Source: Echinicola rosea (GTDB taxonomy: Bacteria; Bacteroidota; Bacteroidia; Cytophagales; Cyclobacteriaceae). Taken from it: 64,000 nt of DNA. Location: positions 377,501 through 441,500 of the forward strand of contig NZ_CP040106.1 in assembly GCF_005281475.1 (NCBI RefSeq), in the 5' to 3' direction. Numbering within the stretch: the first letter of the stretch is position 1; each line of letters starts with the position of its first letter. Below, one piece after another: positions 1 to 64,000 of the stretch. The translations under genes and the position numbers were made by a program. The notes beneath the pieces were generated by a model, which made no database searches, had not been told where the DNA came from, and saw nothing but the letters and a program-made list of their open reading frames with translations.

Positions 1-599
1 TCCTGAACATTGCCCCGGGTGACCACGGGTCCCGTCCATCCTTGGCCCTTATCATAGATACCCAAGTGTACCCCCAAGGAATAGGTCTGCCCCAAAGTGT
101 ATTGATCCGAAAACACTTGGGTCACTTCTGTTTCATAGCTTGTCAAATCCACGGATGCAGTACCTGGATCCCTACTGGTCATCCTTTTCCCTGGCCGCCC
201 TGGGGTGGATGTCAGGAAAAAAACAGTAGCATCACTATGATTGTTGTACAGTGGATTGGCCATTTGCTCCGCATCGGGATAAAGCGGCCTGTCCGACTGC
301 CCATCATTTCGTTTACCAATAAACTCCACATAATCTCCTTGATCAAAACGGCCATCATCCTGACCATGGACATAAATGGCTACCTCTTCACCACGATGAT
401 ATACGCTCAGGGTCCGTGGATCGACACGAGAAGGGTTCATTCCTGATGCCGAAAGAGCAGCATAGCTAATTCTGTAAATTCCATCGGTAGTGGTTGGGAT
501 TTTATAATACGTCTTGGAATAATCAATCCACTCGGTTTGCCCTTTGGCCACCAATGCCCAAGTGATCATCAGGAGGTATAGGAAACTAGTCTTTTTCAT
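1..599 (-). CDS. porU2: PorU2-like C25-family protein, N-terminal part (runs off window)
   Basis: The minus-strand frame opens at 599 and stays open to the window edge (199 codons visible). It begins with a signal peptide (MKKTSFLYLLMITWALVAKG). The segment that follows, with IPTTTDGIYRISY near residue 35 and GDYVEFIGKRNDG near residue 88, is typical of the propeptide-like domain that precedes the caspase-like C25 peptidase in large Cytophagales PorU-type proteins. Known role of the family: type IX secretion sortase or a sortase-like relative at the cell surface. The catalytic domain lies outside the window, so activity cannot be judged. It starts 5 bp after the PorV-like gene, in the same direction, which supports a PorU/PorV-type pair. 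The alternative is a different C25 cell-surface protein. Confidence 0.75.
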   Translation of the reverse strand, partial: MKKTSFLYLLMITWALVAKGQTEWIDYSKTYYKIPTTTDGIYRISYAALSASGMNPSRVDPRTLSVYHRGEEVAIYVHGQDDGRFDQGDYVEFIGKRNDGQSDRPLYPDAEQMANPLYNNHSDATVFFLTSTPGRPGKRMTSRDPGTASVDLTSYETEVTQVFSDQYTLGQTYSLGVHLGIYDKGQGWTGPVVTRGNVQ

Positions 600-604
600 T
601 GTTA

Positions 605-1738
605 TTAATTTTCGCTCCATCCTTTATGTAACCGAAATCCTTCCGTCAATGGCTCCAAACTCACCTTGAGACTTAAAACATGGGAGTAAGGGGTTTCAGA
701 AACCGCTCCAATATCCGTCAGTGCATAATCGATGTATGCCTTTTCATTCAGAAAAACCCCCAATCCAAAACTTGGCTTGAACGACAGGGATTCACTCCCG
801 TCAAAATCTTTGATATATTGAAAATTGCTCACACCGCCCCTCAAGAACGCCACTCCCTTGTACCCGACTTCCATACCGATCTTTGGGTCAATGCTCATGA
901 CCGTCGTACTAATGACAGTATTACGCTGGCCATCAAATGTCATGTTCAAATCCAACACCGCCTGAGCCGTAATATAATCTTGAACCTGAAGGGTCTTTGA
1001 CAGACTTAATACCGCTTGTGGCAGCGTCAGTTCAACTGAATTTTGTGGAAGTTCGTTGTCCGTTTCGGCATAGATCTCCCGCACCATTTCTGCATTATGC
1101 GACCAAGCATTAAAAGTGGTCGTCACATCTCTCAACATCAAGCCAATTTGCCAACTATCGGCCAAAAAGATCCCCCCTACATCAAATCCGAACCCCCAGG
1201 CCTTAGCAAATTTCCCTACATTTCTATGGATAATTTTGGTATTGATCCCCGCCTTGAACACATCGCTGAAATCCCTGGCATAAGAAAGTAAAAGGGCATA
1301 ATCGGCGGCATTAAAAAACTGAATATTATCATAACTCAAGGCTCCGTTGGCATCGTATAAAAAACGCGTATCCGGAATATCATCGACCCCAAATCTGATC
1401 AATGAAACAGCCACTTGGTTATCCTCCTCGATATTGGTAGAAAAACCCGCATAATCGTACTTGGCTATACCCGCAAAATACTCCGCGTGCATCAGGAAAA
1501 ATTCATATTTATGCTCAATGGCCAGCAAGGCCGCCGGATTCCAATATGCTGCTGTCACGTCTTTCACTGCGGAGACCTGAGCTCCCCCCATCCCCAAAGC
1601 CCGGGCACCAACGCCAATATTCATAAATTCATTGGAGTATTTTGGCGTAATACCCTGCGCCACCACATCCATACTGGCCATCAGTAAAACAAAGCCTAAT
1701 AAAAAGTGTTTCAATGCAGTGATTTTCAATTTTTCCAC
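605..1738 (-). CDS. porV2: PorV/PorQ-family outer membrane protein (PorV2-like)
   Basis: A 377-residue protein with a signal peptide (about 1-27) followed by the family start NIGVGARALGMGGAQVS and AAYWNPAAL near residues 41-70, the hallmark of PorV/PorQ (FadL-like barrel) proteins. The remainder alternates short beta strands and ends in an aromatic/hydrophobic pattern expected of an outer membrane barrel. PorV shuttles type IX cargo to the PorU sortase. The immediate downstream partner is the C25/PorU-like gene, so the two probably form a dedicated second (PorU2/PorV2-type) pair rather than the core T9SS pair. The family is clear; the '2' assignment rests on gene pairing. Confidence 0.82.
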   Translation of the reverse strand: MEKLKITALKHFLLGFVLLMASMDVVAQGITPKYSNEFMNIGVGARALGMGGAQVSAVKDVTAAYWNPAALLAIEHKYEFFLMHAEYFAGIAKYDYAGFSTNIEEDNQVAVSLIRFGVDDIPDTRFLYDANGALSYDNIQFFNAADYALLLSYARDFSDVFKAGINTKIIHRNVGKFAKAWGFGFDVGGIFLADSWQIGLMLRDVTTTFNAWSHNAEMVREIYAETDNELPQNSVELTLPQAVLSLSKTLQVQDYITAQAVLDLNMTFDGQRNTVISTTVMSIDPKIGMEVGYKGVAFLRGGVSNFQYIKDFDGSESLSFKPSFGLGVFLNEKAYIDYALTDIGAVSETPYSHVLSLKVSLEPLTEGFRLHKGWSEN

Positions 1739-2147
1739 GGGTGCAAAGTAAAAAATTATTCAAGAGAAACGAACATCTCCTATTTAAATTATAAATCTTC
1801 ATCATAATTTTCTGACTGTTCATTACCGAACAAACCCTGTTCACTAAAAATACACCCCGAAAAAGGAATTAAGCACCAAAAAATTAGTCGAAAAAAAATC
1901 TATTTCTTTTTTCGACACCCACGAAATCACCCCATAAGGGCTAAAAAAGGGGTTTTATTTAGTCAAAAGCCAATTCTTGTATATTAAAAACATCCTTTGA
2001 TGACACAGTTTTATGTAATGCAAGGTAGCTGTTTTACCTTTGGTATTATTTTTCGGCATAAGATTAGGGAAATGAATTGACAAGGCAGGGAGTAAATATG
2101 ATGTAAATGAATCACCCTGATTTCATCTACACTAAAAAGAAAAATTG
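1739..2147. other. Divergent intergenic region with palindrome
   Basis: This 409-bp gap separates divergent porV2 and the PadR gene. It holds a long hairpin at 1888-1917: a 10-bp stem (GTCGAAAAAA / TTTTTTCGAC) around a 10-nt loop. A promoter-like element for the PadR gene lies at 2010-2042. No further gene-like signal is visible. Confidence 0.6.
2010..2042 (+). promoter_or_regulatory. Putative Bacteroidota promoter of padR-pspC
   Basis: TACCTTTG at 2035-2042 matches the Bacteroidota -7 consensus TAnnTTTG exactly. A weak TTTA lies about 21 bp upstream where the -33 TTTG would be. It lies about 105 bp before the PadR start codon. Confidence 0.42.
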
Positions 2148-2477
2148 ATGAAAGCATCCAACACACAAATACAAATGCGGAAAGGAATTCTGGAATTCTG
2201 CATCCTGCATATCATATCTCGGGGAGAAGTATATGCCTCGGATATGATCGAAGAGCTGACAGAAGCCAAGTTAATCGTAGTAGAAGGCACGCTCTATCCA
2301 TTGCTCAACAGGCTAAAAACAGCCGCGCTGGTCTCTTACAAGTGGGTAGAATCGGAGTCTGGGCCACCCAGAAAGTATTATTCCATCACCCCTGAAGGAA
2401 GTCAATTTCTTGACCAACTCAGTGGCACATGGAATGACCTGGTCACCTCCACTACATTAATCACCTCGAAAAAATAA
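2148..2477 (+). CDS. PadR-family transcriptional regulator
   Basis: About 109 residues. The N-terminal winged helix (residues 8-90) reads MRKGILEFCILHII, then the wing-forming EGTLYPLLNRL and GPPRKYYSITPEG motifs typical of PadR. The ATG at 2148 is chosen over an adjacent TTG at 2145. The gene ends 4 bp before the PspC-domain gene, so the two form an operon; PadR proteins usually repress their own operon, often of membrane-stress genes. The C-terminal helix is short, as in the PadR-s1 subclass. Confidence 0.9.
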   Translation: MKASNTQIQMRKGILEFCILHIISRGEVYASDMIEELTEAKLIVVEGTLYPLLNRLKTAALVSYKWVESESGPPRKYYSITPEGSQFLDQLSGTWNDLVTSTTLITSKK

Positions 2478-2481
2478 GGCC

Positions 2482-4401
2482 ATGAAAAAGACAATAAGCA
2501 TAAATATCAGCGGCATCCTTTTCCATATCGAAGAAGATGGCTATGACCACCTTAAAAAATACCTGGAATCTATCAACAAACACTTCTCACACTATGAGGA
2601 CAACCAGGAAATCATTAAGGACATCGAAAACCGCATCGCTGAGATCTTTCTCAGCAACCTGAAGAACAACAAGCAGGTCATCACAGCTGAAAACGTAGAC
2701 CGCCTTATCGAGAAGATGGGGACGATCGCTGATTTCAAGGCAGTGGAAGAAGAGAAAATACCTGATACCGACACCTCCCAGGAAACGAATGCAGAGGAAG
2801 AAAACGGCGATAGTGAGTTTTATAAATACATTACCCCGCCGGACCAAGAAGCGGGAAAAGGATATAAAAAACTCACCAGGCTGGAAAACAGCAAAATCCT
2901 TGGAGGTGTCTGTGCCGGACTGGCCCATTACTTGGCCATTGACCCGCTATGGACACGACTAGTGGCAATCCTGTTGCTTTTCAGTGGGGAATTTTCGCTT
3001 CGCAATTTTGACTTCTTTCCCTTGGACTGGAACATTTCGCTTTCCTTAGGCTGGTGGGCTGTCTTGGCCTATATCGTGCTATGGATCATCCTGCCGGTTT
3101 CTTACGAAAAGCCTGAAGACAAAAAGATCAAAAAGCTCTACCGTAATCCTGACGACAGGGTAATCGGGGGTGTCAGCAGTGGATTGGCTGCATACTTCAA
3201 AATAGAAGTCCTTTGGGCACGTTTGGCTTTCGTGGGATTGATATTCGCTGGTGGTGCAGGACTGGTGATTTACCTGATTCTCTGGATCATCACACCCGTT
3301 GCAAAATCCATCACCGAGCGGATCAAGATGAAAGGAGGCGAAATCACCCTGAGTACCATCGAAAGTACCATTATCGAAAACAGGCAAATTCCCGAGCCTC
3401 CGATCACACCTAAAAACCAAAAAACATGGTTGGCTCCATTTCGGTTTCTGGGGGACCTGATCAATGGCCTGGGAAAGGCCCTGGGCCCCTTCGGTAGGTT
3501 TATGCTCGACGTTATCAGGGTGGCGTTTGGATTGCTCATCTTCTTTATTGGGCTGATCATTTCACTTATACCGCTGGCATTCTTAGGGGCCTATTTCGAG
3601 TTTTTCACCAATGACAGCCTACGCTACATGATCGACAATGTGCCAGTAGAAATGCTGTCTGAGCTCGTGCCCATCTGGCTGGCGATCGCTGTAAGCGTAT
3701 TGGTATTCATCCCTGGACTGATCCTCACCTTGCTTGGCATCAGCGTGATCATCAGAAGAAGCTTGATCGAATCAAGGTTTGGTCTGGTCTCCTTTGGCAT
3801 CTGGCTGCTGAGCATCATGGTGTGCGCCTTTCAGATTCCCAAGACCATTGCAGAGTTCAAGGACCAAGGGAAATTCACTACCGAAACCGTACTCGACCTC
3901 AAAGGAAGCGTGTTTATCTTGGAAGGTGGTGACCGTGAGCAGAGCATAGACGATTTTGACCTGGTTCAGATCCAGTTAAAAGGAACTCCCGACAGCACAG
4001 TGCGCTTAGAGCAGAACTTCAGGTCGCAGGGACACTCTAGGACGGACGCCATCGAAAATGCCAAAGCTATCCAGTACGACTATTCGGTAAAAGATTCAAC
4101 CCTTACCTTCTCCCGTACGCTGGAGTTTGCCAAGATGGCCAAATTTCGTGGACAGAATCTTTACCAAACCCTTCACATTCCCTACAACCGTCCTTTTGTC
4201 ATGGACAAATCGATGATATCGATCCTCAGAAGCACCATATACACCAATGGCTATAAACTGAAGGATGTTACCCAACACAATTATTGGGTGTTTAACGAAG
4301 ATGGGCTGCTCTGCCTCACCTGCCACGACGAACACAAGCAGAGTCAAGCGGACAGCCTCTCCAGGGTGAAATTTAAAGACACCTTCTTCATGAAGGAATA
4401 A
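2482..4401 (+). CDS. PspC-domain membrane protein (double PspC)
   Basis: 639 residues. Residues 1-95 are the soluble N-terminal region seen in Bacteroidota PspC proteins. Two PspC domains follow: LGGVCAGLAHYLAIDPLWTR (around 140) and IGGVSSGLAAYFKIEVLWAR (around 228), each with hydrophobic membrane segments. More transmembrane helices occur at roughly 340-365, 395-420 and 435-450, and then a soluble beta-rich C-terminal domain of about 180 residues. PspC domains sense or buffer envelope stress in other phyla; here the ligand is unknown. It is co-transcribed with the PadR regulator and followed by a strong terminator. Confidence 0.9.
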   Translation: MKKTISINISGILFHIEEDGYDHLKKYLESINKHFSHYEDNQEIIKDIENRIAEIFLSNLKNNKQVITAENVDRLIEKMGTIADFKAVEEEKIPDTDTSQETNAEEENGDSEFYKYITPPDQEAGKGYKKLTRLENSKILGGVCAGLAHYLAIDPLWTRLVAILLLFSGEFSLRNFDFFPLDWNISLSLGWWAVLAYIVLWIILPVSYEKPEDKKIKKLYRNPDDRVIGGVSSGLAAYFKIEVLWARLAFVGLIFAGGAGLVIYLILWIITPVAKSITERIKMKGGEITLSTIESTIIENRQIPEPPITPKNQKTWLAPFRFLGDLINGLGKALGPFGRFMLDVIRVAFGLLIFFIGLIISLIPLAFLGAYFEFFTNDSLRYMIDNVPVEMLSELVPIWLAIAVSVLVFIPGLILTLLGISVIIRRSLIESRFGLVSFGIWLLSIMVCAFQIPKTIAEFKDQGKFTTETVLDLKGSVFILEGGDREQSIDDFDLVQIQLKGTPDSTVRLEQNFRSQGHSRTDAIENAKAIQYDYSVKDSTLTFSRTLEFAKMAKFRGQNLYQTLHIPYNRPFVMDKSMISILRSTIYTNGYKLKDVTQHNYWVFNEDGLLCLTCHDEHKQSQADSLSRVKFKDTFFMKE

Positions 4402-4433
4402 AGTATCATATGCGTTGATTTGATTTATAGAAA

Positions 4434-4470
4434 GGCAAGTGTGACATCGCACTTGCCATTTTCTTTTTTG
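4434..4470 (+). terminator. Rho-independent terminator after PspC gene
   Basis: Perfect 8-bp stem GGCAAGTG/CACTTGCC with an 8-nt loop (4434-4457), followed by a T-rich tract (ATTTTCTTTTTTG). Confidence 0.85.
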
Positions 4471-4686
4471 ATTATAAACTTTCTTCCCAGTAGTTTTTAT
4501 TTCTTACGGAACGCACACAAAACCCAGAATGAAACAACGCTTCTCTGGGATTTAAGTAGTTTCTGTGAGGACCTATTTCTTATCTCTGTGATTACTGGTA
4601 TCATTGCGGATATACCTATTTTCGTTTTACCTTTCTATAATTCCTACTTGTAAAAGTCAAAATAGACACATTCTCTCTTATCCTTT

Positions 4687-5062
4687 CAGGGCAAACGCAT
4701 TTAGGATTAATTTCGTGTAGGGCAGCTATCATCCGTGCCGCTGGCACTCCTTCTGGAGGCTGATGAGTGCTTAACGTCCTGCGGATGAATCCCAGATTAC
4801 TAAATTTATCGTGCCGCTGGCACTTTACCGCAGTTTGTACATTAGGAATAGCAGCAACTGGCACAAAATCAAATTAAGGCAAACGAATTCGTACTCATAA
4901 ACCTGACCACTTAATGCGAAGAACGCTCCATGGCCTAGATTTTTTGCCTACTTTTTCATCAATGGAAAAAGTAGGAAAGTCCAATAAAGCATATGAAGCT
5001 AAATTCCATAGGAACGGCAGATATATTCAAACTGGAACACTTTTTTAAATGCGTTCGCCCTG
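4687..5062. mobile_element. Family A MITE-like element, intact copy (A1)
   Basis: 376-bp non-coding element in the gap between the PspC and lipoprotein genes. The left end CAGGGCAAACGCATTTA and right end TAAATGCGTTCGCCCTG are inverted repeats with one mismatch in 17. A perfect 10-bp direct repeat CTTATCCTTT flanks it (4677-4686 and 5063-5072). Inside are two GTGCCGCTGGCAC mini-hairpins (4735, 4811) and a long hairpin at 4947-4975 (CCTACTTTTTC/GAAAAAGTAGG). The right-hand 200 bp recur at 50710-50919. No reading frame of note lies inside. The CAGGG-type terminus recalls ISAs1-family ends, but that link is only a guess. Confidence 0.85.
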
Positions 5063-5138
5063 CTTATCCTTTCCAATACCACGGACTTGGCACAAAATAT
5101 GTAAGCTCCAAACTAGCATTCACAAGAAAACATAGACC

Positions 5139-5627
5139 ATGAAAACCAAAAAAGCATTATCATCCCTCTCTTTTTCATTAATTGCCGTGGCCATTTTTAC
5201 TGTGCTCCTTTGTGGATGTAAGGCACAGCGGGTAGATACGCAAGGGATAGTAGGTCAAGTATATTGGATTGATGGAAACCAAATGCCGACCATCACCGAC
5301 GGCAGCAACGAAACTCCTGCAAAACCGGAAAGAAAAAAAGTAAAAAGAACTATCCGCATCTATGAGCGGACGCACATCAACCAAGCCACCATGGGCGACT
5401 ATTTATTTAAGGATATCGAAACGCCAATGATCGCCGAGATAGAAACAGAAGAGGATGGTAGTTTTGCCATTGGGCTTGCCCCTGGAGCCTATTCGATTTT
5501 TACGGTTGAGGAAAACGGGTACTTCGCCAATGTCTATGACCTGGACAGCTACATCCAGCCCGTGGAAGTAAAAGCCGACGAATGGAACAACATCCAAATC
5601 CTGATCAACTATCAAGCGGCGTATTAA
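5139..5627 (+). CDS. Small lipoprotein with carboxypeptidase-regulatory-like fold
   Basis: 162 residues. Signal peptide with lipobox LLCGC, predicting lipidation at Cys27. The mature part starts GIVGQVYWIDGNQMP and later has EIETEEDGSFAIGLAPGAYSIF, the beta-sandwich pattern of CarboxypepD_reg/transthyretin-like domains. Probably an envelope lipoprotein; no enzymatic residues are seen. It stands alone between two element-rich gaps, so context gives no function. Confidence 0.7.
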   Translation: MKTKKALSSLSFSLIAVAIFTVLLCGCKAQRVDTQGIVGQVYWIDGNQMPTITDGSNETPAKPERKKVKRTIRIYERTHINQATMGDYLFKDIETPMIAEIETEEDGSFAIGLAPGAYSIFTVEENGYFANVYDLDSYIQPVEVKADEWNNIQILINYQAAY

Positions 5628-6269
5628 ACGGATCTGTGGTAATCAGGATTTGAAATCCCCTTTCCACCTTTGTGAATAGCACCAACATCCATAGGGATGT
5701 ATTTTTCAGGAAACGTATATGCGTTAGCCTGAAGGCTACGGTCTGTGCCATGCTGGGAAGCATGACGAAGCAATCTCGTTAACAAAGGAAAGATGGCTTC
5801 ACTCCGTCGTACGACCTTCCATATGACGTTTTTTTATGAATCCCTAATTTTAGTGAGCCACAGGCTCAACTTTAAACCCGGAATATGCATTAGCCTATCT
5901 GTTGCGACCTGAAACTGTTTCAAAATCAGCCGTTTCACTTTAGTTTTCGGCAAAACCGTAGCGGTGCTACGCTAATGCCTCCAAACTAACTGATTTTCTT
6001 GCAATTTCAGCTCTCACTACGATTCCTAATGCATAATCCGAGTTAAACGTCCCTCAGTACAACTGAAGGGACAACCGGACCGAAATGGATCAAACCTCAA
6101 ATTGTTTTAAAATGAATCGCTACGGTTTTATAAAAAAATTTCCAATCCCCATGCAACCCTTTTTGCTTAACTTGTATCTACCTTATTGAAACCCTCCTCC
6201 TGTCGGTCAATGAGACTGGAGAAAGAGTTTTAAAAACCTTAAGACATTTTCGAGGGAACGCAAAAAGCA
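5628..6269. other. Gene-free gap holding a family C element
   Basis: About 640 bp without a convincing gene. It contains the family C element at 5875-6044 and, to its left, degenerate repeat-like text (ATATGCGTTAGCCTGAAGG near 5718) resembling other gaps in the window. The last 200 bp should hold the promoter of the sigma-factor operon, but I see no clear TAnnTTTG. Confidence 0.5.
5875..6044. repeat. Family C palindromic-ended repeat, uninterrupted copy (C1)
   Basis: About 170 bp. The left end AACCCGGAATATGCATTAG and right end CTAATGCATAATCCGAGTT are imperfect inverted repeats (17 of 19 pair). Inside is a small hairpin CGTAGC-GGT-GCTACG. A second copy (12803-13680) is split by a family B element; partial ends occur at 36401-36448 and inside A2. 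No convincing target duplication was found. Confidence 0.7.
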
Positions 6270-6839
6270 ATGTTTATCAGAAAAACTTTTACCACTGAAT
6301 CCGCCATCATACAAGGATGCCTCAAGGGAAATCGTAATGCCCAGAAGCACCTGTATGATCACTATTCTGGAAAGTTTCTGATCATATGCCGAAGGTATAT
6401 CAAAGACCGTGACCTTGCGGAGGATGTGATGATCGAAGGGTTTATGAAAATATTTGAAAAATTGGATCAATATGAAGCCAAGGGCAGTTTTGAGGGATGG
6501 ATGAAGCGCATTATCGTCACCCAATCACTGCTTACGCTTAGAAAAAACCAAAAACTGTCCATGGAAGTAAACTTGGACTACGAACTGGAGACGAGCTTGC
6601 CCCAATATGAATTTGTGGACATGGAAGCCAACGAACTATTGGAAATGATCCATGAATTGCCACTCGGCTACCAGACGGTTTTTAACCTGTACGCCATAGA
6701 AGGATACAGTCATGCAGAGATCAGTGATCTTTTGGGGATTTCGGAAAACACGTCCAAATCCCAACTCAGCAGGGCCAGGGCCATGCTAAAACAAAAAATC
6801 ACCCAGTTACAGTTAAAAGAAAGGAGAATCAATGGATAA
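6270..6839 (+). CDS. ECF-type RNA polymerase sigma factor
   Basis: 189 residues. Region 2 at about 20-85 (HLYDHYSGKFLIICRRYI, then DLAEDVMIEGFMKIF) and region 4 at about 125-180 (LPLGYQTVFNLYAIEGYSH then EISDLLGISENTSKSQL) give a clear sigma-70 ECF protein. Its last 8 bp overlap the next gene, whose product looks like a membrane anti-sigma partner. It probably directs transcription of this envelope operon (6270-9640) and other targets. Confidence 0.92.
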   Translation: MFIRKTFTTESAIIQGCLKGNRNAQKHLYDHYSGKFLIICRRYIKDRDLAEDVMIEGFMKIFEKLDQYEAKGSFEGWMKRIIVTQSLLTLRKNQKLSMEVNLDYELETSLPQYEFVDMEANELLEMIHELPLGYQTVFNLYAIEGYSHAEISDLLGISENTSKSQLSRARAMLKQKITQLQLKERRING

Positions 6840-7623
6840 GCAGCAACATCCCATAGACAAATTGTTCCGCGACAAACTGGAGCAGCACCATGAAAAGCCA
6901 AGCAGATTGGCCTGGGAACGACTGGAGTCCCAACTGGAACCCAACAAGTCCGGCAACAAATGGGGCTGGATGCGTGCAGCAGCCGTGTTTATTGGTATCA
7001 TAGGCCTAGCCTACCTGCTCTGGCAATATGCACCTGTCCAACAACCAACAGCACCTCAAATCGCTGAAAAAACAGCAGAAAAGGATCTGCTACCGAATGA
7101 GGACAGCAAAACCGCTCCACAACCAACAATCACAGACCAACCAGCTTCAGAAGAAGTAAAAGCGCCGATAGCCGAAAAAGAACAGCCAGAAAACAAACAA
7201 AACACAACAAAGCCTACTGGGCAGGAACCCTCCGCCAAAACCTCTAAAACACCCGTAAAACCGGTCCAAAAAGACATCCAACAGGAGCAGGTTGCGGAGC
7301 TCAACCAAAAGGGTACCGCAGTACCAAAGGCTGATATCAAACCGCTACCACAACTTGAAGTACCCTCGCCCGATATGGAGGAGCTTATTGCCGAAAACAC
7401 CACGGTAACCACGGAGAAAGAAGCAGCTGTTCCCTATAAAGTAAGCATTAAGTCGAGTGGCATCAGCGAAAAACCCAAAAAGGAAAAACTCGTCGAAGAA
7501 ATCGGCAACAAGATCAATACACTAGGTGGCCTATTGGGCAAAGTAGATCAAGGATATGCAGACCTGCAGGATGCAAAAAACAATCTCTTTGCAGCACTGA
7601 TCACCAAAAACGAAACAAAATAA
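6832..7623 (+). CDS. Single-pass membrane protein, likely anti-sigma partner
   Basis: 263 residues, no recognised enzyme motif. A charged cytoplasmic N-terminus (about 1-45, including LERLESQLEPN-like sequence) precedes one transmembrane helix (about 48-66, AAAVFIGIIGLAYLLW). A long periplasmic stretch rich in Lys, Glu, Pro, Gln and Thr follows. This layout, plus an 8-bp overlap with the ECF sigma gene, is what membrane anti-sigma proteins of Bacteroidota show. No ZAS zinc-binding motif is visible, so the role is inferred from layout and position. Confidence 0.6.
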   Translation: MDKQQHPIDKLFRDKLEQHHEKPSRLAWERLESQLEPNKSGNKWGWMRAAAVFIGIIGLAYLLWQYAPVQQPTAPQIAEKTAEKDLLPNEDSKTAPQPTITDQPASEEVKAPIAEKEQPENKQNTTKPTGQEPSAKTSKTPVKPVQKDIQQEQVAELNQKGTAVPKADIKPLPQLEVPSPDMEELIAENTTVTTEKEAAVPYKVSIKSSGISEKPKKEKLVEEIGNKINTLGGLLGKVDQGYADLQDAKNNLFAALITKNETK

Positions 7624-7647
7624 GCAACAACATTAACTTTAGGAACG

Positions 7648-8685
7648 ATGAAAAGATACCTTTTGGCCTTGATTTTATTGGCCTTAGCACACACTTCCTT
7701 TGCCTCAGGAGGGACTGATAGTGTTTCCACAGCGGCAAAGGACAGCATTATCGTAGAATATGGCCATTCAGGAAAAATCGTCATCCTCGTCGATAACAAG
7801 GAGGATTTTGAAAAATTAAAAATCCTGGATGTCAACCAGATCATTGATGAATTGGATTTGGAACTGGACGAGGACACAGGCGACCTTACCGTGGTGGAGA
7901 TCAGTGACAAGGACGGCCACAGCAAAGAAATCGTCAAAGTAGAAGAAGGTGGTGCCGAAACGGCCGTTTCCGTAGGAAGAATAAAGGTCATCGTGGACGA
8001 ATCCGGCCCTACCACCAAAGTACGTGTGGAAAAAACCAAGAAGCCAGAACCCAGCTTCCGGACCTATTTTAACGTGGACCTGGGCATCAACAACTACCTC
8101 AGGGATGGTGGTGGATTCCCCACTTCCGACCAGCCTTATGCCGTCAAAGGCTGGGGAAGCTGGAATGTAGGCCTAAACCTGATGGCCAGTCAGCGCCTGT
8201 CCAAAGGCTTCTATTGGGATTTTGGACTTGGCGTACAATGGTACAACTTCAAGTTTGAAAACCGCGACTACCAAGCTGTCCGGGGAGACCAAAACATCGA
8301 GTTCATTCAACGCACTGATGTGGATGGCTTCAAAAGTAAAGTTTCCGCTTCCTACCTAACTGCCATGACCCTGCTCAAAGTGGACTTTGGGAGAATGAAT
8401 GACAATGGCAACAAAGGCCTAAAAATTGCCGCTGGCCCCTATTTTGGCTACCGGGTAGGCGGAAGGAGCAAGTACGTATATCGTGAAATAGGCGGCTCCG
8501 GCAGGCACAAAGACAAGCTGAACACCGGGATCTACCTGAACAATATCCGCTATGGTATCCGTGGTGAAATCGGCATTGGTCGCGTCACATTTTTCTCTAC
8601 TTATGACCTGAACGAACTCTATCAAGATGGCAAAGGCCCTACCAGTGAATCCCTACACCCGATTACCTTTGGTCTCGTTTTTTAA
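7648..8685 (+). CDS. Outer membrane beta-barrel protein
   Basis: 345 residues with a signal peptide (MKRYLLALILLALAHTSFA). Residues 25-130 form a charged acidic/valine-rich periplasmic domain. From about 135 (FRTYFNVDLGINNYL) strands alternate to the end, and the protein closes with LHPITFGLVF, a C-terminal aromatic signature of BamA-inserted barrels. Third gene of the sigma operon, 24 bp after the anti-sigma-like gene. Substrate unknown. Confidence 0.75.
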   Translation: MKRYLLALILLALAHTSFASGGTDSVSTAAKDSIIVEYGHSGKIVILVDNKEDFEKLKILDVNQIIDELDLELDEDTGDLTVVEISDKDGHSKEIVKVEEGGAETAVSVGRIKVIVDESGPTTKVRVEKTKKPEPSFRTYFNVDLGINNYLRDGGGFPTSDQPYAVKGWGSWNVGLNLMASQRLSKGFYWDFGLGVQWYNFKFENRDYQAVRGDQNIEFIQRTDVDGFKSKVSASYLTAMTLLKVDFGRMNDNGNKGLKIAAGPYFGYRVGGRSKYVYREIGGSGRHKDKLNTGIYLNNIRYGIRGEIGIGRVTFFSTYDLNELYQDGKGPTSESLHPITFGLVF

Positions 8686-8716
8686 ACAAACCTTCCCACA
8701 CACTAAACACATTACC

Positions 8717-9640
8717 ATGAAAAATCTTTTGACACATATCAGCTTAGTAGCTTACCTGTTTTTAGCGGCAAGCACGACGGCCCTTGGCCAATCGAAAATT
8801 GAAAAAAGTTTCGAAAACATTCATAAATTGGATATCGAAGGCGGCAGTATTGAAATTTCCTATCAAGGGAATGCGGGACAAGACCTGATCGAGGTCGTGG
8901 CAGATTTGGGCAATGACGAAGATGCCGGCAAAAACCTGGTCTTTGTGACCATCGGCAATACCCTCAAAATCTCCTACCAAACCCCTTCCAACAGCTGGAA
9001 AAACAATAATAAAGGTAAAAGGTATGTGCGGATCACAGGACCTGAAGTAATCGACCTAAGTGCCGTCAATTCTTCCGGAAAAATGTACATCAGCACGGTA
9101 AAATCAGACAAAATCTACCTTAAAGCAAGTTCTGGAATGATCGAAGCTGAGGACCTCACCGGAGATCTGGACATCAAGGCATCATCCGGAAAGATCTCCC
9201 TAAAGCGTGTCACGGGAAATGTCCTCTGCAAGGTCAGTAGTGGCATGGCAGCACTTGAATACATAAAGGGAAACACAGACATCACCTCCAGTAGTGGAAA
9301 AATCGAAGCCAATCACATTGCCGGCGAGGTGAACGTCAGCGTCACTTCTGGCAGCGCTTCCCTAGAAGACATCGCTACCGTCGGCAGCATGAAGCTTTCT
9401 TCTGGTCATGTAAAGGCCAAAAAAGTAGGTTTCGGCCCCAATACCAGCTTTAACGGCAATTCAGGAGCCTTTCACATCAAAGCCAATGCAGACTTGGCCA
9501 GGTACAATTACGACTTAAGCGCCGGCAGTGGAATGGTCAAAGTAGGTGGAAGCCATTCCAGCGACCACTTGGTCATCAACAACCAAGGTACTTATACCAT
9601 CACTGGAAAAATCGGATCGGGAATGATTTCCATTGAGTAA
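8717..9640 (+). CDS. DUF4097-family secreted beta-helix protein
   Basis: 307 residues from the ATG at 8717, which starts a clean signal peptide (MKNLLTHISLVAYLFLA...ALGQ); an upstream in-frame start would overlap the previous gene and bury the signal. The mature chain is a run of about 20-residue units each carrying SSGK, SSGM or TSGS (from about residue 120 onward), as in DUF4097/DUF2807 beta-helical adhesin-like proteins. These often sit with sigma/anti-sigma genes. Last gene of the 6270-9640 operon; function unknown. Confidence 0.82.
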   Translation: MKNLLTHISLVAYLFLAASTTALGQSKIEKSFENIHKLDIEGGSIEISYQGNAGQDLIEVVADLGNDEDAGKNLVFVTIGNTLKISYQTPSNSWKNNNKGKRYVRITGPEVIDLSAVNSSGKMYISTVKSDKIYLKASSGMIEAEDLTGDLDIKASSGKISLKRVTGNVLCKVSSGMAALEYIKGNTDITSSSGKIEANHIAGEVNVSVTSGSASLEDIATVGSMKLSSGHVKAKKVGFGPNTSFNGNSGAFHIKANADLARYNYDLSAGSGMVKVGGSHSSDHLVINNQGTYTITGKIGSGMISIE

Positions 9641-9669
9641 AAATCGATTTCCCTTTTCACTGGGGAACT

Positions 9670-9997
9670 TTCTATGCTGCCTTGAGAAATTTGACGTTGA
9701 AAAATCAAAAAAGTAAGCCCGAAAAGGCGCAGGATTGTATGACATGAATCAGCACAGAAAGTTGATTGGCTGCTCAAAGGTTTACCTGTCTAAAGCCAGG
9801 TAAACCTAGCTTTTAAACAGGAGGAATTTTCCTGCGCGAGGGCTGGCTTATATTTTAGTCAAATAGCTCACCGCAGCGGTTTTTTGGTTACTTTTTTCAC
9901 CTGAAAAAAAGTAACAAGATAACGAAGTGAAAGCCACCCTAGAATGTGGCAAATAAAGTAAACGTTACCCACGGTAGATCATATAGAACCAAATTTT
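9670..9997. repeat. Diverged, truncated family B relative (B4)
   Basis: The gap after the DUF4097 gene can be aligned with the right half of family B: TTGATTGGCTGCT, GGTTTACCTG, the hairpin GTTACTTTTTTCACCTGAAAAAAAGTAAC-like core at 9888-9917, and ATATAGAACC near 9981. Neither terminal repeat is present. The right end abuts the stop codon of the next gene, so this is an old, decayed copy. Confidence 0.6.
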
Positions 9998-10483
9998 CTA
10001 TCCTTCCCGTATTTTAAAGCCTTCGACGGTCGCTCGCTCCTCTTCTTTTAGCCGTAATAGACGGATGATCCTATCCGGTGTAGGCTTTGCCAGTGAAGTC
10101 AGGACCAAGGTTACTGCATAGGCCACCGTAAACCCAGGGTTTTCATAGACGATCAACCCAAACGCACACAAAAAGCCTGCGACAAAAAGCTGCCTAAAAC
10201 GGGACATGGTCATCTTGCAGTACTGTTGTACTTTTTCTTCCAAAGGGATCTCAGCATTTCTTAATTGCTTTATCCCTCCGTTAAATTTGAAATAACTAAA
10301 TGCCAGCAGCAGGGGAATCCCCACCAGCAGAAACATACTCAGCCAAATCGGAAAAGTAGGGATGGGCAGTTCCATATTTCCACTAGTAGTATATAAGTAC
10401 GCAAAGGCAAAAACCGGCAAGGGGATCGCTATCAAGATCAAAACATTCCTCTCCAGCTCCCAGTATTTCTTTTTCATCTCCAT
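9998..10483 (-). CDS. Small membrane protein of unknown function
   Basis: 161 residues. Hydrophobic segments at about 12-32, 43-62 and 95-130 suggest three or four transmembrane helices with a charged tail (RIIRLLRLKEEERATVEG). No domain recognised. It begins 5 bp after the stop of the PaaE-like reductase gene and is surely in the same transcript, so it may be a membrane partner of that reductase; this is context only. Confidence 0.6.
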   Translation of the reverse strand: MEMKKKYWELERNVLILIAIPLPVFAFAYLYTTSGNMELPIPTFPIWLSMFLLVGIPLLLAFSYFKFNGGIKQLRNAEIPLEEKVQQYCKMTMSRFRQLFVAGFLCAFGLIVYENPGFTVAYAVTLVLTSLAKPTPDRIIRLLRLKEEERATVEGFKIREG

Positions 10484-10488
10484 GATAC

Positions 10489-11601
10489 TTATCCTATATC
10501 CACTTTTACATCACCTGTCAGGGGATGTGACATGCAGCAGAGAATATAACCTTCTTTCTTTTCACCTTCTGACAACCCTGCATCTTGTTCCATTTTCACC
10601 TCTCCACTGGCCAATTTGCCGCGACAGGCTGTACACAATCCACTTTGGCAGCTATAAGGCATATCGTAGCCCTCATCCAATCCCGCTTCCAAAATCGTCT
10701 TTCCCGGAGGCACCTCAAAGGTATGCTCCTCTCCTTCTAGGTTTATGGTCACCTCCCTAGTCAAGGACGGCTGATCTTGGGAAGATTCCACCTCTTCTTT
10801 CTCTGCTTCCTCCGAAGATGAGGTGTAGAAACTCTCCCTGTGAATATTATCATGCGGCACATTTAGCTTTAGCAAGGCCTCTACGCTCGCTTCCATCAGT
10901 CCTTCTGGGCCACACAAGTAATAAAGCTCCTTGTCCGCATCGGGGAAATGTTTCTCAGACAAAACCTGCTCTATCATCTGTTCATTTAGCCTTCCTTGCA
11001 GACCGGACCATTCACCAGAAGGCCGGGAAAGGGTATGCACCACTTCCAGACGCCCCTGCTGTGCTTCCACTAGCTGCTGAAGTGACCGATCAAAAATCAC
11101 CTGATCCTCCGAACGATTACAATAAATCAATGTCACCTTGGATTGGGGTTCATTGATCAGGACGGATTTGGTGATGCCCATGATAGGGGTAATGCCACTC
11201 CCTCCTGCGATCATGATGAAATGATTTTTGTTCTTGGAATGAAAGTCGGCCGTAAAATGCCCCATTGGCTTCATCACCTCGATGGTTTTCCCAGGTTTGA
11301 TGGATTCATTGATGAAGTTAGAGACCACACCTCCCTCGATTCTCTTTACCGTAATACCAGGATGCGGATCCACATATGGTGAGGTACATAGGCTGTATGA
11401 ACGGCGCTCTTCCTTTCCATTGATGTCCAGGATCAAGGTGAGAAACTGCCCCGGCTTATACTCCAAATAAGGCTCTGGCTGCTCAAAATAGATCGAAACG
11501 GCATCTGGGGTCTCCCGCACCACTTCACGCACTTTTAAGGACACATATTGACTACCTCTTTTCTTTTCTTCTTTATTCTTCTTAAATAAATTGAATATCA
11601 T
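10489..11601 (-). CDS. PaaE-like flavin/2Fe-2S oxidoreductase
   Basis: 370 residues. An FAD-binding ferredoxin-reductase domain (about 18-120, RSYSLCTSP at 67-75) is followed by an NAD(P)-binding domain (IAGGSGITPI at 131-140, YYLCGPEGLM near 227-236). The C-terminal plant-type 2Fe-2S domain has ligands C318, C323, C326 and C355 or C356. This order matches PaaE/HmpA-like reductases that pass electrons from NAD(P)H to an oxygenase or desaturase. No paa genes are nearby, so the electron acceptor is unknown; the downstream membrane gene is the only operon partner. Confidence 0.85.
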   Translation of the reverse strand: MIFNLFKKNKEEKKRGSQYVSLKVREVVRETPDAVSIYFEQPEPYLEYKPGQFLTLILDINGKEERRSYSLCTSPYVDPHPGITVKRIEGGVVSNFINESIKPGKTIEVMKPMGHFTADFHSKNKNHFIMIAGGSGITPIMGITKSVLINEPQSKVTLIYCNRSEDQVIFDRSLQQLVEAQQGRLEVVHTLSRPSGEWSGLQGRLNEQMIEQVLSEKHFPDADKELYYLCGPEGLMEASVEALLKLNVPHDNIHRESFYTSSSEEAEKEEVESSQDQPSLTREVTINLEGEEHTFEVPPGKTILEAGLDEGYDMPYSCQSGLCTACRGKLASGEVKMEQDAGLSEGEKKEGYILCCMSHPLTGDVKVDIG

Positions 11602-11906
11602 TGCTTTATGTCGTATTTATTACACGCTACCTTTCTGGCATCAAAATTAAGACCGATTTTTTAAAAACCATTTTAAATCACCAAGTAAAATCCCATATAC
11701 TCCTGCAATAGGGACCAGAATCCGAATGGATAATGCAAATGTATAATTAAGGTTAAAACACATCGTGCCGAAAGAGGTTCATATTCTGTCATGAAAATAG
11801 CTGGTTGGTAAAATTATTTTCCTTCTGCTGTAGCGTTTTTACATAAGGTTACGTTTCGACAACAAAACCTACTTAACAGAAAGAGAGTAAAATAGATTAA
11901 ACCAAC
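11602..11906. other. Divergent intergenic region, 305 bp
   Basis: It separates the PaaE-like gene (minus) from the DUF4397 lipoprotein (plus) and must hold both promoters. TACGTTTC near 11850 is a one-mismatch -7 element for the plus gene. No repeat family or gene is seen. Confidence 0.4.
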
Positions 11907-12665
11907 ATGATTATGTTAACGCGATTAAACAAAAACAATTTATTCAACAAATGGAAGAGAAGTCTAGGACTTTTCCTCCTTGCGCTATCCCCCTTAGTGA
12001 TCACCAGCTGCCTGGATGATGATGACACGGAATACTATGATGGCCCATTGGCCTATGTCTCCTTTTACCACGGTTCGCCTGAAACCGGCGCGGTGACCAT
12101 TTATGCTGATGGCGTAAGCAAGCCTCCATACAGTACCTATGATTTTAAATATACCGACTACTTTAATTACGCCAATTTCTATACAGGTGATAGAACCCTT
12201 TCCTTCAAAAACAGGAATGCCAATAATTCCCTGTTGGACACAGCTGTAACCCTTGAAGAAAACCAGGCTTATTCTTTCTTCTTCATCGATGGAGAAGAGT
12301 CCGATATGGGCATCGTACAGGCAGAAGATGATTGGGATTCACCAGAGGAAGGAAAGGCCTTGGTGCGCTTGGTCAATTTATCACCTGACGCACCTGAGCT
12401 AAGCCTCTTTATCAATGATTCGGACACACCTCTATTTCAGGATCAAGCCTTTAAAGAAGTTACAGACTTTTCAGAAATTGATGCTGATTTCACCACTTTT
12501 ACAGTGGAAGGCGTCGGCGAGATCAATTTGACTGCAGAGGATCTTGATCTTCGTGAACAGCGCGTATATACGGTCATTGTTCGGGGATATGTCAATCCTG
12601 ATAGCGGATCGACCTCAGAAAAAGACCTCAGCATCCAAGTAATCAGAAACTACCCCAACTACTAA
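11907..12665 (+). CDS. DUF4397-domain lipoprotein
   Basis: 252 residues. The signal peptide ends in lipobox VITSC, followed by an acidic stretch (LDDDDTE) as in surface-exported Bacteroidota lipoproteins. The body has LAYVSFYHGSPETGAVTIYAD and ALVRLVNLSPDAPELSLFI, the repeated DUF4397 beta-sandwich motif. Function of the family is unknown; probably displayed on the surface. A second ATG six bases downstream could be the start. A strong terminator follows. Confidence 0.85.
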   Translation: MIMLTRLNKNNLFNKWKRSLGLFLLALSPLVITSCLDDDDTEYYDGPLAYVSFYHGSPETGAVTIYADGVSKPPYSTYDFKYTDYFNYANFYTGDRTLSFKNRNANNSLLDTAVTLEENQAYSFFFIDGEESDMGIVQAEDDWDSPEEGKALVRLVNLSPDAPELSLFINDSDTPLFQDQAFKEVTDFSEIDADFTTFTVEGVGEINLTAEDLDLREQRVYTVIVRGYVNPDSGSTSEKDLSIQVIRNYPNY

Positions 12666-12699
12666 AATTTAGCTAAACCAACACGTTTGATTGTTTGAG

Positions 12700-12727
12700 A
12701 GGCCGCCTTGTTGGGTGGCCTTTTTTT
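12700..12727 (+). terminator. Terminator after DUF4397 gene
   Basis: AGGCCGCC paired with GGTGGCCT (one G-T wobble) around a 6-nt loop, then seven T. Confidence 0.88.
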
Positions 12728-12802
12728 ATGTATGCCAGTACCAGTCCTTCGACAACGCTCAGGAGCCGGTTACAGCGCATAGCCGAAGGGCTGACTACCT
12801 TA

Positions 12803-13680
12803 AACCCGGAATCAATGCCGTTTAGTTAAGGGTATTCCCTCCTTTTCATATACCTAAAAGTCCTTTTTTTGATTGACTTTGGCTGGGGAAACCTGATCCT
12901 CTTGGTGGATTTTATCCTTTTCCTTTTTTCCATTGATGAAAAAATAAAGAAAAAAATCTAGGCCGGTGGTATGCCCTTTAAAATGGGACATGGATTTACC
13001 CTGCGACCGAGACCCGTCACCCATTTTAATTTCCACCCGATGGCTACGGCCTAAAAGTGAGTGGGTCTCGCTGTTCCACGACGCGAGCCAACTCCCTTTC
13101 TTAACGGCCTCCACCATCGGCTGGAAAACAGGCATACCAAGGGCCGTCATATGGAAACAACACCTTTTTGGGACTTATTAACTGAATCCGCCTTGCAGGT
13201 ATTGGGCGTTAAGAAATTAAAAAGCGGGTGGGCAAGAAGGCAGGCTTGTTTGACGAAATACTAGTCAAAAAGAATGTTGGCTGCTAGAAAAGGAGGAGTT
13301 TGCCTGCATGAGGGAAGGTTTTAATTTTAGGCCAATAGATGCACAGCGGCGGGGTTTTTTGGTTACTTTTTTGACCTGAAGCAAAAAAGTAACAAAGGTA
13401 AACGGATGAAAAACACCTAGGAATTTAGCTAGAAAAATAACTGCCCAAGGAAAAAATATAGAACCCATATTTTCCAAATACACACTAACTAAACGGCATT
13501 GAACCCGGAATATGCATTAGCCTATCTGTTGTGACCTGATCCGCCGCGGCGGACAAAATCAGCCTTTTCACTTTAGTTTTCGGCATCACCGTAGCGGTGC
13601 TACGCTAATGCCTCCAAACTAACTGATTTTCTTGTACTTTCAGCTCTCACTACGATTCCTAACGCATAATCCGGGTTAAA
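12803..13680. repeat. Family C element split by a family B insertion (C2)
   Basis: The left arm AACCCGGAAT (12803-12812) and the remainder (13502-13680) together rebuild a C element like C1, including the hairpin CGTAGC-GGT-GCTACG and right end CTAACGCATAATCCGGGTT. The first ten bases occur on both sides of the inserted B1 element as a target duplication. Most of the 12666-13811 gap is therefore repeat sequence. Confidence 0.75.
12813..13501. mobile_element. Family B MITE-like element (B1)
   Basis: 689 bp bounded by perfect 16-bp terminal inverted repeats CAATGCCGTTTAGTTA / TAACTAAACGGCATTG and by a perfect 10-bp duplication AACCCGGAAT. Internal marks are a TTTTTTC-CATTGAT-GAAAAAA hairpin (12924-12944) and a GTTACTTTTTTG/CAAAAAAGTAAC hairpin near 13362-13393. 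Short reading frames on the minus strand (about 98 and 72 codons) recur in other copies but do not look selected as protein. Confidence 0.85.
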
Positions 13681-13772
13681 GAAAAAAGCACCTAAATCAA
13701 GGCTACTTTTTCGCAAAACCTCTATCACTCGAAATTACCACCAAATTAAAGGGCTTTTAAGCATTAAACATT

Positions 13773-13780
13773 TATTTTTG
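13773..13780 (+). promoter_or_regulatory. Putative -7 promoter element of purB
   Basis: TATTTTTG matches the Bacteroidota TAnnTTTG consensus and lies 31 bp before the purB start; the -33 region is not clear. Confidence 0.38.
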
Positions 13781-13811
13781 CATCGTCATACAATTTCAAA
13801 ACAGCATCACC

Positions 13812-15155
13812 ATGAATCTAAATACGCTGACCGCAGTATCCTCAGTAGACGGAAGATACGGAAGCAAAACGGCTCCCTTGAGGGCTTATTTTTCTGAATT
13901 TGCCTTGATCAAGTACAGGGTAAAAGTGGAAGTAGAATATTTCATTGCCCTTTGTGAATTGCCTTTGCCGCAACTAACAGGCATTTCTAAAGATATTTTC
14001 CCAAAGCTACGGGCCATCGTAGAAAATTTTTCGGAGGAAAATGCCGAAGCCATCAAGGAAATCGAAAAGACCACCAATCATGATGTAAAAGCTGTCGAAT
14101 ATTTTCTTAAGGAAGAATTTGACAAACTTGGACTGGAAGCTCAAAAAGAGTTTATTCATTTTGGCCTGACTTCGCAAGACATTAACAATACTGCCACGCC
14201 ACTCATGCTAAAGGATGGATTGGACAGGGTTATTCTGCCTGTATTGGTAGAAGTCATCTCTAAACTCCACAGCCAAGTGGATGAGTGGAAAGATATCTCC
14301 ATGCTGGCCAAAACCCATGGCCAACCGGCCTCTCCAACACGCTTGGGCAAAGAAATCCAAGTATTTGTCACCCGGCTTGAAAACCAGCTTGCACTACTCC
14401 AGCAAGTCCCCTATTCCGCCAAATTCGGTGGTGCCACCGGCAATATGAACGCACACAAAGTGGCCTATCCCAACCAAGATTGGAATACTTTTGCCAACAA
14501 CTTTGTGAGCGATTACCTAGGTTTGGAGCGTAGTTTTCCCACCACTCAGATCGAGCATTATGATAACTTGGCTGCCTCATTCGATGGACTGAAACGTATC
14601 AACACCATCCTTCTGGACCTTTCCAAGGATGTTTGGCAGTATGTCAGCATGAATTATTTCAAGCAAAAAATCAAAGCAGGGGAGGTGGGCTCTTCGGCAA
14701 TGCCACACAAGGTCAACCCTATCGATTTTGAAAATGCAGAGGGAAACCTTGGTATTGCCAACGCTTTATTGGAACATTTGGCCGCAAAACTCCCCATTAG
14801 TCGCCTTCAGCGTGACCTGACGGACAGCACGGTATTGCGTGTGATCGGGGTGCCTTTAGCCCATATGCTGATTTCTTTTGAGTCACTCAAAAAAGGGCTG
14901 GGCAAGCTTGAGCTTAACAAAGCAGCCATTGATGCTGATCTGGAAGACAACTGGGCGGTAGTGGCCGAGGCCATTCAGACCATCCTCCGACGGGAAGGTT
15001 ATCCTAAACCTTATGAAGCACTAAAAGACCTTACCCGCACCAATACCCGTATCACGGAACAGTCGATCCAAGAATTTATCGAAAACCTGAATGTTTCGGA
15101 TGAGGTGAAGGCTGAGCTCAAAGTCATCACACCATTTAACTATACTGGTATTTAG
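13812..15155 (+). CDS. purB: Adenylosuccinate lyase
   Basis: 447 residues, normal length. It starts MNLNTLTAVSSVDGRYG as in PurB, has the THGQPASPTRLGKE motif (about 168-181, catalytic His) and the fumarase/lyase signature GSSAMPHKVNPIDFENAEG (293-311) with the catalytic Ser loop. It cleaves SAICAR and adenylosuccinate in purine synthesis. Single gene, with no purine neighbours. Confidence 0.96.
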   Translation: MNLNTLTAVSSVDGRYGSKTAPLRAYFSEFALIKYRVKVEVEYFIALCELPLPQLTGISKDIFPKLRAIVENFSEENAEAIKEIEKTTNHDVKAVEYFLKEEFDKLGLEAQKEFIHFGLTSQDINNTATPLMLKDGLDRVILPVLVEVISKLHSQVDEWKDISMLAKTHGQPASPTRLGKEIQVFVTRLENQLALLQQVPYSAKFGGATGNMNAHKVAYPNQDWNTFANNFVSDYLGLERSFPTTQIEHYDNLAASFDGLKRINTILLDLSKDVWQYVSMNYFKQKIKAGEVGSSAMPHKVNPIDFENAEGNLGIANALLEHLAAKLPISRLQRDLTDSTVLRVIGVPLAHMLISFESLKKGLGKLELNKAAIDADLEDNWAVVAEAIQTILRREGYPKPYEALKDLTRTNTRITEQSIQEFIENLNVSDEVKAELKVITPFNYTGI

Positions 15156-15460
15156 CCTACTAACCTGAGCGGGGTCTTAAAACCGACACCAATTCGACAT
15201 AGTGCCCAAAGCAACAGCAGACTGAAGCAATCTTTTCTTTGAAGACAAGATTGCTTCGTCATGTTTCCCTGATTGGTAAAGACAAGCAGGCTCGAAAGGA
15301 GGCAGGAAAGGGGCGCGGCTCCTTCTCACAAATCACCTCCAACGCATGGCCGAGACGATTTTCAAACCGATCTCAGGTTACTATATCACAAGGCTGTCTT
15401 CTCGTAAATAGTTTACCATGGACCTTGTCCATGGCTAAGGATCTTTTGCTCCCCAGCATT
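15156..15460. other. Convergent gap between purB and ctlX-like gene
   Basis: 305 bp. Two hairpins: GAAGCAATCTT/AAGATTGCTTC at 15224-15257 (terminator-like for purB but without a T tract) and CCATGGAC/GTCCATGG at 15416-15434. No gene is supported here. Confidence 0.5.
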
Positions 15461-16393
15461 CTATTTCGGCAGGAAAATCTCCGCCATCATGCAACGAATA
15501 CTTCCTCCACCGATCTTCTCGATCGTGGGAATGTTGGCGGTGATTATTTCTGTGTACTTTTCGATTACTTGTCGTTGTCCTCTTTTGAGGCTATCATACG
15601 CAGCTTGGGACATAACGGTAAATTTCTTTCCATGTGGTCCAGAAAGCTCCAGCATATTTCCGGCAAAAGCAAACTTCTGGGGGATAGTAATGGGAACGAT
15701 CTTTTTGCCGGAAGCTTCCAAGGATTCTTTCACCAGCTGCTTTACGGATTTCCCTACAATGCTATCCAAACAAACCACTGCGAGCTGACTACCCACGTGC
15801 ATCATGACATTGGTATGGTAAACTGGGATTTTTTCTTTGGATTGGGACTGGACAGCCCGAAAAGGTATAACTTGATAGCCCATTAATCTTTCGAAGTAAT
15901 GGAGCGGTTCCTGATGCGTCCGCTCTGAAAGACAGGCGTAAGCCACTTTATGCTCTCTGTCCAATACCATGCTGCCTGTGCTTTCCAAAAACTGATGCTC
16001 ATCTTCAAAAAAAGTAAAATCCACTAGCTCATTCACCCTAAAACCTTGAGCGGTCAGCAAATCCACCAAATCTCTTCTACGCTCCTTCCTACGCAAGGGA
16101 GAAAGCATAGGAAACAGTAGCAGACGGCCATCCTCATGTGTACTGAACCAGTTGTTAGGGAAAATAGCATCTGGCTTTATCGGATCGGGACTGTCCTGCG
16201 CCACTATCACTTGGATCCCTTTGCTACGCAACAAGGCCACCACATCGTCGAACTCCTTTTCAGCTTCTACTTGTATTTCCGCTACATCCCGAAGATCAGT
16301 TTGCTGATAGCCATTATCCTCGGCAGTTTCTGGATTAAAGCCAAAAGCCGCAGGACGAACCATTAATACTTTGGAAGTAGTCTGTGCCGACAT
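15461..16393 (-). CDS. ctlX: CtlX-like guanidino/citrulline hydrolase (amidinotransferase fold)
   Basis: 310 residues. DAIFPNNWFSTHEDGRLLLF (about 74-93), the ESTGSMVLDRE segment and VYHTNVMMHVG, followed by GGGSIRCMMAEIFLP near the C-terminus with Cys301 as probable nucleophile, define the arginine-deiminase/DDAH-fold family annotated as citrulline utilisation hydrolase CtlX. It probably hydrolyses a ureido or guanidino compound. It stands alone, with no arginine or citrulline genes nearby, so the exact substrate is uncertain. Confidence 0.8.
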   Translation of the reverse strand: MSAQTTSKVLMVRPAAFGFNPETAEDNGYQQTDLRDVAEIQVEAEKEFDDVVALLRSKGIQVIVAQDSPDPIKPDAIFPNNWFSTHEDGRLLLFPMLSPLRRKERRRDLVDLLTAQGFRVNELVDFTFFEDEHQFLESTGSMVLDREHKVAYACLSERTHQEPLHYFERLMGYQVIPFRAVQSQSKEKIPVYHTNVMMHVGSQLAVVCLDSIVGKSVKQLVKESLEASGKKIVPITIPQKFAFAGNMLELSGPHGKKFTVMSQAAYDSLKRGQRQVIEKYTEIITANIPTIEKIGGGSIRCMMAEIFLPK

Positions 16394-16452
16394 GTTAAGC
16401 TTATTAAGGTGTAAACTTCCTCCAAGTTACAAACTACCTTTCGCTATGCCCG

Positions 16453-17370
16453 TTATTTTTTATAATATTGATAAAGTACTGGTTTGATACGAAAACGCTC
16501 CTCACTAAGCGAGAAAAAACTGTTGCCATTTTTCGAAAATGCGATGGCCTCCCCTTGCGGCTCAGGCACGTATGGCAATTGTACAGGTTTTCTGGAAAGG
16601 GCCTCTGCTACAGACTCGCCTTCCTGTCGGGTCCAATAGTAAACGACCCAATAGTTTTTGATGATAATTTCAGTTCCATCAGGGGAAATATCGCCTGCTA
16701 CCGACATGGTAATGGGCAATTTTGTCAAAGGTTCGAGCGCCACTTCATCCGCTTCAAGTTTATCAGCCGGTGCACGATAAAGTACATTGCTGGAATCCCG
16801 CTTACTGACGATATAGACATCTCCATTCCAAGGATCCACCATCAAGGTCTCGGCATCTCTGGCACCGTCGGGGTATTTTAACGTAATCTTCTCCGGCTGC
16901 ACATGTATCTCTGTACTATCAACAGAGGGTTCTTCAAACCTCAGGAGGCTAACGGTAGGATATTCTCCATCATTATCGCCTATCTCCCCGACATATACAT
17001 AAGATTTCTCGCCTTCCACACCTGGGCCGGTAGCAATGTCCTCCCAATCACGATTGTACGTATGATCCAAGGTGATTTCTCCCGTCACATTCCCCGTAGA
17101 ATCCAATTTATAGACAATGGGCTTTCCTCCGCTATCATTGTGCGTGTACAGCACATTTTCTTGTACCCTGCTTGCCGCTAGTCCACTAGCCTCTTTGAGT
17201 AATTTCCTATCCACTCCGCCCATTTCCTTTCCTGCAAAGTAAAGGGAATCCACCACTTGCGGATTGATCCTTACATGGTATTTGTTGTAGATCTTTTCAG
17301 ACAACAAATAAGGCATCAGAGAAGCCAAAAAGGTAAGTTTCAATATGATCTGGAACATAAATTTCATCAC
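16453..17370 (-). CDS. Exported beta-propeller-like protein
   Basis: 305 residues. A hydrophobic N-terminus (about 3-24) probably acts as a signal or anchor. Repeated strand motifs (ASGLAAS, LYTHNDSGG, NRDWEDIATGP, VYVGEIGDNDGEYP, RDAETLMVDPWNGDVYIVSKRD) suggest a six-bladed propeller resembling phytase/SdiA-regulated-like proteins. It probably resides in the periplasm. No enzyme assignment is possible. It is 59 bp downstream of the ctlX-like gene's start on the same strand and probably independent. Confidence 0.6.
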   Translation of the reverse strand: MMKFMFQIILKLTFLASLMPYLLSEKIYNKYHVRINPQVVDSLYFAGKEMGGVDRKLLKEASGLAASRVQENVLYTHNDSGGKPIVYKLDSTGNVTGEITLDHTYNRDWEDIATGPGVEGEKSYVYVGEIGDNDGEYPTVSLLRFEEPSVDSTEIHVQPEKITLKYPDGARDAETLMVDPWNGDVYIVSKRDSSNVLYRAPADKLEADEVALEPLTKLPITMSVAGDISPDGTEIIIKNYWVVYYWTRQEGESVAEALSRKPVQLPYVPEPQGEAIAFSKNGNSFFSLSEERFRIKPVLYQYYKK

Positions 17371-17909
17371 CCAAAATTAACAAAAACAAGACCAAAACAA
17401 CTCACTGTCAAGTCAATGAAATGTTAAATTATGCAAATGGCATCATGATGTAGCTGAGATGGTTAAAAAGGTCAACGAATAAAAAAGTTGATAAGGAAGC
17501 TGATCACGCAATTGTCGGTCTCACCAGTCCATTCGGCTCCGATCAGGTACCGGATGAGAGGAACATCATGTCTCCTCAACCCAGTTTATGTGATCCTGGA
17601 ATATTTCTATTTACCGAGTTAAATTTAGCAACAAACAATTCAGCGTAAGTCTTAACAACCTCCACAACCTGCATACTATCAGAACCGTCACAATCCCCCA
17701 GGGAAATCGCTTTTAGTCCCATGAAGTTATTTAATTCAGGCAAAAAGAGTCAGACCGACCGGACTTGTCGTGAGGGAGAGTCGAGGGCCAACGTCTAGCC
17801 TTCGACTCTGCTCAGGCTGACATCTCTTCACAATAGTTTAAAAGCGATTCCCCTATCATAATCCCCATTTTACAGTTTGACTCGGTTTATGTTGCTTTTT
17901 GAATGGGCA
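17371..17909. other. Gene-free gap with family D repeat
   Basis: About 540 bp between the propeller gene and the clpC terminator. No supported gene. Holds the D1 repeat at 17700-17853; the rest is unremarkable. Confidence 0.5.
17700..17853. repeat. Family D inverted-end repeat (D1)
   Basis: About 154 bp. Left GGGAAATCGCTTTTA and right TAAAAGCGATTCCCC are inverted; the inner text (CATGAAGTTATTTAATTC, AAAAAGAGTCAG, CTGACATCTCTT) matches the copy at 63770-63862 in reverse orientation. About 60 bp containing GAGTCGAGGG and its complement are extra in this copy. Confidence 0.65.
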
Positions 17910-17910
17910 T

Positions 17911-17942
17911 AAAAAAAGTGGCCCTCTAAGGAGCCACTTTAA
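17911..17942 (-). terminator. Terminator of clpC
   Basis: Read on the minus strand: AAAGTGGC/GCCACTTT stem followed by a run of T. It lies 21 bp past the clpC stop codon. Confidence 0.85.
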
Positions 17943-17962
17943 AATAAACCGTCTATTAAAAT

Positions 17963-20491
17963 CTAATCTGCTTTTTCTTTCTTTTTGACGACAATGTTTA
18001 GCTCATCACCTTTACCAGCATAATCAGCTTTGATCACATCGCCTTCAGAAAGGTCTCCTTTCAGGATTTCTTCCGCTATGGCATCTTCCAAGTACTTCTG
18101 GATGGCCCTATTAAGGGGTCTGGCACCATATTGTTGGTCGTAACCTTTCTCTGCCAGGAAGTCTTTTGCCTTGTCCGACAATTCGATTTTGTAGCCAAGG
18201 TCAGTAATTCGGCTGAACAGTTTTTCCAGGGTGATATCGATAATTTTGTGGATGTGCTCCTTATTGAGGGAGTTAAATACCACTACGTCATCTAACCTGT
18301 TCAAGAACTCAGGACTGAAAGCCTTTTTCAGGGCACTTTGGATGGTAGATTTCATGACCTCATCCATATTTTCTTCCTTGGCCTTTGAAGCAAACCCGAT
18401 ACCCGCACCAAAGTCCTTAAGGTCTCTTACCCCGATATTGGACGTCATGATGATCACCGTATTTCTGAAATCCACTCTTCTGCCCAGACCATCTGTCAGG
18501 ATACCATCATCCAATACCTGAAGCAGCAGATTGAATACATCGGGGTGGGCTTTTTCGATCTCATCGAGCAAGACCACAGAGTATGGCTTCCTTCTGACTT
18601 TTTCAGTCAGCTGGCCACCTTCTTCATAGCCCACATAGCCTGGAGGCGCTCCCACCAAACGGGAAACACTGAATTTCTCCATGTACTCGGACATGTCGAT
18701 CCTCACGAGTGAGTCTTCCTTATCAAACAGGTAAGTTGCCAGCGTTTTGGCAAGCTCTGTTTTCCCCACACCAGTAGGACCTAGGAAAATAAACGAACCG
18801 ATCGGCTTTTTGGGATCTTTCAAGCCCACTCGGGTACGTTGAATGGCTTTGGTCAATTTTTTGATCGCATCATTTTGACCAATCACCTTATCTTGCAGCT
18901 CATTGCCCATGTTCAGCAACTTATTGCCTTCTTTTTGGGCAATTCGCTTGGCAGGAATTCCAGTCATCATGGCGATTACCTCTGCCACATTATCTTCCTC
19001 CACCGTATAGCGTTTGGTTTTGCTTTCTTCTTCCCACTTGGCCTTTGCATTCTCCAGTTGTTCAAGGAGCTTTTTCTCCCTGTCCCTGAGCTGCGCAGCC
19101 TCTTCATATTTTTGGCTTTTTACTACGCGGTTTTTCTCCACTTTAATATTTTCCACCTCTTCTTCCAGTTTCAGGATTTCATCAGGCACATGGATGTTGT
19201 TGATGTGCACGCGGGCACCTGCTTCATCCAGGATATCGATGGCCTTATCCGGTAGGAAGCGGTCAGAAATATAGCGGTCGGACAGTTTCACACACGCATC
19301 GATCGCCTCCGGCGTATAGTTTACGTTGTGGTGATCTTCGTATTTGTCCTTGATGTTGTTCAGGATCTGTACAGTTTCCTCAGGAGTGGTAGCATCTACC
19401 ATCACCATCTGAAACCTTCTGGCAAGAGCCCCATCTTTTTCGATATACTGACGGTACTCGTCCAATGTAGTGGCTCCGATGCATTGGATTTCTCCTCTGG
19501 CCAGTGCTGGCTTGAACATATTGGAGGCATCCAGCGATCCACTGGCGCCACCAGCTCCGACGATGGTGTGCAGCTCATCGATGAAAAGGATGACATTAGG
19601 GGACTTCTCCAGTTCATTCATCACGGCCTTCATGCGCTCCTCAAACTGCCCACGATACTTCGTGCCGGCTACCAAAGAGGCCAGATCGAGCGTCACCACG
19701 CGCTTGTTAAACAGCACACGCGAAACTTTCTTCTGCACAATTCTCAGCGCCAGTCCTTCTGCAATGGCAGTCTTACCTACTCCAGGTTCACCGATCAGGA
19801 TAGGATTGTTCTTCTTCCTCCTGGACAGGATCTGCGCCACACGCTCGATCTCTTTTTCCCTACCGATAATCGGATCCAGCTTATCATCTTCTGCCATCCG
19901 GGTAAGGTCCCTGCCAAAATTATCCAAGACCGGCGTCCTGGACTTTTCAGTGGAGCCTTTGCCTCCTCCGCCAGAGGAGCCTCCGGAGCTGCCAAAGAGC
20001 TTGCTGCTTTCTTCATCCGTATCGTCAGCCTCAGCACCAGAGCGGGGCGTTTGATCCGTTTGGAATTCCAGCATTTCCTTTACAGTATCGTAAGTCGTAT
20101 CGAATTTATGCAAAATCTGGGTAGCGATGTTATCCTCATCCCTAAGGATGGACAACAGCAAATGCTCCGTTCCGATAAGTTGGCTTTTAAATATCTTAGC
20201 TTCCAAATAAGTAATTTTCAGCACTTTTTCAGATTGCCTGGTCAGCGGGATATTGGCCAAGTTTTTCACATTGTGATTGGCCGTTCCTTTCACAGCACGC
20301 TCCACGGAATTGCGAAGCTCATCCAAAGGCACTCCTAATTTCTTCAATATGGAAACAGCGACACCTTCCCCTTCTCGGATCATGCCCAGCAAGAGGTGTT
20401 CGGTTCCTATATAATCGTGACCCAAGCGCAAAGCTTCTTCACGACTTAGAGAAATCACCTCTTTGACTCTATTTGAAAATTTTGCTTCCAT
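17963..20491 (-). CDS. clpC: ClpC-type AAA+ unfoldase of the Clp protease
   Basis: 842 residues. Two N-terminal Clp repeats (about 3-145), a Gly/Ser-rich linker (about 167-180), the first AAA+ module (Walker A GEPGVGKT at 234-241), a UVR-type coiled coil (KVEKNRVVKSQKYEEAAQLRDR, about 430-470) and the second AAA+ module (GPTGVGKTE, about 572; Walker B VVLLDEIEKAHPDVFN). This is the ClpC order, not ClpB (whose middle domain is much longer). It feeds proteins to ClpP, which is not in this window. Single gene with its own terminator. Confidence 0.95.
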   Translation of the reverse strand: MEAKFSNRVKEVISLSREEALRLGHDYIGTEHLLLGMIREGEGVAVSILKKLGVPLDELRNSVERAVKGTANHNVKNLANIPLTRQSEKVLKITYLEAKIFKSQLIGTEHLLLSILRDEDNIATQILHKFDTTYDTVKEMLEFQTDQTPRSGAEADDTDEESSKLFGSSGGSSGGGGKGSTEKSRTPVLDNFGRDLTRMAEDDKLDPIIGREKEIERVAQILSRRKKNNPILIGEPGVGKTAIAEGLALRIVQKKVSRVLFNKRVVTLDLASLVAGTKYRGQFEERMKAVMNELEKSPNVILFIDELHTIVGAGGASGSLDASNMFKPALARGEIQCIGATTLDEYRQYIEKDGALARRFQMVMVDATTPEETVQILNNIKDKYEDHHNVNYTPEAIDACVKLSDRYISDRFLPDKAIDILDEAGARVHINNIHVPDEILKLEEEVENIKVEKNRVVKSQKYEEAAQLRDREKKLLEQLENAKAKWEEESKTKRYTVEEDNVAEVIAMMTGIPAKRIAQKEGNKLLNMGNELQDKVIGQNDAIKKLTKAIQRTRVGLKDPKKPIGSFIFLGPTGVGKTELAKTLATYLFDKEDSLVRIDMSEYMEKFSVSRLVGAPPGYVGYEEGGQLTEKVRRKPYSVVLLDEIEKAHPDVFNLLLQVLDDGILTDGLGRRVDFRNTVIIMTSNIGVRDLKDFGAGIGFASKAKEENMDEVMKSTIQSALKKAFSPEFLNRLDDVVVFNSLNKEHIHKIIDITLEKLFSRITDLGYKIELSDKAKDFLAEKGYDQQYGARPLNRAIQKYLEDAIAEEILKGDLSEGDVIKADYAGKGDELNIVVKKKEKAD

Positions 20492-20573
20492 TTAGTTCCT
20501 TTCTGAATTGTTAATAATTCTCTATATAATTTTACCGAATTTGTTTTAAAAACACAATCCTTTTGCAGATTGT

Positions 20574-21209
20574 TCATTTCTTTTTTTTTGATTGTGATAT
20601 TATTTCATGGGCCATCGGCCCCTCACAAAACAACAAATCGATAATGCTTAAATTTGGTACAAAGTCCAAGCCAAAGAGCTGAGCGTATGGCTTCGGTTCA
20701 TAAATATTTCTTTGCTCAAACGGCTCTTTTGCCACTATAATTCTCCTCAGATCTTCACAGGAAGAATATTCTTCCTCATTGCTCCCTATCAATACCTTGG
20801 TTTTTACCTTCATTAATTTCAGACAAAGTGTCAGCAATTCAAAGTTTAAATCGTACAAATTGTCAATATTCTTATCGTAGATCGCTTCAAAATAAGGAAA
20901 GAAATATTCAAAGAAAGGAGCCTTGCCATATGCACTGCGGATGCCGCGTAGATGAACATTCTTCCATTTTTGCTTATAATCTATTTTAATTTCCCGGTAT
21001 TTCACCTTCTTATTTCCCCCAATAACAGGAATACTCAGGCTCTCCACCTTGTTGGCCAACCGGATATGGGCCCGGTTTCGGTAGGTCTGCTTTTGATAGC
21101 GGTCTCCTCCGGCCAGGATCAGTTGATCTGCATCGTGTATAGCTACAAAGAACTCTATCGGGGGCAGGTAAAATAAATCCGCACAAATCACGCTCTTTTC
21201 CATGCCCAA
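20574..21209 (-). CDS. WbqC-like family protein
   Basis: 211 residues. FYLPPIEFFVAIHDADQLIL, DRYQKQTYRNRAHI and SIPVIGG match the WbqC-like family, whose members occur in surface-polysaccharide loci in some bacteria but have no firm biochemical role. The start may instead be the Met two codons further in. It lies 43 bp downstream of the TsaC-like gene on the same strand. Confidence 0.8.
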   Translation of the reverse strand: MGMEKSVICADLFYLPPIEFFVAIHDADQLILAGGDRYQKQTYRNRAHIRLANKVESLSIPVIGGNKKVKYREIKIDYKQKWKNVHLRGIRSAYGKAPFFEYFFPYFEAIYDKNIDNLYDLNFELLTLCLKLMKVKTKVLIGSNEEEYSSCEDLRRIIVAKEPFEQRNIYEPKPYAQLFGLDFVPNLSIIDLLFCEGPMAHEIISQSKKKK

Positions 21210-21252
21210 AAATAGTCAAAACTTTGCGCTATCTATCTTTTGGCATCACCTT

Positions 21253-21882
21253 CTAAAGCATTTCTTCCAAATCCCCCTGCCCCTGCCTGACGATTTCGAT
21301 CTCATCACCTGTACAATCGACGACCGTGGAAGCGACATTATTCCCGTACCCACCATCAATGACTACATCCACGAGGTCCTTATATTTTTCATAAATCAAT
21401 TCGGGATCGGTACTATATTCCAGCACATCATCTTCATCACGAATGGAAGTAGTGACAATAGGCTGACCAAGTTCTTTTACCAATATACGTGGAATGCTAT
21501 GATCCGGGATGCGTATCCCCACCGTTTTCTTTTTGCTGTGCAATAATTTTGGCACTTTGTTATTGGCATCAAGTATAAAGGTGAAAGGTCCCGGAAGGGC
21601 CTTCTTCATCACCTTAAATACGGGGGTACTGACCACCCTGGTATATTCGGATATATTGCTGAGATCATAGCAGATAAAGGAGAAATTTTGCTTTTGAGGC
21701 TTCACCCCCTTGATCAAACAAATCTTTTCAATGGCCTTCTGATTATAAATATCGCATCCAATCCCATAAATAGTATCCGTGGGATAGATCACCACCCCCC
21801 CTTGCCGAAGTACTTCCACCACTCGGTTTACTTCGCGCGGATGGGGGTTTTCAGGATATATTTTTATAAATGAGGCTGCCAT
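21253..21882 (-). CDS. L-threonylcarbamoyladenylate synthase (TsaC/YwlC family)
   Basis: 209 residues of YrdC-domain sequence: [18 protein letters not shown] (29-46), [29 protein letters not shown], and a C-terminal [17 protein letters not shown]. It makes threonylcarbamoyl-AMP for tRNA t6A. The length fits the short TsaC/YciO forms lacking the Sua5 domain. Divergent from mltG across 173 bp. Confidence 0.9.
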
Positions 21883-22055
21883 AGATTAAATATTGATTCA
21901 GAGGATTAAGGATTATAGTTGTCAATTTATCAAATTTAGCACCAAACAACTAACACTTTTTACTAGTTGCGTACATTTGTGTATGAATAAGTATCTTCAC
22001 TCATATCATTTCCCTATTTTTGTACCTAGCCAGGAATTGCCTCGATAAATTAACC

Positions 22056-23099
22056 ATGATTACGAAAAAGAACCAAAAATATTATATGATAGCAATGGTC
22101 GCTATCTCAGTATTGATCAGCTCATTTGCCTTCTATTTTTATCAAGTCTTCTTCAGTCCAAACACCTTAACGGAATCAGATGTTCCCGCAGAGCTGAAAA
22201 TCCCCAGCAACGCCACCTTCCAACAGGTTTCTGATAGCCTGACCGAAAACGACATTATCACAGACGTGATTTCCTTTAGCTTCGTAGCCAAAATGCTGAA
22301 ATATCAGGAAAATATCAAACCTGGCCGGTACATCATCCACCCAAAGCTATCCAATAAGGAATTGGTCACCCTTCTCCGCTCAGGACGCCAAACACCGATT
22401 GACATCACCTTTAACAACATCAGGACCAAGGAAGATCTCTCAGAAAAAATCGCCAAAAACCTGGAATTTTCGCAGGATCGGTTTCTCGCCTTGCTTCAGG
22501 ACAGCGTTTACATCCGTAAATTCGACTTTACCGAAGAGACGATCATGAGCATGTTTATCCCAAACACGTACGAGGTCTATTGGGACATCAGCCCAGAACA
22601 GCTTTTTGACAGGATGTACAGGGAATATAATAAATTCTGGACCAAACCTCGCATCGCAAAAGCCGACTCACTGGGTATGACCAGAACAGAGGTCGCTACA
22701 CTGGCCTCTATCGTGCAGGCAGAAACCGCCAAAAAGGAAGAGCGCCCCAAGATCGCTGGTGTTTACCTTAACCGGCTGGAACGTAACATTCCGTTACAAG
22801 CCGACCCTACCTTGGTATTCGCTCTCGGGGACTTCAGCATCAAAAGGGTCCTGAACGTCCATAAAGAAATTGACAGCCCCTATAACACTTACATGTACAC
22901 GGGACTGCCCCCTGGGCCAATCAACTTACCGGACATCTCCTCATTGGAGGCCGTACTCGACTATGATCAGCACAATTACCTCTATTTCTGCGCCAAGGAG
23001 GACTTTTCCGGATATCATGTTTTCTCAACCAATCTCCGTGACCACCTGATCCAAGCCAGGAAATACCAAAATGCCTTGAACCAAGCCAACGTATATTAG
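22056..23099 (+). CDS. mltG: Endolytic murein transglycosylase
   Basis: 347 residues from the ATG at 22056; a further upstream TTG is less likely because the ATG sits directly before the transmembrane segment (about 9-29). LysM-like region about 45-110, then the YceG catalytic domain with SIVQAETAKKEERPKIAG, Glu223 being the expected catalytic acid, and YLNRL. It cleaves nascent glycan strands in the inner membrane. A TACATTTG element at 21972 may be its -7 promoter. First of a tight cluster: 3 bp to the thioesterase gene. Confidence 0.93.
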   Translation: MITKKNQKYYMIAMVAISVLISSFAFYFYQVFFSPNTLTESDVPAELKIPSNATFQQVSDSLTENDIITDVISFSFVAKMLKYQENIKPGRYIIHPKLSNKELVTLLRSGRQTPIDITFNNIRTKEDLSEKIAKNLEFSQDRFLALLQDSVYIRKFDFTEETIMSMFIPNTYEVYWDISPEQLFDRMYREYNKFWTKPRIAKADSLGMTRTEVATLASIVQAETAKKEERPKIAGVYLNRLERNIPLQADPTLVFALGDFSIKRVLNVHKEIDSPYNTYMYTGLPPGPINLPDISSLEAVLDYDQHNYLYFCAKEDFSGYHVFSTNLRDHLIQARKYQNALNQANVY

Positions 23100-23102
23100 C
23101 CT

Positions 23103-23507
23103 ATGTTTACAGCAGAAACCCACGTAAGAGTACGCTATGCAGAGACAGACCAAATGGGGTATGTCTATTATGGCAATTACGCCATGTATTTTGAAGTGGC
23201 AAGGGTGGAGTCGCTTCGGCAAATAGGTTTTTCGTACAAGGATATGGAGGACCAAGGCATCATCATGCCAGTGCTCGAAAGCCACAGCAACTACCTCAGA
23301 CCGGGCCGTTACGATGAGCTATTGACCATCAAAACCATCATCAAAGAAATGCCAGGGATCAAAATACGGTTTGATTACGAAATCGTCAATGAGGAAGATA
23401 TCCTGATCCACCAAGGATACACACTGCTTACGTTTCTAAAAAAAGACAACCACCGACCGTGCAGACCTCCTGCAGATTTGTTAGATTTATTAAAAGCTTA
23501 CTTTTAG
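23103..23507 (+). CDS. Hotdog-fold acyl-CoA thioesterase (YbgC-like)
   Basis: 134 residues. VRVRYAETDQMGYVYYGNYAMYFEVAR-type start (8-34) carries the Asp of the 4HBT active site (AETDQMG) and YYGNY motif. Such enzymes hydrolyse short or hydroxybenzoyl-type acyl-CoAs; the precise substrate is unknown. Packed between mltG (3 bp) and the YihY gene (12 bp), as in an envelope/housekeeping operon. Confidence 0.88.
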   Translation: MFTAETHVRVRYAETDQMGYVYYGNYAMYFEVARVESLRQIGFSYKDMEDQGIIMPVLESHSNYLRPGRYDELLTIKTIIKEMPGIKIRFDYEIVNEEDILIHQGYTLLTFLKKDNHRPCRPPADLLDLLKAYF

Positions 23508-23519
23508 CCTACAGCACGA

Positions 23520-24461
23520 ATGGTCAAAAAACGAGTGCACGACATATTGCAAAAACTGGACAGTTATGCCCAAAAGCTTAGGCGGATACACCTCAAAAAC
23601 CCAGACCAAAACCTATATGATGTAGGAAAGATTTTTATCCATCAGGTACAAAAGGACGAAATCGATGACCGCGCCAGCGCCGTGGCTTTTAACTTCACAA
23701 TAGCGCTGTTTCCCTTAATCCTGTTTTTACTGAACTTATTGCCTTTTATAGAAATATTCTTCCCGGAAGTTACCCCTGAAAACATCCTTTTTCTAGTAAA
23801 AGAGATACTGCCTCCCCCACTTTTTGAAGGCACTGAGGCGACGGTACAGGACATCATCAGCCGTCCGCGACAGGGCATGCTCTCCTTTGGTTTTTTCATG
23901 GCACTTTACCTGTCCACCAACGGCATCGTGTCCCTGATCAGCGCCTTCAACGCCTGTTACAGGACCAAAGAAAATAGGGGATTCGTCCAAACCCGACTGA
24001 TCGCTGTAATGATCATTGTGTTCCTGGTGCTTAACCTATGTGCAGCGGTATTGGTCATGATTTTTGGGAATAAAGCACTTGACATACTCACTGCATACGG
24101 AATCGTGTCCAGTAGTAGCAATATCCTCTATTTGCTGCTGGCATCCCTGCGGTTTTTTGTGCTGCTCTTTCTCTTTATGTTGGCCACCTCATTTATCTTT
24201 CACTTTGCCCCTGCTGTCCATGACAGGTTCCATTTCTTTTCTGCAGGATCAGTGACAGCGGGCCTGCTGATCACGCTTGGGTTTTACCTGTTTTCATTCT
24301 ATTTGAACAACTTCGCCTCTTACAACAAGCTCTATGGCTCGATTGGCACCATGATCGCACTGATGCTATGGATCCTGATCACGTCATTTATCATATTGGT
24401 ATGCTTTGAAATCAATGTCAGCCTTGCAAAAGCAGCCAAAAAGGACTTCCCCGAAAATTAG
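23520..24461 (+). CDS. YihY/BrkB-family inner membrane protein
   Basis: 313 residues with an amphipathic N-terminus and about six transmembrane helices. DRASAVAFNFTIALFPLILFLL (51-72) and NKLYGSIGTMIALMLWIL (near 268-285) are YihY family motifs. Despite old annotation as RNase BN it is not a nuclease; it is a membrane protein of uncertain role. Last gene of the mltG cluster. Confidence 0.9.
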   Translation: MVKKRVHDILQKLDSYAQKLRRIHLKNPDQNLYDVGKIFIHQVQKDEIDDRASAVAFNFTIALFPLILFLLNLLPFIEIFFPEVTPENILFLVKEILPPPLFEGTEATVQDIISRPRQGMLSFGFFMALYLSTNGIVSLISAFNACYRTKENRGFVQTRLIAVMIIVFLVLNLCAAVLVMIFGNKALDILTAYGIVSSSSNILYLLLASLRFFVLLFLFMLATSFIFHFAPAVHDRFHFFSAGSVTAGLLITLGFYLFSFYLNNFASYNKLYGSIGTMIALMLWILITSFIILVCFEINVSLAKAAKKDFPEN

Positions 24462-24515
24462 TCCACATAAAATCAACAAGTTACCAGCCAAAGCTAATTT
24501 TAATTTCCCAAACCG

Positions 24516-24545
24516 TTGTAATTTCCCCAAGAAGTAGTACCTTTG
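24516..24545 (+). promoter_or_regulatory. Promoter of tRNA-Ser
   Basis: TTG at 24516-24518 and TACCTTTG at 24538-24545, separated by 19 bp, fit the Bacteroidota -33/-7 consensus (TTTG / TAnnTTTG). The tRNA starts about 50 bp further on. Confidence 0.65.
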
Positions 24546-24595
24546 CAAACCGTAAGACAAACACAAATGTCCTACAAACATAACGCATCAGACCC

Positions 24596-24680
24596 AGAGG
24601 AGTGGCAGAGTGGTCGATTGCGGCGGTCTTGAAAACCGTTGTACCGCGAGGTACCGGGGGTTCGAATCCCTCCTCCTCTG
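24596..24680 (+). tRNA. tRNA-Ser (anticodon UGA)
   Basis: 85 nt. Acceptor stem AGAGGAG/CTCCTCT with discriminator G, D-arm with AGAGTGGTCGA, anticodon loop CTTGAAA giving TGA, long variable arm (GTACCGCGAGGTAC) as required for a class II Ser tRNA, and T-loop TTCGAAT. The CCA is not encoded. Confidence 0.96.
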
Positions 24681-24687
24681 CACAAGC

Positions 24688-24726
24688 AAACCCTAACTCG
24701 CTTAAAAGCAATGAGTTAGGGTTTTT
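24688..24726 (+). terminator. Terminator after tRNA-Ser
   Basis: AACCCTAACTC/GAGTTAGGGTT stem of 11 bp followed by five T. Confidence 0.85.
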
Positions 24727-24990
24727 GTTTTTAATTCAGGGGCGAACCAGCCTTGTTTAAGAACAAGTTTTTTAAATAGCCAAAATTCAACTATCAGAGA
24801 TACTGACCAATCATCTCCTGAAAAAGACAATTTCACCTTCCTCATTGTATTTACAGTTATAGCCTTCCTTTTAATCCTGTCACTATTTTTATAAAGCAGT
24901 TGCCATTCCATCAATAGACATTGGCATTACCTTGAATTATTCCTATTTTTTAGTAATTTAAACGTTTTTATAACTATATATCATATAACA

Positions 24991-25194
24991 ATGACAGATC
25001 TACTCTTTATTTTATCGCAATCCCTAGCTACTGGTGCAGCATTTATTTACTTCTTATCTTGTCTTGGGTTTTTCTTACTCTTCATTCTTATAGTTAGGTG
25101 GCTTGGTGCTTGGATGCTAAGAATCAATGACGTTATCCAACTTCAAAAGGAAATCTTGGAAGAACTCAAAAAATCAAATTCAAAAGGGTATTAG
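24991..25194 (+). CDS. Tiny membrane protein, unknown
   Basis: 67 residues: a long hydrophobic span (about 15-40, FIYFLSCLGFFLLFILIVRWL) and a charged coiled-coil-like tail (QLQKEILEELKKSNSKG). No homology recognised. Single-helix protein with a leucine/glutamate tail, lying in the A+T-rich patch after tRNA-Ser. Could be real or a chance frame. Confidence 0.5.
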   Translation: MTDLLFILSQSLATGAAFIYFLSCLGFFLLFILIVRWLGAWMLRINDVIQLQKEILEELKKSNSKGY

Positions 25195-25207
25195 TTTACC
25201 CTTTTCT

Positions 25208-25339
25208 CTACCTCCAAACCACATTCTTCAACTTACTAGCAATCACATACCAAGCTGTACTGGCAATACTCTTATAATTGGAAATCTCATAGGCTATATC
25301 CCTTAAGAAACCATTGGCCCCATCACTGTCCACCCCTTA
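25208..25339 (-). pseudogene. Possible C-terminal remnant of a minus-strand gene
   Basis: A stop-to-stop minus frame of 42 codons reads with protein-like composition (NGFLRDIAYEISNYKS then YVIASKLKNVVWR) and ends at 25208. It has no start codon of its own and is cut off by a stop at 25337. I do not recognise the family. It may be debris of a deleted gene next to the broken hipA. Confidence 0.25.
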
Positions 25340-25347
25340 AATGAACC

Positions 25348-26349
25348 ATGATTAAGATTACAAACTGCCCTGGCACACTAGCACCCGATCACGAGACTTA
25401 ATAGTACCCGTTGTTTGAAGGTAAAAAAACAAGCCTTTTCTTACCATACCGGAGTCATCAATCCAATAATGATCAGGAAATGGCAGCATTGATGGATAAC
25501 CGGAAACGAATATCCATTTCCGGAGTCCAGGAAAAATTATCTGTAATTTGGGATAATGGAGTAATCCGCTTGACCAAAGCAGGTGAACAGGGCACTTATA
25601 TCCCTAAATCAATCCCTAGGGATTTGGAATGGGTGGACCAGGTTCCCGCAAATGAGCACCTGACCATGCAAGTATATGGAATGACAACCGCTGAAAACGC
25701 CTTGATATTCTTTCAAAATGGAGAACCCGCTTATCTCACCAAAAGGTTTGATGTAGTGAAAAACGGAAGAAAATTAGGGATCGAGGATTTTGCCACGCTA
25801 GCCGGCAAAACAAAGGAAACCGATGGTGATGAATTCAAATACAATTACAGCTATGAAGGTATTGCAGACCTCATAAAACAATATACCACTGCTGCTCCCA
25901 TAGTTTTGGAAAACTTCTATAAAATGGTACTGTTCAATTTCCTGATTTCCAATGGAGATGCCCACCTGAAAAACTTCAGTCTTTTCGAAACCCCTGCAGG
26001 AGATTATCAATTGAGTCCCGCTTATGACCTGACAAATTCCCAGCTCCATGTAAAAAATCCGGAACTCGCACCAAAAGACGGCCATTTCGAAAACGATTAT
26101 GAAACCGAAAGCTACAAGGCCAATGCATTTTATGCCTATGACGACTTCTATGAATTTGGTATAAGAATAGGGCTATTGGAATCACGAACTACGAAAATCT
26201 TGTCAAACAACATCGCCGAGCAACCCGAAGTCAAATCCTTAATTTACAGGAGTTTTCTCAATGAGGAAGCCAAAAAGCTATATACGCAGACGTACCAAGA
26301 GCGGCTGAAGTCGTTGAATTACTCCTTTAATAACCTGAGCTCGACTTAA
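25348..26349 (+). pseudogene. HipA-like kinase gene interrupted near its 5' end
   Basis: The frame begins with ATG at 25348 (MIKITNCPGTLAPDHET, the usual start of Bacteroidota HipA C-terminal proteins), hits two adjacent in-frame stops TAA-TAG at 25399-25404, then continues in the same frame to 26349. The downstream 312 residues keep HipA kinase motifs: ISGVQEKL (36-43), NGDAHLKNFS (181-190, catalytic Asp183) and SPAYDLTNS (metal Asp206). Restart at a TTG (25411) is possible. No HipB/Xre antitoxin and no HipA-N gene lie upstream. Probably an orphan, inactivated toxin-antitoxin relic. Confidence 0.72.
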
Positions 26350-26678
26350 TTTTAGTATTAAACACGTCATACGAACCTGTCTGCTCAGGCCATAGCCGTC
26401 AGGCTAACGCATATTTTTGCTTAAAACCTATAGGATTTTAAATCCCCATTATCCCGGTTCGGGATTACAAATCCCAAACAGCTAAATTGTGGCAGTTCGC
26501 TGCGGCGAACTGCCACGGCCTCCATCCCTCAAATCTCCCTTAAACCCTGTCTGGAGCCAAGGCAGGCTCGCAGGGCATGTTCCGACCACTATACGGAAAC
26601 GATTTTATAATCGAACTGAAGTTTCTAGCATATATTTCACTTGATTTATTCCTCATTTCATAAATAATGCAAAACAAC
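26350..26678. other. Gap with a strong hairpin
   Basis: 329 bp between the convergent hipA relic and PhoD gene. It contains a perfect 12-bp stem hairpin at 26489-26516 (GTGGCAGTTCGC / GCGAACTGCCAC, 4-nt loop) without a T tract. Also degenerate repeat text (TCAGGCTAACGCATA). No gene. Confidence 0.5.
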
Positions 26679-29309
26679 TCATCCAAAGGAAATCACCCTG
26701 ACCGCTTCTTGATCATTGGTTGGTGTCAATCCTTTCAGCACTTTCGACGTACCTGATTCCATTTCATTGATCACTGCGGTGTATTTTCCATCGTCAAATA
26801 CCTTTGGCCTGAAACTATTTCCTTTAATTCTTAAACAGTATTCCGTCTCACCGGTACCTTCATTGACCAGTTTTAAAACAGGGTCTGGCTGGCCTTCTAT
26901 TTTCAGTAATGGAAGGTACCCATAAACTCCCCTAGCATAATTATCATCTTGATTAATTTTAATTGGCCAACCCTCATATTGGCCATTTGGATTTTTATTT
27001 GGATCCTCATACCGGGGCCAACATTCCATCTCCATGGTTCTTGCAGCCTTGTCAAATGTCACTACCCCATATCCAGTCGCCCTATCATAAATAAGAGCAG
27101 GCTCTCTTCCACTTTGGGAAGGGTTGGCCACTGCATGAACGGTCATTTTATTTCCAAATCCATCATGAAAATCACCAGTATTCTTGGTTTTTCCTGGAAT
27201 GGGCTGATGATCTCCGGTCAATTTGGGCCACCACCTCCTCGGAAAAAGATTGTTGAGTGCTGGCCCTGCAAAGGCAAAACCAGCATCTCCAAAGTCATCC
27301 ACGCCATAATGCACGACGCTGGCCAAATGCTGATCGCCTGCTATGTGCAAGGCAAAGGACTTTCTGATAATTTTCAAAGCTTCATCCCTGCCCTTTTGTG
27401 GCCATCCGTTGGAATCCATGTCCGATGTAGGCTCGTCTCCCATGACATACTCTCCCGGCGCCGGAATAGGCAGTTTTGGGACTATACTGTCAATAATACT
27501 GCCTTCAGGCAATGTAGCTACAGTACAGAAATTTGTTTGGGACAAAACCGCCTTCATCTGTACTGAATTGGGCCAGTGGACAGTCCAATTTTCAAGAAAT
27601 TCCAGCTGTCTCTTTCCCAGTAATTCTGCTTCAATAGCATAGTGTTTTTTAATATCAAAATCAGGGTTTTGTATAAAACCATTTTTAACCTTTGCCTCTT
27701 TTGGAAGGACGTTTTGTGGCGCAGACTTGAATTTTCTGTCTTCCAAAATCGCAAAACTTATTCCGCCGTATATCCAATCGGTATAATAGGTACCAATTCC
27801 TTGCTTCACCGGACTAGGGTCATAGGGATCAGGCAAATGCCCTGTTTGGGTACGCTGCACCATATTCACCCACTCAGGTGGCATTTTATACCCACCTTGG
27901 TCTTGAGCTACATACCCCCATCCTTCATCCGATGGAGCGTGTTTTCCTCCTTCACCCCACACGTTCCCATGATAGACATCATGATCGTCAGGGATAAAAG
28001 CGCTGGGAATATGGCGGAATATTTCCGAATACGACCAGCCAAACATGTACCATTTTCGGAGATAGTCCAAAGAAGCCTTCTCTATGGGGGAAGTTTGTAT
28101 CCCAAATCCTCCCGTGCCTTCATAAAACTGATCACCTAAAAAGACCGCAAGGTCTGGCTGATGCATGGACGCATGATCACTTACCTCCCCATCTGGAAAA
28201 CCGTAATCTGCATTACAGCTGAATACGGCCATTTTCACTTGGGACTCACCTACAGGTTCTTTGGCAATAGTCCCCTCGTATGTAAAGACCTTAACCTCCT
28301 CTAAAAGTGGCAGTTCAAGATGTACCTGATAGGAAACAGCCTCGGATGCCTCCCAATTTTCTACCCTAAAAGGCACCACCCTCCCCATGGGATCCACTGT
28401 GCCTTCCTGAATGGTTTTCCACTTTCCATCCTTTCTGACCTTTAGCCATATCTTATGGCCAGAAACATCTTCCACTGGAGCAAGCTGGGCATTCAGTTTA
28501 AGCACCTTATCATGAAGGGTATATTGGGCAAAGCAAATAGGCCCAAATTCACGATCATCAAATTGCAAAACTTTGCCTCCTTTCAGCTCCCAATGGGAAA
28601 AGGCCACCGATGGGTTTTCCAGCTCCTGTTTGGGCTCGTCGGGAAAATGAGCCACCAATGCCAATCCTCCTGACACCACCTTAGGTGCAATGCCCCCAAC
28701 CTGATGAACAGCCAACACATCTTCTTCCGAAAGAGCTGTCAACTTAAAATCATAAAGCCCCGCATTGGGTTCTGCTTCTAATTTCAGCCTCAAAGGTCGA
28801 TTCAAGCTTACCGAGCTTACTTCTTGGTCTCCTTCACTGTCGCCAATAAACAGTGTCCCATCCCCTCTGACACCTACATCAAGGCCTTTGCCAAATACCA
28901 CAGCTGATCGATAGTCATCCATTTTACCTTTTGCCCCAATGCGAAAACCAGCATATGCACTTGGCTTGGCGCTCTCGCCTTTTCCAAACCAGTCCATTGT
29001 TACAACGACCTCAAACCGGTCTTCTTGATCTCCTAATTCATGGGACAATGTGTACAGGGTTCTATTTTTACCATGAACCACACAGGTGGCCTGCCCATCC
29101 CTGATCTCCCAGTCCTGAAGCCTGTTTCCCCAATATCCCGGACCAATCCACTTCATGTTTGGCCAGAGGTGCCAAGGACTTTCATGGCTTTTATTCTTAG
29201 CGAGGGCTATAGGTCTCTCCTTCGCCTTGGTCATTGCTCCCCCAGCCAATAAAACATGTGGAGCAACAGAACTTAAGGCAATCGCTTTTACAGCATGTCT
29301 TCTTTTCAT
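26679..29309 (-). CDS. Large PhoD-like metallophosphatase
   Basis: 876 residues, far longer than typical PhoD (about 500). A twin-arginine-like signal (MKRRHAVKAIALSS) is followed by an N-terminal beta-sandwich region (about 45-250), an Fn3-like stretch (about 260-350) and the phosphatase domain from about 355: FSCNADYG, PDLAVFLGDQFYEG (385-398), IPDDHDVYHGN (439-449) and IAGDQHLASVVHYG. These supply the metal ligands of PhoD/purple-acid-like enzymes. It lies 14 bp after a SusD gene, at the end of a sigma-FecR-SusC-SusD operon, so it probably dephosphorylates a substrate captured by that transporter. Confidence 0.83.
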   Translation of the reverse strand: MKRRHAVKAIALSSVAPHVLLAGGAMTKAKERPIALAKNKSHESPWHLWPNMKWIGPGYWGNRLQDWEIRDGQATCVVHGKNRTLYTLSHELGDQEDRFEVVVTMDWFGKGESAKPSAYAGFRIGAKGKMDDYRSAVVFGKGLDVGVRGDGTLFIGDSEGDQEVSSVSLNRPLRLKLEAEPNAGLYDFKLTALSEEDVLAVHQVGGIAPKVVSGGLALVAHFPDEPKQELENPSVAFSHWELKGGKVLQFDDREFGPICFAQYTLHDKVLKLNAQLAPVEDVSGHKIWLKVRKDGKWKTIQEGTVDPMGRVVPFRVENWEASEAVSYQVHLELPLLEEVKVFTYEGTIAKEPVGESQVKMAVFSCNADYGFPDGEVSDHASMHQPDLAVFLGDQFYEGTGGFGIQTSPIEKASLDYLRKWYMFGWSYSEIFRHIPSAFIPDDHDVYHGNVWGEGGKHAPSDEGWGYVAQDQGGYKMPPEWVNMVQRTQTGHLPDPYDPSPVKQGIGTYYTDWIYGGISFAILEDRKFKSAPQNVLPKEAKVKNGFIQNPDFDIKKHYAIEAELLGKRQLEFLENWTVHWPNSVQMKAVLSQTNFCTVATLPEGSIIDSIVPKLPIPAPGEYVMGDEPTSDMDSNGWPQKGRDEALKIIRKSFALHIAGDQHLASVVHYGVDDFGDAGFAFAGPALNNLFPRRWWPKLTGDHQPIPGKTKNTGDFHDGFGNKMTVHAVANPSQSGREPALIYDRATGYGVVTFDKAARTMEMECWPRYEDPNKNPNGQYEGWPIKINQDDNYARGVYGYLPLLKIEGQPDPVLKLVNEGTGETEYCLRIKGNSFRPKVFDDGKYTAVINEMESGTSKVLKGLTPTNDQEAVRVISFG

Positions 29310-29323
29310 ATTGTTAATATTGA

Positions 29324-30994
29324 TTATTGGCCAAGATTAGGATTGATATTCACCTCAGTCTCTGGGACAGGCCATTGGTCATCCACCCCGGGCCTAAAGT
29401 TCTTGGAGGTCACATACCACCTATAGGCTGGGTCGAGCTTCTTGGAGGTAGTGGCGTATTTTTCAGAATCGGGAAAAGGAGCACCCCAAAAATCCCCAAC
29501 CAACACTTCTCCACCAATTTCCCACCTAAAAATATCCCATAGGCGTATCCCCTCAAAAGCCAACTCTATCCTTCTTTCATTTCTCAAGATCGGACGTAAA
29601 GCCTCCGCATTGGTCTCCTCAATCGGAGGAAGCCCCACCGAAGCGCGTCCACGGACCGCATTGATAGTCAAGTCAAGCAATTCCTGGGTAATAGGGTTTC
29701 CCGCTTCCAGCTCCGCTTCTAGATAGCTCAGCAATACTTCCGCATATCGAATAATTGGAATATTTCCCCCATAGTCATTCCTTAGATTTCCAGAAAAGGA
29801 TTCGTCAAAAAACTTCCTTAGACCATACCCACTTCTGGTGGCTTGCTTTGAGTAAGTGAGCTGATCTACCGAACTGACCGCATCAGGGTGACAGTTATAT
29901 ACATTTGAGCCAAAGGTGCTGTTGTTCCACAGGAAATTATACCTAAATCGAGGATCCCTATTCTCTCCCATATTATCATAATTGAACCTTGGGTCCTCAT
30001 AGGAAAGAGGGCTTCCGTCATCAAAACCATAGGCATCAGTCAAGCTGCCCAGAGGATTGACAAAATGCCATCCTCCAGCAATAGCCGGATAACTATGTTG
30101 CGGCAAAGCGTTTGGTGCCTGCCCCGGAGTGAATTGTGAGCTGAAAATATTTTCGGTACTATTTTCTCCATTGGGGTTAAACAAGGATTGGTAGTCAGGA
30201 TCAATTTCATTGTCTCCCAAATCGATAATTTGCTTATAGACCTCAGAAGCTTCTGTAAACATTTCCTCACTAAGGTACATCCTACCCAGAAATGCCAATG
30301 CCGCCTGTTTGCTTGCCCTTCCTATTTCTGAGGACTGTAGCTCCCCATAGGCTGGCAGGTCTTGAACCGCTGCGGAAAGTTCATCCATGACAAATTTCAC
30401 AATAACCGACTTCTCCTCTTTCATTACATTATTGGCTTCCTCTGGTGTCAAGGTCTCCGTCACCAAAGGCACCGATCCCCAAAACTGAGACATGTAAAAA
30501 TATTGGGTTGCCCGTAAAAACCTGGCCTCGGCAGTCATGCGTTGGATTTTCTCTGTGGACATATTTACGCCCCCTATATTTTCCAGAAAATCGTTACATA
30601 TCGCAATTCTTTTATAGGATCCTTCCCAATACCCATTAATGACATTATTATTGGGCAGCAAGGTACCGTTGGTCAATCTGTTTATAGTCGAATTATCTCC
30701 TCGACGATCATAAGCATTATCAGTAGCCAACTCCAAAAACACGATCCCACAATATGTCCACCAATCACTGGGTACGACTTGTGTACCAAACTCAATGGAT
30801 CCACGGTACATACCGGTCAAAGCAATCAGAGCGTCCGATTCGGTTTTCCAAAAGTTCTCTTGGGCAAAAGCGTCTGATGGGTATTGGGAAAGTTTATCCT
30901 CACAGGAAATGGTCAAGAGCAGAACAATGCTCAAAACCACCGGAGATGTAAAACTATGTCTTATATTATCAAGTATTATTTTGGTAAATGTCAT
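29324..30994 (-). CDS. SusD/RagB-family substrate-binding lipoprotein
   Basis: 556 residues. The signal peptide ends with lipobox LTISC; DKLSQYPSDAFAQENFWKTESDA is the usual SusD start. TPR-like helices (MTAEARFLRATQYFYMSQFWGSVPLVTE) and the C-terminal NERRIELAFEGIRLWDIFRW region are family marks. It caps the SusC barrel and binds the nutrient at the cell surface. It begins 4 bp after SusC and is followed by the PhoD gene, so the ligand may be a phosphorylated compound. Confidence 0.94.
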   Translation of the reverse strand: MTFTKIILDNIRHSFTSPVVLSIVLLLTISCEDKLSQYPSDAFAQENFWKTESDALIALTGMYRGSIEFGTQVVPSDWWTYCGIVFLELATDNAYDRRGDNSTINRLTNGTLLPNNNVINGYWEGSYKRIAICNDFLENIGGVNMSTEKIQRMTAEARFLRATQYFYMSQFWGSVPLVTETLTPEEANNVMKEEKSVIVKFVMDELSAAVQDLPAYGELQSSEIGRASKQAALAFLGRMYLSEEMFTEASEVYKQIIDLGDNEIDPDYQSLFNPNGENSTENIFSSQFTPGQAPNALPQHSYPAIAGGWHFVNPLGSLTDAYGFDDGSPLSYEDPRFNYDNMGENRDPRFRYNFLWNNSTFGSNVYNCHPDAVSSVDQLTYSKQATRSGYGLRKFFDESFSGNLRNDYGGNIPIIRYAEVLLSYLEAELEAGNPITQELLDLTINAVRGRASVGLPPIEETNAEALRPILRNERRIELAFEGIRLWDIFRWEIGGEVLVGDFWGAPFPDSEKYATTSKKLDPAYRWYVTSKNFRPGVDDQWPVPETEVNINPNLGQ

Positions 30995-30998
30995 GGTC

Positions 30999-33900
30999 TT
31001 AGAATTTAATATTTACACCTAAAGTATAAGTTGCCAAGACAGGATAGTATGCACCGGAAGTATTGATTTCCGGATCCCATCCCTGCCTGTAGGAGTTAAA
31101 GGAGAGAAGATTTTCTCCACTCAAATACAGTCGCGCATTTTGAAGCCCTATTCTCTCAACAGCCGCCTCGGGAAGGGTATAGCCAAGCTGTAGGTTTTTC
31201 ACTCTGAGGTAAGCCGCATTCATTACCCAAAAATCTGAAAGCACCGTATTGGGTGTGCCACTATTCGTGATGACCTCCAGTCGTGGATAATCGGGGTAAC
31301 GCTGAGGATTGTCCGGATCAAACCGTCCTTCCATCTGCCATCTTTGGATATTACCTAAGTTATAAAAGGCCCATCCTGCATAGTTATTCAACAGTCCTTT
31401 TACTCCCGCCGCACCTTGCATCAAAGCAGAGAAATCAAAGCTTTTGTATTTTAGGCCAAAACTAAATCCAAAGGTGTATTTTGGTATACGGCTTCCTAAA
31501 TAGGTTCGGTCATATGTAGGATCTACTTGCCCGTCTGGCACTCCATCCGGACCACTGATGTCCATATACCGAATATCCCCTTCTTGAGGATTAGGATTGA
31601 CTGCAGTCTGATCCGCCCAATCACCTATGTCCTCTGGGTTAAGAAAAACCCCGTCTGATTGATAGCCATAATACATTTCCATGGGGTATCCAATAAACAG
31701 ATTGGAACCATTCCCTACAAATCCGTTCGGTTGCTCCACATTACCTAATCCAAGGGTTACTACTTCGTTATTGATCAAGGAAAAATTTCCTGCAAAAGAA
31801 TACTCAAAATCTCCGCTGCTATTTCGGTATCCCAAATCAAATTCGAATCCTGAGTTTTTGGCTTCACCGGTATTGGTTTCGCTCATACTGACCCCCAAGA
31901 CCGTAGACACACTGGCGGAAGGCTGGAACAAAATATCAGTAGTGGCCCTATTGAAATAAGTGGCATTTAAGGTAAGCTTCCCTTCCAAAAAACCAGCTTC
32001 AAACCCAACATCCGTAGTGGTGGTGGATTCCCACTTAATATCTGCGTCTTTGTACGTGGAATAAGCTGCACCAGTCGCTATGCCACCCCCAATAGGGTAA
32101 TTCCTCCCTGACTGCAACACTCTTTGGTAAGGATAATTGCCAATATTCTGATTGCCCAATACCCCCCAAGAAGCTTTTAGCTTAAGATCGGATACCCAGT
32201 TTACATTTTGGAAAAAGTTCTCTTCCGAAAGCCTCCATCCCAAGGCCATTGAAGGGAAGAGGGCATATTTGTTGCTTTCGGGAAATCTTGAAGAGCCATC
32301 ATAACGGACTGTAGCTTCGACCAGGTACTTCTCATCATGATTGTACCTTACTCTCGAAAACAAAGACTGTATCGCCCACTCATCGTCATACCCTCCTGAA
32401 AGCTGGTTGTCTGCACCTCCCATGCCAAGCACGGTATAGTCATTACTTGGAAAATCCTGACGGTAACCATTAAAGTAACTAAGGATTTGGTTTTCGAAGG
32501 AGTAGCCCACCAGAAGGTCCAAAGGATTATTATTTATCTCCTTGGTATACTCTGCTAAAAACTGGGTGGTTTTATACACCTCTTTGTTGCTGTACTGATT
32601 CAAATAGGATTGGGCAAGGTACACCTCATCATTGAGTCTCTGAGAGGCCAAATAAGAGCGTTCCTCAAGCAAGGTAAAATTATAACCTCCGATTCCAGTT
32701 AGCACCAGCCCTTTTATCGGCTCCCAGGCTAACCTAATATTGACGCCCATTCTTGATTCAGGGTTCTTCAGGTAAGAGGCTGACTGTAACCAAGAGACAG
32801 GAGTACCTCCACTCTCAGGACCAATGCCAAAATCCCCATTTGAAGCCTGCCCCAAATACACCGCCGGATAACGCAAAGAATTCTGGATCAATTGATCGGA
32901 AAGTTCTCCTCCTTTATTGGCGGTAGCCTGGGGTTCATTTCGCTCTTCATAGGTACCAAACAACCTGGTGGTCATTGTAAGGTTTTCCGCGAGGTCACTT
33001 TCCAAATTCAACCGGATATTATATCGGTTATAATTGTTCTTTTCAATGATCCCTTGCTGCCCAAGATATCCCGCAGATAAAAAATATTTGTGTATATCGC
33101 CTCCACCGTTCAGGCTAATTGTATGACCGGTTTGTACTCCTTTTCTGGAAAACAATTCATCCAAAAAACGGGTGTTGGGATAATTATCTGGGTCAGATTG
33201 ATTTCGGTATTTTTCAATATCCTCCTCGGTATAACTGTTACTTCCTGAAGCAATATTGTACATCTCTGCGTACTCCCACGAGTTGACCAAATCAGGCAGC
33301 TCTGTAGCTTCATTGAAACCAACATAACCATTATAGCTTACTGTCAATTTACTTTCGCTACCACTTTTTGTAGTTACCAGGATAACACCATTTGCTGCTC
33401 TTGCCCCATAAATAGCTGCAGAGGAGGCGTCTTTTAACACCGAAACTGACTTGATATCATTTGGGTTGATATCATCCAAGGTGCCAGGTATCCCATCGAT
33501 GATCACTAGGGCATCCGGAGTAGCCCCAAAAGAACCAACTCCCCTTACACGAATGGATCCACTACTTTCGCCGGGACGACCGGAGCGCTGGATAACGGTA
33601 ACTCCAGGCATCTGCCCTGCTAGGGCTTGGGTTGCATTCGGTACAGGTCGATTTTCAATGCTCTCGGATGAAATCTGAGAAACGGATCCAATCACATTTA
33701 CTTTTTTCTGGGTACCATAGCCGACCACTACCACCTCGTCCAACGATTTCATGTCTGGTGACAAAGAGATATTGAGCACTGTCTGATTACCTACTTCCAC
33801 CATTTGCTGTTGATAGCCGATAAAACTAAATATTAGAACAGCTCCCTCTTCTACCTCAATACTGTATTTCCCATCAATATCCGTCACACTGCCCCGCGTG

Positions 33901-34376
33901 GTACCCTGCACTTGTACCGTGGCACCTGGAATAGGCTGCCCGTTTTCGTCAGTGACGGTTCCGGTGACGTCAATCAAGTCTATCTTTTGTTGTAAATTTT
34001 CTTCATCCTTTTTAGTTCTTTCTTTTTTTCTAATGATTACAGTCTTATTGTGGATTTCATAGACAAATGAATAAGGGATCAAAAGCTGATCCAATACCTT
34101 TTCCAAACTTGCTTTATTCAAGTTGATGTCCACTTTTGGGATTTCTTTGATCAGATCCGAGCGATATAAGAAACTAAATTCACTTTGGTTTTTAATTTCT
34201 TCAAACACTTGCTCTATAGAGGCTTGATGTAAATCCAGTTTGAGTTTCACATTTTGTGAATAGGCACTTGCCGAGACTTTCATCACTCCCACCATCACTA
34301 GAATCAGGGTGAGCTTCATGATTAATAGCATTTTACCCCTCGGCCCGAAGGGTAGGTTAATGGGTTTTTTTTTCAT
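30999..34376 (-). CDS. SusC/RagA-family TonB-dependent transporter with STN domain
   Basis: 1125 residues. Signal peptide (about 15-40), STN signalling domain (about 45-115, KLDLHQASIEQVFEEI), CarboxypepD_reg-like domain (about 133-210, GTVTDENGQPIPGATVQVQG), plug (DEVVVVGYGTQKKVNV; VSVLKDASSAAIYGARAANGVI) and barrel ending TLGVNIKF. The STN domain means it signals through the adjacent FecR to the ECF sigma factor, 76 bp and two genes upstream. It imports a ligand together with the SusD partner. Confidence 0.95.
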   Translation of the reverse strand: MKKKPINLPFGPRGKMLLIMKLTLILVMVGVMKVSASAYSQNVKLKLDLHQASIEQVFEEIKNQSEFSFLYRSDLIKEIPKVDINLNKASLEKVLDQLLIPYSFVYEIHNKTVIIRKKERTKKDEENLQQKIDLIDVTGTVTDENGQPIPGATVQVQGTTRGSVTDIDGKYSIEVEEGAVLIFSFIGYQQQMVEVGNQTVLNISLSPDMKSLDEVVVVGYGTQKKVNVIGSVSQISSESIENRPVPNATQALAGQMPGVTVIQRSGRPGESSGSIRVRGVGSFGATPDALVIIDGIPGTLDDINPNDIKSVSVLKDASSAAIYGARAANGVILVTTKSGSESKLTVSYNGYVGFNEATELPDLVNSWEYAEMYNIASGSNSYTEEDIEKYRNQSDPDNYPNTRFLDELFSRKGVQTGHTISLNGGGDIHKYFLSAGYLGQQGIIEKNNYNRYNIRLNLESDLAENLTMTTRLFGTYEERNEPQATANKGGELSDQLIQNSLRYPAVYLGQASNGDFGIGPESGGTPVSWLQSASYLKNPESRMGVNIRLAWEPIKGLVLTGIGGYNFTLLEERSYLASQRLNDEVYLAQSYLNQYSNKEVYKTTQFLAEYTKEINNNPLDLLVGYSFENQILSYFNGYRQDFPSNDYTVLGMGGADNQLSGGYDDEWAIQSLFSRVRYNHDEKYLVEATVRYDGSSRFPESNKYALFPSMALGWRLSEENFFQNVNWVSDLKLKASWGVLGNQNIGNYPYQRVLQSGRNYPIGGGIATGAAYSTYKDADIKWESTTTTDVGFEAGFLEGKLTLNATYFNRATTDILFQPSASVSTVLGVSMSETNTGEAKNSGFEFDLGYRNSSGDFEYSFAGNFSLINNEVVTLGLGNVEQPNGFVGNGSNLFIGYPMEMYYGYQSDGVFLNPEDIGDWADQTAVNPNPQEGDIRYMDISGPDGVPDGQVDPTYDRTYLGSRIPKYTFGFSFGLKYKSFDFSALMQGAAGVKGLLNNYAGWAFYNLGNIQRWQMEGRFDPDNPQRYPDYPRLEVITNSGTPNTVLSDFWVMNAAYLRVKNLQLGYTLPEAAVERIGLQNARLYLSGENLLSFNSYRQGWDPEINTSGAYYPVLATYTLGVNIKF

Positions 34377-34452
34377 AATTTTGGGTTGTTAAGTAAACAG
34401 ATTTGATTTATTCGAATCGTTTTCAGGGGGATGTTGGTAGCATCCTCCGTTT

Positions 34453-35622
34453 TTATTTTATAATAATGGTCCTCCTTTCTATTTCGATTTGTACATCTCG
34501 GGTTTTTTCCAATAAAACCAATACTTCTTTCAGGTCTTCGTGTTTTCTAATCCGCCCCGTAAAAGGAAGCTCCTTTGTTTTCTGGTTTTCAAACTTCACT
34601 TCCACATCATACCAGCGGGCAAGGGACTCCATGATTTCCCCTAAAGGTTTTTCTTTAAAGTAAAACCACCCATCTTTCCAAGCGATATATTCGCGGACGT
34701 CAACGGTCCTTTTTTCGATACGTTTTTCTCCTTTGACCCACATGCTTTGCTCACTAGGCGTCAAAACTTGCTTTTGTAGGGGCTTATCCTGAACAAATAC
34801 GTTTACCTTCCCCTCTACCAAGGTGGTAAGGACAGAAGGCTCTTCTTTATAAGAGGAAATGTTAAATGCTGTCCCTAGCACTTCTACTATTTGCTGGTCT
34901 GCTATTACTCGAAAAGGGTTGTCGGGGTTTTTGGTCACCTCAAAATAGGCCTCACCACTTAATTCCACCTTTCTTTCTTGGCCAGTAAATGCAGTAGGAT
35001 ATCTAAGCGTAGAACCTGAGTTGAGCCAAACTTGGGTCCCGTCCACCAAGCTAAGGGTAAAAACAGCTCCTCGGGGGACTAAAAGTGTATTGTATTTTAC
35101 TTCAACATCCGCAGATTCATCCATCTTATATTGAAGGGATTTTCCTTGGCTTGTGATCTGAGCCCCTCCATCTTCCAGGTCCAGGGACGTCATGGACGAA
35201 AGATCATAAGAGGTCCCGTCATCCATCAGGAGAATAGCCTTATCGGTCCCTGGCCCAATGATGGCCTCCTTATTTTCTTTGGGATCATTAATATACAAGG
35301 AAGGCTTCAGTATCGCTGTCAATACCAGCAACAAGGCAAAACCTGCGGCGATTGAAGCAGCATAACTGCCGATGCGCCATTTTCTTTTCTTGGAAGGATG
35401 TAATTTACCAGAAAACTCGAGCCAACTTTTCTTCCCTGTTCCATCTTCAACCTTAAACTGAGACCCGTTCTTGTAGAAGTTGGCCAAATGCTGAAAATAA
35501 GCTTGATGATCAGCATTTTCTTCAATCCATGCCTTGAATTGTTCTTCTTCCTCTTCGCTCAGTGAATCATGCACCTTCTTCCAAAGAATAGAAAAGTCAA
35601 TATTTACCAGATTTTTATGCAC
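34453..35622 (-). CDS. FecR-family anti-sigma regulator
   Basis: 389 residues. The N-terminal cytoplasmic part (about 1-80, WKKVHDSLSEEEEEQFKAWIEE) precedes one transmembrane helix (about 87-107) and a periplasmic FecR domain (VPRGAVFTLSLVDGTQVWLNSGSTLRYP, VELSGEAYFEV, VEVLGTAFNI). The C-terminal DUF4974 segment has PLGEIMESLARWYDVEV. It relays the state of the STN-SusC to the sigma factor encoded just upstream. Confidence 0.93.
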   Translation of the reverse strand: MHKNLVNIDFSILWKKVHDSLSEEEEEQFKAWIEENADHQAYFQHLANFYKNGSQFKVEDGTGKKSWLEFSGKLHPSKKRKWRIGSYAASIAAGFALLLVLTAILKPSLYINDPKENKEAIIGPGTDKAILLMDDGTSYDLSSMTSLDLEDGGAQITSQGKSLQYKMDESADVEVKYNTLLVPRGAVFTLSLVDGTQVWLNSGSTLRYPTAFTGQERKVELSGEAYFEVTKNPDNPFRVIADQQIVEVLGTAFNISSYKEEPSVLTTLVEGKVNVFVQDKPLQKQVLTPSEQSMWVKGEKRIEKRTVDVREYIAWKDGWFYFKEKPLGEIMESLARWYDVEVKFENQKTKELPFTGRIRKHEDLKEVLVLLEKTRDVQIEIERRTIIIK

Positions 35623-35773
35623 CTATCCTGTTATTTAACCATAGGACACATGAGATTCAAAAATGGGTGACAAAAAATGTAATTTTATTTCACAATCAAT
35701 AAAAAAATCAAAATAATAGAACAATAAAATCAGCAACAACAAACTTTAAGGAAAGCTAATTCGATTTATTCGG

Positions 35774-36325
35774 TTATAGAAAAAGATTCAAATTCAAGGA
35801 TTCCCTCAGTGATTTCCTCAATTTCCCCTTGGCCCTAAGCAGATGCGTTTTGATGGTATTTTCGGAAATCTCCAGCTGCTGGGCGATTTCTCGTACGGAC
35901 TTCTCTTCCATGTACTTCAGCCGGAAAATCTCACCAATTCTAGGAGGCAGTGCTTCAATGGCACTTTCGACTTTTTTGTTGATCTCTGCCTCTTCCCAAT
36001 CTACATCAGAGTCGTTTAAACTTGCCTCCAAATAAAGCAAATGGTGCTTGTCCTGGATCTTAAGATTTCTAATATGGTTTAGGCAGCGGTTGCGGACGGA
36101 TGCATAGAGGTAGGATTTAAAGGAAGTAGTAATAGTTAAATATTCAGCTTGTTCCCAAATATGCACAAAGATATTCTGAACGATATCCTCGCATAATCCA
36201 CCCTCAAACACAAACCCCTCTGCATACCTCAACAGACTCGGGTAATAGTCATTAAAAAGCGCTTCGAAAACATCTTTGTTTTGTTTTTGAATTTCCCTTA
36301 ATAGTATTTTATCCTCTATTCTCAA
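35774..36325 (-). CDS. ECF sigma factor of the SusCD/PhoD locus
   Basis: 183 residues. Region 2 (FNDYYPSLLRYAEGFVFE, CEDIVQNIFVHIWEQ) and region 4 (ALPPRIGEIFRLKYMEEKSVREIAQQLEISENTIKTHL) of the Bacteroidota FecI-like class. It heads the minus-strand series sigma, FecR, SusC, SusD, PhoD (151 bp before FecR) and should activate it when the STN-SusC is loaded. Confidence 0.93.
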   Translation of the reverse strand: MRIEDKILLREIQKQNKDVFEALFNDYYPSLLRYAEGFVFEGGLCEDIVQNIFVHIWEQAEYLTITTSFKSYLYASVRNRCLNHIRNLKIQDKHHLLYLEASLNDSDVDWEEAEINKKVESAIEALPPRIGEIFRLKYMEEKSVREIAQQLEISENTIKTHLLRAKGKLRKSLRESLNLNLFL

Positions 36326-36400
36326 ACCTGGGTGATATAATTACTTACTTATGGTGCAAAATAGAAAAACTAAGCGATAATCCATTCTTCTAAGACGCAA

Positions 36401-36448
36401 TACCTGTGCACCGTAGCGTAGATAGGCTAATGCATATTCCGGGTTTTA
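36401..36448. repeat. Solo family C end
   Basis: On the minus strand this reads AACCCGGAATATGCATTAG followed by CCTATCTACGC, the left end of family C, without the rest. It is preceded by ACCTGTGCACCGTAGCGTAG, resembling a short insert in family B copies. Confidence 0.55.
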
Positions 36449-36473
36449 TCGGAAAATATAAGATAAAATCCAA

Positions 36474-36502
36474 AAAGCCGATGAGTCATCCTCATCGGCT
36501 TT
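36474..36502 (-). terminator. Terminator of the second SusC/SusD operon
   Basis: AAAGCCGATGAG/CTCATCGGCTTT 12-bp stem with a 5-nt loop; read on the minus strand it is followed by TTGGATTTTATC. It lies 25 bp past the SusD stop codon and separates this pair from the sigma-FecR unit. Confidence 0.8.
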
Positions 36503-36526
36503 ACTATTAAAAAGGTTTATAAATAA

Positions 36527-38278
36527 TTAGTAACCGGCATTTTGCTCCAAGAAGCCCGGCTGGCTAGAGGCACCGTCAATAGCCCTTTGCGGAATCGGAA
36601 ACAAGCGCTTGTTGACATCGGTATCGTTCTTTTCGGTCCAGCTGTCCTCGTATTTGCCATAACGGATCTGGTAGGTTCTTCGGTGACCTTCCCAGTACAG
36701 CTCAAAGCCAGATTCCCTAAACAAAACATCTAAATTAATGGCATCCAAAGGAGCAGGAGTTTGCGCAGGACGGGCATCCCTGGAAGTCCTCAAGGTATTC
36801 ACATCGGCGAGGGCACCTGCATTGTCCCCATTGCGAAGCTTGGCCTCAGCACGCATCAGGTAGATCTCGCCCAGACGGATCAAGACCAAATCCACACTAC
36901 TGTAGTAGCAGCAGTTGGGCGCCGTGTGGCTAAACTGGTACTTGGAAAACCGGTAGCCCGCATTGTGCAAGCTTCCCTCAGTGGTGAAATCTACCTTTAA
37001 AGTATGGTCCACGTAGCGCAGGTCGGCACCGCTGCTTCGTCTATTGATCACAGGATAGATCCGCACGCTGCCATCATCGCAGGTCATGATATTACCACTC
37101 TCGTCCTTTCTGGGTCCCCAGATGATATTGCGGAGGATTCCCCTGTCCACTTCAAACTCCGATGCTTCCACACAGTAGTAGTGATCCGCATCATTGTTTG
37201 GATTCACACCGCTAAGGTCCCGAAGATCTTCTGGGATAACGGTGTTTTCCTTGAAAAAACGGGCATCCGCATCGGCAGGATCGACATCGCCATATGCATC
37301 CACCCAAGACTGATAAAAATCAGGCGTGGCCGCGACAGCATCGGTACCCCGAGTGCTTGGAAATTCCGGCCTGGGCACTTGGTCACCGGACATGGACCAG
37401 TATGCCCATCGGCTGTGCTCGGTCTGGAGCACTCCTCTTTGGTCCAGTGAAAATATGATTTCCGGACTACTGTTATTGTCATCGCTAAAGAGGTCAAAAT
37501 ACTCAGAAGACAATTCATATGGCCCATCGATGATATTGCTCGTATATTCGATCACCTTGTCCATGTCCTCTTGGCGGAAGTCCGGAGTGCCATATGGATC
37601 ACGGTACACCGCTGCATTCAGGTACAATCGAGCCAACAATGCCTCCACTGCATATCTGTTCAGCCTGCCTGGACCTTTATCACTATTGATCACATCGACC
37701 ACTGATAACAATTCGCTCTCCAGGTACTCTACTGCTTCCTCGCCTCGAAGGATTTCTGAAAAATCGTCAGAGCTTTCTTTCCTGAATACCAATCCCCAAT
37801 TGTCCAACGCGAGCATATTGAGATATGCCTTCATGGCTACCATTTCGTATAAAGGATCTTGGGCGGCAGAATTGCCATTTTCTACTTCCAACTGTAGCCT
37901 TTCCTCTGCCAAGATAGCTCTTGACAAAGTCTGGGTTATATTGGACCACGTATCTCCGACCAGGCCGTTTCCCGGTGTCATCAGGTGCTGGTGAACGGCA
38001 ATAAACTTGCCGCCATCAAACCAATCCGTCCCTCCTCGGTAAGGAAGGATGCCTTCGTCAGAAGCCACCTCTTGAAGGCCGAAGTTATTGGTGTGCCTCC
38101 ACACATATCGGAGGTTCCCATACACAGGAGCGATGGATCCGCTGATTACTTCCGCTTGGCCTGTGCCGGTCAAGGACTCGTCCAGCACTTCTTCTTCCAA
38201 CGTCGTACAACTGGAAAAGGCTACGATCCCTGCTGCTATCAGAAGTGTTTTGTTAAACATTATATTTTTCATTTTCAT
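36527..38278 (-). CDS. SusD/RagB-family lipoprotein (second pair)
   Basis: 583 residues from the Met at 38278, which begins a proper signal peptide (MKMKNIMFNKTLLIAAGIVA) with lipobox FSSC; the longer upstream frame lacks this logic. SusD features: NNFGLQEVASDEG, MVAMKAYLNMLALDNWG, DLVLIRLGEIYLMRAEAKLRNGD and FRESGFELYWEGHRRTYQIRYGKY. The partner SusC lies 115 bp upstream. No enzymes flank the pair, so its glycan is unknown. Confidence 0.93.
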   Translation of the reverse strand: MKMKNIMFNKTLLIAAGIVAFSSCTTLEEEVLDESLTGTGQAEVISGSIAPVYGNLRYVWRHTNNFGLQEVASDEGILPYRGGTDWFDGGKFIAVHQHLMTPGNGLVGDTWSNITQTLSRAILAEERLQLEVENGNSAAQDPLYEMVAMKAYLNMLALDNWGLVFRKESSDDFSEILRGEEAVEYLESELLSVVDVINSDKGPGRLNRYAVEALLARLYLNAAVYRDPYGTPDFRQEDMDKVIEYTSNIIDGPYELSSEYFDLFSDDNNSSPEIIFSLDQRGVLQTEHSRWAYWSMSGDQVPRPEFPSTRGTDAVAATPDFYQSWVDAYGDVDPADADARFFKENTVIPEDLRDLSGVNPNNDADHYYCVEASEFEVDRGILRNIIWGPRKDESGNIMTCDDGSVRIYPVINRRSSGADLRYVDHTLKVDFTTEGSLHNAGYRFSKYQFSHTAPNCCYYSSVDLVLIRLGEIYLMRAEAKLRNGDNAGALADVNTLRTSRDARPAQTPAPLDAINLDVLFRESGFELYWEGHRRTYQIRYGKYEDSWTEKNDTDVNKRLFPIPQRAIDGASSQPGFLEQNAGY

Positions 38279-38393
38279 GTTTTTTTCTTTTGTATAAACT
38301 GTGATGTTCAGAATTAAAATCCTTTCTATCAATTGTGCCGTAAAGCAGCCCTGAAGCCCTACCGGGCATCACGTTTACTGTCTTCCAGCAACT

Positions 38394-41300
38394 TTAGAAG
38401 GTCAAGTTCAGGTTGATTGAATAAGTCCTGGCCCTAGGATAGGTAAACCGGTCGATACCGAATGTCTGGATTCCTCCGGAGGTAGAACCGGTATTTACCT
38501 CAGGATCAAACCCACTATAATCCGTGATTACAAACAGGTTTTGGCCCGTTACGGAGATCCGGATATTCTGGAAGGCATCTCCCAAACCAATCCGGTCGGA
38601 ATTCAAGTTGTAGCCCAAGGTAGCATTGTTCAGTCTGAAGTATGAACCATTTTCCAAGAAGCGAGTAGATACCGTGTTGGAATTGTTAAAAGACTCCTCC
38701 GGATATTGTGTTGCAAAATCCGTCGTATTATTGGACCTGGCCAATTGTGCCTTCGTAAACAGTGACATGGTGGTGTGGTTGTACACTTTACTTCCTGCCG
38801 AACCATTGAAGTTCAGGCCTAAGTCAAAGGACTTGTAATTAAAGTTCATGTGTGCACCATAAATCACCTTCGGAATGGCACTTCCGACCACGGCACGGTC
38901 ATTGTCCAGCACCTCGCCATCTCCATTGGTATCCTTAAACCTGTTGACACCATCCTCGGTAATGCCATCAAACTCAAGCATGTAAAAGGCACCGATAGGT
39001 TCTCCGTTGATATACCCGTTGATGGTAGCGCCCGTCTGGCCGGCACCCTGAGCAGCACCTGTGGTCAATACGGTGTAGGGAGAATCCTTCACTTCATTAT
39101 TGATCAAGGTCACATTACCACCAATGGCATAGGAGAAGTCTCCACGTCGATCACTCGCATAATCCAAGGCCAGCTCAATCCCGCTGTTGTGGATTTTCAT
39201 GTTCTCGATATTGTCCCAATAAGTAGGTGTAGGCTCTACTGGGTCCGCAGGAACGACTTCCAGTAGGATATTCGACGACACTTTGTTGAAGTAATCCAAG
39301 GTACCCGTCAGCCGGTGGTCAAAGAAGGCAAAATCAATCCCAAAATCAATTTGGGTGGACACCTCCCATTGTAAGTCAGGATTGGCCAATCTGGTGAAGA
39401 CGATACCGTAAGGATAGCCATCCAGGGAAGTGGCATCGGTATCGATTGGATAAGTGTTGAGACTGGCATTTCCTTCGGACAGCCTATCTTCAGAATAACT
39501 TGCCTTCGTGATTTTGGAAGGAATTTCCTGATTACCCGTTTGTCCCCAACTCGCTCTTAACTTAAGGTTGTCAAAGAAGGAACCTTTCATAAAGTCTTCC
39601 TTGGTGATGTTCCAACCCAAAGCAAAGGAAGGAAAATAACCGTATCTGTTGTTCTCTCCAAACTTGGAAGAACCGTCCGCCCGGAAGGTACCGGTAAACA
39701 AATATTTTTCGTCAAACGTATAGTTTACCCTTGCAAAGAAGGATTGCAGTTCGTTTTTAACGGCTGATGAACTTACCGTAGTTGGATACTCTGTGGTACT
39801 GGTATGGTCCTGGTACCGAGGTTCTATATTGTTATCAGCAAATCCCCTGGCTGAGGTCAACCGGTACTCATCCAGAAAGGTTTGGAAGGAATGACCGGCC
39901 AGCACTGTCAGGTTGTGCTTATAATTATGCCAATTATAGGTCAGCGTATTTTCTACCAGTTTGTTGGTGTTTTCAGTGATTCCCTCATCCAATGTACCGT
40001 CGGAAATATTGGATTCATTGATGACTGCTGTATAAGGCCGGTACTGCTGATAGCGATTGGTGCTGGAATAATCCACGCCCAAATTAAGCTTATAAGTCAA
40101 CCCATCCAAAATTTCAAAGGAAGGGGAAATCGTCGCCAAGATCCGGTTGTTTGCTGCGTCATCACTGTATAGCTCATATCGCTTCAATGGGTTCAGGGCA
40201 TTGGTATTGAGCAAAGTGGGTTCTCCATCGGTATAGGTAGGAACCGTAGGATTAAGGCTCAGCATATCACTGATGGTCGAGCCGATGCTTGGCCGTAGGT
40301 TTTTCGTATGGGAAGCTGTCAGGTTATAATCTACGTTTAGCCTACCGTCAAAAGCCTTCTGGTTCATATTCAGTTTACCAGAAAAGCGCTCCAGCTCACT
40401 GTTCTTCAGGATGCCCTCTTGGTCCTGATACCCCAAAGAAGCGAAGTAGGAAAACTTGCTGGAACTGGATCCGCTCATCGAAAAATTGATGTTTTTCGAA
40501 AAGCCCACTTGGGTCAGTTCATCCTGCCAATCGGTATTTCCACCATAATCTTCCAGGTCACCCCCTACAGCCACTACCTGTTCACGGAATTGGTCCGCGC
40601 TAAACACATCTATTTTATTGGCCATGGAAGACCAGGCGGTAGAAGCGGACAGATTCATTTGTGTGGCTCCGGATTTTCCTTTTTTTGTGGTTATTACCAC
40701 CACTCCATTGGAAGCCCTTGATCCATAAAGTGCCGTGGCACTGGCATCTTTTAGCACTTCGATACTTGCTATATCGCTTGGATTCAGGAAATTGAGCGGA
40801 TTGGATGCAATACCCGTATCGGAATTGTCCAGCAAGAAACCATCCAACACATATAAAGGCTGTGTTCCCGATCGCAAACTGCCGATCCCCCTAATGATCA
40901 CGTTTTGGGCGGCACCTGGCTCACCACTCGTCGAAGTGATGTTTACCCCTGCCATTTTACCTTGCAGGAGATCCACGGGGTTAGAAATCACCCCTTTATT
41001 GAATTCTCCTTCTTTAACCGACCCAATGGCTCCGGTAATGTCTGACCGCTTCTGGGTACCATACCCCACGACCACCATCTCATCAAGTTGCGTGGCATCC
41101 GAAACCAACTGAATGGTAAAAGAGGTCTGCCCATTTACTGGCACCTCTTGTGCAACAAAGCCAACGAAGGAAACTTGAAGCACAGCACCTTCTTCTACTT
41201 CAATAGAAAATTTGCCGTCAATATCGGTAACCGTACCATTGGTAGTTCCTTTTACTCGAATGGTAGCGCCTGGCAAGGGGACTCCTTGGTCATCTCGAAC

Positions 41301-41480
41301 CGTACCGGAAACCGTCTTTCTTACTGGTACTAAGGCCAAAAACGAATCATCTCCTTTTGAAACAAGCGCTTCTCCCTTCCCTTTTGCGAATAATTGTTGA
41401 GGAGCGGCACTAACCCCTGCCCACAAAGCTAAACTCGCCGAGGCATAGAGGACTTTGGAAAATCGTAAATTTGAAATCAT
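38394..41480 (-). CDS. SusC/RagA-family TonB-dependent transporter (second pair)
   Basis: 1028 residues. Signal peptide, CarboxypepD_reg-like domain (about 57-130, VSGTVRDDQGVPLPGATIRVKG), plug (DEMVVVGYGTQKRSDITGA; IEVLKDASATALYGSRASNGVV) and barrel ending YSINLNLTF. It lacks the STN domain of the neighbouring SusC, so it should be controlled by something other than the adjacent FecR/sigma pair. A TACTTTTG element on the minus strand at 41658-41665 may be its -7 promoter. Confidence 0.95.
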   Translation of the reverse strand: MISNLRFSKVLYASASLALWAGVSAAPQQLFAKGKGEALVSKGDDSFLALVPVRKTVSGTVRDDQGVPLPGATIRVKGTTNGTVTDIDGKFSIEVEEGAVLQVSFVGFVAQEVPVNGQTSFTIQLVSDATQLDEMVVVGYGTQKRSDITGAIGSVKEGEFNKGVISNPVDLLQGKMAGVNITSTSGEPGAAQNVIIRGIGSLRSGTQPLYVLDGFLLDNSDTGIASNPLNFLNPSDIASIEVLKDASATALYGSRASNGVVVITTKKGKSGATQMNLSASTAWSSMANKIDVFSADQFREQVVAVGGDLEDYGGNTDWQDELTQVGFSKNINFSMSGSSSSKFSYFASLGYQDQEGILKNSELERFSGKLNMNQKAFDGRLNVDYNLTASHTKNLRPSIGSTISDMLSLNPTVPTYTDGEPTLLNTNALNPLKRYELYSDDAANNRILATISPSFEILDGLTYKLNLGVDYSSTNRYQQYRPYTAVINESNISDGTLDEGITENTNKLVENTLTYNWHNYKHNLTVLAGHSFQTFLDEYRLTSARGFADNNIEPRYQDHTSTTEYPTTVSSSAVKNELQSFFARVNYTFDEKYLFTGTFRADGSSKFGENNRYGYFPSFALGWNITKEDFMKGSFFDNLKLRASWGQTGNQEIPSKITKASYSEDRLSEGNASLNTYPIDTDATSLDGYPYGIVFTRLANPDLQWEVSTQIDFGIDFAFFDHRLTGTLDYFNKVSSNILLEVVPADPVEPTPTYWDNIENMKIHNSGIELALDYASDRRGDFSYAIGGNVTLINNEVKDSPYTVLTTGAAQGAGQTGATINGYINGEPIGAFYMLEFDGITEDGVNRFKDTNGDGEVLDNDRAVVGSAIPKVIYGAHMNFNYKSFDLGLNFNGSAGSKVYNHTTMSLFTKAQLARSNNTTDFATQYPEESFNNSNTVSTRFLENGSYFRLNNATLGYNLNSDRIGLGDAFQNIRISVTGQNLFVITDYSGFDPEVNTGSTSGGIQTFGIDRFTYPRARTYSINLNLTF

Positions 41481-41657
41481 AAAATTTAAGTATTGGATAA
41501 CTGAAAATTTTCAATGCTTCTTGAACACCTGTCTCATTCTTTGTCATTTTGACGACAGGAAAAATCTCACCCTCTTGTTAAAGGTTAATTTAAAATCCTT
41601 CCTTAAATCAAAATGGCAGTCAAATTATTTAATTGAGACAACCTTTTTTTTACGATC

Positions 41658-41665
41658 CAAAAGTA
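41658..41665 (-). promoter_or_regulatory. Putative -7 element of second SusC/SusD operon
   Basis: TACTTTTG on the minus strand matches TAnnTTTG; no convincing -33 box. It would leave a leader of about 170 nt. Confidence 0.33.
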
Positions 41666-41846
41666 AATGATATATCACGAGAGCCCGTTACGGATAGTTT
41701 AGGCTTATATTAATTATCCCTACTCAAAATTTAACACCACTTAATATTCATCACAGTTGGGTAATACTAGTTGCAAAATCGATTTAATTGCCAAAATCTT
41801 GCCTTCTTCAATCTCATAAATAAGCACGCCTTTATACCTATATTAC

Positions 41847-42447
41847 CGATGTCGTTTAGTTAAGAGGATTTCCTTCTTTTCATATACCTAAAAGTCCTTT
41901 TTTTGATTGACTTTGGCTGGGGAAACCTGATCATCTTGATGGGTTTTATCCTTTTCCTTTTTTCCATTGATGAAAAAAGAAAGAAAAAAATCTAGGCCGG
42001 TGGTTACTTAAGAAAATATACCACTACATGGAATAATGATGTTAATTTATCCATAAGAAACTTATTAATCGGATCCGCCTTGCAGGTATTGGGCGTTAAT
42101 AAATTAAATAGCGGGTGGGCAAGAAGGCAGGCTTGTTTGACGAAAGGCTTACCAAAAAGAATGTTGGCAGCTAAAGAAGGTTTACCTGGCTTTAGATAGG
42201 CCTGCTTGGCTTTAAACAGGAGAAGTTTGCCTGAATGAGGGAAGGTTTTAATTTTAGGCCAATAGCTGCACACCTGTGCGCCGTGGCGTAGCGGCGGGGT
42301 TTTTTGGTTACTTTTTTGACCTGAAGCAAAAAAGTAACAAAGGTAAACGGATGAAAACCACCTAGAAATTTAGCTAGAAAAATAACTGCCCAAGGAAAAA
42401 AATATAGAACCCATATTTTCCAGATACACACTAACTAAACGGCATTG
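41847..42447. mobile_element. Family B MITE-like element, internally shortened copy (B2)
   Basis: 601 bp filling most of the gap between SusC and the VOC gene. The ends CGATGTCGTTTAGTTA and TAACTAAACGGCATTG are inverted repeats (2 mismatches in 16). A perfect 10-bp duplication CCTATATTAC flanks it at 41837-41846 and 42448-42457. It shares both outer portions with B1 and B3, but the internal segment after CTAGGCCGGTGGT is replaced by unrelated A+T-rich sequence of about 65 bp. Confidence 0.88.
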
Positions 42448-42597
42448 CCTATATTACTGATCATTCTGAAATAACAAAAAAATCGCTGACACTTCACCAG
42501 ACGGTATTCTCCCCCCCTTAAACTGTCGCAAAAGCACCACCAATAATTGCGTTGTATTATGGAAATTTGGTTAATAATCAATTAAACCAAAAACACA

Positions 42598-43044
42598 ATG
42601 GCAGCAGTAAGCACTTATTTGAATTTTGAAAGGAACACCGAAGCGGCATTTCTCTTTTACAAATCCGTATTCGGCGGGGAATTTTTCGGGGACGGGATAA
42701 TGCGCATGGGAGACGTACCACCGCAAGAAGGCAGCCCTGCCCTCGCTGATGAAGACAAAAATCTCGTGATGCACGTGGAACTAAAAATCCTGGGCATCCA
42801 CAGCCTTATGGGAACAGACTGCACAGACTCCATGGGGTATAAACTGAACAAGGGCAACAACATAAGTATCAACTTACAGCCTGATACCAGAAAAGAAACC
42901 AAACGACTCTTTGATGCCTTGTCTGAAGGTGGACAGGTTACCATGGAACCCCAAGAAATGTTTTGGGGAGACTACTTCGGAAGCTGCTTTGATAAGTTTG
43001 GTATCCAGTGGATGTTTAACTGCGGTGAAAAACCTGCCCCTTAA
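42598..43044 (+). CDS. VOC-superfamily (PhnB/YjdN-like) protein
   Basis: 148 residues: TYLNFERNTEAAFLFYKSVFGGEF, DEDKNLVMHVELKILG, GNNISINLQP and MEPQEMFWGDYFGSCFDKFGIQWMFN are the standard PhnB-like glyoxalase-fold motifs. Function unknown; such proteins may bind small metabolites. First of a group of four small plus-strand genes. Confidence 0.88.
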   Translation: MAAVSTYLNFERNTEAAFLFYKSVFGGEFFGDGIMRMGDVPPQEGSPALADEDKNLVMHVELKILGIHSLMGTDCTDSMGYKLNKGNNISINLQPDTRKETKRLFDALSEGGQVTMEPQEMFWGDYFGSCFDKFGIQWMFNCGEKPAP

Positions 43045-43169
43045 CCTAAACAACCTAAGTCCTACATGCTGGAACAGGGACACTATGAAATTTGTTACCT
43101 ATCGCAAGAGTAGATCGATTTCTAATCTATTGTGACATTTTTATAATTTTCACCTAATTTCATCAAATC

Positions 43170-44201
43170 ATGAAATATAACCATGTAGGTAACACAGGAC
43201 TAATGGTATCTGAACTTTGCTTCGGCACCATGACATTTGGTGGGCAAGATGCCGGGATGTGGACACAGATCGGGCAGCTGCAGCAAAAAGAGGTAAACCA
43301 AATGCTTCGAGCGGTCATCGATGCGGGGATCAACTTCATCGATACCGCTAATGTCTATTCTTTTGGCCAATCGGAGCAGCTTTTGGGCCAGGGCCTGAAG
43401 GACCTCGCCATCCCCCGTGACGAAGTGGTCATTGCCACCAAAGTAATGGGTAAGATGAGCGAGCATCCCAATAGTGCCGGTCTCTCCCGATATCATATTT
43501 TCAACTCCGTCGAAGCAAGCCTTCATCGCCTTCAGCTAGACTTTATTGACATTCTATATGTTCATGGTGTGGATCCAGCCACCTCTATTGAAGAAATCGT
43601 CCGCTCGCTGAACGATATCGTGGATAGCGGCAAGGTTCGCTATGTGGCCATCTGCAACTGGCCTGCCTGGATGGTGGCACAGGCACAGGCCATCGCACAC
43701 TATAACGGTTGGCACAAGTTTATTGGCCTCCAGTATCATTATTCTGCTGCAACCAGAGACATTGAGCACGAACTGGTCCCCATGGCTGAGGCACATCAGC
43801 TGGCCATTTTCCCGTGGAGTCCACTGTCCGGAGGGTTTCTTACCGGGAAATTTACCCGCAAAGGCAGCCAATCCGATAATGCCAGAAGGGCAAATTTTGA
43901 CTTTCCTCCCATCGATAAGGAAAAAGCGTATGACCTGGTGGATGTGATGGCGGAAATCAGTAAATCCCACGGAGCAAGTGTAGCCCAAGTGGCATTGGCT
44001 TGGGTACGACAGCAGCAGGGCATTACCAGTACCATCATCGGGGCAAAAAACCAAGATCAGTTAACATCCAACATCGAATCCACCAAGCTGACTTTAAGCA
44101 ATGAAGACCTCGGAAAAATCAACGAAATCAGCCCGCTGCCATCTCTCTATCCCGGATGGATGGTCGAGCGCCAAAGTGAATACCGAAACCCTAAAAAATG
44201 A
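43170..44201 (+). CDS. Aldo/keto reductase
   Basis: 343 residues, typical AKR11/Tas-like. GNTGLMVSELCFGTMTFGG (6-24), the Asp/Tyr/Lys/His tetrad in INFIDTANVYSFGQSEQLLG, VVIATKVMGK and ILYVHGVDP, and the cofactor region AKNQDQLTSNIEST. NADPH-dependent carbonyl reduction; the substrate is not predictable from sequence. Confidence 0.92.
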   Translation: MKYNHVGNTGLMVSELCFGTMTFGGQDAGMWTQIGQLQQKEVNQMLRAVIDAGINFIDTANVYSFGQSEQLLGQGLKDLAIPRDEVVIATKVMGKMSEHPNSAGLSRYHIFNSVEASLHRLQLDFIDILYVHGVDPATSIEEIVRSLNDIVDSGKVRYVAICNWPAWMVAQAQAIAHYNGWHKFIGLQYHYSAATRDIEHELVPMAEAHQLAIFPWSPLSGGFLTGKFTRKGSQSDNARRANFDFPPIDKEKAYDLVDVMAEISKSHGASVAQVALAWVRQQQGITSTIIGAKNQDQLTSNIESTKLTLSNEDLGKINEISPLPSLYPGWMVERQSEYRNPKK

Positions 44202-44239
44202 GCACACCTAAATCCATCAATAACTCAAAATAAACCACT

Positions 44240-44620
44240 ATGAGACACAAAATCCTAAACGTCGTCGCCATTTTATTTGCCCTGCTTATGGTCAATTCCG
44301 GCCTGGACAAATTCTTCCATTATATGCCCATGCCAGAGGACATGCCAGAAGAAATCATGGAAGTGATGGGCGCCTTTATGAAAATAGGGTGGCTGTTTCC
44401 ACTGATTGGCTTTGGTGAAATCGTCGGCGGAGTGCTTTTCGCCATTCCAAAATTCCGGGCTTTAGGCGCCATTATGCTCTTCCCCATAGTCATTGGGATC
44501 AATTTACACCATGGCATATATGCCCCTGAAGGGATGATTATCGCGCTTATCGTCCTGGCCATTGACCTGTGGGCGATTGCCGAAAATTGGCACAAATACC
44601 TGCCCATGGCCAAGCATTAG
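44240..44620 (+). CDS. DoxX-like small membrane protein
   Basis: 126 residues with four hydrophobic helices (about 7-22, 48-67, 74-92, 97-115) and the motif MVNSGLDKFFHYMPMP, as in DoxX/DUF-like quinol-associated membrane proteins. It follows the aldo/keto reductase by 38 bp. Confidence 0.78.
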   Translation: MRHKILNVVAILFALLMVNSGLDKFFHYMPMPEDMPEEIMEVMGAFMKIGWLFPLIGFGEIVGGVLFAIPKFRALGAIMLFPIVIGINLHHGIYAPEGMIIALIVLAIDLWAIAENWHKYLPMAKH

Positions 44621-44684
44621 TCTATATTTTACAGTATCTCCTAATTGCCTTGATCCTAAAAAGCACTTATTCAATATACTGTCC

Positions 44685-44972
44685 ATGCCCATGTATTATT
44701 TGCTTACTTACCGTACTGCACCCGATTATTACCGCCTTCGTCTTCCCTTCCGGGAGGCCCATCTTAGCCATGTAAGAGCATATCATCAAAAAGGCCTGAT
44801 AGTCATGGCCGGAGCCTTGGAACCACCCGCAGAGAGGGCCGTGATTGTATTTCATTGCAAGGATGAAGCACCCATCCAAGCGTTCATAAAAGAAGACCCT
44901 TACGTTCAAAATGGATTAATTCTATCCCATGAAATTCATTCCTGGAATGTGGTAATTGGCCATCAAAAATAA
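44685..44972 (+). CDS. YciI-family protein
   Basis: About 95 residues from the ATG at 44685 (or 44691). MYYLLTYRTAPDYY, REAHLSHVRAYHQKGLIVMAGAL and DPYVQNGLI are YciI-like ferredoxin-fold motifs; the His in HLSHV is the conserved residue. The longer open frame upstream overlaps the DoxX gene and is not used. Role unknown; often a small binding or dehydrochlorinase-like protein. Confidence 0.85.
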   Translation: MPMYYLLTYRTAPDYYRLRLPFREAHLSHVRAYHQKGLIVMAGALEPPAERAVIVFHCKDEAPIQAFIKEDPYVQNGLILSHEIHSWNVVIGHQK

Positions 44973-45146
44973 GTCAATAATTCCCACAAGCCTCAACCAA
45001 TGATATTTACGAAATTTTTGCACCAAAAAATATTTTCCATATTAGACATTTACCTGCTGTGAATTGATTAAATTAAGGTTTTAGAAACCCTGTACGAAAG
45101 AATAACCTAGCAAATCACTTTATCATGTTTATATAAAACCTAAGCT

Positions 45147-45806
45147 ATGCAGCTCTTTATAGTGGGAGACGTTCATGGATGTTATCATACCTTCCAAAAA
45201 CTACTGGAACACTGGGATCCATCAAAGGAAATGCTGATCCAGGTCGGTGACCTGATCGACCGGGGGAACTATTCAGTAGAGGTGCTCCAACTGGCGCAAA
45301 GTTTACATGAAAAGCACCTTGGGAACACGGTTTTCTTACGGGGAAACCACGAACAGATGATGATTGATCATATCGAGAATGGGAAAATCGGTGGCAGTTG
45401 GCTCTTTAATGGAGGACAAAAAACCCTGCAGCAGTTCGTAGCCAAGGATATCCCGATAGAAAGCATGCTCCACTGGCTCAGAAACACTCCACTAAAATGG
45501 GAAAGTCCCAATCTACTGGCCACACATGCGGGCATTGGTAAAACCACCCTGACCCCTTACGATGTCCATTCTCCTGACGGTATCCTTTGGAACAGAAAAA
45601 GGCTAAAGAAGCTCCCTAAACTTCAAGTAATTGGCCACACACCTCAGCAAAACGGCCGGGCCAGCTTCACCACGGCCAGCCAACACTGGAACATCGACAC
45701 GGGAGCCTACCGAGGCATCTGCCTAACCGGACTGAAGCTACAGGAAAACGGCAACTATATCGAGGAAATCAATGTACCTACGGATGAACGGGATATTCAG
45801 CCTTAA
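45147..45806 (+). CDS. Metallophosphoesterase (PPP-type protein phosphatase-like)
   Basis: 219 residues. GDVHGCYHTFQKLL (8-21), GDLIDRGNYS and RGNHEQMM are the three metal-binding motifs of calcineurin-like PPP phosphatases, and the late GHTPQQ plus NIDTGAY complete the site. Probably a Ser/Thr protein or bis-nucleoside polyphosphate phosphatase. Its 3' end overlaps the convergent ppx gene by 29 bp. Confidence 0.9.
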   Translation: MQLFIVGDVHGCYHTFQKLLEHWDPSKEMLIQVGDLIDRGNYSVEVLQLAQSLHEKHLGNTVFLRGNHEQMMIDHIENGKIGGSWLFNGGQKTLQQFVAKDIPIESMLHWLRNTPLKWESPNLLATHAGIGKTTLTPYDVHSPDGILWNRKRLKKLPKLQVIGHTPQQNGRASFTTASQHWNIDTGAYRGICLTGLKLQENGNYIEEINVPTDERDIQP

Positions 45807-47325
45807 CGAGAATTTTCCTATCCAAGGCATCTTCTAGCACAAAACAGTTCCGCATAGCCTCCCAAATTTCCAAGTCAGGGTTTTCTTCCCCATGCAAAAC
45901 AATGCTTACTTTTTTGTCACTGATATCACAGCGAAGTCCTTCCACCCATTGGTTTTTGGTCTTGTCCAGGCCGATGGCCACACGGAGGATTCCGGCCACT
46001 ACATGGATCATCTTGCGTTGTGCCTTGGACAGCTTCTTGTAGCGTTTATGCTTTTTCCGGGGACCGGATTTTCGGTGGTAGCGGACGATCACCCCTAGCA
46101 AAGTGACTTCTTCATTTGTAAATCCCCTCAAGCGGCTGTGCTCAATGATGTAGCGGGAATGCTTATGGTATTTTGGATAGCCTATAAAGTGGCCAACCTC
46201 AAAGACAAAACTGGCAAAGTCCAAGAGATCCCGACCATATTCTTCCAATCCGTGCAAGGGCTTTAGTTGGTCAAAAAGTTTCAGTGCAAGGTAGGAAATG
46301 TGCTTCTTTTGCTCCACATCACTTTTATACTTTAACGCCAAATTCATCACGCTACGGAACCGGAGATCCTCTTCCGGATAGAGCACCGAAGGGGTTTTGC
46401 CCATGCTACCAAGATAACCCAAGATCAGCCCCTCACGCAGCGAGGCATCACACAATGTGATTTCAGTGGCGTTGGCCATCTCCAGCAATCTCACCAACAG
46501 CAAACTTCCCAAATGGATGGCGTCCACCCTATTGGCACTAATACCCGGAACCTTCTCACGTTTCTTTGGCGGCATTCCCAATAACTTTTCGGATAGTTTT
46601 TTCAGCTCTTCGGTGGTAACTACCTCCGCATTGACCGTGGCAAGGGAAGTCCCTTTGCCGGCAAGGTGCGCCGCCTCACCCAATGTCCTGATGGTACCGG
46701 AGGTGCCGATCACCTTGGTGAACCCTGCCTCCACTGCCTTTTTCATGATTTCCTCTGCAGCCAGGTTAATATGATGGGTCAATTCCTCAACATCTTCTTT
46801 CTCCAAGGTATCTTTCTGACCTGCCATATCCAGTAATCGCAGCACCCCGAGCTTGATGCTTTTTTTGAAGAATATTTCTTCCTGATCTCCTACGGTGGCC
46901 TCTGTGGACCCTCCGCCAATATCCAAGACAAGGACTTTCTCATCCCCAAAGGCTATTGCCCTTCTTACGGCCAAAAAAATCAAACGGGCCTCTTCATTAC
47001 CACTGATTACCTTGGGGGTCAGCCCGGTTTCTTCTGCCAAACGCCCCAAGAACTCACCGCCATTCTTGGCCTCACGTGTGGCACTGGTAGCTGCAGTGAT
47101 AATGTCATCTACGCCATATTGATCGGCCAACTGAACATAACGCTTTATCACTTCTATGCCACGGTCAAAAGCCTCTTGGGAAAGCCGATTGGTAGCAAAA
47201 ACGCCCACTCCCAGCTTGACCATTTCTTTTTCATCGATCAATACATTGATGTTCTGACGCTTTGTTACTTCCGCGATGACCAAATGAATGGAATTGGTAC
47301 CGATATCTATTGCTGCTAATTTCAT
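45778..47325 (-). CDS. Ppx/GppA phosphatase (exopolyphosphatase)
   Basis: 515 residues. Actin-like ATPase motifs AIDIGTNSIHLVI (5-17) and VLDIGGGSTEATV (133-145), IGTSGTIRTLGEAA, and a C-terminal HD-like half (about 310-515). It degrades polyphosphate or pppGpp. The last 29 bp overlap the end of the convergent metallophosphoesterase gene. Confidence 0.93.
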   Translation of the reverse strand: MKLAAIDIGTNSIHLVIAEVTKRQNINVLIDEKEMVKLGVGVFATNRLSQEAFDRGIEVIKRYVQLADQYGVDDIITAATSATREAKNGGEFLGRLAEETGLTPKVISGNEEARLIFLAVRRAIAFGDEKVLVLDIGGGSTEATVGDQEEIFFKKSIKLGVLRLLDMAGQKDTLEKEDVEELTHHINLAAEEIMKKAVEAGFTKVIGTSGTIRTLGEAAHLAGKGTSLATVNAEVVTTEELKKLSEKLLGMPPKKREKVPGISANRVDAIHLGSLLLVRLLEMANATEITLCDASLREGLILGYLGSMGKTPSVLYPEEDLRFRSVMNLALKYKSDVEQKKHISYLALKLFDQLKPLHGLEEYGRDLLDFASFVFEVGHFIGYPKYHKHSRYIIEHSRLRGFTNEEVTLLGVIVRYHRKSGPRKKHKRYKKLSKAQRKMIHVVAGILRVAIGLDKTKNQWVEGLRCDISDKKVSIVLHGEENPDLEIWEAMRNCFVLEDALDRKILVKAEYPVHP

Positions 47326-47461
47326 CGAAAGTTATTTGGTTATTGGGTCACTCAGGTTTTGGACATGGAAAACAACAGGGACAACTTCTCGAGTTTAGGT
47401 TTTCCACCACACTCAATTTTACATATTTATCTCATATATTCTCCTGATTCATGGTTTCCCC

Positions 47462-49360
47462 CTACTTCTTCATCCACTTGTTACGGTGTACTTTTCCAGA
47501 AGCATCGTCGGTCAAGCGATAGCCATGCTCTCCAAAACAATCCCTCAATGCCTGAACGAGATTGGCCGCAGACTGACCGGTGCTCATTCCATAAAAATAA
47601 TTAATGGCTGCCGACATCACGGGCATGGCCACCCCCGCCTTGAGCCCTGCTCCAACTACTTCTGCCAAATCCTTGGAATCTTTCTCAAACCGCTCTTTAA
47701 GCACCGCAGAAGCCATTAGGCAATCGGAAGATTTAAAAACGCCAGAGAGTTTTTCCATCAAACTGGATTGGATGATGGACCCATTTGTCCAGCAACGGGC
47801 TATCTCGCTCAAATTGAGTCCCCAGTTTTCGGCTGTTCCTACTTTCTTGATCAAGCTAAACCCAATTTCGTGATTGACCAACCGTGCCATTTGGTAAGCT
47901 CCTTTCAGGGCTCCCAGTATTTCTTTTTGGTCGATTTTTTCTGCTTGGCGTGGATAGGTCTGTGACATGGAACCCCTCACCTCCTTATGGGTGGAGATTA
48001 GTCTGGCAGTCACAGCGGCTGTCAAAGGGGCATAGGGCACACCATATTTGGCAGCTGTACTTACCGCCCAACCTCCGGTACCCGTCTGTCCGGCCACATC
48101 CAGGATATTATCCAATAGCAGCTCGCCATCCTTCTCAGCGGTCAATATCGCCAACGTAGCATCCATCAAGTAACTGCCCGAACCTTGATTGCTCCACTTT
48201 TGGAAGGTCTTCACGATTTCACTTACGGATATCCCAAGTCCTTTTCGCATAAAAGCATAGATCTCTGCCAACACCTGCATCTCACCATACTCTATACTAT
48301 TATGTACCATCTTGATAAAATGCCCGGCACCGTCAGGCCCTACATAGTGCAGGCAAGGTTTACCATTCGGATCTTTACCTGCGATTTTTTCAATAAACGG
48401 ACCGATCAAATCAAATCCCTCTGGGGAACCGCCAGGCATAAGAGAGGGGCCTTTGCGGGCACCATCCCGACCTCCTGAGATTCCCATCCCCACAAAGTGA
48501 ATCCCGTAACCTTGCAGGTACTGCTGCCGCTTGGCACTGTCCTCAAAAAAGGAATTGCCGCCATCGATGATCACATCTCCCTTATCCACAAAGGTCAGTA
48601 GCCGTGCAATTTGTTGATCCACAATCTGCCCGGCAGGAATCATCATGAGAATCTTCCGGGGCTGCTCCAAGGATTCCACAAATTCATCCAGTTTATCAAA
48701 AGGCAAAATCCCCTTTACTTCTGGGTGGGCCTCTACCAGCTTCTTGGCCACATCTTCCTCCACACCTTGGAGGGTACGGTTATACACGCTGATCTTGACG
48801 TTTTTCTCGGCCAGGTTAAGGGCAAGACTGCTGCCCATAACGCCCATACCGATGATCCCAAAGGAGGAAACTGCTTTGTTGTTTTTTAAGTCGCTCATAA
48901 TGTCTTCTACTATTTTTTCAGGTGTTTGGTCTATAGCAATAGTCGTCGCGTGGCGGGGAAGCTCCAAGGTCTCCAGCTGGGAACTAAGCAAAGTCACTGG
49001 CATATAATGCCCTTCGCGCTGTTGCATGCGATCAGCAATCAACGCTTCATCTCCCTTCAAAAAAAACCAATGGATCTGCACCCCATTTCTTCGCAAAATC
49101 TTCCGGTAATCCACTTTCAATGCCGAGCAGGCCAGCACGGCTCCTCCGTTTTCCTCCCAATCCACCATCTCATCGGACAATTTCTCCAACCAGGGCGTAC
49201 GATCTTCATCATCCAGAGGAAGTCCCTTTTGCATTTTTTCAACGTTCTTTTTCGGATGAAAATCATCGGCATCGTAAAAGGGAAGGCCAGCCTTTTTGCT
49301 GAGCATCCTGCCAATTGTAGTTTTTCCACTTCCGGATACTCCCATTAACAAAATAATCAT
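47462..49360 (-). CDS. Gluconokinase / 6-phosphogluconate dehydrogenase fusion
   Basis: 632 residues in one unbroken frame. Residues 1-160 are a complete GntK-type gluconokinase (P-loop GVSGSGKTT at 7-15; DADDFHPKKNVEKM; LACSALKVDYRKILR). Residues 165-632 are a full decarboxylating 6-phosphogluconate dehydrogenase (GMGVMG at 171-176, VIIDGGNSFFEDSAKR, GISGGRDGARKGPSLMPGG, KMVHNSIEYGEMQ). The two halves catalyse consecutive steps: gluconate to 6-phosphogluconate, then to ribulose-5-phosphate with NADPH. Independent gnt or gnd genes are not nearby. Confidence 0.93.
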   Translation of the reverse strand: MIILLMGVSGSGKTTIGRMLSKKAGLPFYDADDFHPKKNVEKMQKGLPLDDEDRTPWLEKLSDEMVDWEENGGAVLACSALKVDYRKILRRNGVQIHWFFLKGDEALIADRMQQREGHYMPVTLLSSQLETLELPRHATTIAIDQTPEKIVEDIMSDLKNNKAVSSFGIIGMGVMGSSLALNLAEKNVKISVYNRTLQGVEEDVAKKLVEAHPEVKGILPFDKLDEFVESLEQPRKILMMIPAGQIVDQQIARLLTFVDKGDVIIDGGNSFFEDSAKRQQYLQGYGIHFVGMGISGGRDGARKGPSLMPGGSPEGFDLIGPFIEKIAGKDPNGKPCLHYVGPDGAGHFIKMVHNSIEYGEMQVLAEIYAFMRKGLGISVSEIVKTFQKWSNQGSGSYLMDATLAILTAEKDGELLLDNILDVAGQTGTGGWAVSTAAKYGVPYAPLTAAVTARLISTHKEVRGSMSQTYPRQAEKIDQKEILGALKGAYQMARLVNHEIGFSLIKKVGTAENWGLNLSEIARCWTNGSIIQSSLMEKLSGVFKSSDCLMASAVLKERFEKDSKDLAEVVGAGLKAGVAMPVMSAAINYFYGMSTGQSAANLVQALRDCFGEHGYRLTDDASGKVHRNKWMKK

Positions 49361-49742
49361 GCTTTAATTTATGGAATAATTTCAAAATAGTAGTACCCTC
49401 TATGCTTAAAAATTGAAGCTTTTTGGGTCTTTAAATAAGATGCCGGAAAAATTATTATTATAAACCTGCACCGAAAATGTCACAAAATGAAAGGCTCCCC
49501 TTTTTAGCGGCGCAAAACCTCCCTGACCAAGCATTGCTCCCCATCCCCAATTCCTCCTATATGACGCTTAGATTACCGGCTAGGTAGCCCCGCACTGTTG
49601 CCAGTAAACGGTTTACATAAGAAGAATGTCTCATGGATTGCAGGGATGAGCACAGTTTTTTTTTGATTCTTTATCCCGGTTTATCTGTGACAATCCGAAA
49701 AATCCGTGAGAAACTTTATTACTGCCATGAAAGCGGATAATC
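49361..49742. other. Upstream gap without visible gene
   Basis: About 380 bp before the family A2 element. The only notable text is GCCCCGCACTGT at 49587, a partial resemblance to the cobalamin riboswitch core that is not supported elsewhere in the region. No gene. Confidence 0.4.
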
Positions 49743-49752
49743 AGATTACCTG

Positions 49753-50919
49753 CAGGGCAAACGCATTAAACCCGGAATCAATGCCGTTTAGTTAAGGCCA
49801 TTTCCCTGTTTTCACCTGCTAGGAGTTTCTTTTCTATTTGACTTTAACTGTATGGCTTTGGCCATTTTGGTGGATTTTATCCTTTTCCTTTTTTCCCCCG
49901 AAAGCCTTCGGGGCAGGCTATTGATGAAAAAAGAAAGAAAAAAATCTAGGCCGGTGGTATGCCTTTTAAAATGGGACATGGATTTCCCCTGCGACGTGGA
50001 TCCGTCACCCATTTTAATTTCCACCCGATGGCTACGACCTAAAAGTGAGTGGGGCTCGCTGTTCCACGACGCGAGCCAACTCCCTTTCTTAACGGCCTGC
50101 ACCATTGGCCGGAAAACAGGCATACCAAGGGCCGTCAAAAGGAAGCGGTACATTTTTGAGACTTATTAACTGAATTCGCCTTGCAGGTATTGGACGTTAA
50201 GAAATTAAAAAGCGGGCGGGCAAGAAGGCAGGCTTGTTTGACGAAATACTAGCCAAAAAGAATGTTGGCTGCTAAAGAAGGTTTACCTGGCTTTAGACAG
50301 GAGGAGTTTGCCTGCATGAGGGGAGGTTTTAATTTTAGGCCAATAGATGCACACCTGTGCGCCGTGGCGTAGCGGCGGGTTTTTTTGGTTACTTTTTTGA
50401 CCTGAAGCAAAAAAGTAACAAAGGTAAAGGGATGAAAACCACCAAGGAATTTAGCTAGAAAAATAACTGCCCAAGGAAAAAATATAGAACCCATATTTTT
50501 CAGATACACACTAATTAAACGGCATTGATCCCGGAACATGCATAAGCCTATCTATCGCTGCCTAAAACTACTTCAAAATCAACCGCTTAGATATGAGCCC
50601 ATTATTCGGCCTTTGGAGCTTTCGGTTTTGGAACAGTTGATGGGGGCGTTAAGAAAATGAGTTAGCTCGCGCAGTGGACAAGCGAGATCCACTCATTTTT
50701 AGCCCACTGTAACTGGCACAAAATCAAATTAAGACAAACGAAACCGTACTCGTAAACCCAGCCACTTAATGTGAAGGAGGCTCCATGGCCTAGATTTTTT
50801 GCCTACTTTTTCATCAATAGAAAAAGTAGGAAAGTCTAATAAAGCATAGGAAGCTAAATTCCATAGCAACGGCAGATATATATTCAAACTAGGATATTTT
50901 TTCAAATGCGTTCGCCCAG
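49753..50919. mobile_element. Family A element carrying nested C and B sequence (A2)
   Basis: Left end CAGGGCAAACGCATT (49753) and right end AATGCGTTCGCCCAG (ends 50919), flanked by a perfect 10-bp duplication AGATTACCTG (49743-49752 and 50920-50929). The right 200 bp matches A1 base for base over long stretches (ACTGGCACAAAATCAAATTA; the CTACTTTTTCATCAAT hairpin). Between the ends lie a C-like left end (AACCCGGAAT), the whole B3 element, and C-like text resuming at 50528. Confidence 0.8.
49779..50527. mobile_element. Family B MITE-like element (B3), nested in C inside A
   Basis: 749 bp with ends CAATGCCGTTTAGTTA and TAATTAAACGGCATTG (one mismatch in 16). Flanks AACCCGGAAT and ATCCCGGAAC match 8 of 10. 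Its core is nearly identical to B1 over about 195 bp (roughly 11 differences), and both sit at the same point of a C end. Confidence 0.85.
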
Positions 50920-50960
50920 AGATTACCTGTTATCAAAATGAAAAAACTTTATCGATTTAG

Positions 50961-50968
50961 TATATTTG
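50961..50968 (+). promoter_or_regulatory. Putative -7 element of the Gfo/Idh gene
   Basis: TATATTTG matches TAnnTTTG and lies 22 bp before the start codon; the -33 region is not clear. Confidence 0.38.
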
Positions 50969-50990
50969 GACATTACTTAAAATGAACTAA

Positions 50991-52070
50991 ATGATGACCT
51001 CACCCATAAAAATATTAGTAGTCGGCTGTGGCAATATGGGCGCTTCCCATGCACTGGCTTATCACCAAATGGATGGCTTCGAAATCTGCGGATTGGTAGC
51101 CCGCGGAGACAGCAAGAATGAGCTAAATAGTAAATTGGGCGCAGACTACCCACTTTTCTCCAGTTATGAAAAAGCACTGGAAGCGTGCAAGCCTGATGCT
51201 GTATGCATTTCCACTTACCCTGACACACATGAAGAATATGCCCTAATGGCCCTGGATGCAGGTTGCCATGTATTTATCGAAAAGCCTTTGGCAGACACCG
51301 TAGCAGGGTCAGAACGGATTGTCCAAGCTGCCCAAGCAGCAAATAAAAAAGTAGTGGTGGGGTACATCCTTCGCCACCACCCTTCTTGGATAAAGTTTAT
51401 AGAAATCGCCCAGACCCTCGGCAAGCCACTGGTCATGCGCATGAACCTTAACCAACAGAGTCATGGCCGCATGTGGGACGTGCACCGAAACCTCATGAAG
51501 AGCCTTAGCCCCATTGTGGATTGTGGCGTCCACTATATCGATGTAATGTGCCAAATGACACAATCCAAACCCGAAAAAGTCAGCGCCATCGGCGTCCGGC
51601 TGACCGATGATATCCCGCATGACAATTATAACTATGGCCAATTGCAAATTACTTTTGAAGATGGATCAGTCGGATGGTATGAAGCAGGCTGGGGTCCCAT
51701 GATCAGTGAAACAGCCTTCTTTGTAAAAGACGTCTTCGGCCCTAAAGGTGCTGCATCCATCGTCGCCAAAGAGGCTGGCGGTAGTGGCAAATCTGATTCG
51801 GTGGATGATCATACCAAAACAGAATCCATCAAGATCCACCACGCAGACATCAATGCAGCAAATGAATTTACCAAACCTGACGAATGGGTAGAAACAGCCG
51901 ATGAACCCGACCACAATGCCCTTTGCCAGCGGGAGCAGGCTTACTTTCTGAAAGCCATCCAAAGCGACATTGACCTTGGCCAACACTTGGAAGATGCCAT
52001 TAACAGCCTCAAAGTAGCTTTCGCATGTGATGAGTCGGTAAAAACAGGGGAAATAGTGGAGATCAATTAA
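50991..52070 (+). CDS. Gfo/Idh/MocA-family NAD(P) oxidoreductase
   Basis: 359 residues. Rossmann start ILVVGCGNMGASHALAY (8-24), DAVCISTYPDTHEEYALMAL, the catalytic EKPLADTV (about 95-102) and a C-terminal substrate domain with DCGVHYIDVM. Probably oxidises or reduces a sugar or inositol-like polyol; the substrate cannot be told. It stands alone after the element-filled gap and before the A+T-rich ATPase pair. Confidence 0.9.
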   Translation: MMTSPIKILVVGCGNMGASHALAYHQMDGFEICGLVARGDSKNELNSKLGADYPLFSSYEKALEACKPDAVCISTYPDTHEEYALMALDAGCHVFIEKPLADTVAGSERIVQAAQAANKKVVVGYILRHHPSWIKFIEIAQTLGKPLVMRMNLNQQSHGRMWDVHRNLMKSLSPIVDCGVHYIDVMCQMTQSKPEKVSAIGVRLTDDIPHDNYNYGQLQITFEDGSVGWYEAGWGPMISETAFFVKDVFGPKGAASIVAKEAGGSGKSDSVDDHTKTESIKIHHADINAANEFTKPDEWVETADEPDHNALCQREQAYFLKAIQSDIDLGQHLEDAINSLKVAFACDESVKTGEIVEIN

Positions 52071-52100
52071 GGAGAAATTCCTAATAATTTATTTATCTTC

Positions 52101-53201
52101 ATGTCTGTGAAGCACTCACCAATCTCGAAAAATAACATGATAAAATCCATATCTATAATTAATTTCATGGGCTATTCTCAGTTTAAGGCTAAAGAATTTG
52201 CTCCTATCAATGTTTTAATTGGGAAAAATGATACTGGTAAAACAGGTTTACTGAAATTATTATACGCTTCCACAAAAGGAGTCGATACATATAGTAGAAA
52301 AAACGAAACTGAAGATATTAGTTTCAAAAAGGTAATATCAGAAAAGCTTTCCAACACTTTTCAACCTGGAAAAAAAGGATTAGGCGAACTTGTCAGCAAA
52401 CATGAAAGAGGGAAGCTATCTGTTGATATGGAGTTTTCTCACACTAAACTATCTTATAATGATAGACTTTACTTTTCCTTCGGAGATAGTACGACCAAAA
52501 ACATTATTGATTGTCGAGACAAAATAAACCCTATTTCCACAAATTTCAGATGTCTGTTCATTCCCGCAAAGGAAGTGCTAACACCTCTCAAAGCGATAAG
52601 GGCAACTAGGGATAATTTACACATGCCAGGATTTGACGACACCTACCTTGACCTAATAAGAGCTTTGGTAATCCCCACTCAAAGAGGCAACATAGCGGTG
52701 GAGCTAAAGGGTGTGAACAAGAAATTAGAGGATTTGTTCGAAGGAAAAATTGAGCAAGGAATCGATGACGACTTTATTTTCAAAAAAGGCCATAGTGAAT
52801 TTCACATTAACCTTACAGCGGAAGGAGTGAAAAAGATCGGCATCCTCACCACATTAATAAGAAATAGGCAGCTTAACTCTAACTCTGTCTTATTCCTAGA
52901 TGAACCGGAAACAACTTTACACCCTGAAGCTACGAGAGAATTAGTGGAGATGCTAATGCTAATGGCAAAATCAGGAATCCAGATTTTTCTTGCCACTCAT
53001 AATTATTTTGTTCTGAAGCAAATGCACTTATGTGCTCGCCGAGATGAAATCGACGCAAAATGTTTTGTACTCGAACGAGAAAAAGGACAAGCAATAACTT
53101 CTAAAGAATACCTATTGAACAAAGATTTTCCTGAAAATGCCATTTCAGATGAGGCTCTTAAAATGTCAGATGAAGAAGCTAAAATAGATTTAGGATTATA
53201 A
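52101..53201 (+). CDS. OLD/AAA_15-type ATPase, first gene of a two-gene cassette
   Basis: 366 residues. SMC/OLD-like ATPase: Walker A GKNDTGKT (41-48), insertion with FIPAKEVLTPLKAI (about 153-166), TAEGVKKIGIL signature-like region (239-249), Walker B VLFLDEPETTLHPE (263-276, Asp267 and Glu268) and switch His300 (LATHNYF). No TOPRIM domain follows, so it is not a full OLD nuclease. A second Met at residue 13 (52137) may be the true start. The stop is 12 bp before the partner gene. Visibly A+T-rich relative to neighbours. Such ATPases paired with a small nuclease-like protein are common in anti-phage systems; that role is an inference. Confidence 0.8.
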   Translation: MSVKHSPISKNNMIKSISIINFMGYSQFKAKEFAPINVLIGKNDTGKTGLLKLLYASTKGVDTYSRKNETEDISFKKVISEKLSNTFQPGKKGLGELVSKHERGKLSVDMEFSHTKLSYNDRLYFSFGDSTTKNIIDCRDKINPISTNFRCLFIPAKEVLTPLKAIRATRDNLHMPGFDDTYLDLIRALVIPTQRGNIAVELKGVNKKLEDLFEGKIEQGIDDDFIFKKGHSEFHINLTAEGVKKIGILTTLIRNRQLNSNSVLFLDEPETTLHPEATRELVEMLMLMAKSGIQIFLATHNYFVLKQMHLCARRDEIDAKCFVLEREKGQAITSKEYLLNKDFPENAISDEALKMSDEEAKIDLGL

Positions 53202-53213
53202 TGGGCACCATCA

Positions 53214-53732
53214 ATGACAGAAAAAATAGAAGAAAGTAATATTACCTTAAACTTTTCGGACAACAACTTTTTTAGGTTTGAAGATTGCTCTGGTTACAAG
53301 GCACTGTCTGCTTATAGTTTTAAGGAAATGGATGCATGTTGGTTTGATGAAGATCAAAACACTTTGTGGCTCTTTGAGCTAAAGGACTTTACAAAAGCTA
53401 ATTTAGCACCATTAGAAAATTTAAGGTCAAGGGCGGATAACCTTGTAAAAAAAGCTGTTGACAGTTTAAACATGTTACTTTCAATAAAACACAGCTATTC
53501 TTATTCACAAACATTAAAAAAGTGTACTACTGATAGGATCAATAATAACACAATAATAAAATTCACATCTATCATACACTGTACTTCTTCTCAAAAGCCA
53601 TCCATTAGCCACATTAACGACCTTTTTCGACGTAAGTTTACTCCGTATGCCAAACTATTTGACATCAATTATTATAGTGTAATAGAACATTCAAGAGCAA
53701 TCAATCTTATACCTAATCATATTGTAGGTTAA
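53214..53732 (+). CDS. Unknown protein, PD-(D/E)xK-nuclease-like, partner of the ATPase
   Basis: 172 residues, no family recognised. The segment KEMDACWFDEDQNTLWLFEL then KDF puts Asp40 in one beta strand and Glu55-x-Lys57 in the next, the spacing and ExK pattern of PD-(D/E)xK nucleases; a helix (NLVKKAVDSLNMLL) follows, as in that fold. The rest is Asn/Ser/Ile-rich. It begins 12 bp after the ATPase stop. In 53521-53580 I count 16 G+C of 60, against 32 of 60 in 55021-55080, which suggests foreign origin. Nuclease activity is a hypothesis; the domain is short and a binding-only role is possible. Confidence 0.65.
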   Translation: MTEKIEESNITLNFSDNNFFRFEDCSGYKALSAYSFKEMDACWFDEDQNTLWLFELKDFTKANLAPLENLRSRADNLVKKAVDSLNMLLSIKHSYSYSQTLKKCTTDRINNNTIIKFTSIIHCTSSQKPSISHINDLFRRKFTPYAKLFDINYYSVIEHSRAINLIPNHIVG

Positions 53733-53799
53733 TTTATCGTACTTTTCACCAAATAGTCTTAGCAAGTTTTACAGGAAAGATTTAATTCTCTTCAACGTC

Positions 53800-54723
53800 T
53801 CACTTACCCCTACCCTTTTGCTCTATCCAAGCAGTGGGGGTCATTCCTTCAAATTGACGAAAGACCCTCGAAAAATAATTCACACTGCTAAAGCCGCTTT
53901 CATAACAGGCCTGGGTAATGTTTTTTCCCTTCCACAGCAATTCTTTTTTGGCACGCTCCAGTCGCTCACGATTGATAAAGCGGACAGGTGTCTCTCCTAA
54001 TTCACGCTGAAAGGCCCTGAAAAACTGGGCCCTTGACAGGCACGCCTGATTTGCCAGATGATTCACATGCAATGGTTGCTCTAAGTGCTGCCGAATGTAT
54101 TTTACCACATGGGCAAGCCTGTTTCTAGTACTCAATTTATCCAAATTATGAAGCAGGTAGTGCCTTGCCTGTGTTTGCATCAAACTGGCAATCAGCTCCC
54201 TTGTGGTATTGGATGCTTTCATTTGTTTCCCAAAATCATTGTCCACCATCACCCGGATAAGGGAATTCAGGTTTTGCTGTACAAGCTTATTGTTCAGCAA
54301 GGTAAAATTATCTTTTGACCAATTCCATGAAGAATCATCCACCCGCGGAAAATACTCGTTGAGCCACACCATTGTTTCCCGTAAAAACCCCTCACTGATC
54401 TCCAGCGCCAGGCATTGGGTCGGTGATGCTATAGTCGCTTCCGGAAAATCGATATACATCAACTCGGAAGCCGGCATGACGATGGACTGCCCCGGCAAAA
54501 ATTCAAATGGCGCCTCCGATCGCAAATTCATGATTTTCTTGCCCTGAATCATTGCCACCACCGCGGGATTATCAAATTGCAAATCAAAATTATAGGCATA
54601 GCGGCTCGTCTCATATAAATTCAAAACGGCATGATCGGCCTGATGAGCCGTACGATGCTCCACCTCAGATGTGGGTGAGCTGAAGATTTTGTACTTCTCC
54701 TTAATATTTATGGCATCTAACAT
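53800..54723 (-). CDS. AraC-family regulator, likely of the aldehyde dehydrogenase
   Basis: 307 residues. Residues 1-195 form the AraC-type ligand domain (AraC_N-like, with EFLPGQSIVMPASELMYIDFPE); 205-300 carry two helix-turn-helix motifs (LNHLANQACLSRAQFFRAFQ-like and ITQACYESGFSSVNYFSRVF). It diverges from the aldehyde dehydrogenase gene across 164 bp, the classic regulator-target layout. Confidence 0.92.
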   Translation of the reverse strand: MLDAINIKEKYKIFSSPTSEVEHRTAHQADHAVLNLYETSRYAYNFDLQFDNPAVVAMIQGKKIMNLRSEAPFEFLPGQSIVMPASELMYIDFPEATIASPTQCLALEISEGFLRETMVWLNEYFPRVDDSSWNWSKDNFTLLNNKLVQQNLNSLIRVMVDNDFGKQMKASNTTRELIASLMQTQARHYLLHNLDKLSTRNRLAHVVKYIRQHLEQPLHVNHLANQACLSRAQFFRAFQRELGETPVRFINRERLERAKKELLWKGKNITQACYESGFSSVNYFSRVFRQFEGMTPTAWIEQKGRGK

Positions 54724-54887
54724 GATTTGGGCTTATCGATTTTCTAAGCATAAATTAGCGAAAAAGCCCCTAGCCTCCAAGGCTTCTCCCAGAATGCGAC
54801 TATTGTGCTAATAGATGAAATTATCATGAACGAGAATATCCTGACAATTCACCACCTTCATGCTTCTACCAAAAATAACCAATAAAC

Positions 54888-56417
54888 ATGAGTACAATAA
54901 CCCAAGAAAAACCAGCTACCCTGCTGGATCGCCCTGATTTCAAACCGCATTATGACAATTTTATCGGTGGAAAATTTGTACCTCCCGTGGACGGAGAATA
55001 TTTCGATGTCATCAGTCCCGTGGATGGTCAGGTCTTCACTAAAGTGGCCCGTGGCAAGGCTGCTGATATCGAATTGGCACTGGACGCTGCCCATAAGGCT
55101 TTTCCCGCATGGAGCCGCACCTCCGCCACCGAGAGGAGCAACATCATGCTCAAAATCGCAGATCGAATAGAAAACAAACTGGAATACCTAGCAGCCGTAG
55201 AAACCATTGATAATGGTAAACCAGTAAGAGAGACCATCAATGCCGACTTGGCGTTGGTGGTCGACCACTTCAGGTATTACGCTGGAGTGATCAGGGCCGA
55301 AGAAGGCAGTATCGCAGAGCTTGACGAGCACACCGTTTCGATCAATGTCAAAGAACCCATCGGCATCGTCGGACAAATCATCCCATGGAATTTCCCCATG
55401 TTGATGGCCACGTGGAAAATGGCCCCTGCCATGGCCGCCGGCTGCTGTACTATCGTCAAACCTGCCGAACAGACTCCTGCTTCTATCATGATCCTGATGG
55501 AAATCATCGGAGACCTGATCCCGCCCGGTGTCCTCAATATAGTCAACGGATTTGGGCCAGAAGCGGGGAAGCCACTTGCCCAATCAGCACGACTCGACAA
55601 GGTCGCCTTCACGGGCGAAACCACCACAGGGCGACTGATCATGCAATATGCTTCCGATAACCTCAATCCTGTCACCATGGAGCTTGGCGGCAAATCTCCC
55701 AATGTCTTCTTCCCATCCGTAATGGATGCCGATGACGAATTTTTGGACAAATGCCTGGAAGGAGCCGCGATGTTTGCACTCAACCAAGGGGAGGTTTGCA
55801 CCTGTCCGAGCCGGATTTTGGTACATGAAAAAATCTATGACGCTTTTATGGAAAAAGTAGTCGCCAGAGTTGAGGCCATCCAAATGGGCCATCCACTGGA
55901 CAAGACCACCATGATGGGTGCCCAAGCTTCCAAGGACCAGTTTGAAAAAATCCTTAACTATATCGACATCGGAAAACAGGAAGGAGCCGAAGTACTGACC
56001 GGTGGTGGAGTGGCCCAGCTGAACAGTGGCCTAGAGAATGGCTATTATGTCAAGCCTACCCTGCTAAAAGGCCATAACAAAATGCGGGTATTCCAAGAGG
56101 AAATTTTTGGCCCGGTATGTTCCGTTACTACATTCAAAGATGTCGAGGACGCCATTTCGATATCCAATGACACGCTTTATGGATTAGGAGCTGGCGTATG
56201 GACCAGGGATGCCCACGAAGCCTACCAAGTACCCCGTGCGATCAAAGCAGGCCGTGTTTGGGTCAACTGCTATCATGCCTACCCTGCCCACGCACCCTTT
56301 GGCGGGTACAAAAAATCAGGCTTTGGCCGAGAAACCCACCTGATGATGCTCAATCATTACCGTCAAAACAAAAACATGCTGATTTCTTATGACAAGAACA
56401 AGCTCGGTTTCTTTTAA
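54888..56417 (+). CDS. NAD-dependent aldehyde dehydrogenase (AldB/ExaC-like)
   Basis: 509 residues. [19 protein letters not shown] (164-182), catalytic Glu265 in MELGGKSPN and nucleophile Cys304 in NQGEVCTC, with [13 protein letters not shown] near the C-terminus. The close pairing with DUF779 downstream and an AraC regulator upstream is typical of acetaldehyde/alcohol-oxidation ALDHs. A strong terminator separates it from the DUF779 gene's own start but readthrough is plausible. Confidence 0.95.
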
Positions 56418-56437
56418 TTAACTGACTTATTATGAAC

Positions 56438-56468
56438 AAAAGGAGCTATTTAATATGGCTCCTTTTTT
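56438..56468 (+). terminator. Terminator after aldehyde dehydrogenase
   Basis: AAAAGGAGC/GCTCCTTTT stem followed by T run; it occupies the 5' part of a longer open frame, which argues that the DUF779 protein starts later, at 56489. Confidence 0.75.
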
Positions 56469-56488
56469 CTTTACAAAAATCAACCGAT

Positions 56489-56869
56489 ATGACATATAAA
56501 CGAATAGATATCTCAAAGGAAGCAGAAGCCTTGGTGGACAAGATCCGTGAACAACACGGTCCGCTGATGTTTCACCAGAGTGGTGGTTGCTGTGACGGAT
56601 CCAGCCCCATGTGCTATGCCAAAGGCGACTTCCGCACAGGAGCTTCTGACGTCTGGATGGGCAACATCCATGAGTGTGATTTCTTTATGTCCAAAGATCA
56701 ATTCGAATATTGGAAGCATACCCATCTGACACTGGATGTCACCGATGGCCGTGGAGCGAGTTTCTCACTGGATATACCTTACGGCAAGCGATTCATCATC
56801 CGAAGCAGATTGCTCAGCAAAGAAGAACTGGCTGATCTCGAACCTGTAAAGAGTGGTGAGGAGCAATGA
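56489..56869 (+). CDS. DUF779-family protein
   Basis: 126 residues from the ATG at 56489, chosen because the longer frame would run through a terminator. FHQSGGCCDGSSPMCYAKGDF (about 29-49) with its Cys cluster and WMGNIHECDFFMSKDQFEYWKH are DUF779 signatures. The family is nearly always beside aldehyde dehydrogenase genes and may bind a metal through the Cys/His residues; biochemical role not established. Confidence 0.88.
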   Translation: MTYKRIDISKEAEALVDKIREQHGPLMFHQSGGCCDGSSPMCYAKGDFRTGASDVWMGNIHECDFFMSKDQFEYWKHTHLTLDVTDGRGASFSLDIPYGKRFIIRSRLLSKEELADLEPVKSGEEQ

Positions 56870-56895
56870 TGTTTCCGAACCTGTAAAACGTCTCA

Positions 56896-57999
56896 TCAAA
56901 AGACAATCCCCATACTTAGAGAACCTTCAAGCCTGTCATGGGCAGGGCCGTCATGATGAAATATGGTTAAATCATCCTTTGCTTGGATCCACCTACCTTC
57001 CAAGCGGACATAACTGTTGGAAGTCGGCTTATATTCGGTGCTCAGGGTGTACCCCATGAGTTGGAGCCCGCTCATATTGCCAAAACTATCTTCATACGTA
57101 CCGGAGATAAACCCATCTGGATCCTGAAAGGTCTCCACTCTTCCCGTCACCGAATAATCATCCGTAAATTGGTACCTTAGCGTCGCCAATGCGTTGTACA
57201 TCAGGGCGGCATTATCTGGTTTTGCCAATTGGGAGTGCCCCTGTGTGCCCACATCTCCACCGACGGTGAGGTAGATTTTTGGAGAGGGGCTATAGTTTAC
57301 ATACAAATTATGATAGGTACGGAATTGCTTCGGAGAAATCCCATCCAGCGATTCACGGCCAAAGAGATTGGTATAGGTGAGTTGTAAATCTTCCCGAAGG
57401 GAATATGAAAATAAAAGGCCTACAGACTTGGCATTATTGGCATCCAAGAAGTAGTTATAGCCATTTACCACCCAAAACTGGAAGTCAAGCTTATCGCTCC
57501 CCTCATAAGCTATCCGTACACCACTTTGGTAAAAAGGCTCGTTATAGCTCGCCACGGTGGTAGATGTCGTATAATTGTCCTTTGGCAAAAAGCTCTCGGT
57601 ACCAATATGGGTACGAAAGAATCCGGCATCAATCCACCATTCATTGGCCAACTTCACCCCGACATTAGCTTCTTGCAGTACTGGAAAATCAGGATCCCAA
57701 ATGGCCTTGGGAATATCCCCGTAATGCAGGGTAAGGTTTCCGCGTATCCGTTCGTCTTGATAATGGATCCCAACCTGGACAATATTCAGACCGAAACGCT
57801 GGTCACGTGGTACCGTAGTAGCAAATTCTTGCAGGACATTGGCACCCAAAGAATCGGAATAGGCCGCGTAATACACTTCGATATAACCCGAAAAGTCAAA
57901 ATTTCCCCAGATACTGGTCTTTTCTTGCGCCTTGGCAATGTGAAAAAAGCAAAGCGTCATTGCTGCCAAAAAAACGGTTTGTTTTCTAATGGATTTCAT
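56896..57999 (-). CDS. BBP2-family outer membrane porin-like protein
   Basis: 367 residues: signal peptide (MKSIRKQTVFLAAMTLCFF...AKAQ), then SIWGNFDFSGYIEVYYAAY, LHYGDIP, IDAGFFRTHIGTESF and NGYNYFLDANNAKSVGLLFSYS, the OmpL-like (BBP2) barrel pattern, ending SLSMGIVF. Possibly a solute channel; no substrate evidence. It stands alone. Confidence 0.78.
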   Translation of the reverse strand: MKSIRKQTVFLAAMTLCFFHIAKAQEKTSIWGNFDFSGYIEVYYAAYSDSLGANVLQEFATTVPRDQRFGLNIVQVGIHYQDERIRGNLTLHYGDIPKAIWDPDFPVLQEANVGVKLANEWWIDAGFFRTHIGTESFLPKDNYTTSTTVASYNEPFYQSGVRIAYEGSDKLDFQFWVVNGYNYFLDANNAKSVGLLFSYSLREDLQLTYTNLFGRESLDGISPKQFRTYHNLYVNYSPSPKIYLTVGGDVGTQGHSQLAKPDNAALMYNALATLRYQFTDDYSVTGRVETFQDPDGFISGTYEDSFGNMSGLQLMGYTLSTEYKPTSNSYVRLEGRWIQAKDDLTIFHHDGPAHDRLEGSLSMGIVF

Positions 58000-58323
58000 A
58001 AAATTTAAATTAATGGTTTTCTCTTGTGGAGTGCGTATATTCTAAAGAAGAATAGGCTGAAAAATAGCTATTGACCGCCCGTCGGTCATGGAGTCCCTTC
58101 CCTCAATGGAAAAGGAGACCTCACCCCTAAAATATAGTAAAGTCTTCTAATATTACTTGATTACAAAGCAAACAATTTCCTTTCTATAAAAACAGATTAA
58201 AAATCGAGTAATATAGGTAAACTATACCATATTCACTGGCGTCTTTCCACTAAAAAACAACAAAGGCAGGTCTCAACGAACCTGCCTTTGTAACTGTCTG
58301 ATAAAAACCATTAACTGACATTC
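58000..58323. other. Gap with terminator
   Basis: 324 bp between the porin and beta-galactosidase genes. Apart from the terminator at 58260-58291 I see no structured element or gene. Confidence 0.5.
58260..58291 (-). terminator. Terminator of the GH2 gene
   Basis: ACAAAGGCAGGT/ACCTGCCTTTGT 12-bp stem; on the minus strand it is followed by a T-rich tract (TGTTTTTTAG). Confidence 0.85.
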
Positions 58324-61497
<3,174 letters not shown>

Positions 61498-61545
61498 TCA
61501 GAACAAGACCTTACCTTCAAAAGCTTTTTGCTTTTTAAGCTATAT

Positions 61546-63681
61546 TCATCCCCCAATGCCTTCCACAGTAGGCTCCACACGAATGATATTTCCTTCCTCA
61601 TCAAAGGTCATAGGATCAATACACACCTCTCGGTGAAAGCCGGCAGCCCTGCCCATGGCAATACCGTGAGGTCGGGTAAACCGGTGATACACAATATACC
61701 ATTCATCTTTTCCCGGAATTTGGATGACGGAATTGTGCCCTGTTCCATAGATACCTTTTTCTGGGGCTTTGGCGATGACCATATTATCCTCCGGAATGGT
61801 CAGTGGCCCCATTGGTGAATCGGCAAAGGCATAGCGGACACGGTAATCCTCATCACGGGTATCATTCTCTGACCATAGAAAATAGTATTTCCCATTCCTG
61901 TAAAAGACCTCTGTGCCTTCGCGGAAAGTCCCATCTTCGGGGGTCAGTAACTTCACCTTGCTTTTGTCAAAGCTGATCATATCGTCATTTAGGGGTACTG
62001 CGGCCAAGTAGCCATTTCCCCAATAAAAGAAATCTTTCCCACTTACTGGGTCATGGAATACATCTGGGTCAATCTCCTGCCCTCTATTGGTTCCCTCTGG
62101 TTTGAAATCCACCAATGCTTTTCCGGAATCCTTAAAGGGCCCAGCAGGATGATCTGCCACGGCCACTCCTATTTTTTGCGCCGCGGTGAAGTAGTAGAAA
62201 TACTTGTATTGCCCATTAATTTCCTTTTCAATCGCACATGGAGCCCAAGCGTTACGATTGGCCCAATCGACATCTTTGTGCAGGTCGAGCATAACGCCAT
62301 CATCCTGCCAATCGGTCAGATCCGCAGAGGAAAATGACTTGAAATAGGTTCCTGACCATGAATCGAAGCCATCACTGGTAGGATAGAGATGGAATTTCCC
62401 AGTCTTGTGGGAATAGATAATTTCCGGATCTGCATAATATCCCTTTAAGGCTGGATTTTGGTCTTTTCTTGCTTCCACCTGAAATTCCTGACGGGAACCA
62501 TCAGGTTTGGACAACGTATAGGCAACGGCTCCCTTGCTAAAGTCCTGTACACCTGACGGTGAAAGACCATATCCCACCATAAGCTCAAACTGAGGATCCA
62601 ATGACGCTAGATCGGCGTCCTTTTTGGCAGGCAAATAGATCGTGCCCTGCTCCTGATTCACCATTACATTATTTTCGTACAGTTGTTCACCATTCGTGCC
62701 CGTGATCCAGTTTTGTTCATCCAGTCCATAGGCATTTTCCAGTCGCTTGGCTTCTTCCAATGTGATAGGCAACACAGAACCATGACGCGGATGGAAATTC
62801 ATGTTTACCTGATCATCGATCACTTCAAAGTGTTCCAAATCGGTACTTTCGGTAAATTGATAGCCACCCTTTATGTACACATCATACATCAAGATGTACT
62901 TTTCGCTATCGTTCAATTTAAATATACCGGATCCTTCCACGGCTTCTTTGGTCTGCTGCAGGTAGTTTTCCTCCATCTTATACGCGCCAGTCAATTGATC
63001 CGCTACGGCCTTTTTGATGCCATTGCCATGTCCTTCGGTCTTGAAAAACAAATGGTACTTCCCGTCTTTCTCTACTATATCCCCGTCAATGCATGATTTG
63101 TTTTCTGGATGGAAGAAAAGCTGCTGCGGTGTAGTTTCCAGACTGGTAAAGTCCTCATTGGCATAAGCATAATAGATGATATCCGGATCATCACCCTGCT
63201 TCATGGAGAAATACACCATGTATTTGCCTGCTGCGGGATCATAGATGGTCTGTGGCGCCCATACCCTGCTTACGTTACCAAATTTTTCTGGAAATAATGC
63301 TGGAATAAAAACCGTACTATGCTCCCAATGTACCAGATCGTCGGAGGTCAGAAACACCATCCCCTGATTGGTCCAGCCATCTTCAGGCACATATAAATCT
63401 GTCAGCACCATGTAAAATTTGCCATCTTCCCCGCGAAGGATGTGGGGATCACGGACACCGCCCCTTTTGCTTATCGAGTCAGCACTGATCACCGGCTGGT
63501 TATCATTCAGAGCACGGTAGTCAAAGCCATCTTTGCTAATAGCAAAATGGACAGCTTCCTGACCAGGGCCATTGCCCGTGAAATAAGCGAACAAATAGGC
63601 CTCCGGCTCTTCAGATGAAGATGTACAGCTTAGGGTTAGTACTATACCAAGTGCCAATAATAGGTTAGATAGGAATTTCAT
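61546..63681 (-). CDS. Tandem-GH43 lipoprotein (arabinosidase/xylosidase-like)
   Basis: 711 residues. Lipobox LTLSC near residue 20, then two five-bladed GH43 modules: about 25-345 (GGVRDPHILRGEDGKFYMV, IDGDIVEKDGKYHLFF, AVEGSGIFKL) and about 420-700 (ADPEIIYSHKTGKFHLYP, EIDPDVFHDPVSGK, REGTEVFYRNGKYYFLWS). Each keeps a base Asp and an acid Glu candidate. It probably removes arabinofuranosyl or xylosyl side groups at the cell surface. It precedes the GH2 gene in transcription order. Confidence 0.88.
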   Translation of the reverse strand: MKFLSNLLLALGIVLTLSCTSSSEEPEAYLFAYFTGNGPGQEAVHFAISKDGFDYRALNDNQPVISADSISKRGGVRDPHILRGEDGKFYMVLTDLYVPEDGWTNQGMVFLTSDDLVHWEHSTVFIPALFPEKFGNVSRVWAPQTIYDPAAGKYMVYFSMKQGDDPDIIYYAYANEDFTSLETTPQQLFFHPENKSCIDGDIVEKDGKYHLFFKTEGHGNGIKKAVADQLTGAYKMEENYLQQTKEAVEGSGIFKLNDSEKYILMYDVYIKGGYQFTESTDLEHFEVIDDQVNMNFHPRHGSVLPITLEEAKRLENAYGLDEQNWITGTNGEQLYENNVMVNQEQGTIYLPAKKDADLASLDPQFELMVGYGLSPSGVQDFSKGAVAYTLSKPDGSRQEFQVEARKDQNPALKGYYADPEIIYSHKTGKFHLYPTSDGFDSWSGTYFKSFSSADLTDWQDDGVMLDLHKDVDWANRNAWAPCAIEKEINGQYKYFYYFTAAQKIGVAVADHPAGPFKDSGKALVDFKPEGTNRGQEIDPDVFHDPVSGKDFFYWGNGYLAAVPLNDDMISFDKSKVKLLTPEDGTFREGTEVFYRNGKYYFLWSENDTRDEDYRVRYAFADSPMGPLTIPEDNMVIAKAPEKGIYGTGHNSVIQIPGKDEWYIVYHRFTRPHGIAMGRAAGFHREVCIDPMTFDEEGNIIRVEPTVEGIGG

Positions 63682-63769
63682 TGTTGTTTTTATCTACGAG
63701 TATATGATGAGTATTCACTACAATAATAATAAATGTATGACAAACACTTATACTTTATTGTATTGGCAC

Positions 63770-63862
63770 GGGGAAATCGCTTTTAAACTATTAGTCAAGA
63801 GATGTCAGCCTGACTCTTTTTACCAGAATCAAATTACTTCATGGGGTTAAAAGCGATTTCCC
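63770..63862. repeat. Family D inverted-end repeat (D2)
   Basis: 93 bp. GGGGAAATCGCTTTTAAACT and the complement TTAAAAGCGATTTCCC at the other end; the interior matches D1 (17700-17853) in the opposite orientation. Flanks GTATTGGCAC and GTATTTGCAT share 8 of 10 bases if the end is placed at 63863, hinting at a 10-bp duplication here too. Confidence 0.65.
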
Positions 63863-63884
63863 TAGTATTTGCATCATTATATCA

Positions 63885-64000
63885 TTAATCCAAATACCGT
63901 AGCATCGCCTCTACCAAATAATAATCCCCATAGGTCAATGGCACGTCCACTTCGGAATTTTCAGGAATGTGCCCCACACCGTGCTTGAGGAGGAACCCTC
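63885..64000 (-). CDS. GH88 unsaturated glucuronyl hydrolase, C-terminal end (runs off window)
   Basis: Only the last 37 codons are visible. GFLLKHGVGHIPENSEVDVP and the end LTYGDYYLVEAMLRYLD closely follow the C-terminus of glycoside hydrolase family 88. It lies upstream of the GH43-GH2 genes on the same strand and extends the glycan cluster to an uronic-acid-bearing substrate. The catalytic domain is outside the window. Confidence 0.78.
   Translation of the reverse strand, partial: GFLLKHGVGHIPENSEVDVPLTYGDYYLVEAMLRYLD

Follow-up and report, generated by a model that had tools for sequence, protein, structure and literature searches.

At positions 49743-50929 of the analysed stretch of 64,000 nucleotides (hereafter, the window), which belongs to the 6.06-Mb single contig of Echinicola rosea, lies a nest of three distinct MITE-like families, designated A, B and C, without a recognisable transposase. 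On its left the nest is bordered by an open frame on the reverse strand (47462-49360) and on its right by a forward gene (50991-52067), which we take, from its own sequence and those of its relatives, to encode a Gfo/Idh-like protein; it fills the gap between them. Among the 80 loci kept, the nearest relatives of this protein are those of Echinicola shivajiensis (84%) and E. pacifica (82%).

The layout of the nest is given in Table 1. An earlier note on this DNA had described an A element between 10-bp duplications, with the start of C inside its left end and, within C, a complete B having inverted ends of its own and a duplication of 8 out of 10, and all of these features were recovered. The A right end, read inward, is CTGGGCGAACGCATT; the B ends, CAATGCCGTTTAGTTA and CAATGCCGTTTAATTA, match at 15 of 16 positions; and the C remnant to the right of B is 81% identical to the corresponding part of a C copy of 166 bp (L071). 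Relative to an A copy of 652 bp (L047), the A element in the window keeps positions 1-15 and 329 to the end, with about 313 bp gone; relative to L071, C keeps positions 1-59 and lacks 60-166, its right part. Given these losses, the stack also underwent deletion, which does not figure in the earlier note.

Table 1. Elements, target duplications and remnants composing the nest (window positions)
Feature	Position	Strand	Basis
Left target duplication of A, AGATTACCTG	49743-49752	.	Same duplication in G009
Family A element (ISAs1-type MITE) enclosing C and B	49753-50919	+	Ends, duplication, copy comparison
A left end CAGGGCAAACGCATT, A reference positions 1-15	49753-49767	+	Alignment to A reference copy
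TTAAA, probable left copy of the C 5-bp target duplication, right copy lost	49766-49770	.	TTWAA duplications in other C copies
Left target duplication of B, AACCCGGAAT	49769-49778	.	Flank comparison
C outer end (CCCGGAAT), left of B	49771-49778	+	C-end pattern, copy comparison
Complete family B element, 749 bp (IS4-family MITE)	49779-50527	+	Paired ends
Right target duplication of B, ATCCCGGAAC, 8/10 vs left	50528-50537	.	Flank comparison
C remainder, positions 1-59 of 166; right part deleted	50530-50588	+	Comparison with 166-bp C copy
A right part, reference positions from 329 on; 16-328 missing	50594-50919	+	Comparison with 652-bp A copy
Right target duplication of A, AGATTACCTG	50920-50929	.	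10/10 match to left copy

In agreement with the statement that nothing in the nest encodes a transposase, its three longest open frames gave no Pfam family at E <= 1. A search of 49200-51500 against Rfam returned only SNORA36 (E 0.62; 22.3 bits, the gathering score being 43), a chance match, and no plasmid records resembling the nest were found. One hairpin-bearing module is common to the A interior (50644-50702) and the B interior (50039-50097), which hold it in opposite orientations, with 81% complementarity across 59 nt. Similar pieces appear in the same gap of other Echinicola genomes (L222, L224 and L225), in which the patterns detected neither A nor B ends. Just downstream of the nest, at 50950-50970, a sequence conserved in several relatives, TATCGATTTAGTATATTTG, resembles a Bacteroidota promoter, and the insertion seems to leave the promoter of the Gfo/Idh-like gene intact.

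Nature of the three families

A, B and C are all MITEs: they are short, bounded by terminal inverted repeats, flanked by duplications, present in many copies and devoid of transposase. Their ends recur genome-wide at 66 sites for A (<=2 mismatches), 179 for B and 143 for C (<=1 mismatch in both), the reversed-pattern controls giving 1, 1 and 0, respectively, so that the recurrence far exceeds chance. At <=1 mismatch, and including the own genome, A ends were found in 21, B ends in 47 and C ends in 78 of the 148 genomes of the taxonomic family, where a single match may be due to chance, since in some of them the reversed patterns match once or twice as well. The C-end pattern occurs 420 times in genome G057 and 259 times in G029, numbers that look very large for a MITE in a bacterium. 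The complete copies considered below (49 of B, 18 of A and 27 of C) are those present in the loci fetched and do not constitute a genome census.

The 18 complete A copies measure 134-1552 bp including nested inserts, and 13 of them show duplications of at least 8/10, nine being perfect (the window copy included). In other genera, two elements (L284 and L285) have A ends, at 16 of 17 bases, around a transposase of the ISAs1 family scoring 396 and 387 bits, respectively, with model NF033564 (cut-off 70), and they are flanked by perfect duplications of 10 bp in L284 and 9 bp (9/9) in L285. Thus, judging from ends held in common with elements encoding ISAs1 transposases, A would be ISAs1-derived. 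It shares with that family the ends CAGGGC..CGCATTTA and duplications of 9-10 bp, as in L284 and L285, but its copies are transposase-less and reside in a genome without a PF13808 match. Indeed, a profile search for PF13808 found none in the own genome, and of the 148 genomes of the taxonomic family 13 gave matches, none of them among the four Echinicola genomes included. Two other candidate partners of A were discarded: in L282, an IS110 sits within an A-ended MITE copy (compare L290); L283 is an IS256 with its own inner inverted repeat.

Family B comprises 49 complete copies of 405-1501 bp, of which 34 show duplications of at least 8/10 when scored over 10 bp. Some, at 1300-1500 bp, are large by MITE standards; by inspection, no open frame of at least 200 codons lies inside eight long own-genome B pairs (822-1501 bp), and in three of these pairs no open frame reached the cut-off of any Pfam family. 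B-type ends bound two IS4-family elements from other genera, L291 (1398 bp) and L293 (1393 bp), whose transposases of 437 and 438 aa score 180 and 195 bits with the IS4 model NF033592 (cut-off 115) and carry the YREK signature (YHYRWNIEEAYKLLK in L291, YKQRWGIEEAYKLIK in L293). L293 has a perfect 10-bp duplication, and L291 begins at a contig end, so that its left flank cannot be read; no solved structures were found for the L293 transposase. Subgroup IS4 is characterised by ends -AATR--------WTW, 10-13 bp duplications, a length of 1400-1650 bp and the YREK signature (PMC2266710, Table 1 for the ends), some of its elements having strong apparent target specificity (PMC2266710), and CAATGCCGTTTAGTTA fits the fixed positions of that end consensus. 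On the basis of its ends, its 10-bp duplications and the Y(2)R(3)E(6)K transposase of like-ended elements, B can be assigned, as far as sequence allows, to subgroup IS4. B resembles this subgroup in end consensus and duplications, and L291 and L293 do so in ends and signature; B differs in being transposase-less, with partners found only in other genera, and in that its favoured target is the end of another element.

As possible own-genome partners, seven DDE_Tnp_1 matches were considered and discarded, none being flanked by an A, B or C end pair; one such element, present in four copies, has ends different from the A, B and C patterns. In a subfamily of B (L033, L034, L039, L041, L043, L061 and L063), one site is occupied by an additional stretch of about 160 bp, similar among these copies and bordered on each side by a TTATTA-like sequence, possibly a fourth inserted family.

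As for C, in 18 of the 27 complete copies a B end abuts on one end of C, which makes the duplication unreadable. The nine copies without an adjoining B end all show a perfect 5-bp TTWAA duplication (TTTAA or TTAAA). The C sample is biased, its loci having been retrieved for their resemblance to A, B or the C remnant. A count of 18 of 27 C copies with duplications of at least 4/5 was dropped, its 4/5 cases being those with a B end against the C end. With regard to IS1634, IS701 and ISH3, for which duplications of about 5 bp and a matching transposase would be expected, C has TTWAA in 9/9 testable copies, and no transposase with C ends was found. Transposase-bearing elements with the same ends, whose search had been proposed in the earlier note, therefore exist for A and B and were not found for C: none was detected in the 319 loci fetched by then. 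In genome G129, three contigs start with an identical 77 bp of C-type end, and these shared starts suggest a multi-copy element with C ends; a contig-end search there returned only those three ends.

In Porphyromonas gingivalis, the ends of MITEs match IS5-family elements of the same genome (PMC4596501). The likeness lies in Bacteroidota MITEs having ends that match IS elements; the difference is that the partners there are of the IS5 family and resident in the same genome. The word 'nested' does not appear in that text (PMC4596501), and the literature searches turned up nothing on MITEs in Echinicola or Cyclobacteriaceae. Echinicola is added as a genus with many copies, with transposase families named for two of its three elements and a stack traceable in a close relative (G009).

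C ends as landing sites

The C end is the main landing site of B. Among the 34 well-duplicated B copies, 28 lie in sites resembling a C end, compared with 127 of 8572 sampled window 10-mers judged by the same rule. A recount meant to limit the sampling bias took in only the 37 B copies retrieved through their similarity to B or their B ends; of these, 27 have good duplications, 22 of the 27 being C-like, and 18 of the 37 lie in a recognisable C end, with outer C sequence on one side and inner C sequence on the other. B was found in either end of C and in either orientation, which argues for many independent insertions of B into C. When the flanks of all 49 B copies are swapped, they match in 233 of 2352 pairs, because C sites resemble one another; a clean control is offered by the eight B copies without a C-like flank, six of which have good duplications, with 0 of 56 swapped pairs matching.

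C is found at an A end in the window, in L104 (with TTAAA at either side) and in L288, from another genus, and a C end lies 100-180 bp in from an A end in L003, L041, L101, L107 and L124. The A end may also attract C, a claim to be held less firmly than that for B.

Hallet is said to have described, in 1991 and 1994, the insertion of IS231A into the ends of transposon Tn4430. That case likewise involves an IS4-family element favouring the terminus of another transposon, but there an autonomous IS enters a Tn3-family transposon, whereas here a many-copy MITE enters another MITE.

The nest in other Echinicola genomes

The gap occupied by the nest was searched in 10 other Echinicola genomes, of which G009 is the closest; the gap sequences of G004 and G006 equal those of E. 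pacifica and E. shivajiensis. G009 has the same nest at the same site, with the same duplication and the canonical A right end, together with a 328-bp deletion of its own, equivalent to window 50503-50830. Both sequences are identical at 667 of 704 bases in the left part of the nest (46 further bases being gapped), 83/89 in the A right part, 365/371 in the upstream flank and 52/61 just downstream. A 10-kb block (26332-36449) is 97.7% identical, and the genes adjacent to the nest are 80-91% identical. Along window 26332-63768, identity to G009 switches in blocks between about 97% and about 83%, and this blockwise pattern suggests recombination with more distant relatives. That the nest, at 92-99% against 80-91% for the adjacent genes, is a transferred island was set aside rather than rejected, in view of the 97.7% of the 10-kb block. 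In this mosaic comparison the nest looks like backbone; it is probably older than the split from G009, and there may have been exchange of the nest between the two species.

In eight of the other nine genomes the gap is without the nest, and in G002 it was not located. The distance between markers, 1719 bp in the window, is 340-398 bp in G001, G004, G007, G008 and G010, and 970-1072 bp in G003, G005 and G006, where there are pieces resembling the A or B core and no A, B or C end by pattern. Related genomes with an empty AGATTACCTG site had been proposed as a check: the nest is absent from these eight relatives, but a cleanly empty A site was found in none of the genomes searched. G010 has one AGATT-like copy at the A site, with a poorly alignable left flank, and G007 a degenerate A-like end remnant.

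At window 56413, G009 contains a C copy flanked on each side by TTTAA, while the window has no insertion there and differs at one nearby base, so that C probably moved after the two lineages split. A further insertion in G009, located in the C end equivalent to window 36443 and with a flanking repeat matching 9/10, was discarded as a clean B empty site, given that the left part of B is missing and a deletion is possible.

Order of the insertions and C-B-C units

As its ends and duplication show, an ISAs1-type MITE (A) landed upstream of the Gfo/Idh-like gene, duplicating 10 bp. C, which duplicates TTWAA, would then have landed at the TTTA-bearing A end, as it has done in other copies. The 749-bp IS4-family MITE (B) landed in the C terminus, duplicating 10 bp; its entry into C may be older or younger than the arrival of C in A. 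Finally, as comparison with full-length copies shows, the right part of C and about 313 bp of A were deleted, presumably in a single event. Because the C right end is lost, the C insertion in the window rests on family comparison; the five bases at the A/C junction are TTTAG in A, TTAAA in the window and TTGAA in G009, with no exact match. A stack of non-autonomous elements, moved in trans by different transposases, built by insertions of A, C and B and a deletion, is very probably the correct explanation, its order recurring mainly because the C end is the preferred target of B.

That the three elements form one composite unit moving as a block is highly improbable: G009 does have the same block at the same site, but A, B and C each occur separately elsewhere with their own target duplications, and these free-standing copies, among them two A copies of 652 bp without C or B ends (L045 and L047), refute it.

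The order A, C, B given in the earlier note, with three separate insertions, fits the local nesting and the 8/10 duplication of B lying in C, but C may have brought B, and we consider a history of three separate arrivals rather unlikely. Its extension to a relative timeline of three MITE bursts in one genome is contradicted by reverse nestings in the same genome. Thus, five of the 27 C copies lie between two B-interior flanks (L031, L046, L062, L064 and L072), and in L060 and L061 an A is placed within a B end, at the same B site, with duplications GATACACACT and AGTGTGTATC; the C copy of G009 at a site empty in the window also speaks against it. B is found within A in L041, L101, L112 and L128, and stacks of A with C and/or B occur, besides the window, in these four loci and in L104. 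The activity periods of A, B and C therefore overlapped, and nested bacterial insertions are unusable as a burst clock when elements land in each other's ends. The kinds of MITE involved were known; what is added is the target preference, the overlapping activity and possible C-B-C composites.

The latter bear on another history, in which C entered A already carrying B in its end, the nest being the product of two insertions. In six of the 49 B copies each flank is an outer C end, and a B duplication is present in none of the six, compared with 21 of the 24 copies in which an outer C flank is paired with an inner one. Outside these six C-B-C units, the C-type 5-bp flanks, of TTWAA type, match 5/5 in L005, L007 and L026 (a tandem of two B) and 4/5 in L006, L053 and L089, and the unit of L053 is embedded in A sequence extending on both sides. 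These data suggest that the six copies are composite units. The presence of B in both C ends and orientations elsewhere points instead to many independent entries of B into C, and the window itself fits either order, so that an arrival of C with B aboard is regarded as possible but doubtful for this nest.

Such units would be most simply explained by recombination between a B copy in one C end and a second B copy in the other, with loss of the C interior; the product could then be moved by the C ends. Together with the preferred reading of the nest as a stack of separately mobile elements, a wider scheme can be tentatively put forward as a real, if not favoured, possibility. A chain of targets, in which an A end can offer a site to C and a C end is the site of B, would be combined with new C-B-C composite MITEs derived from recombined B pairs; these would move by C ends with C-type duplications and IS4-type cargo, one MITE family hitch-hiking on another. 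The odds given to this scheme are raised slightly by the 9/9 TTWAA recount and by the TTWAA flanks of the C-B-C units.

Tandem B copies about 10 bp apart are present in L026 and L066, and in genome G122 an autonomous IS4 element (L292) is followed close by the end of a second copy.
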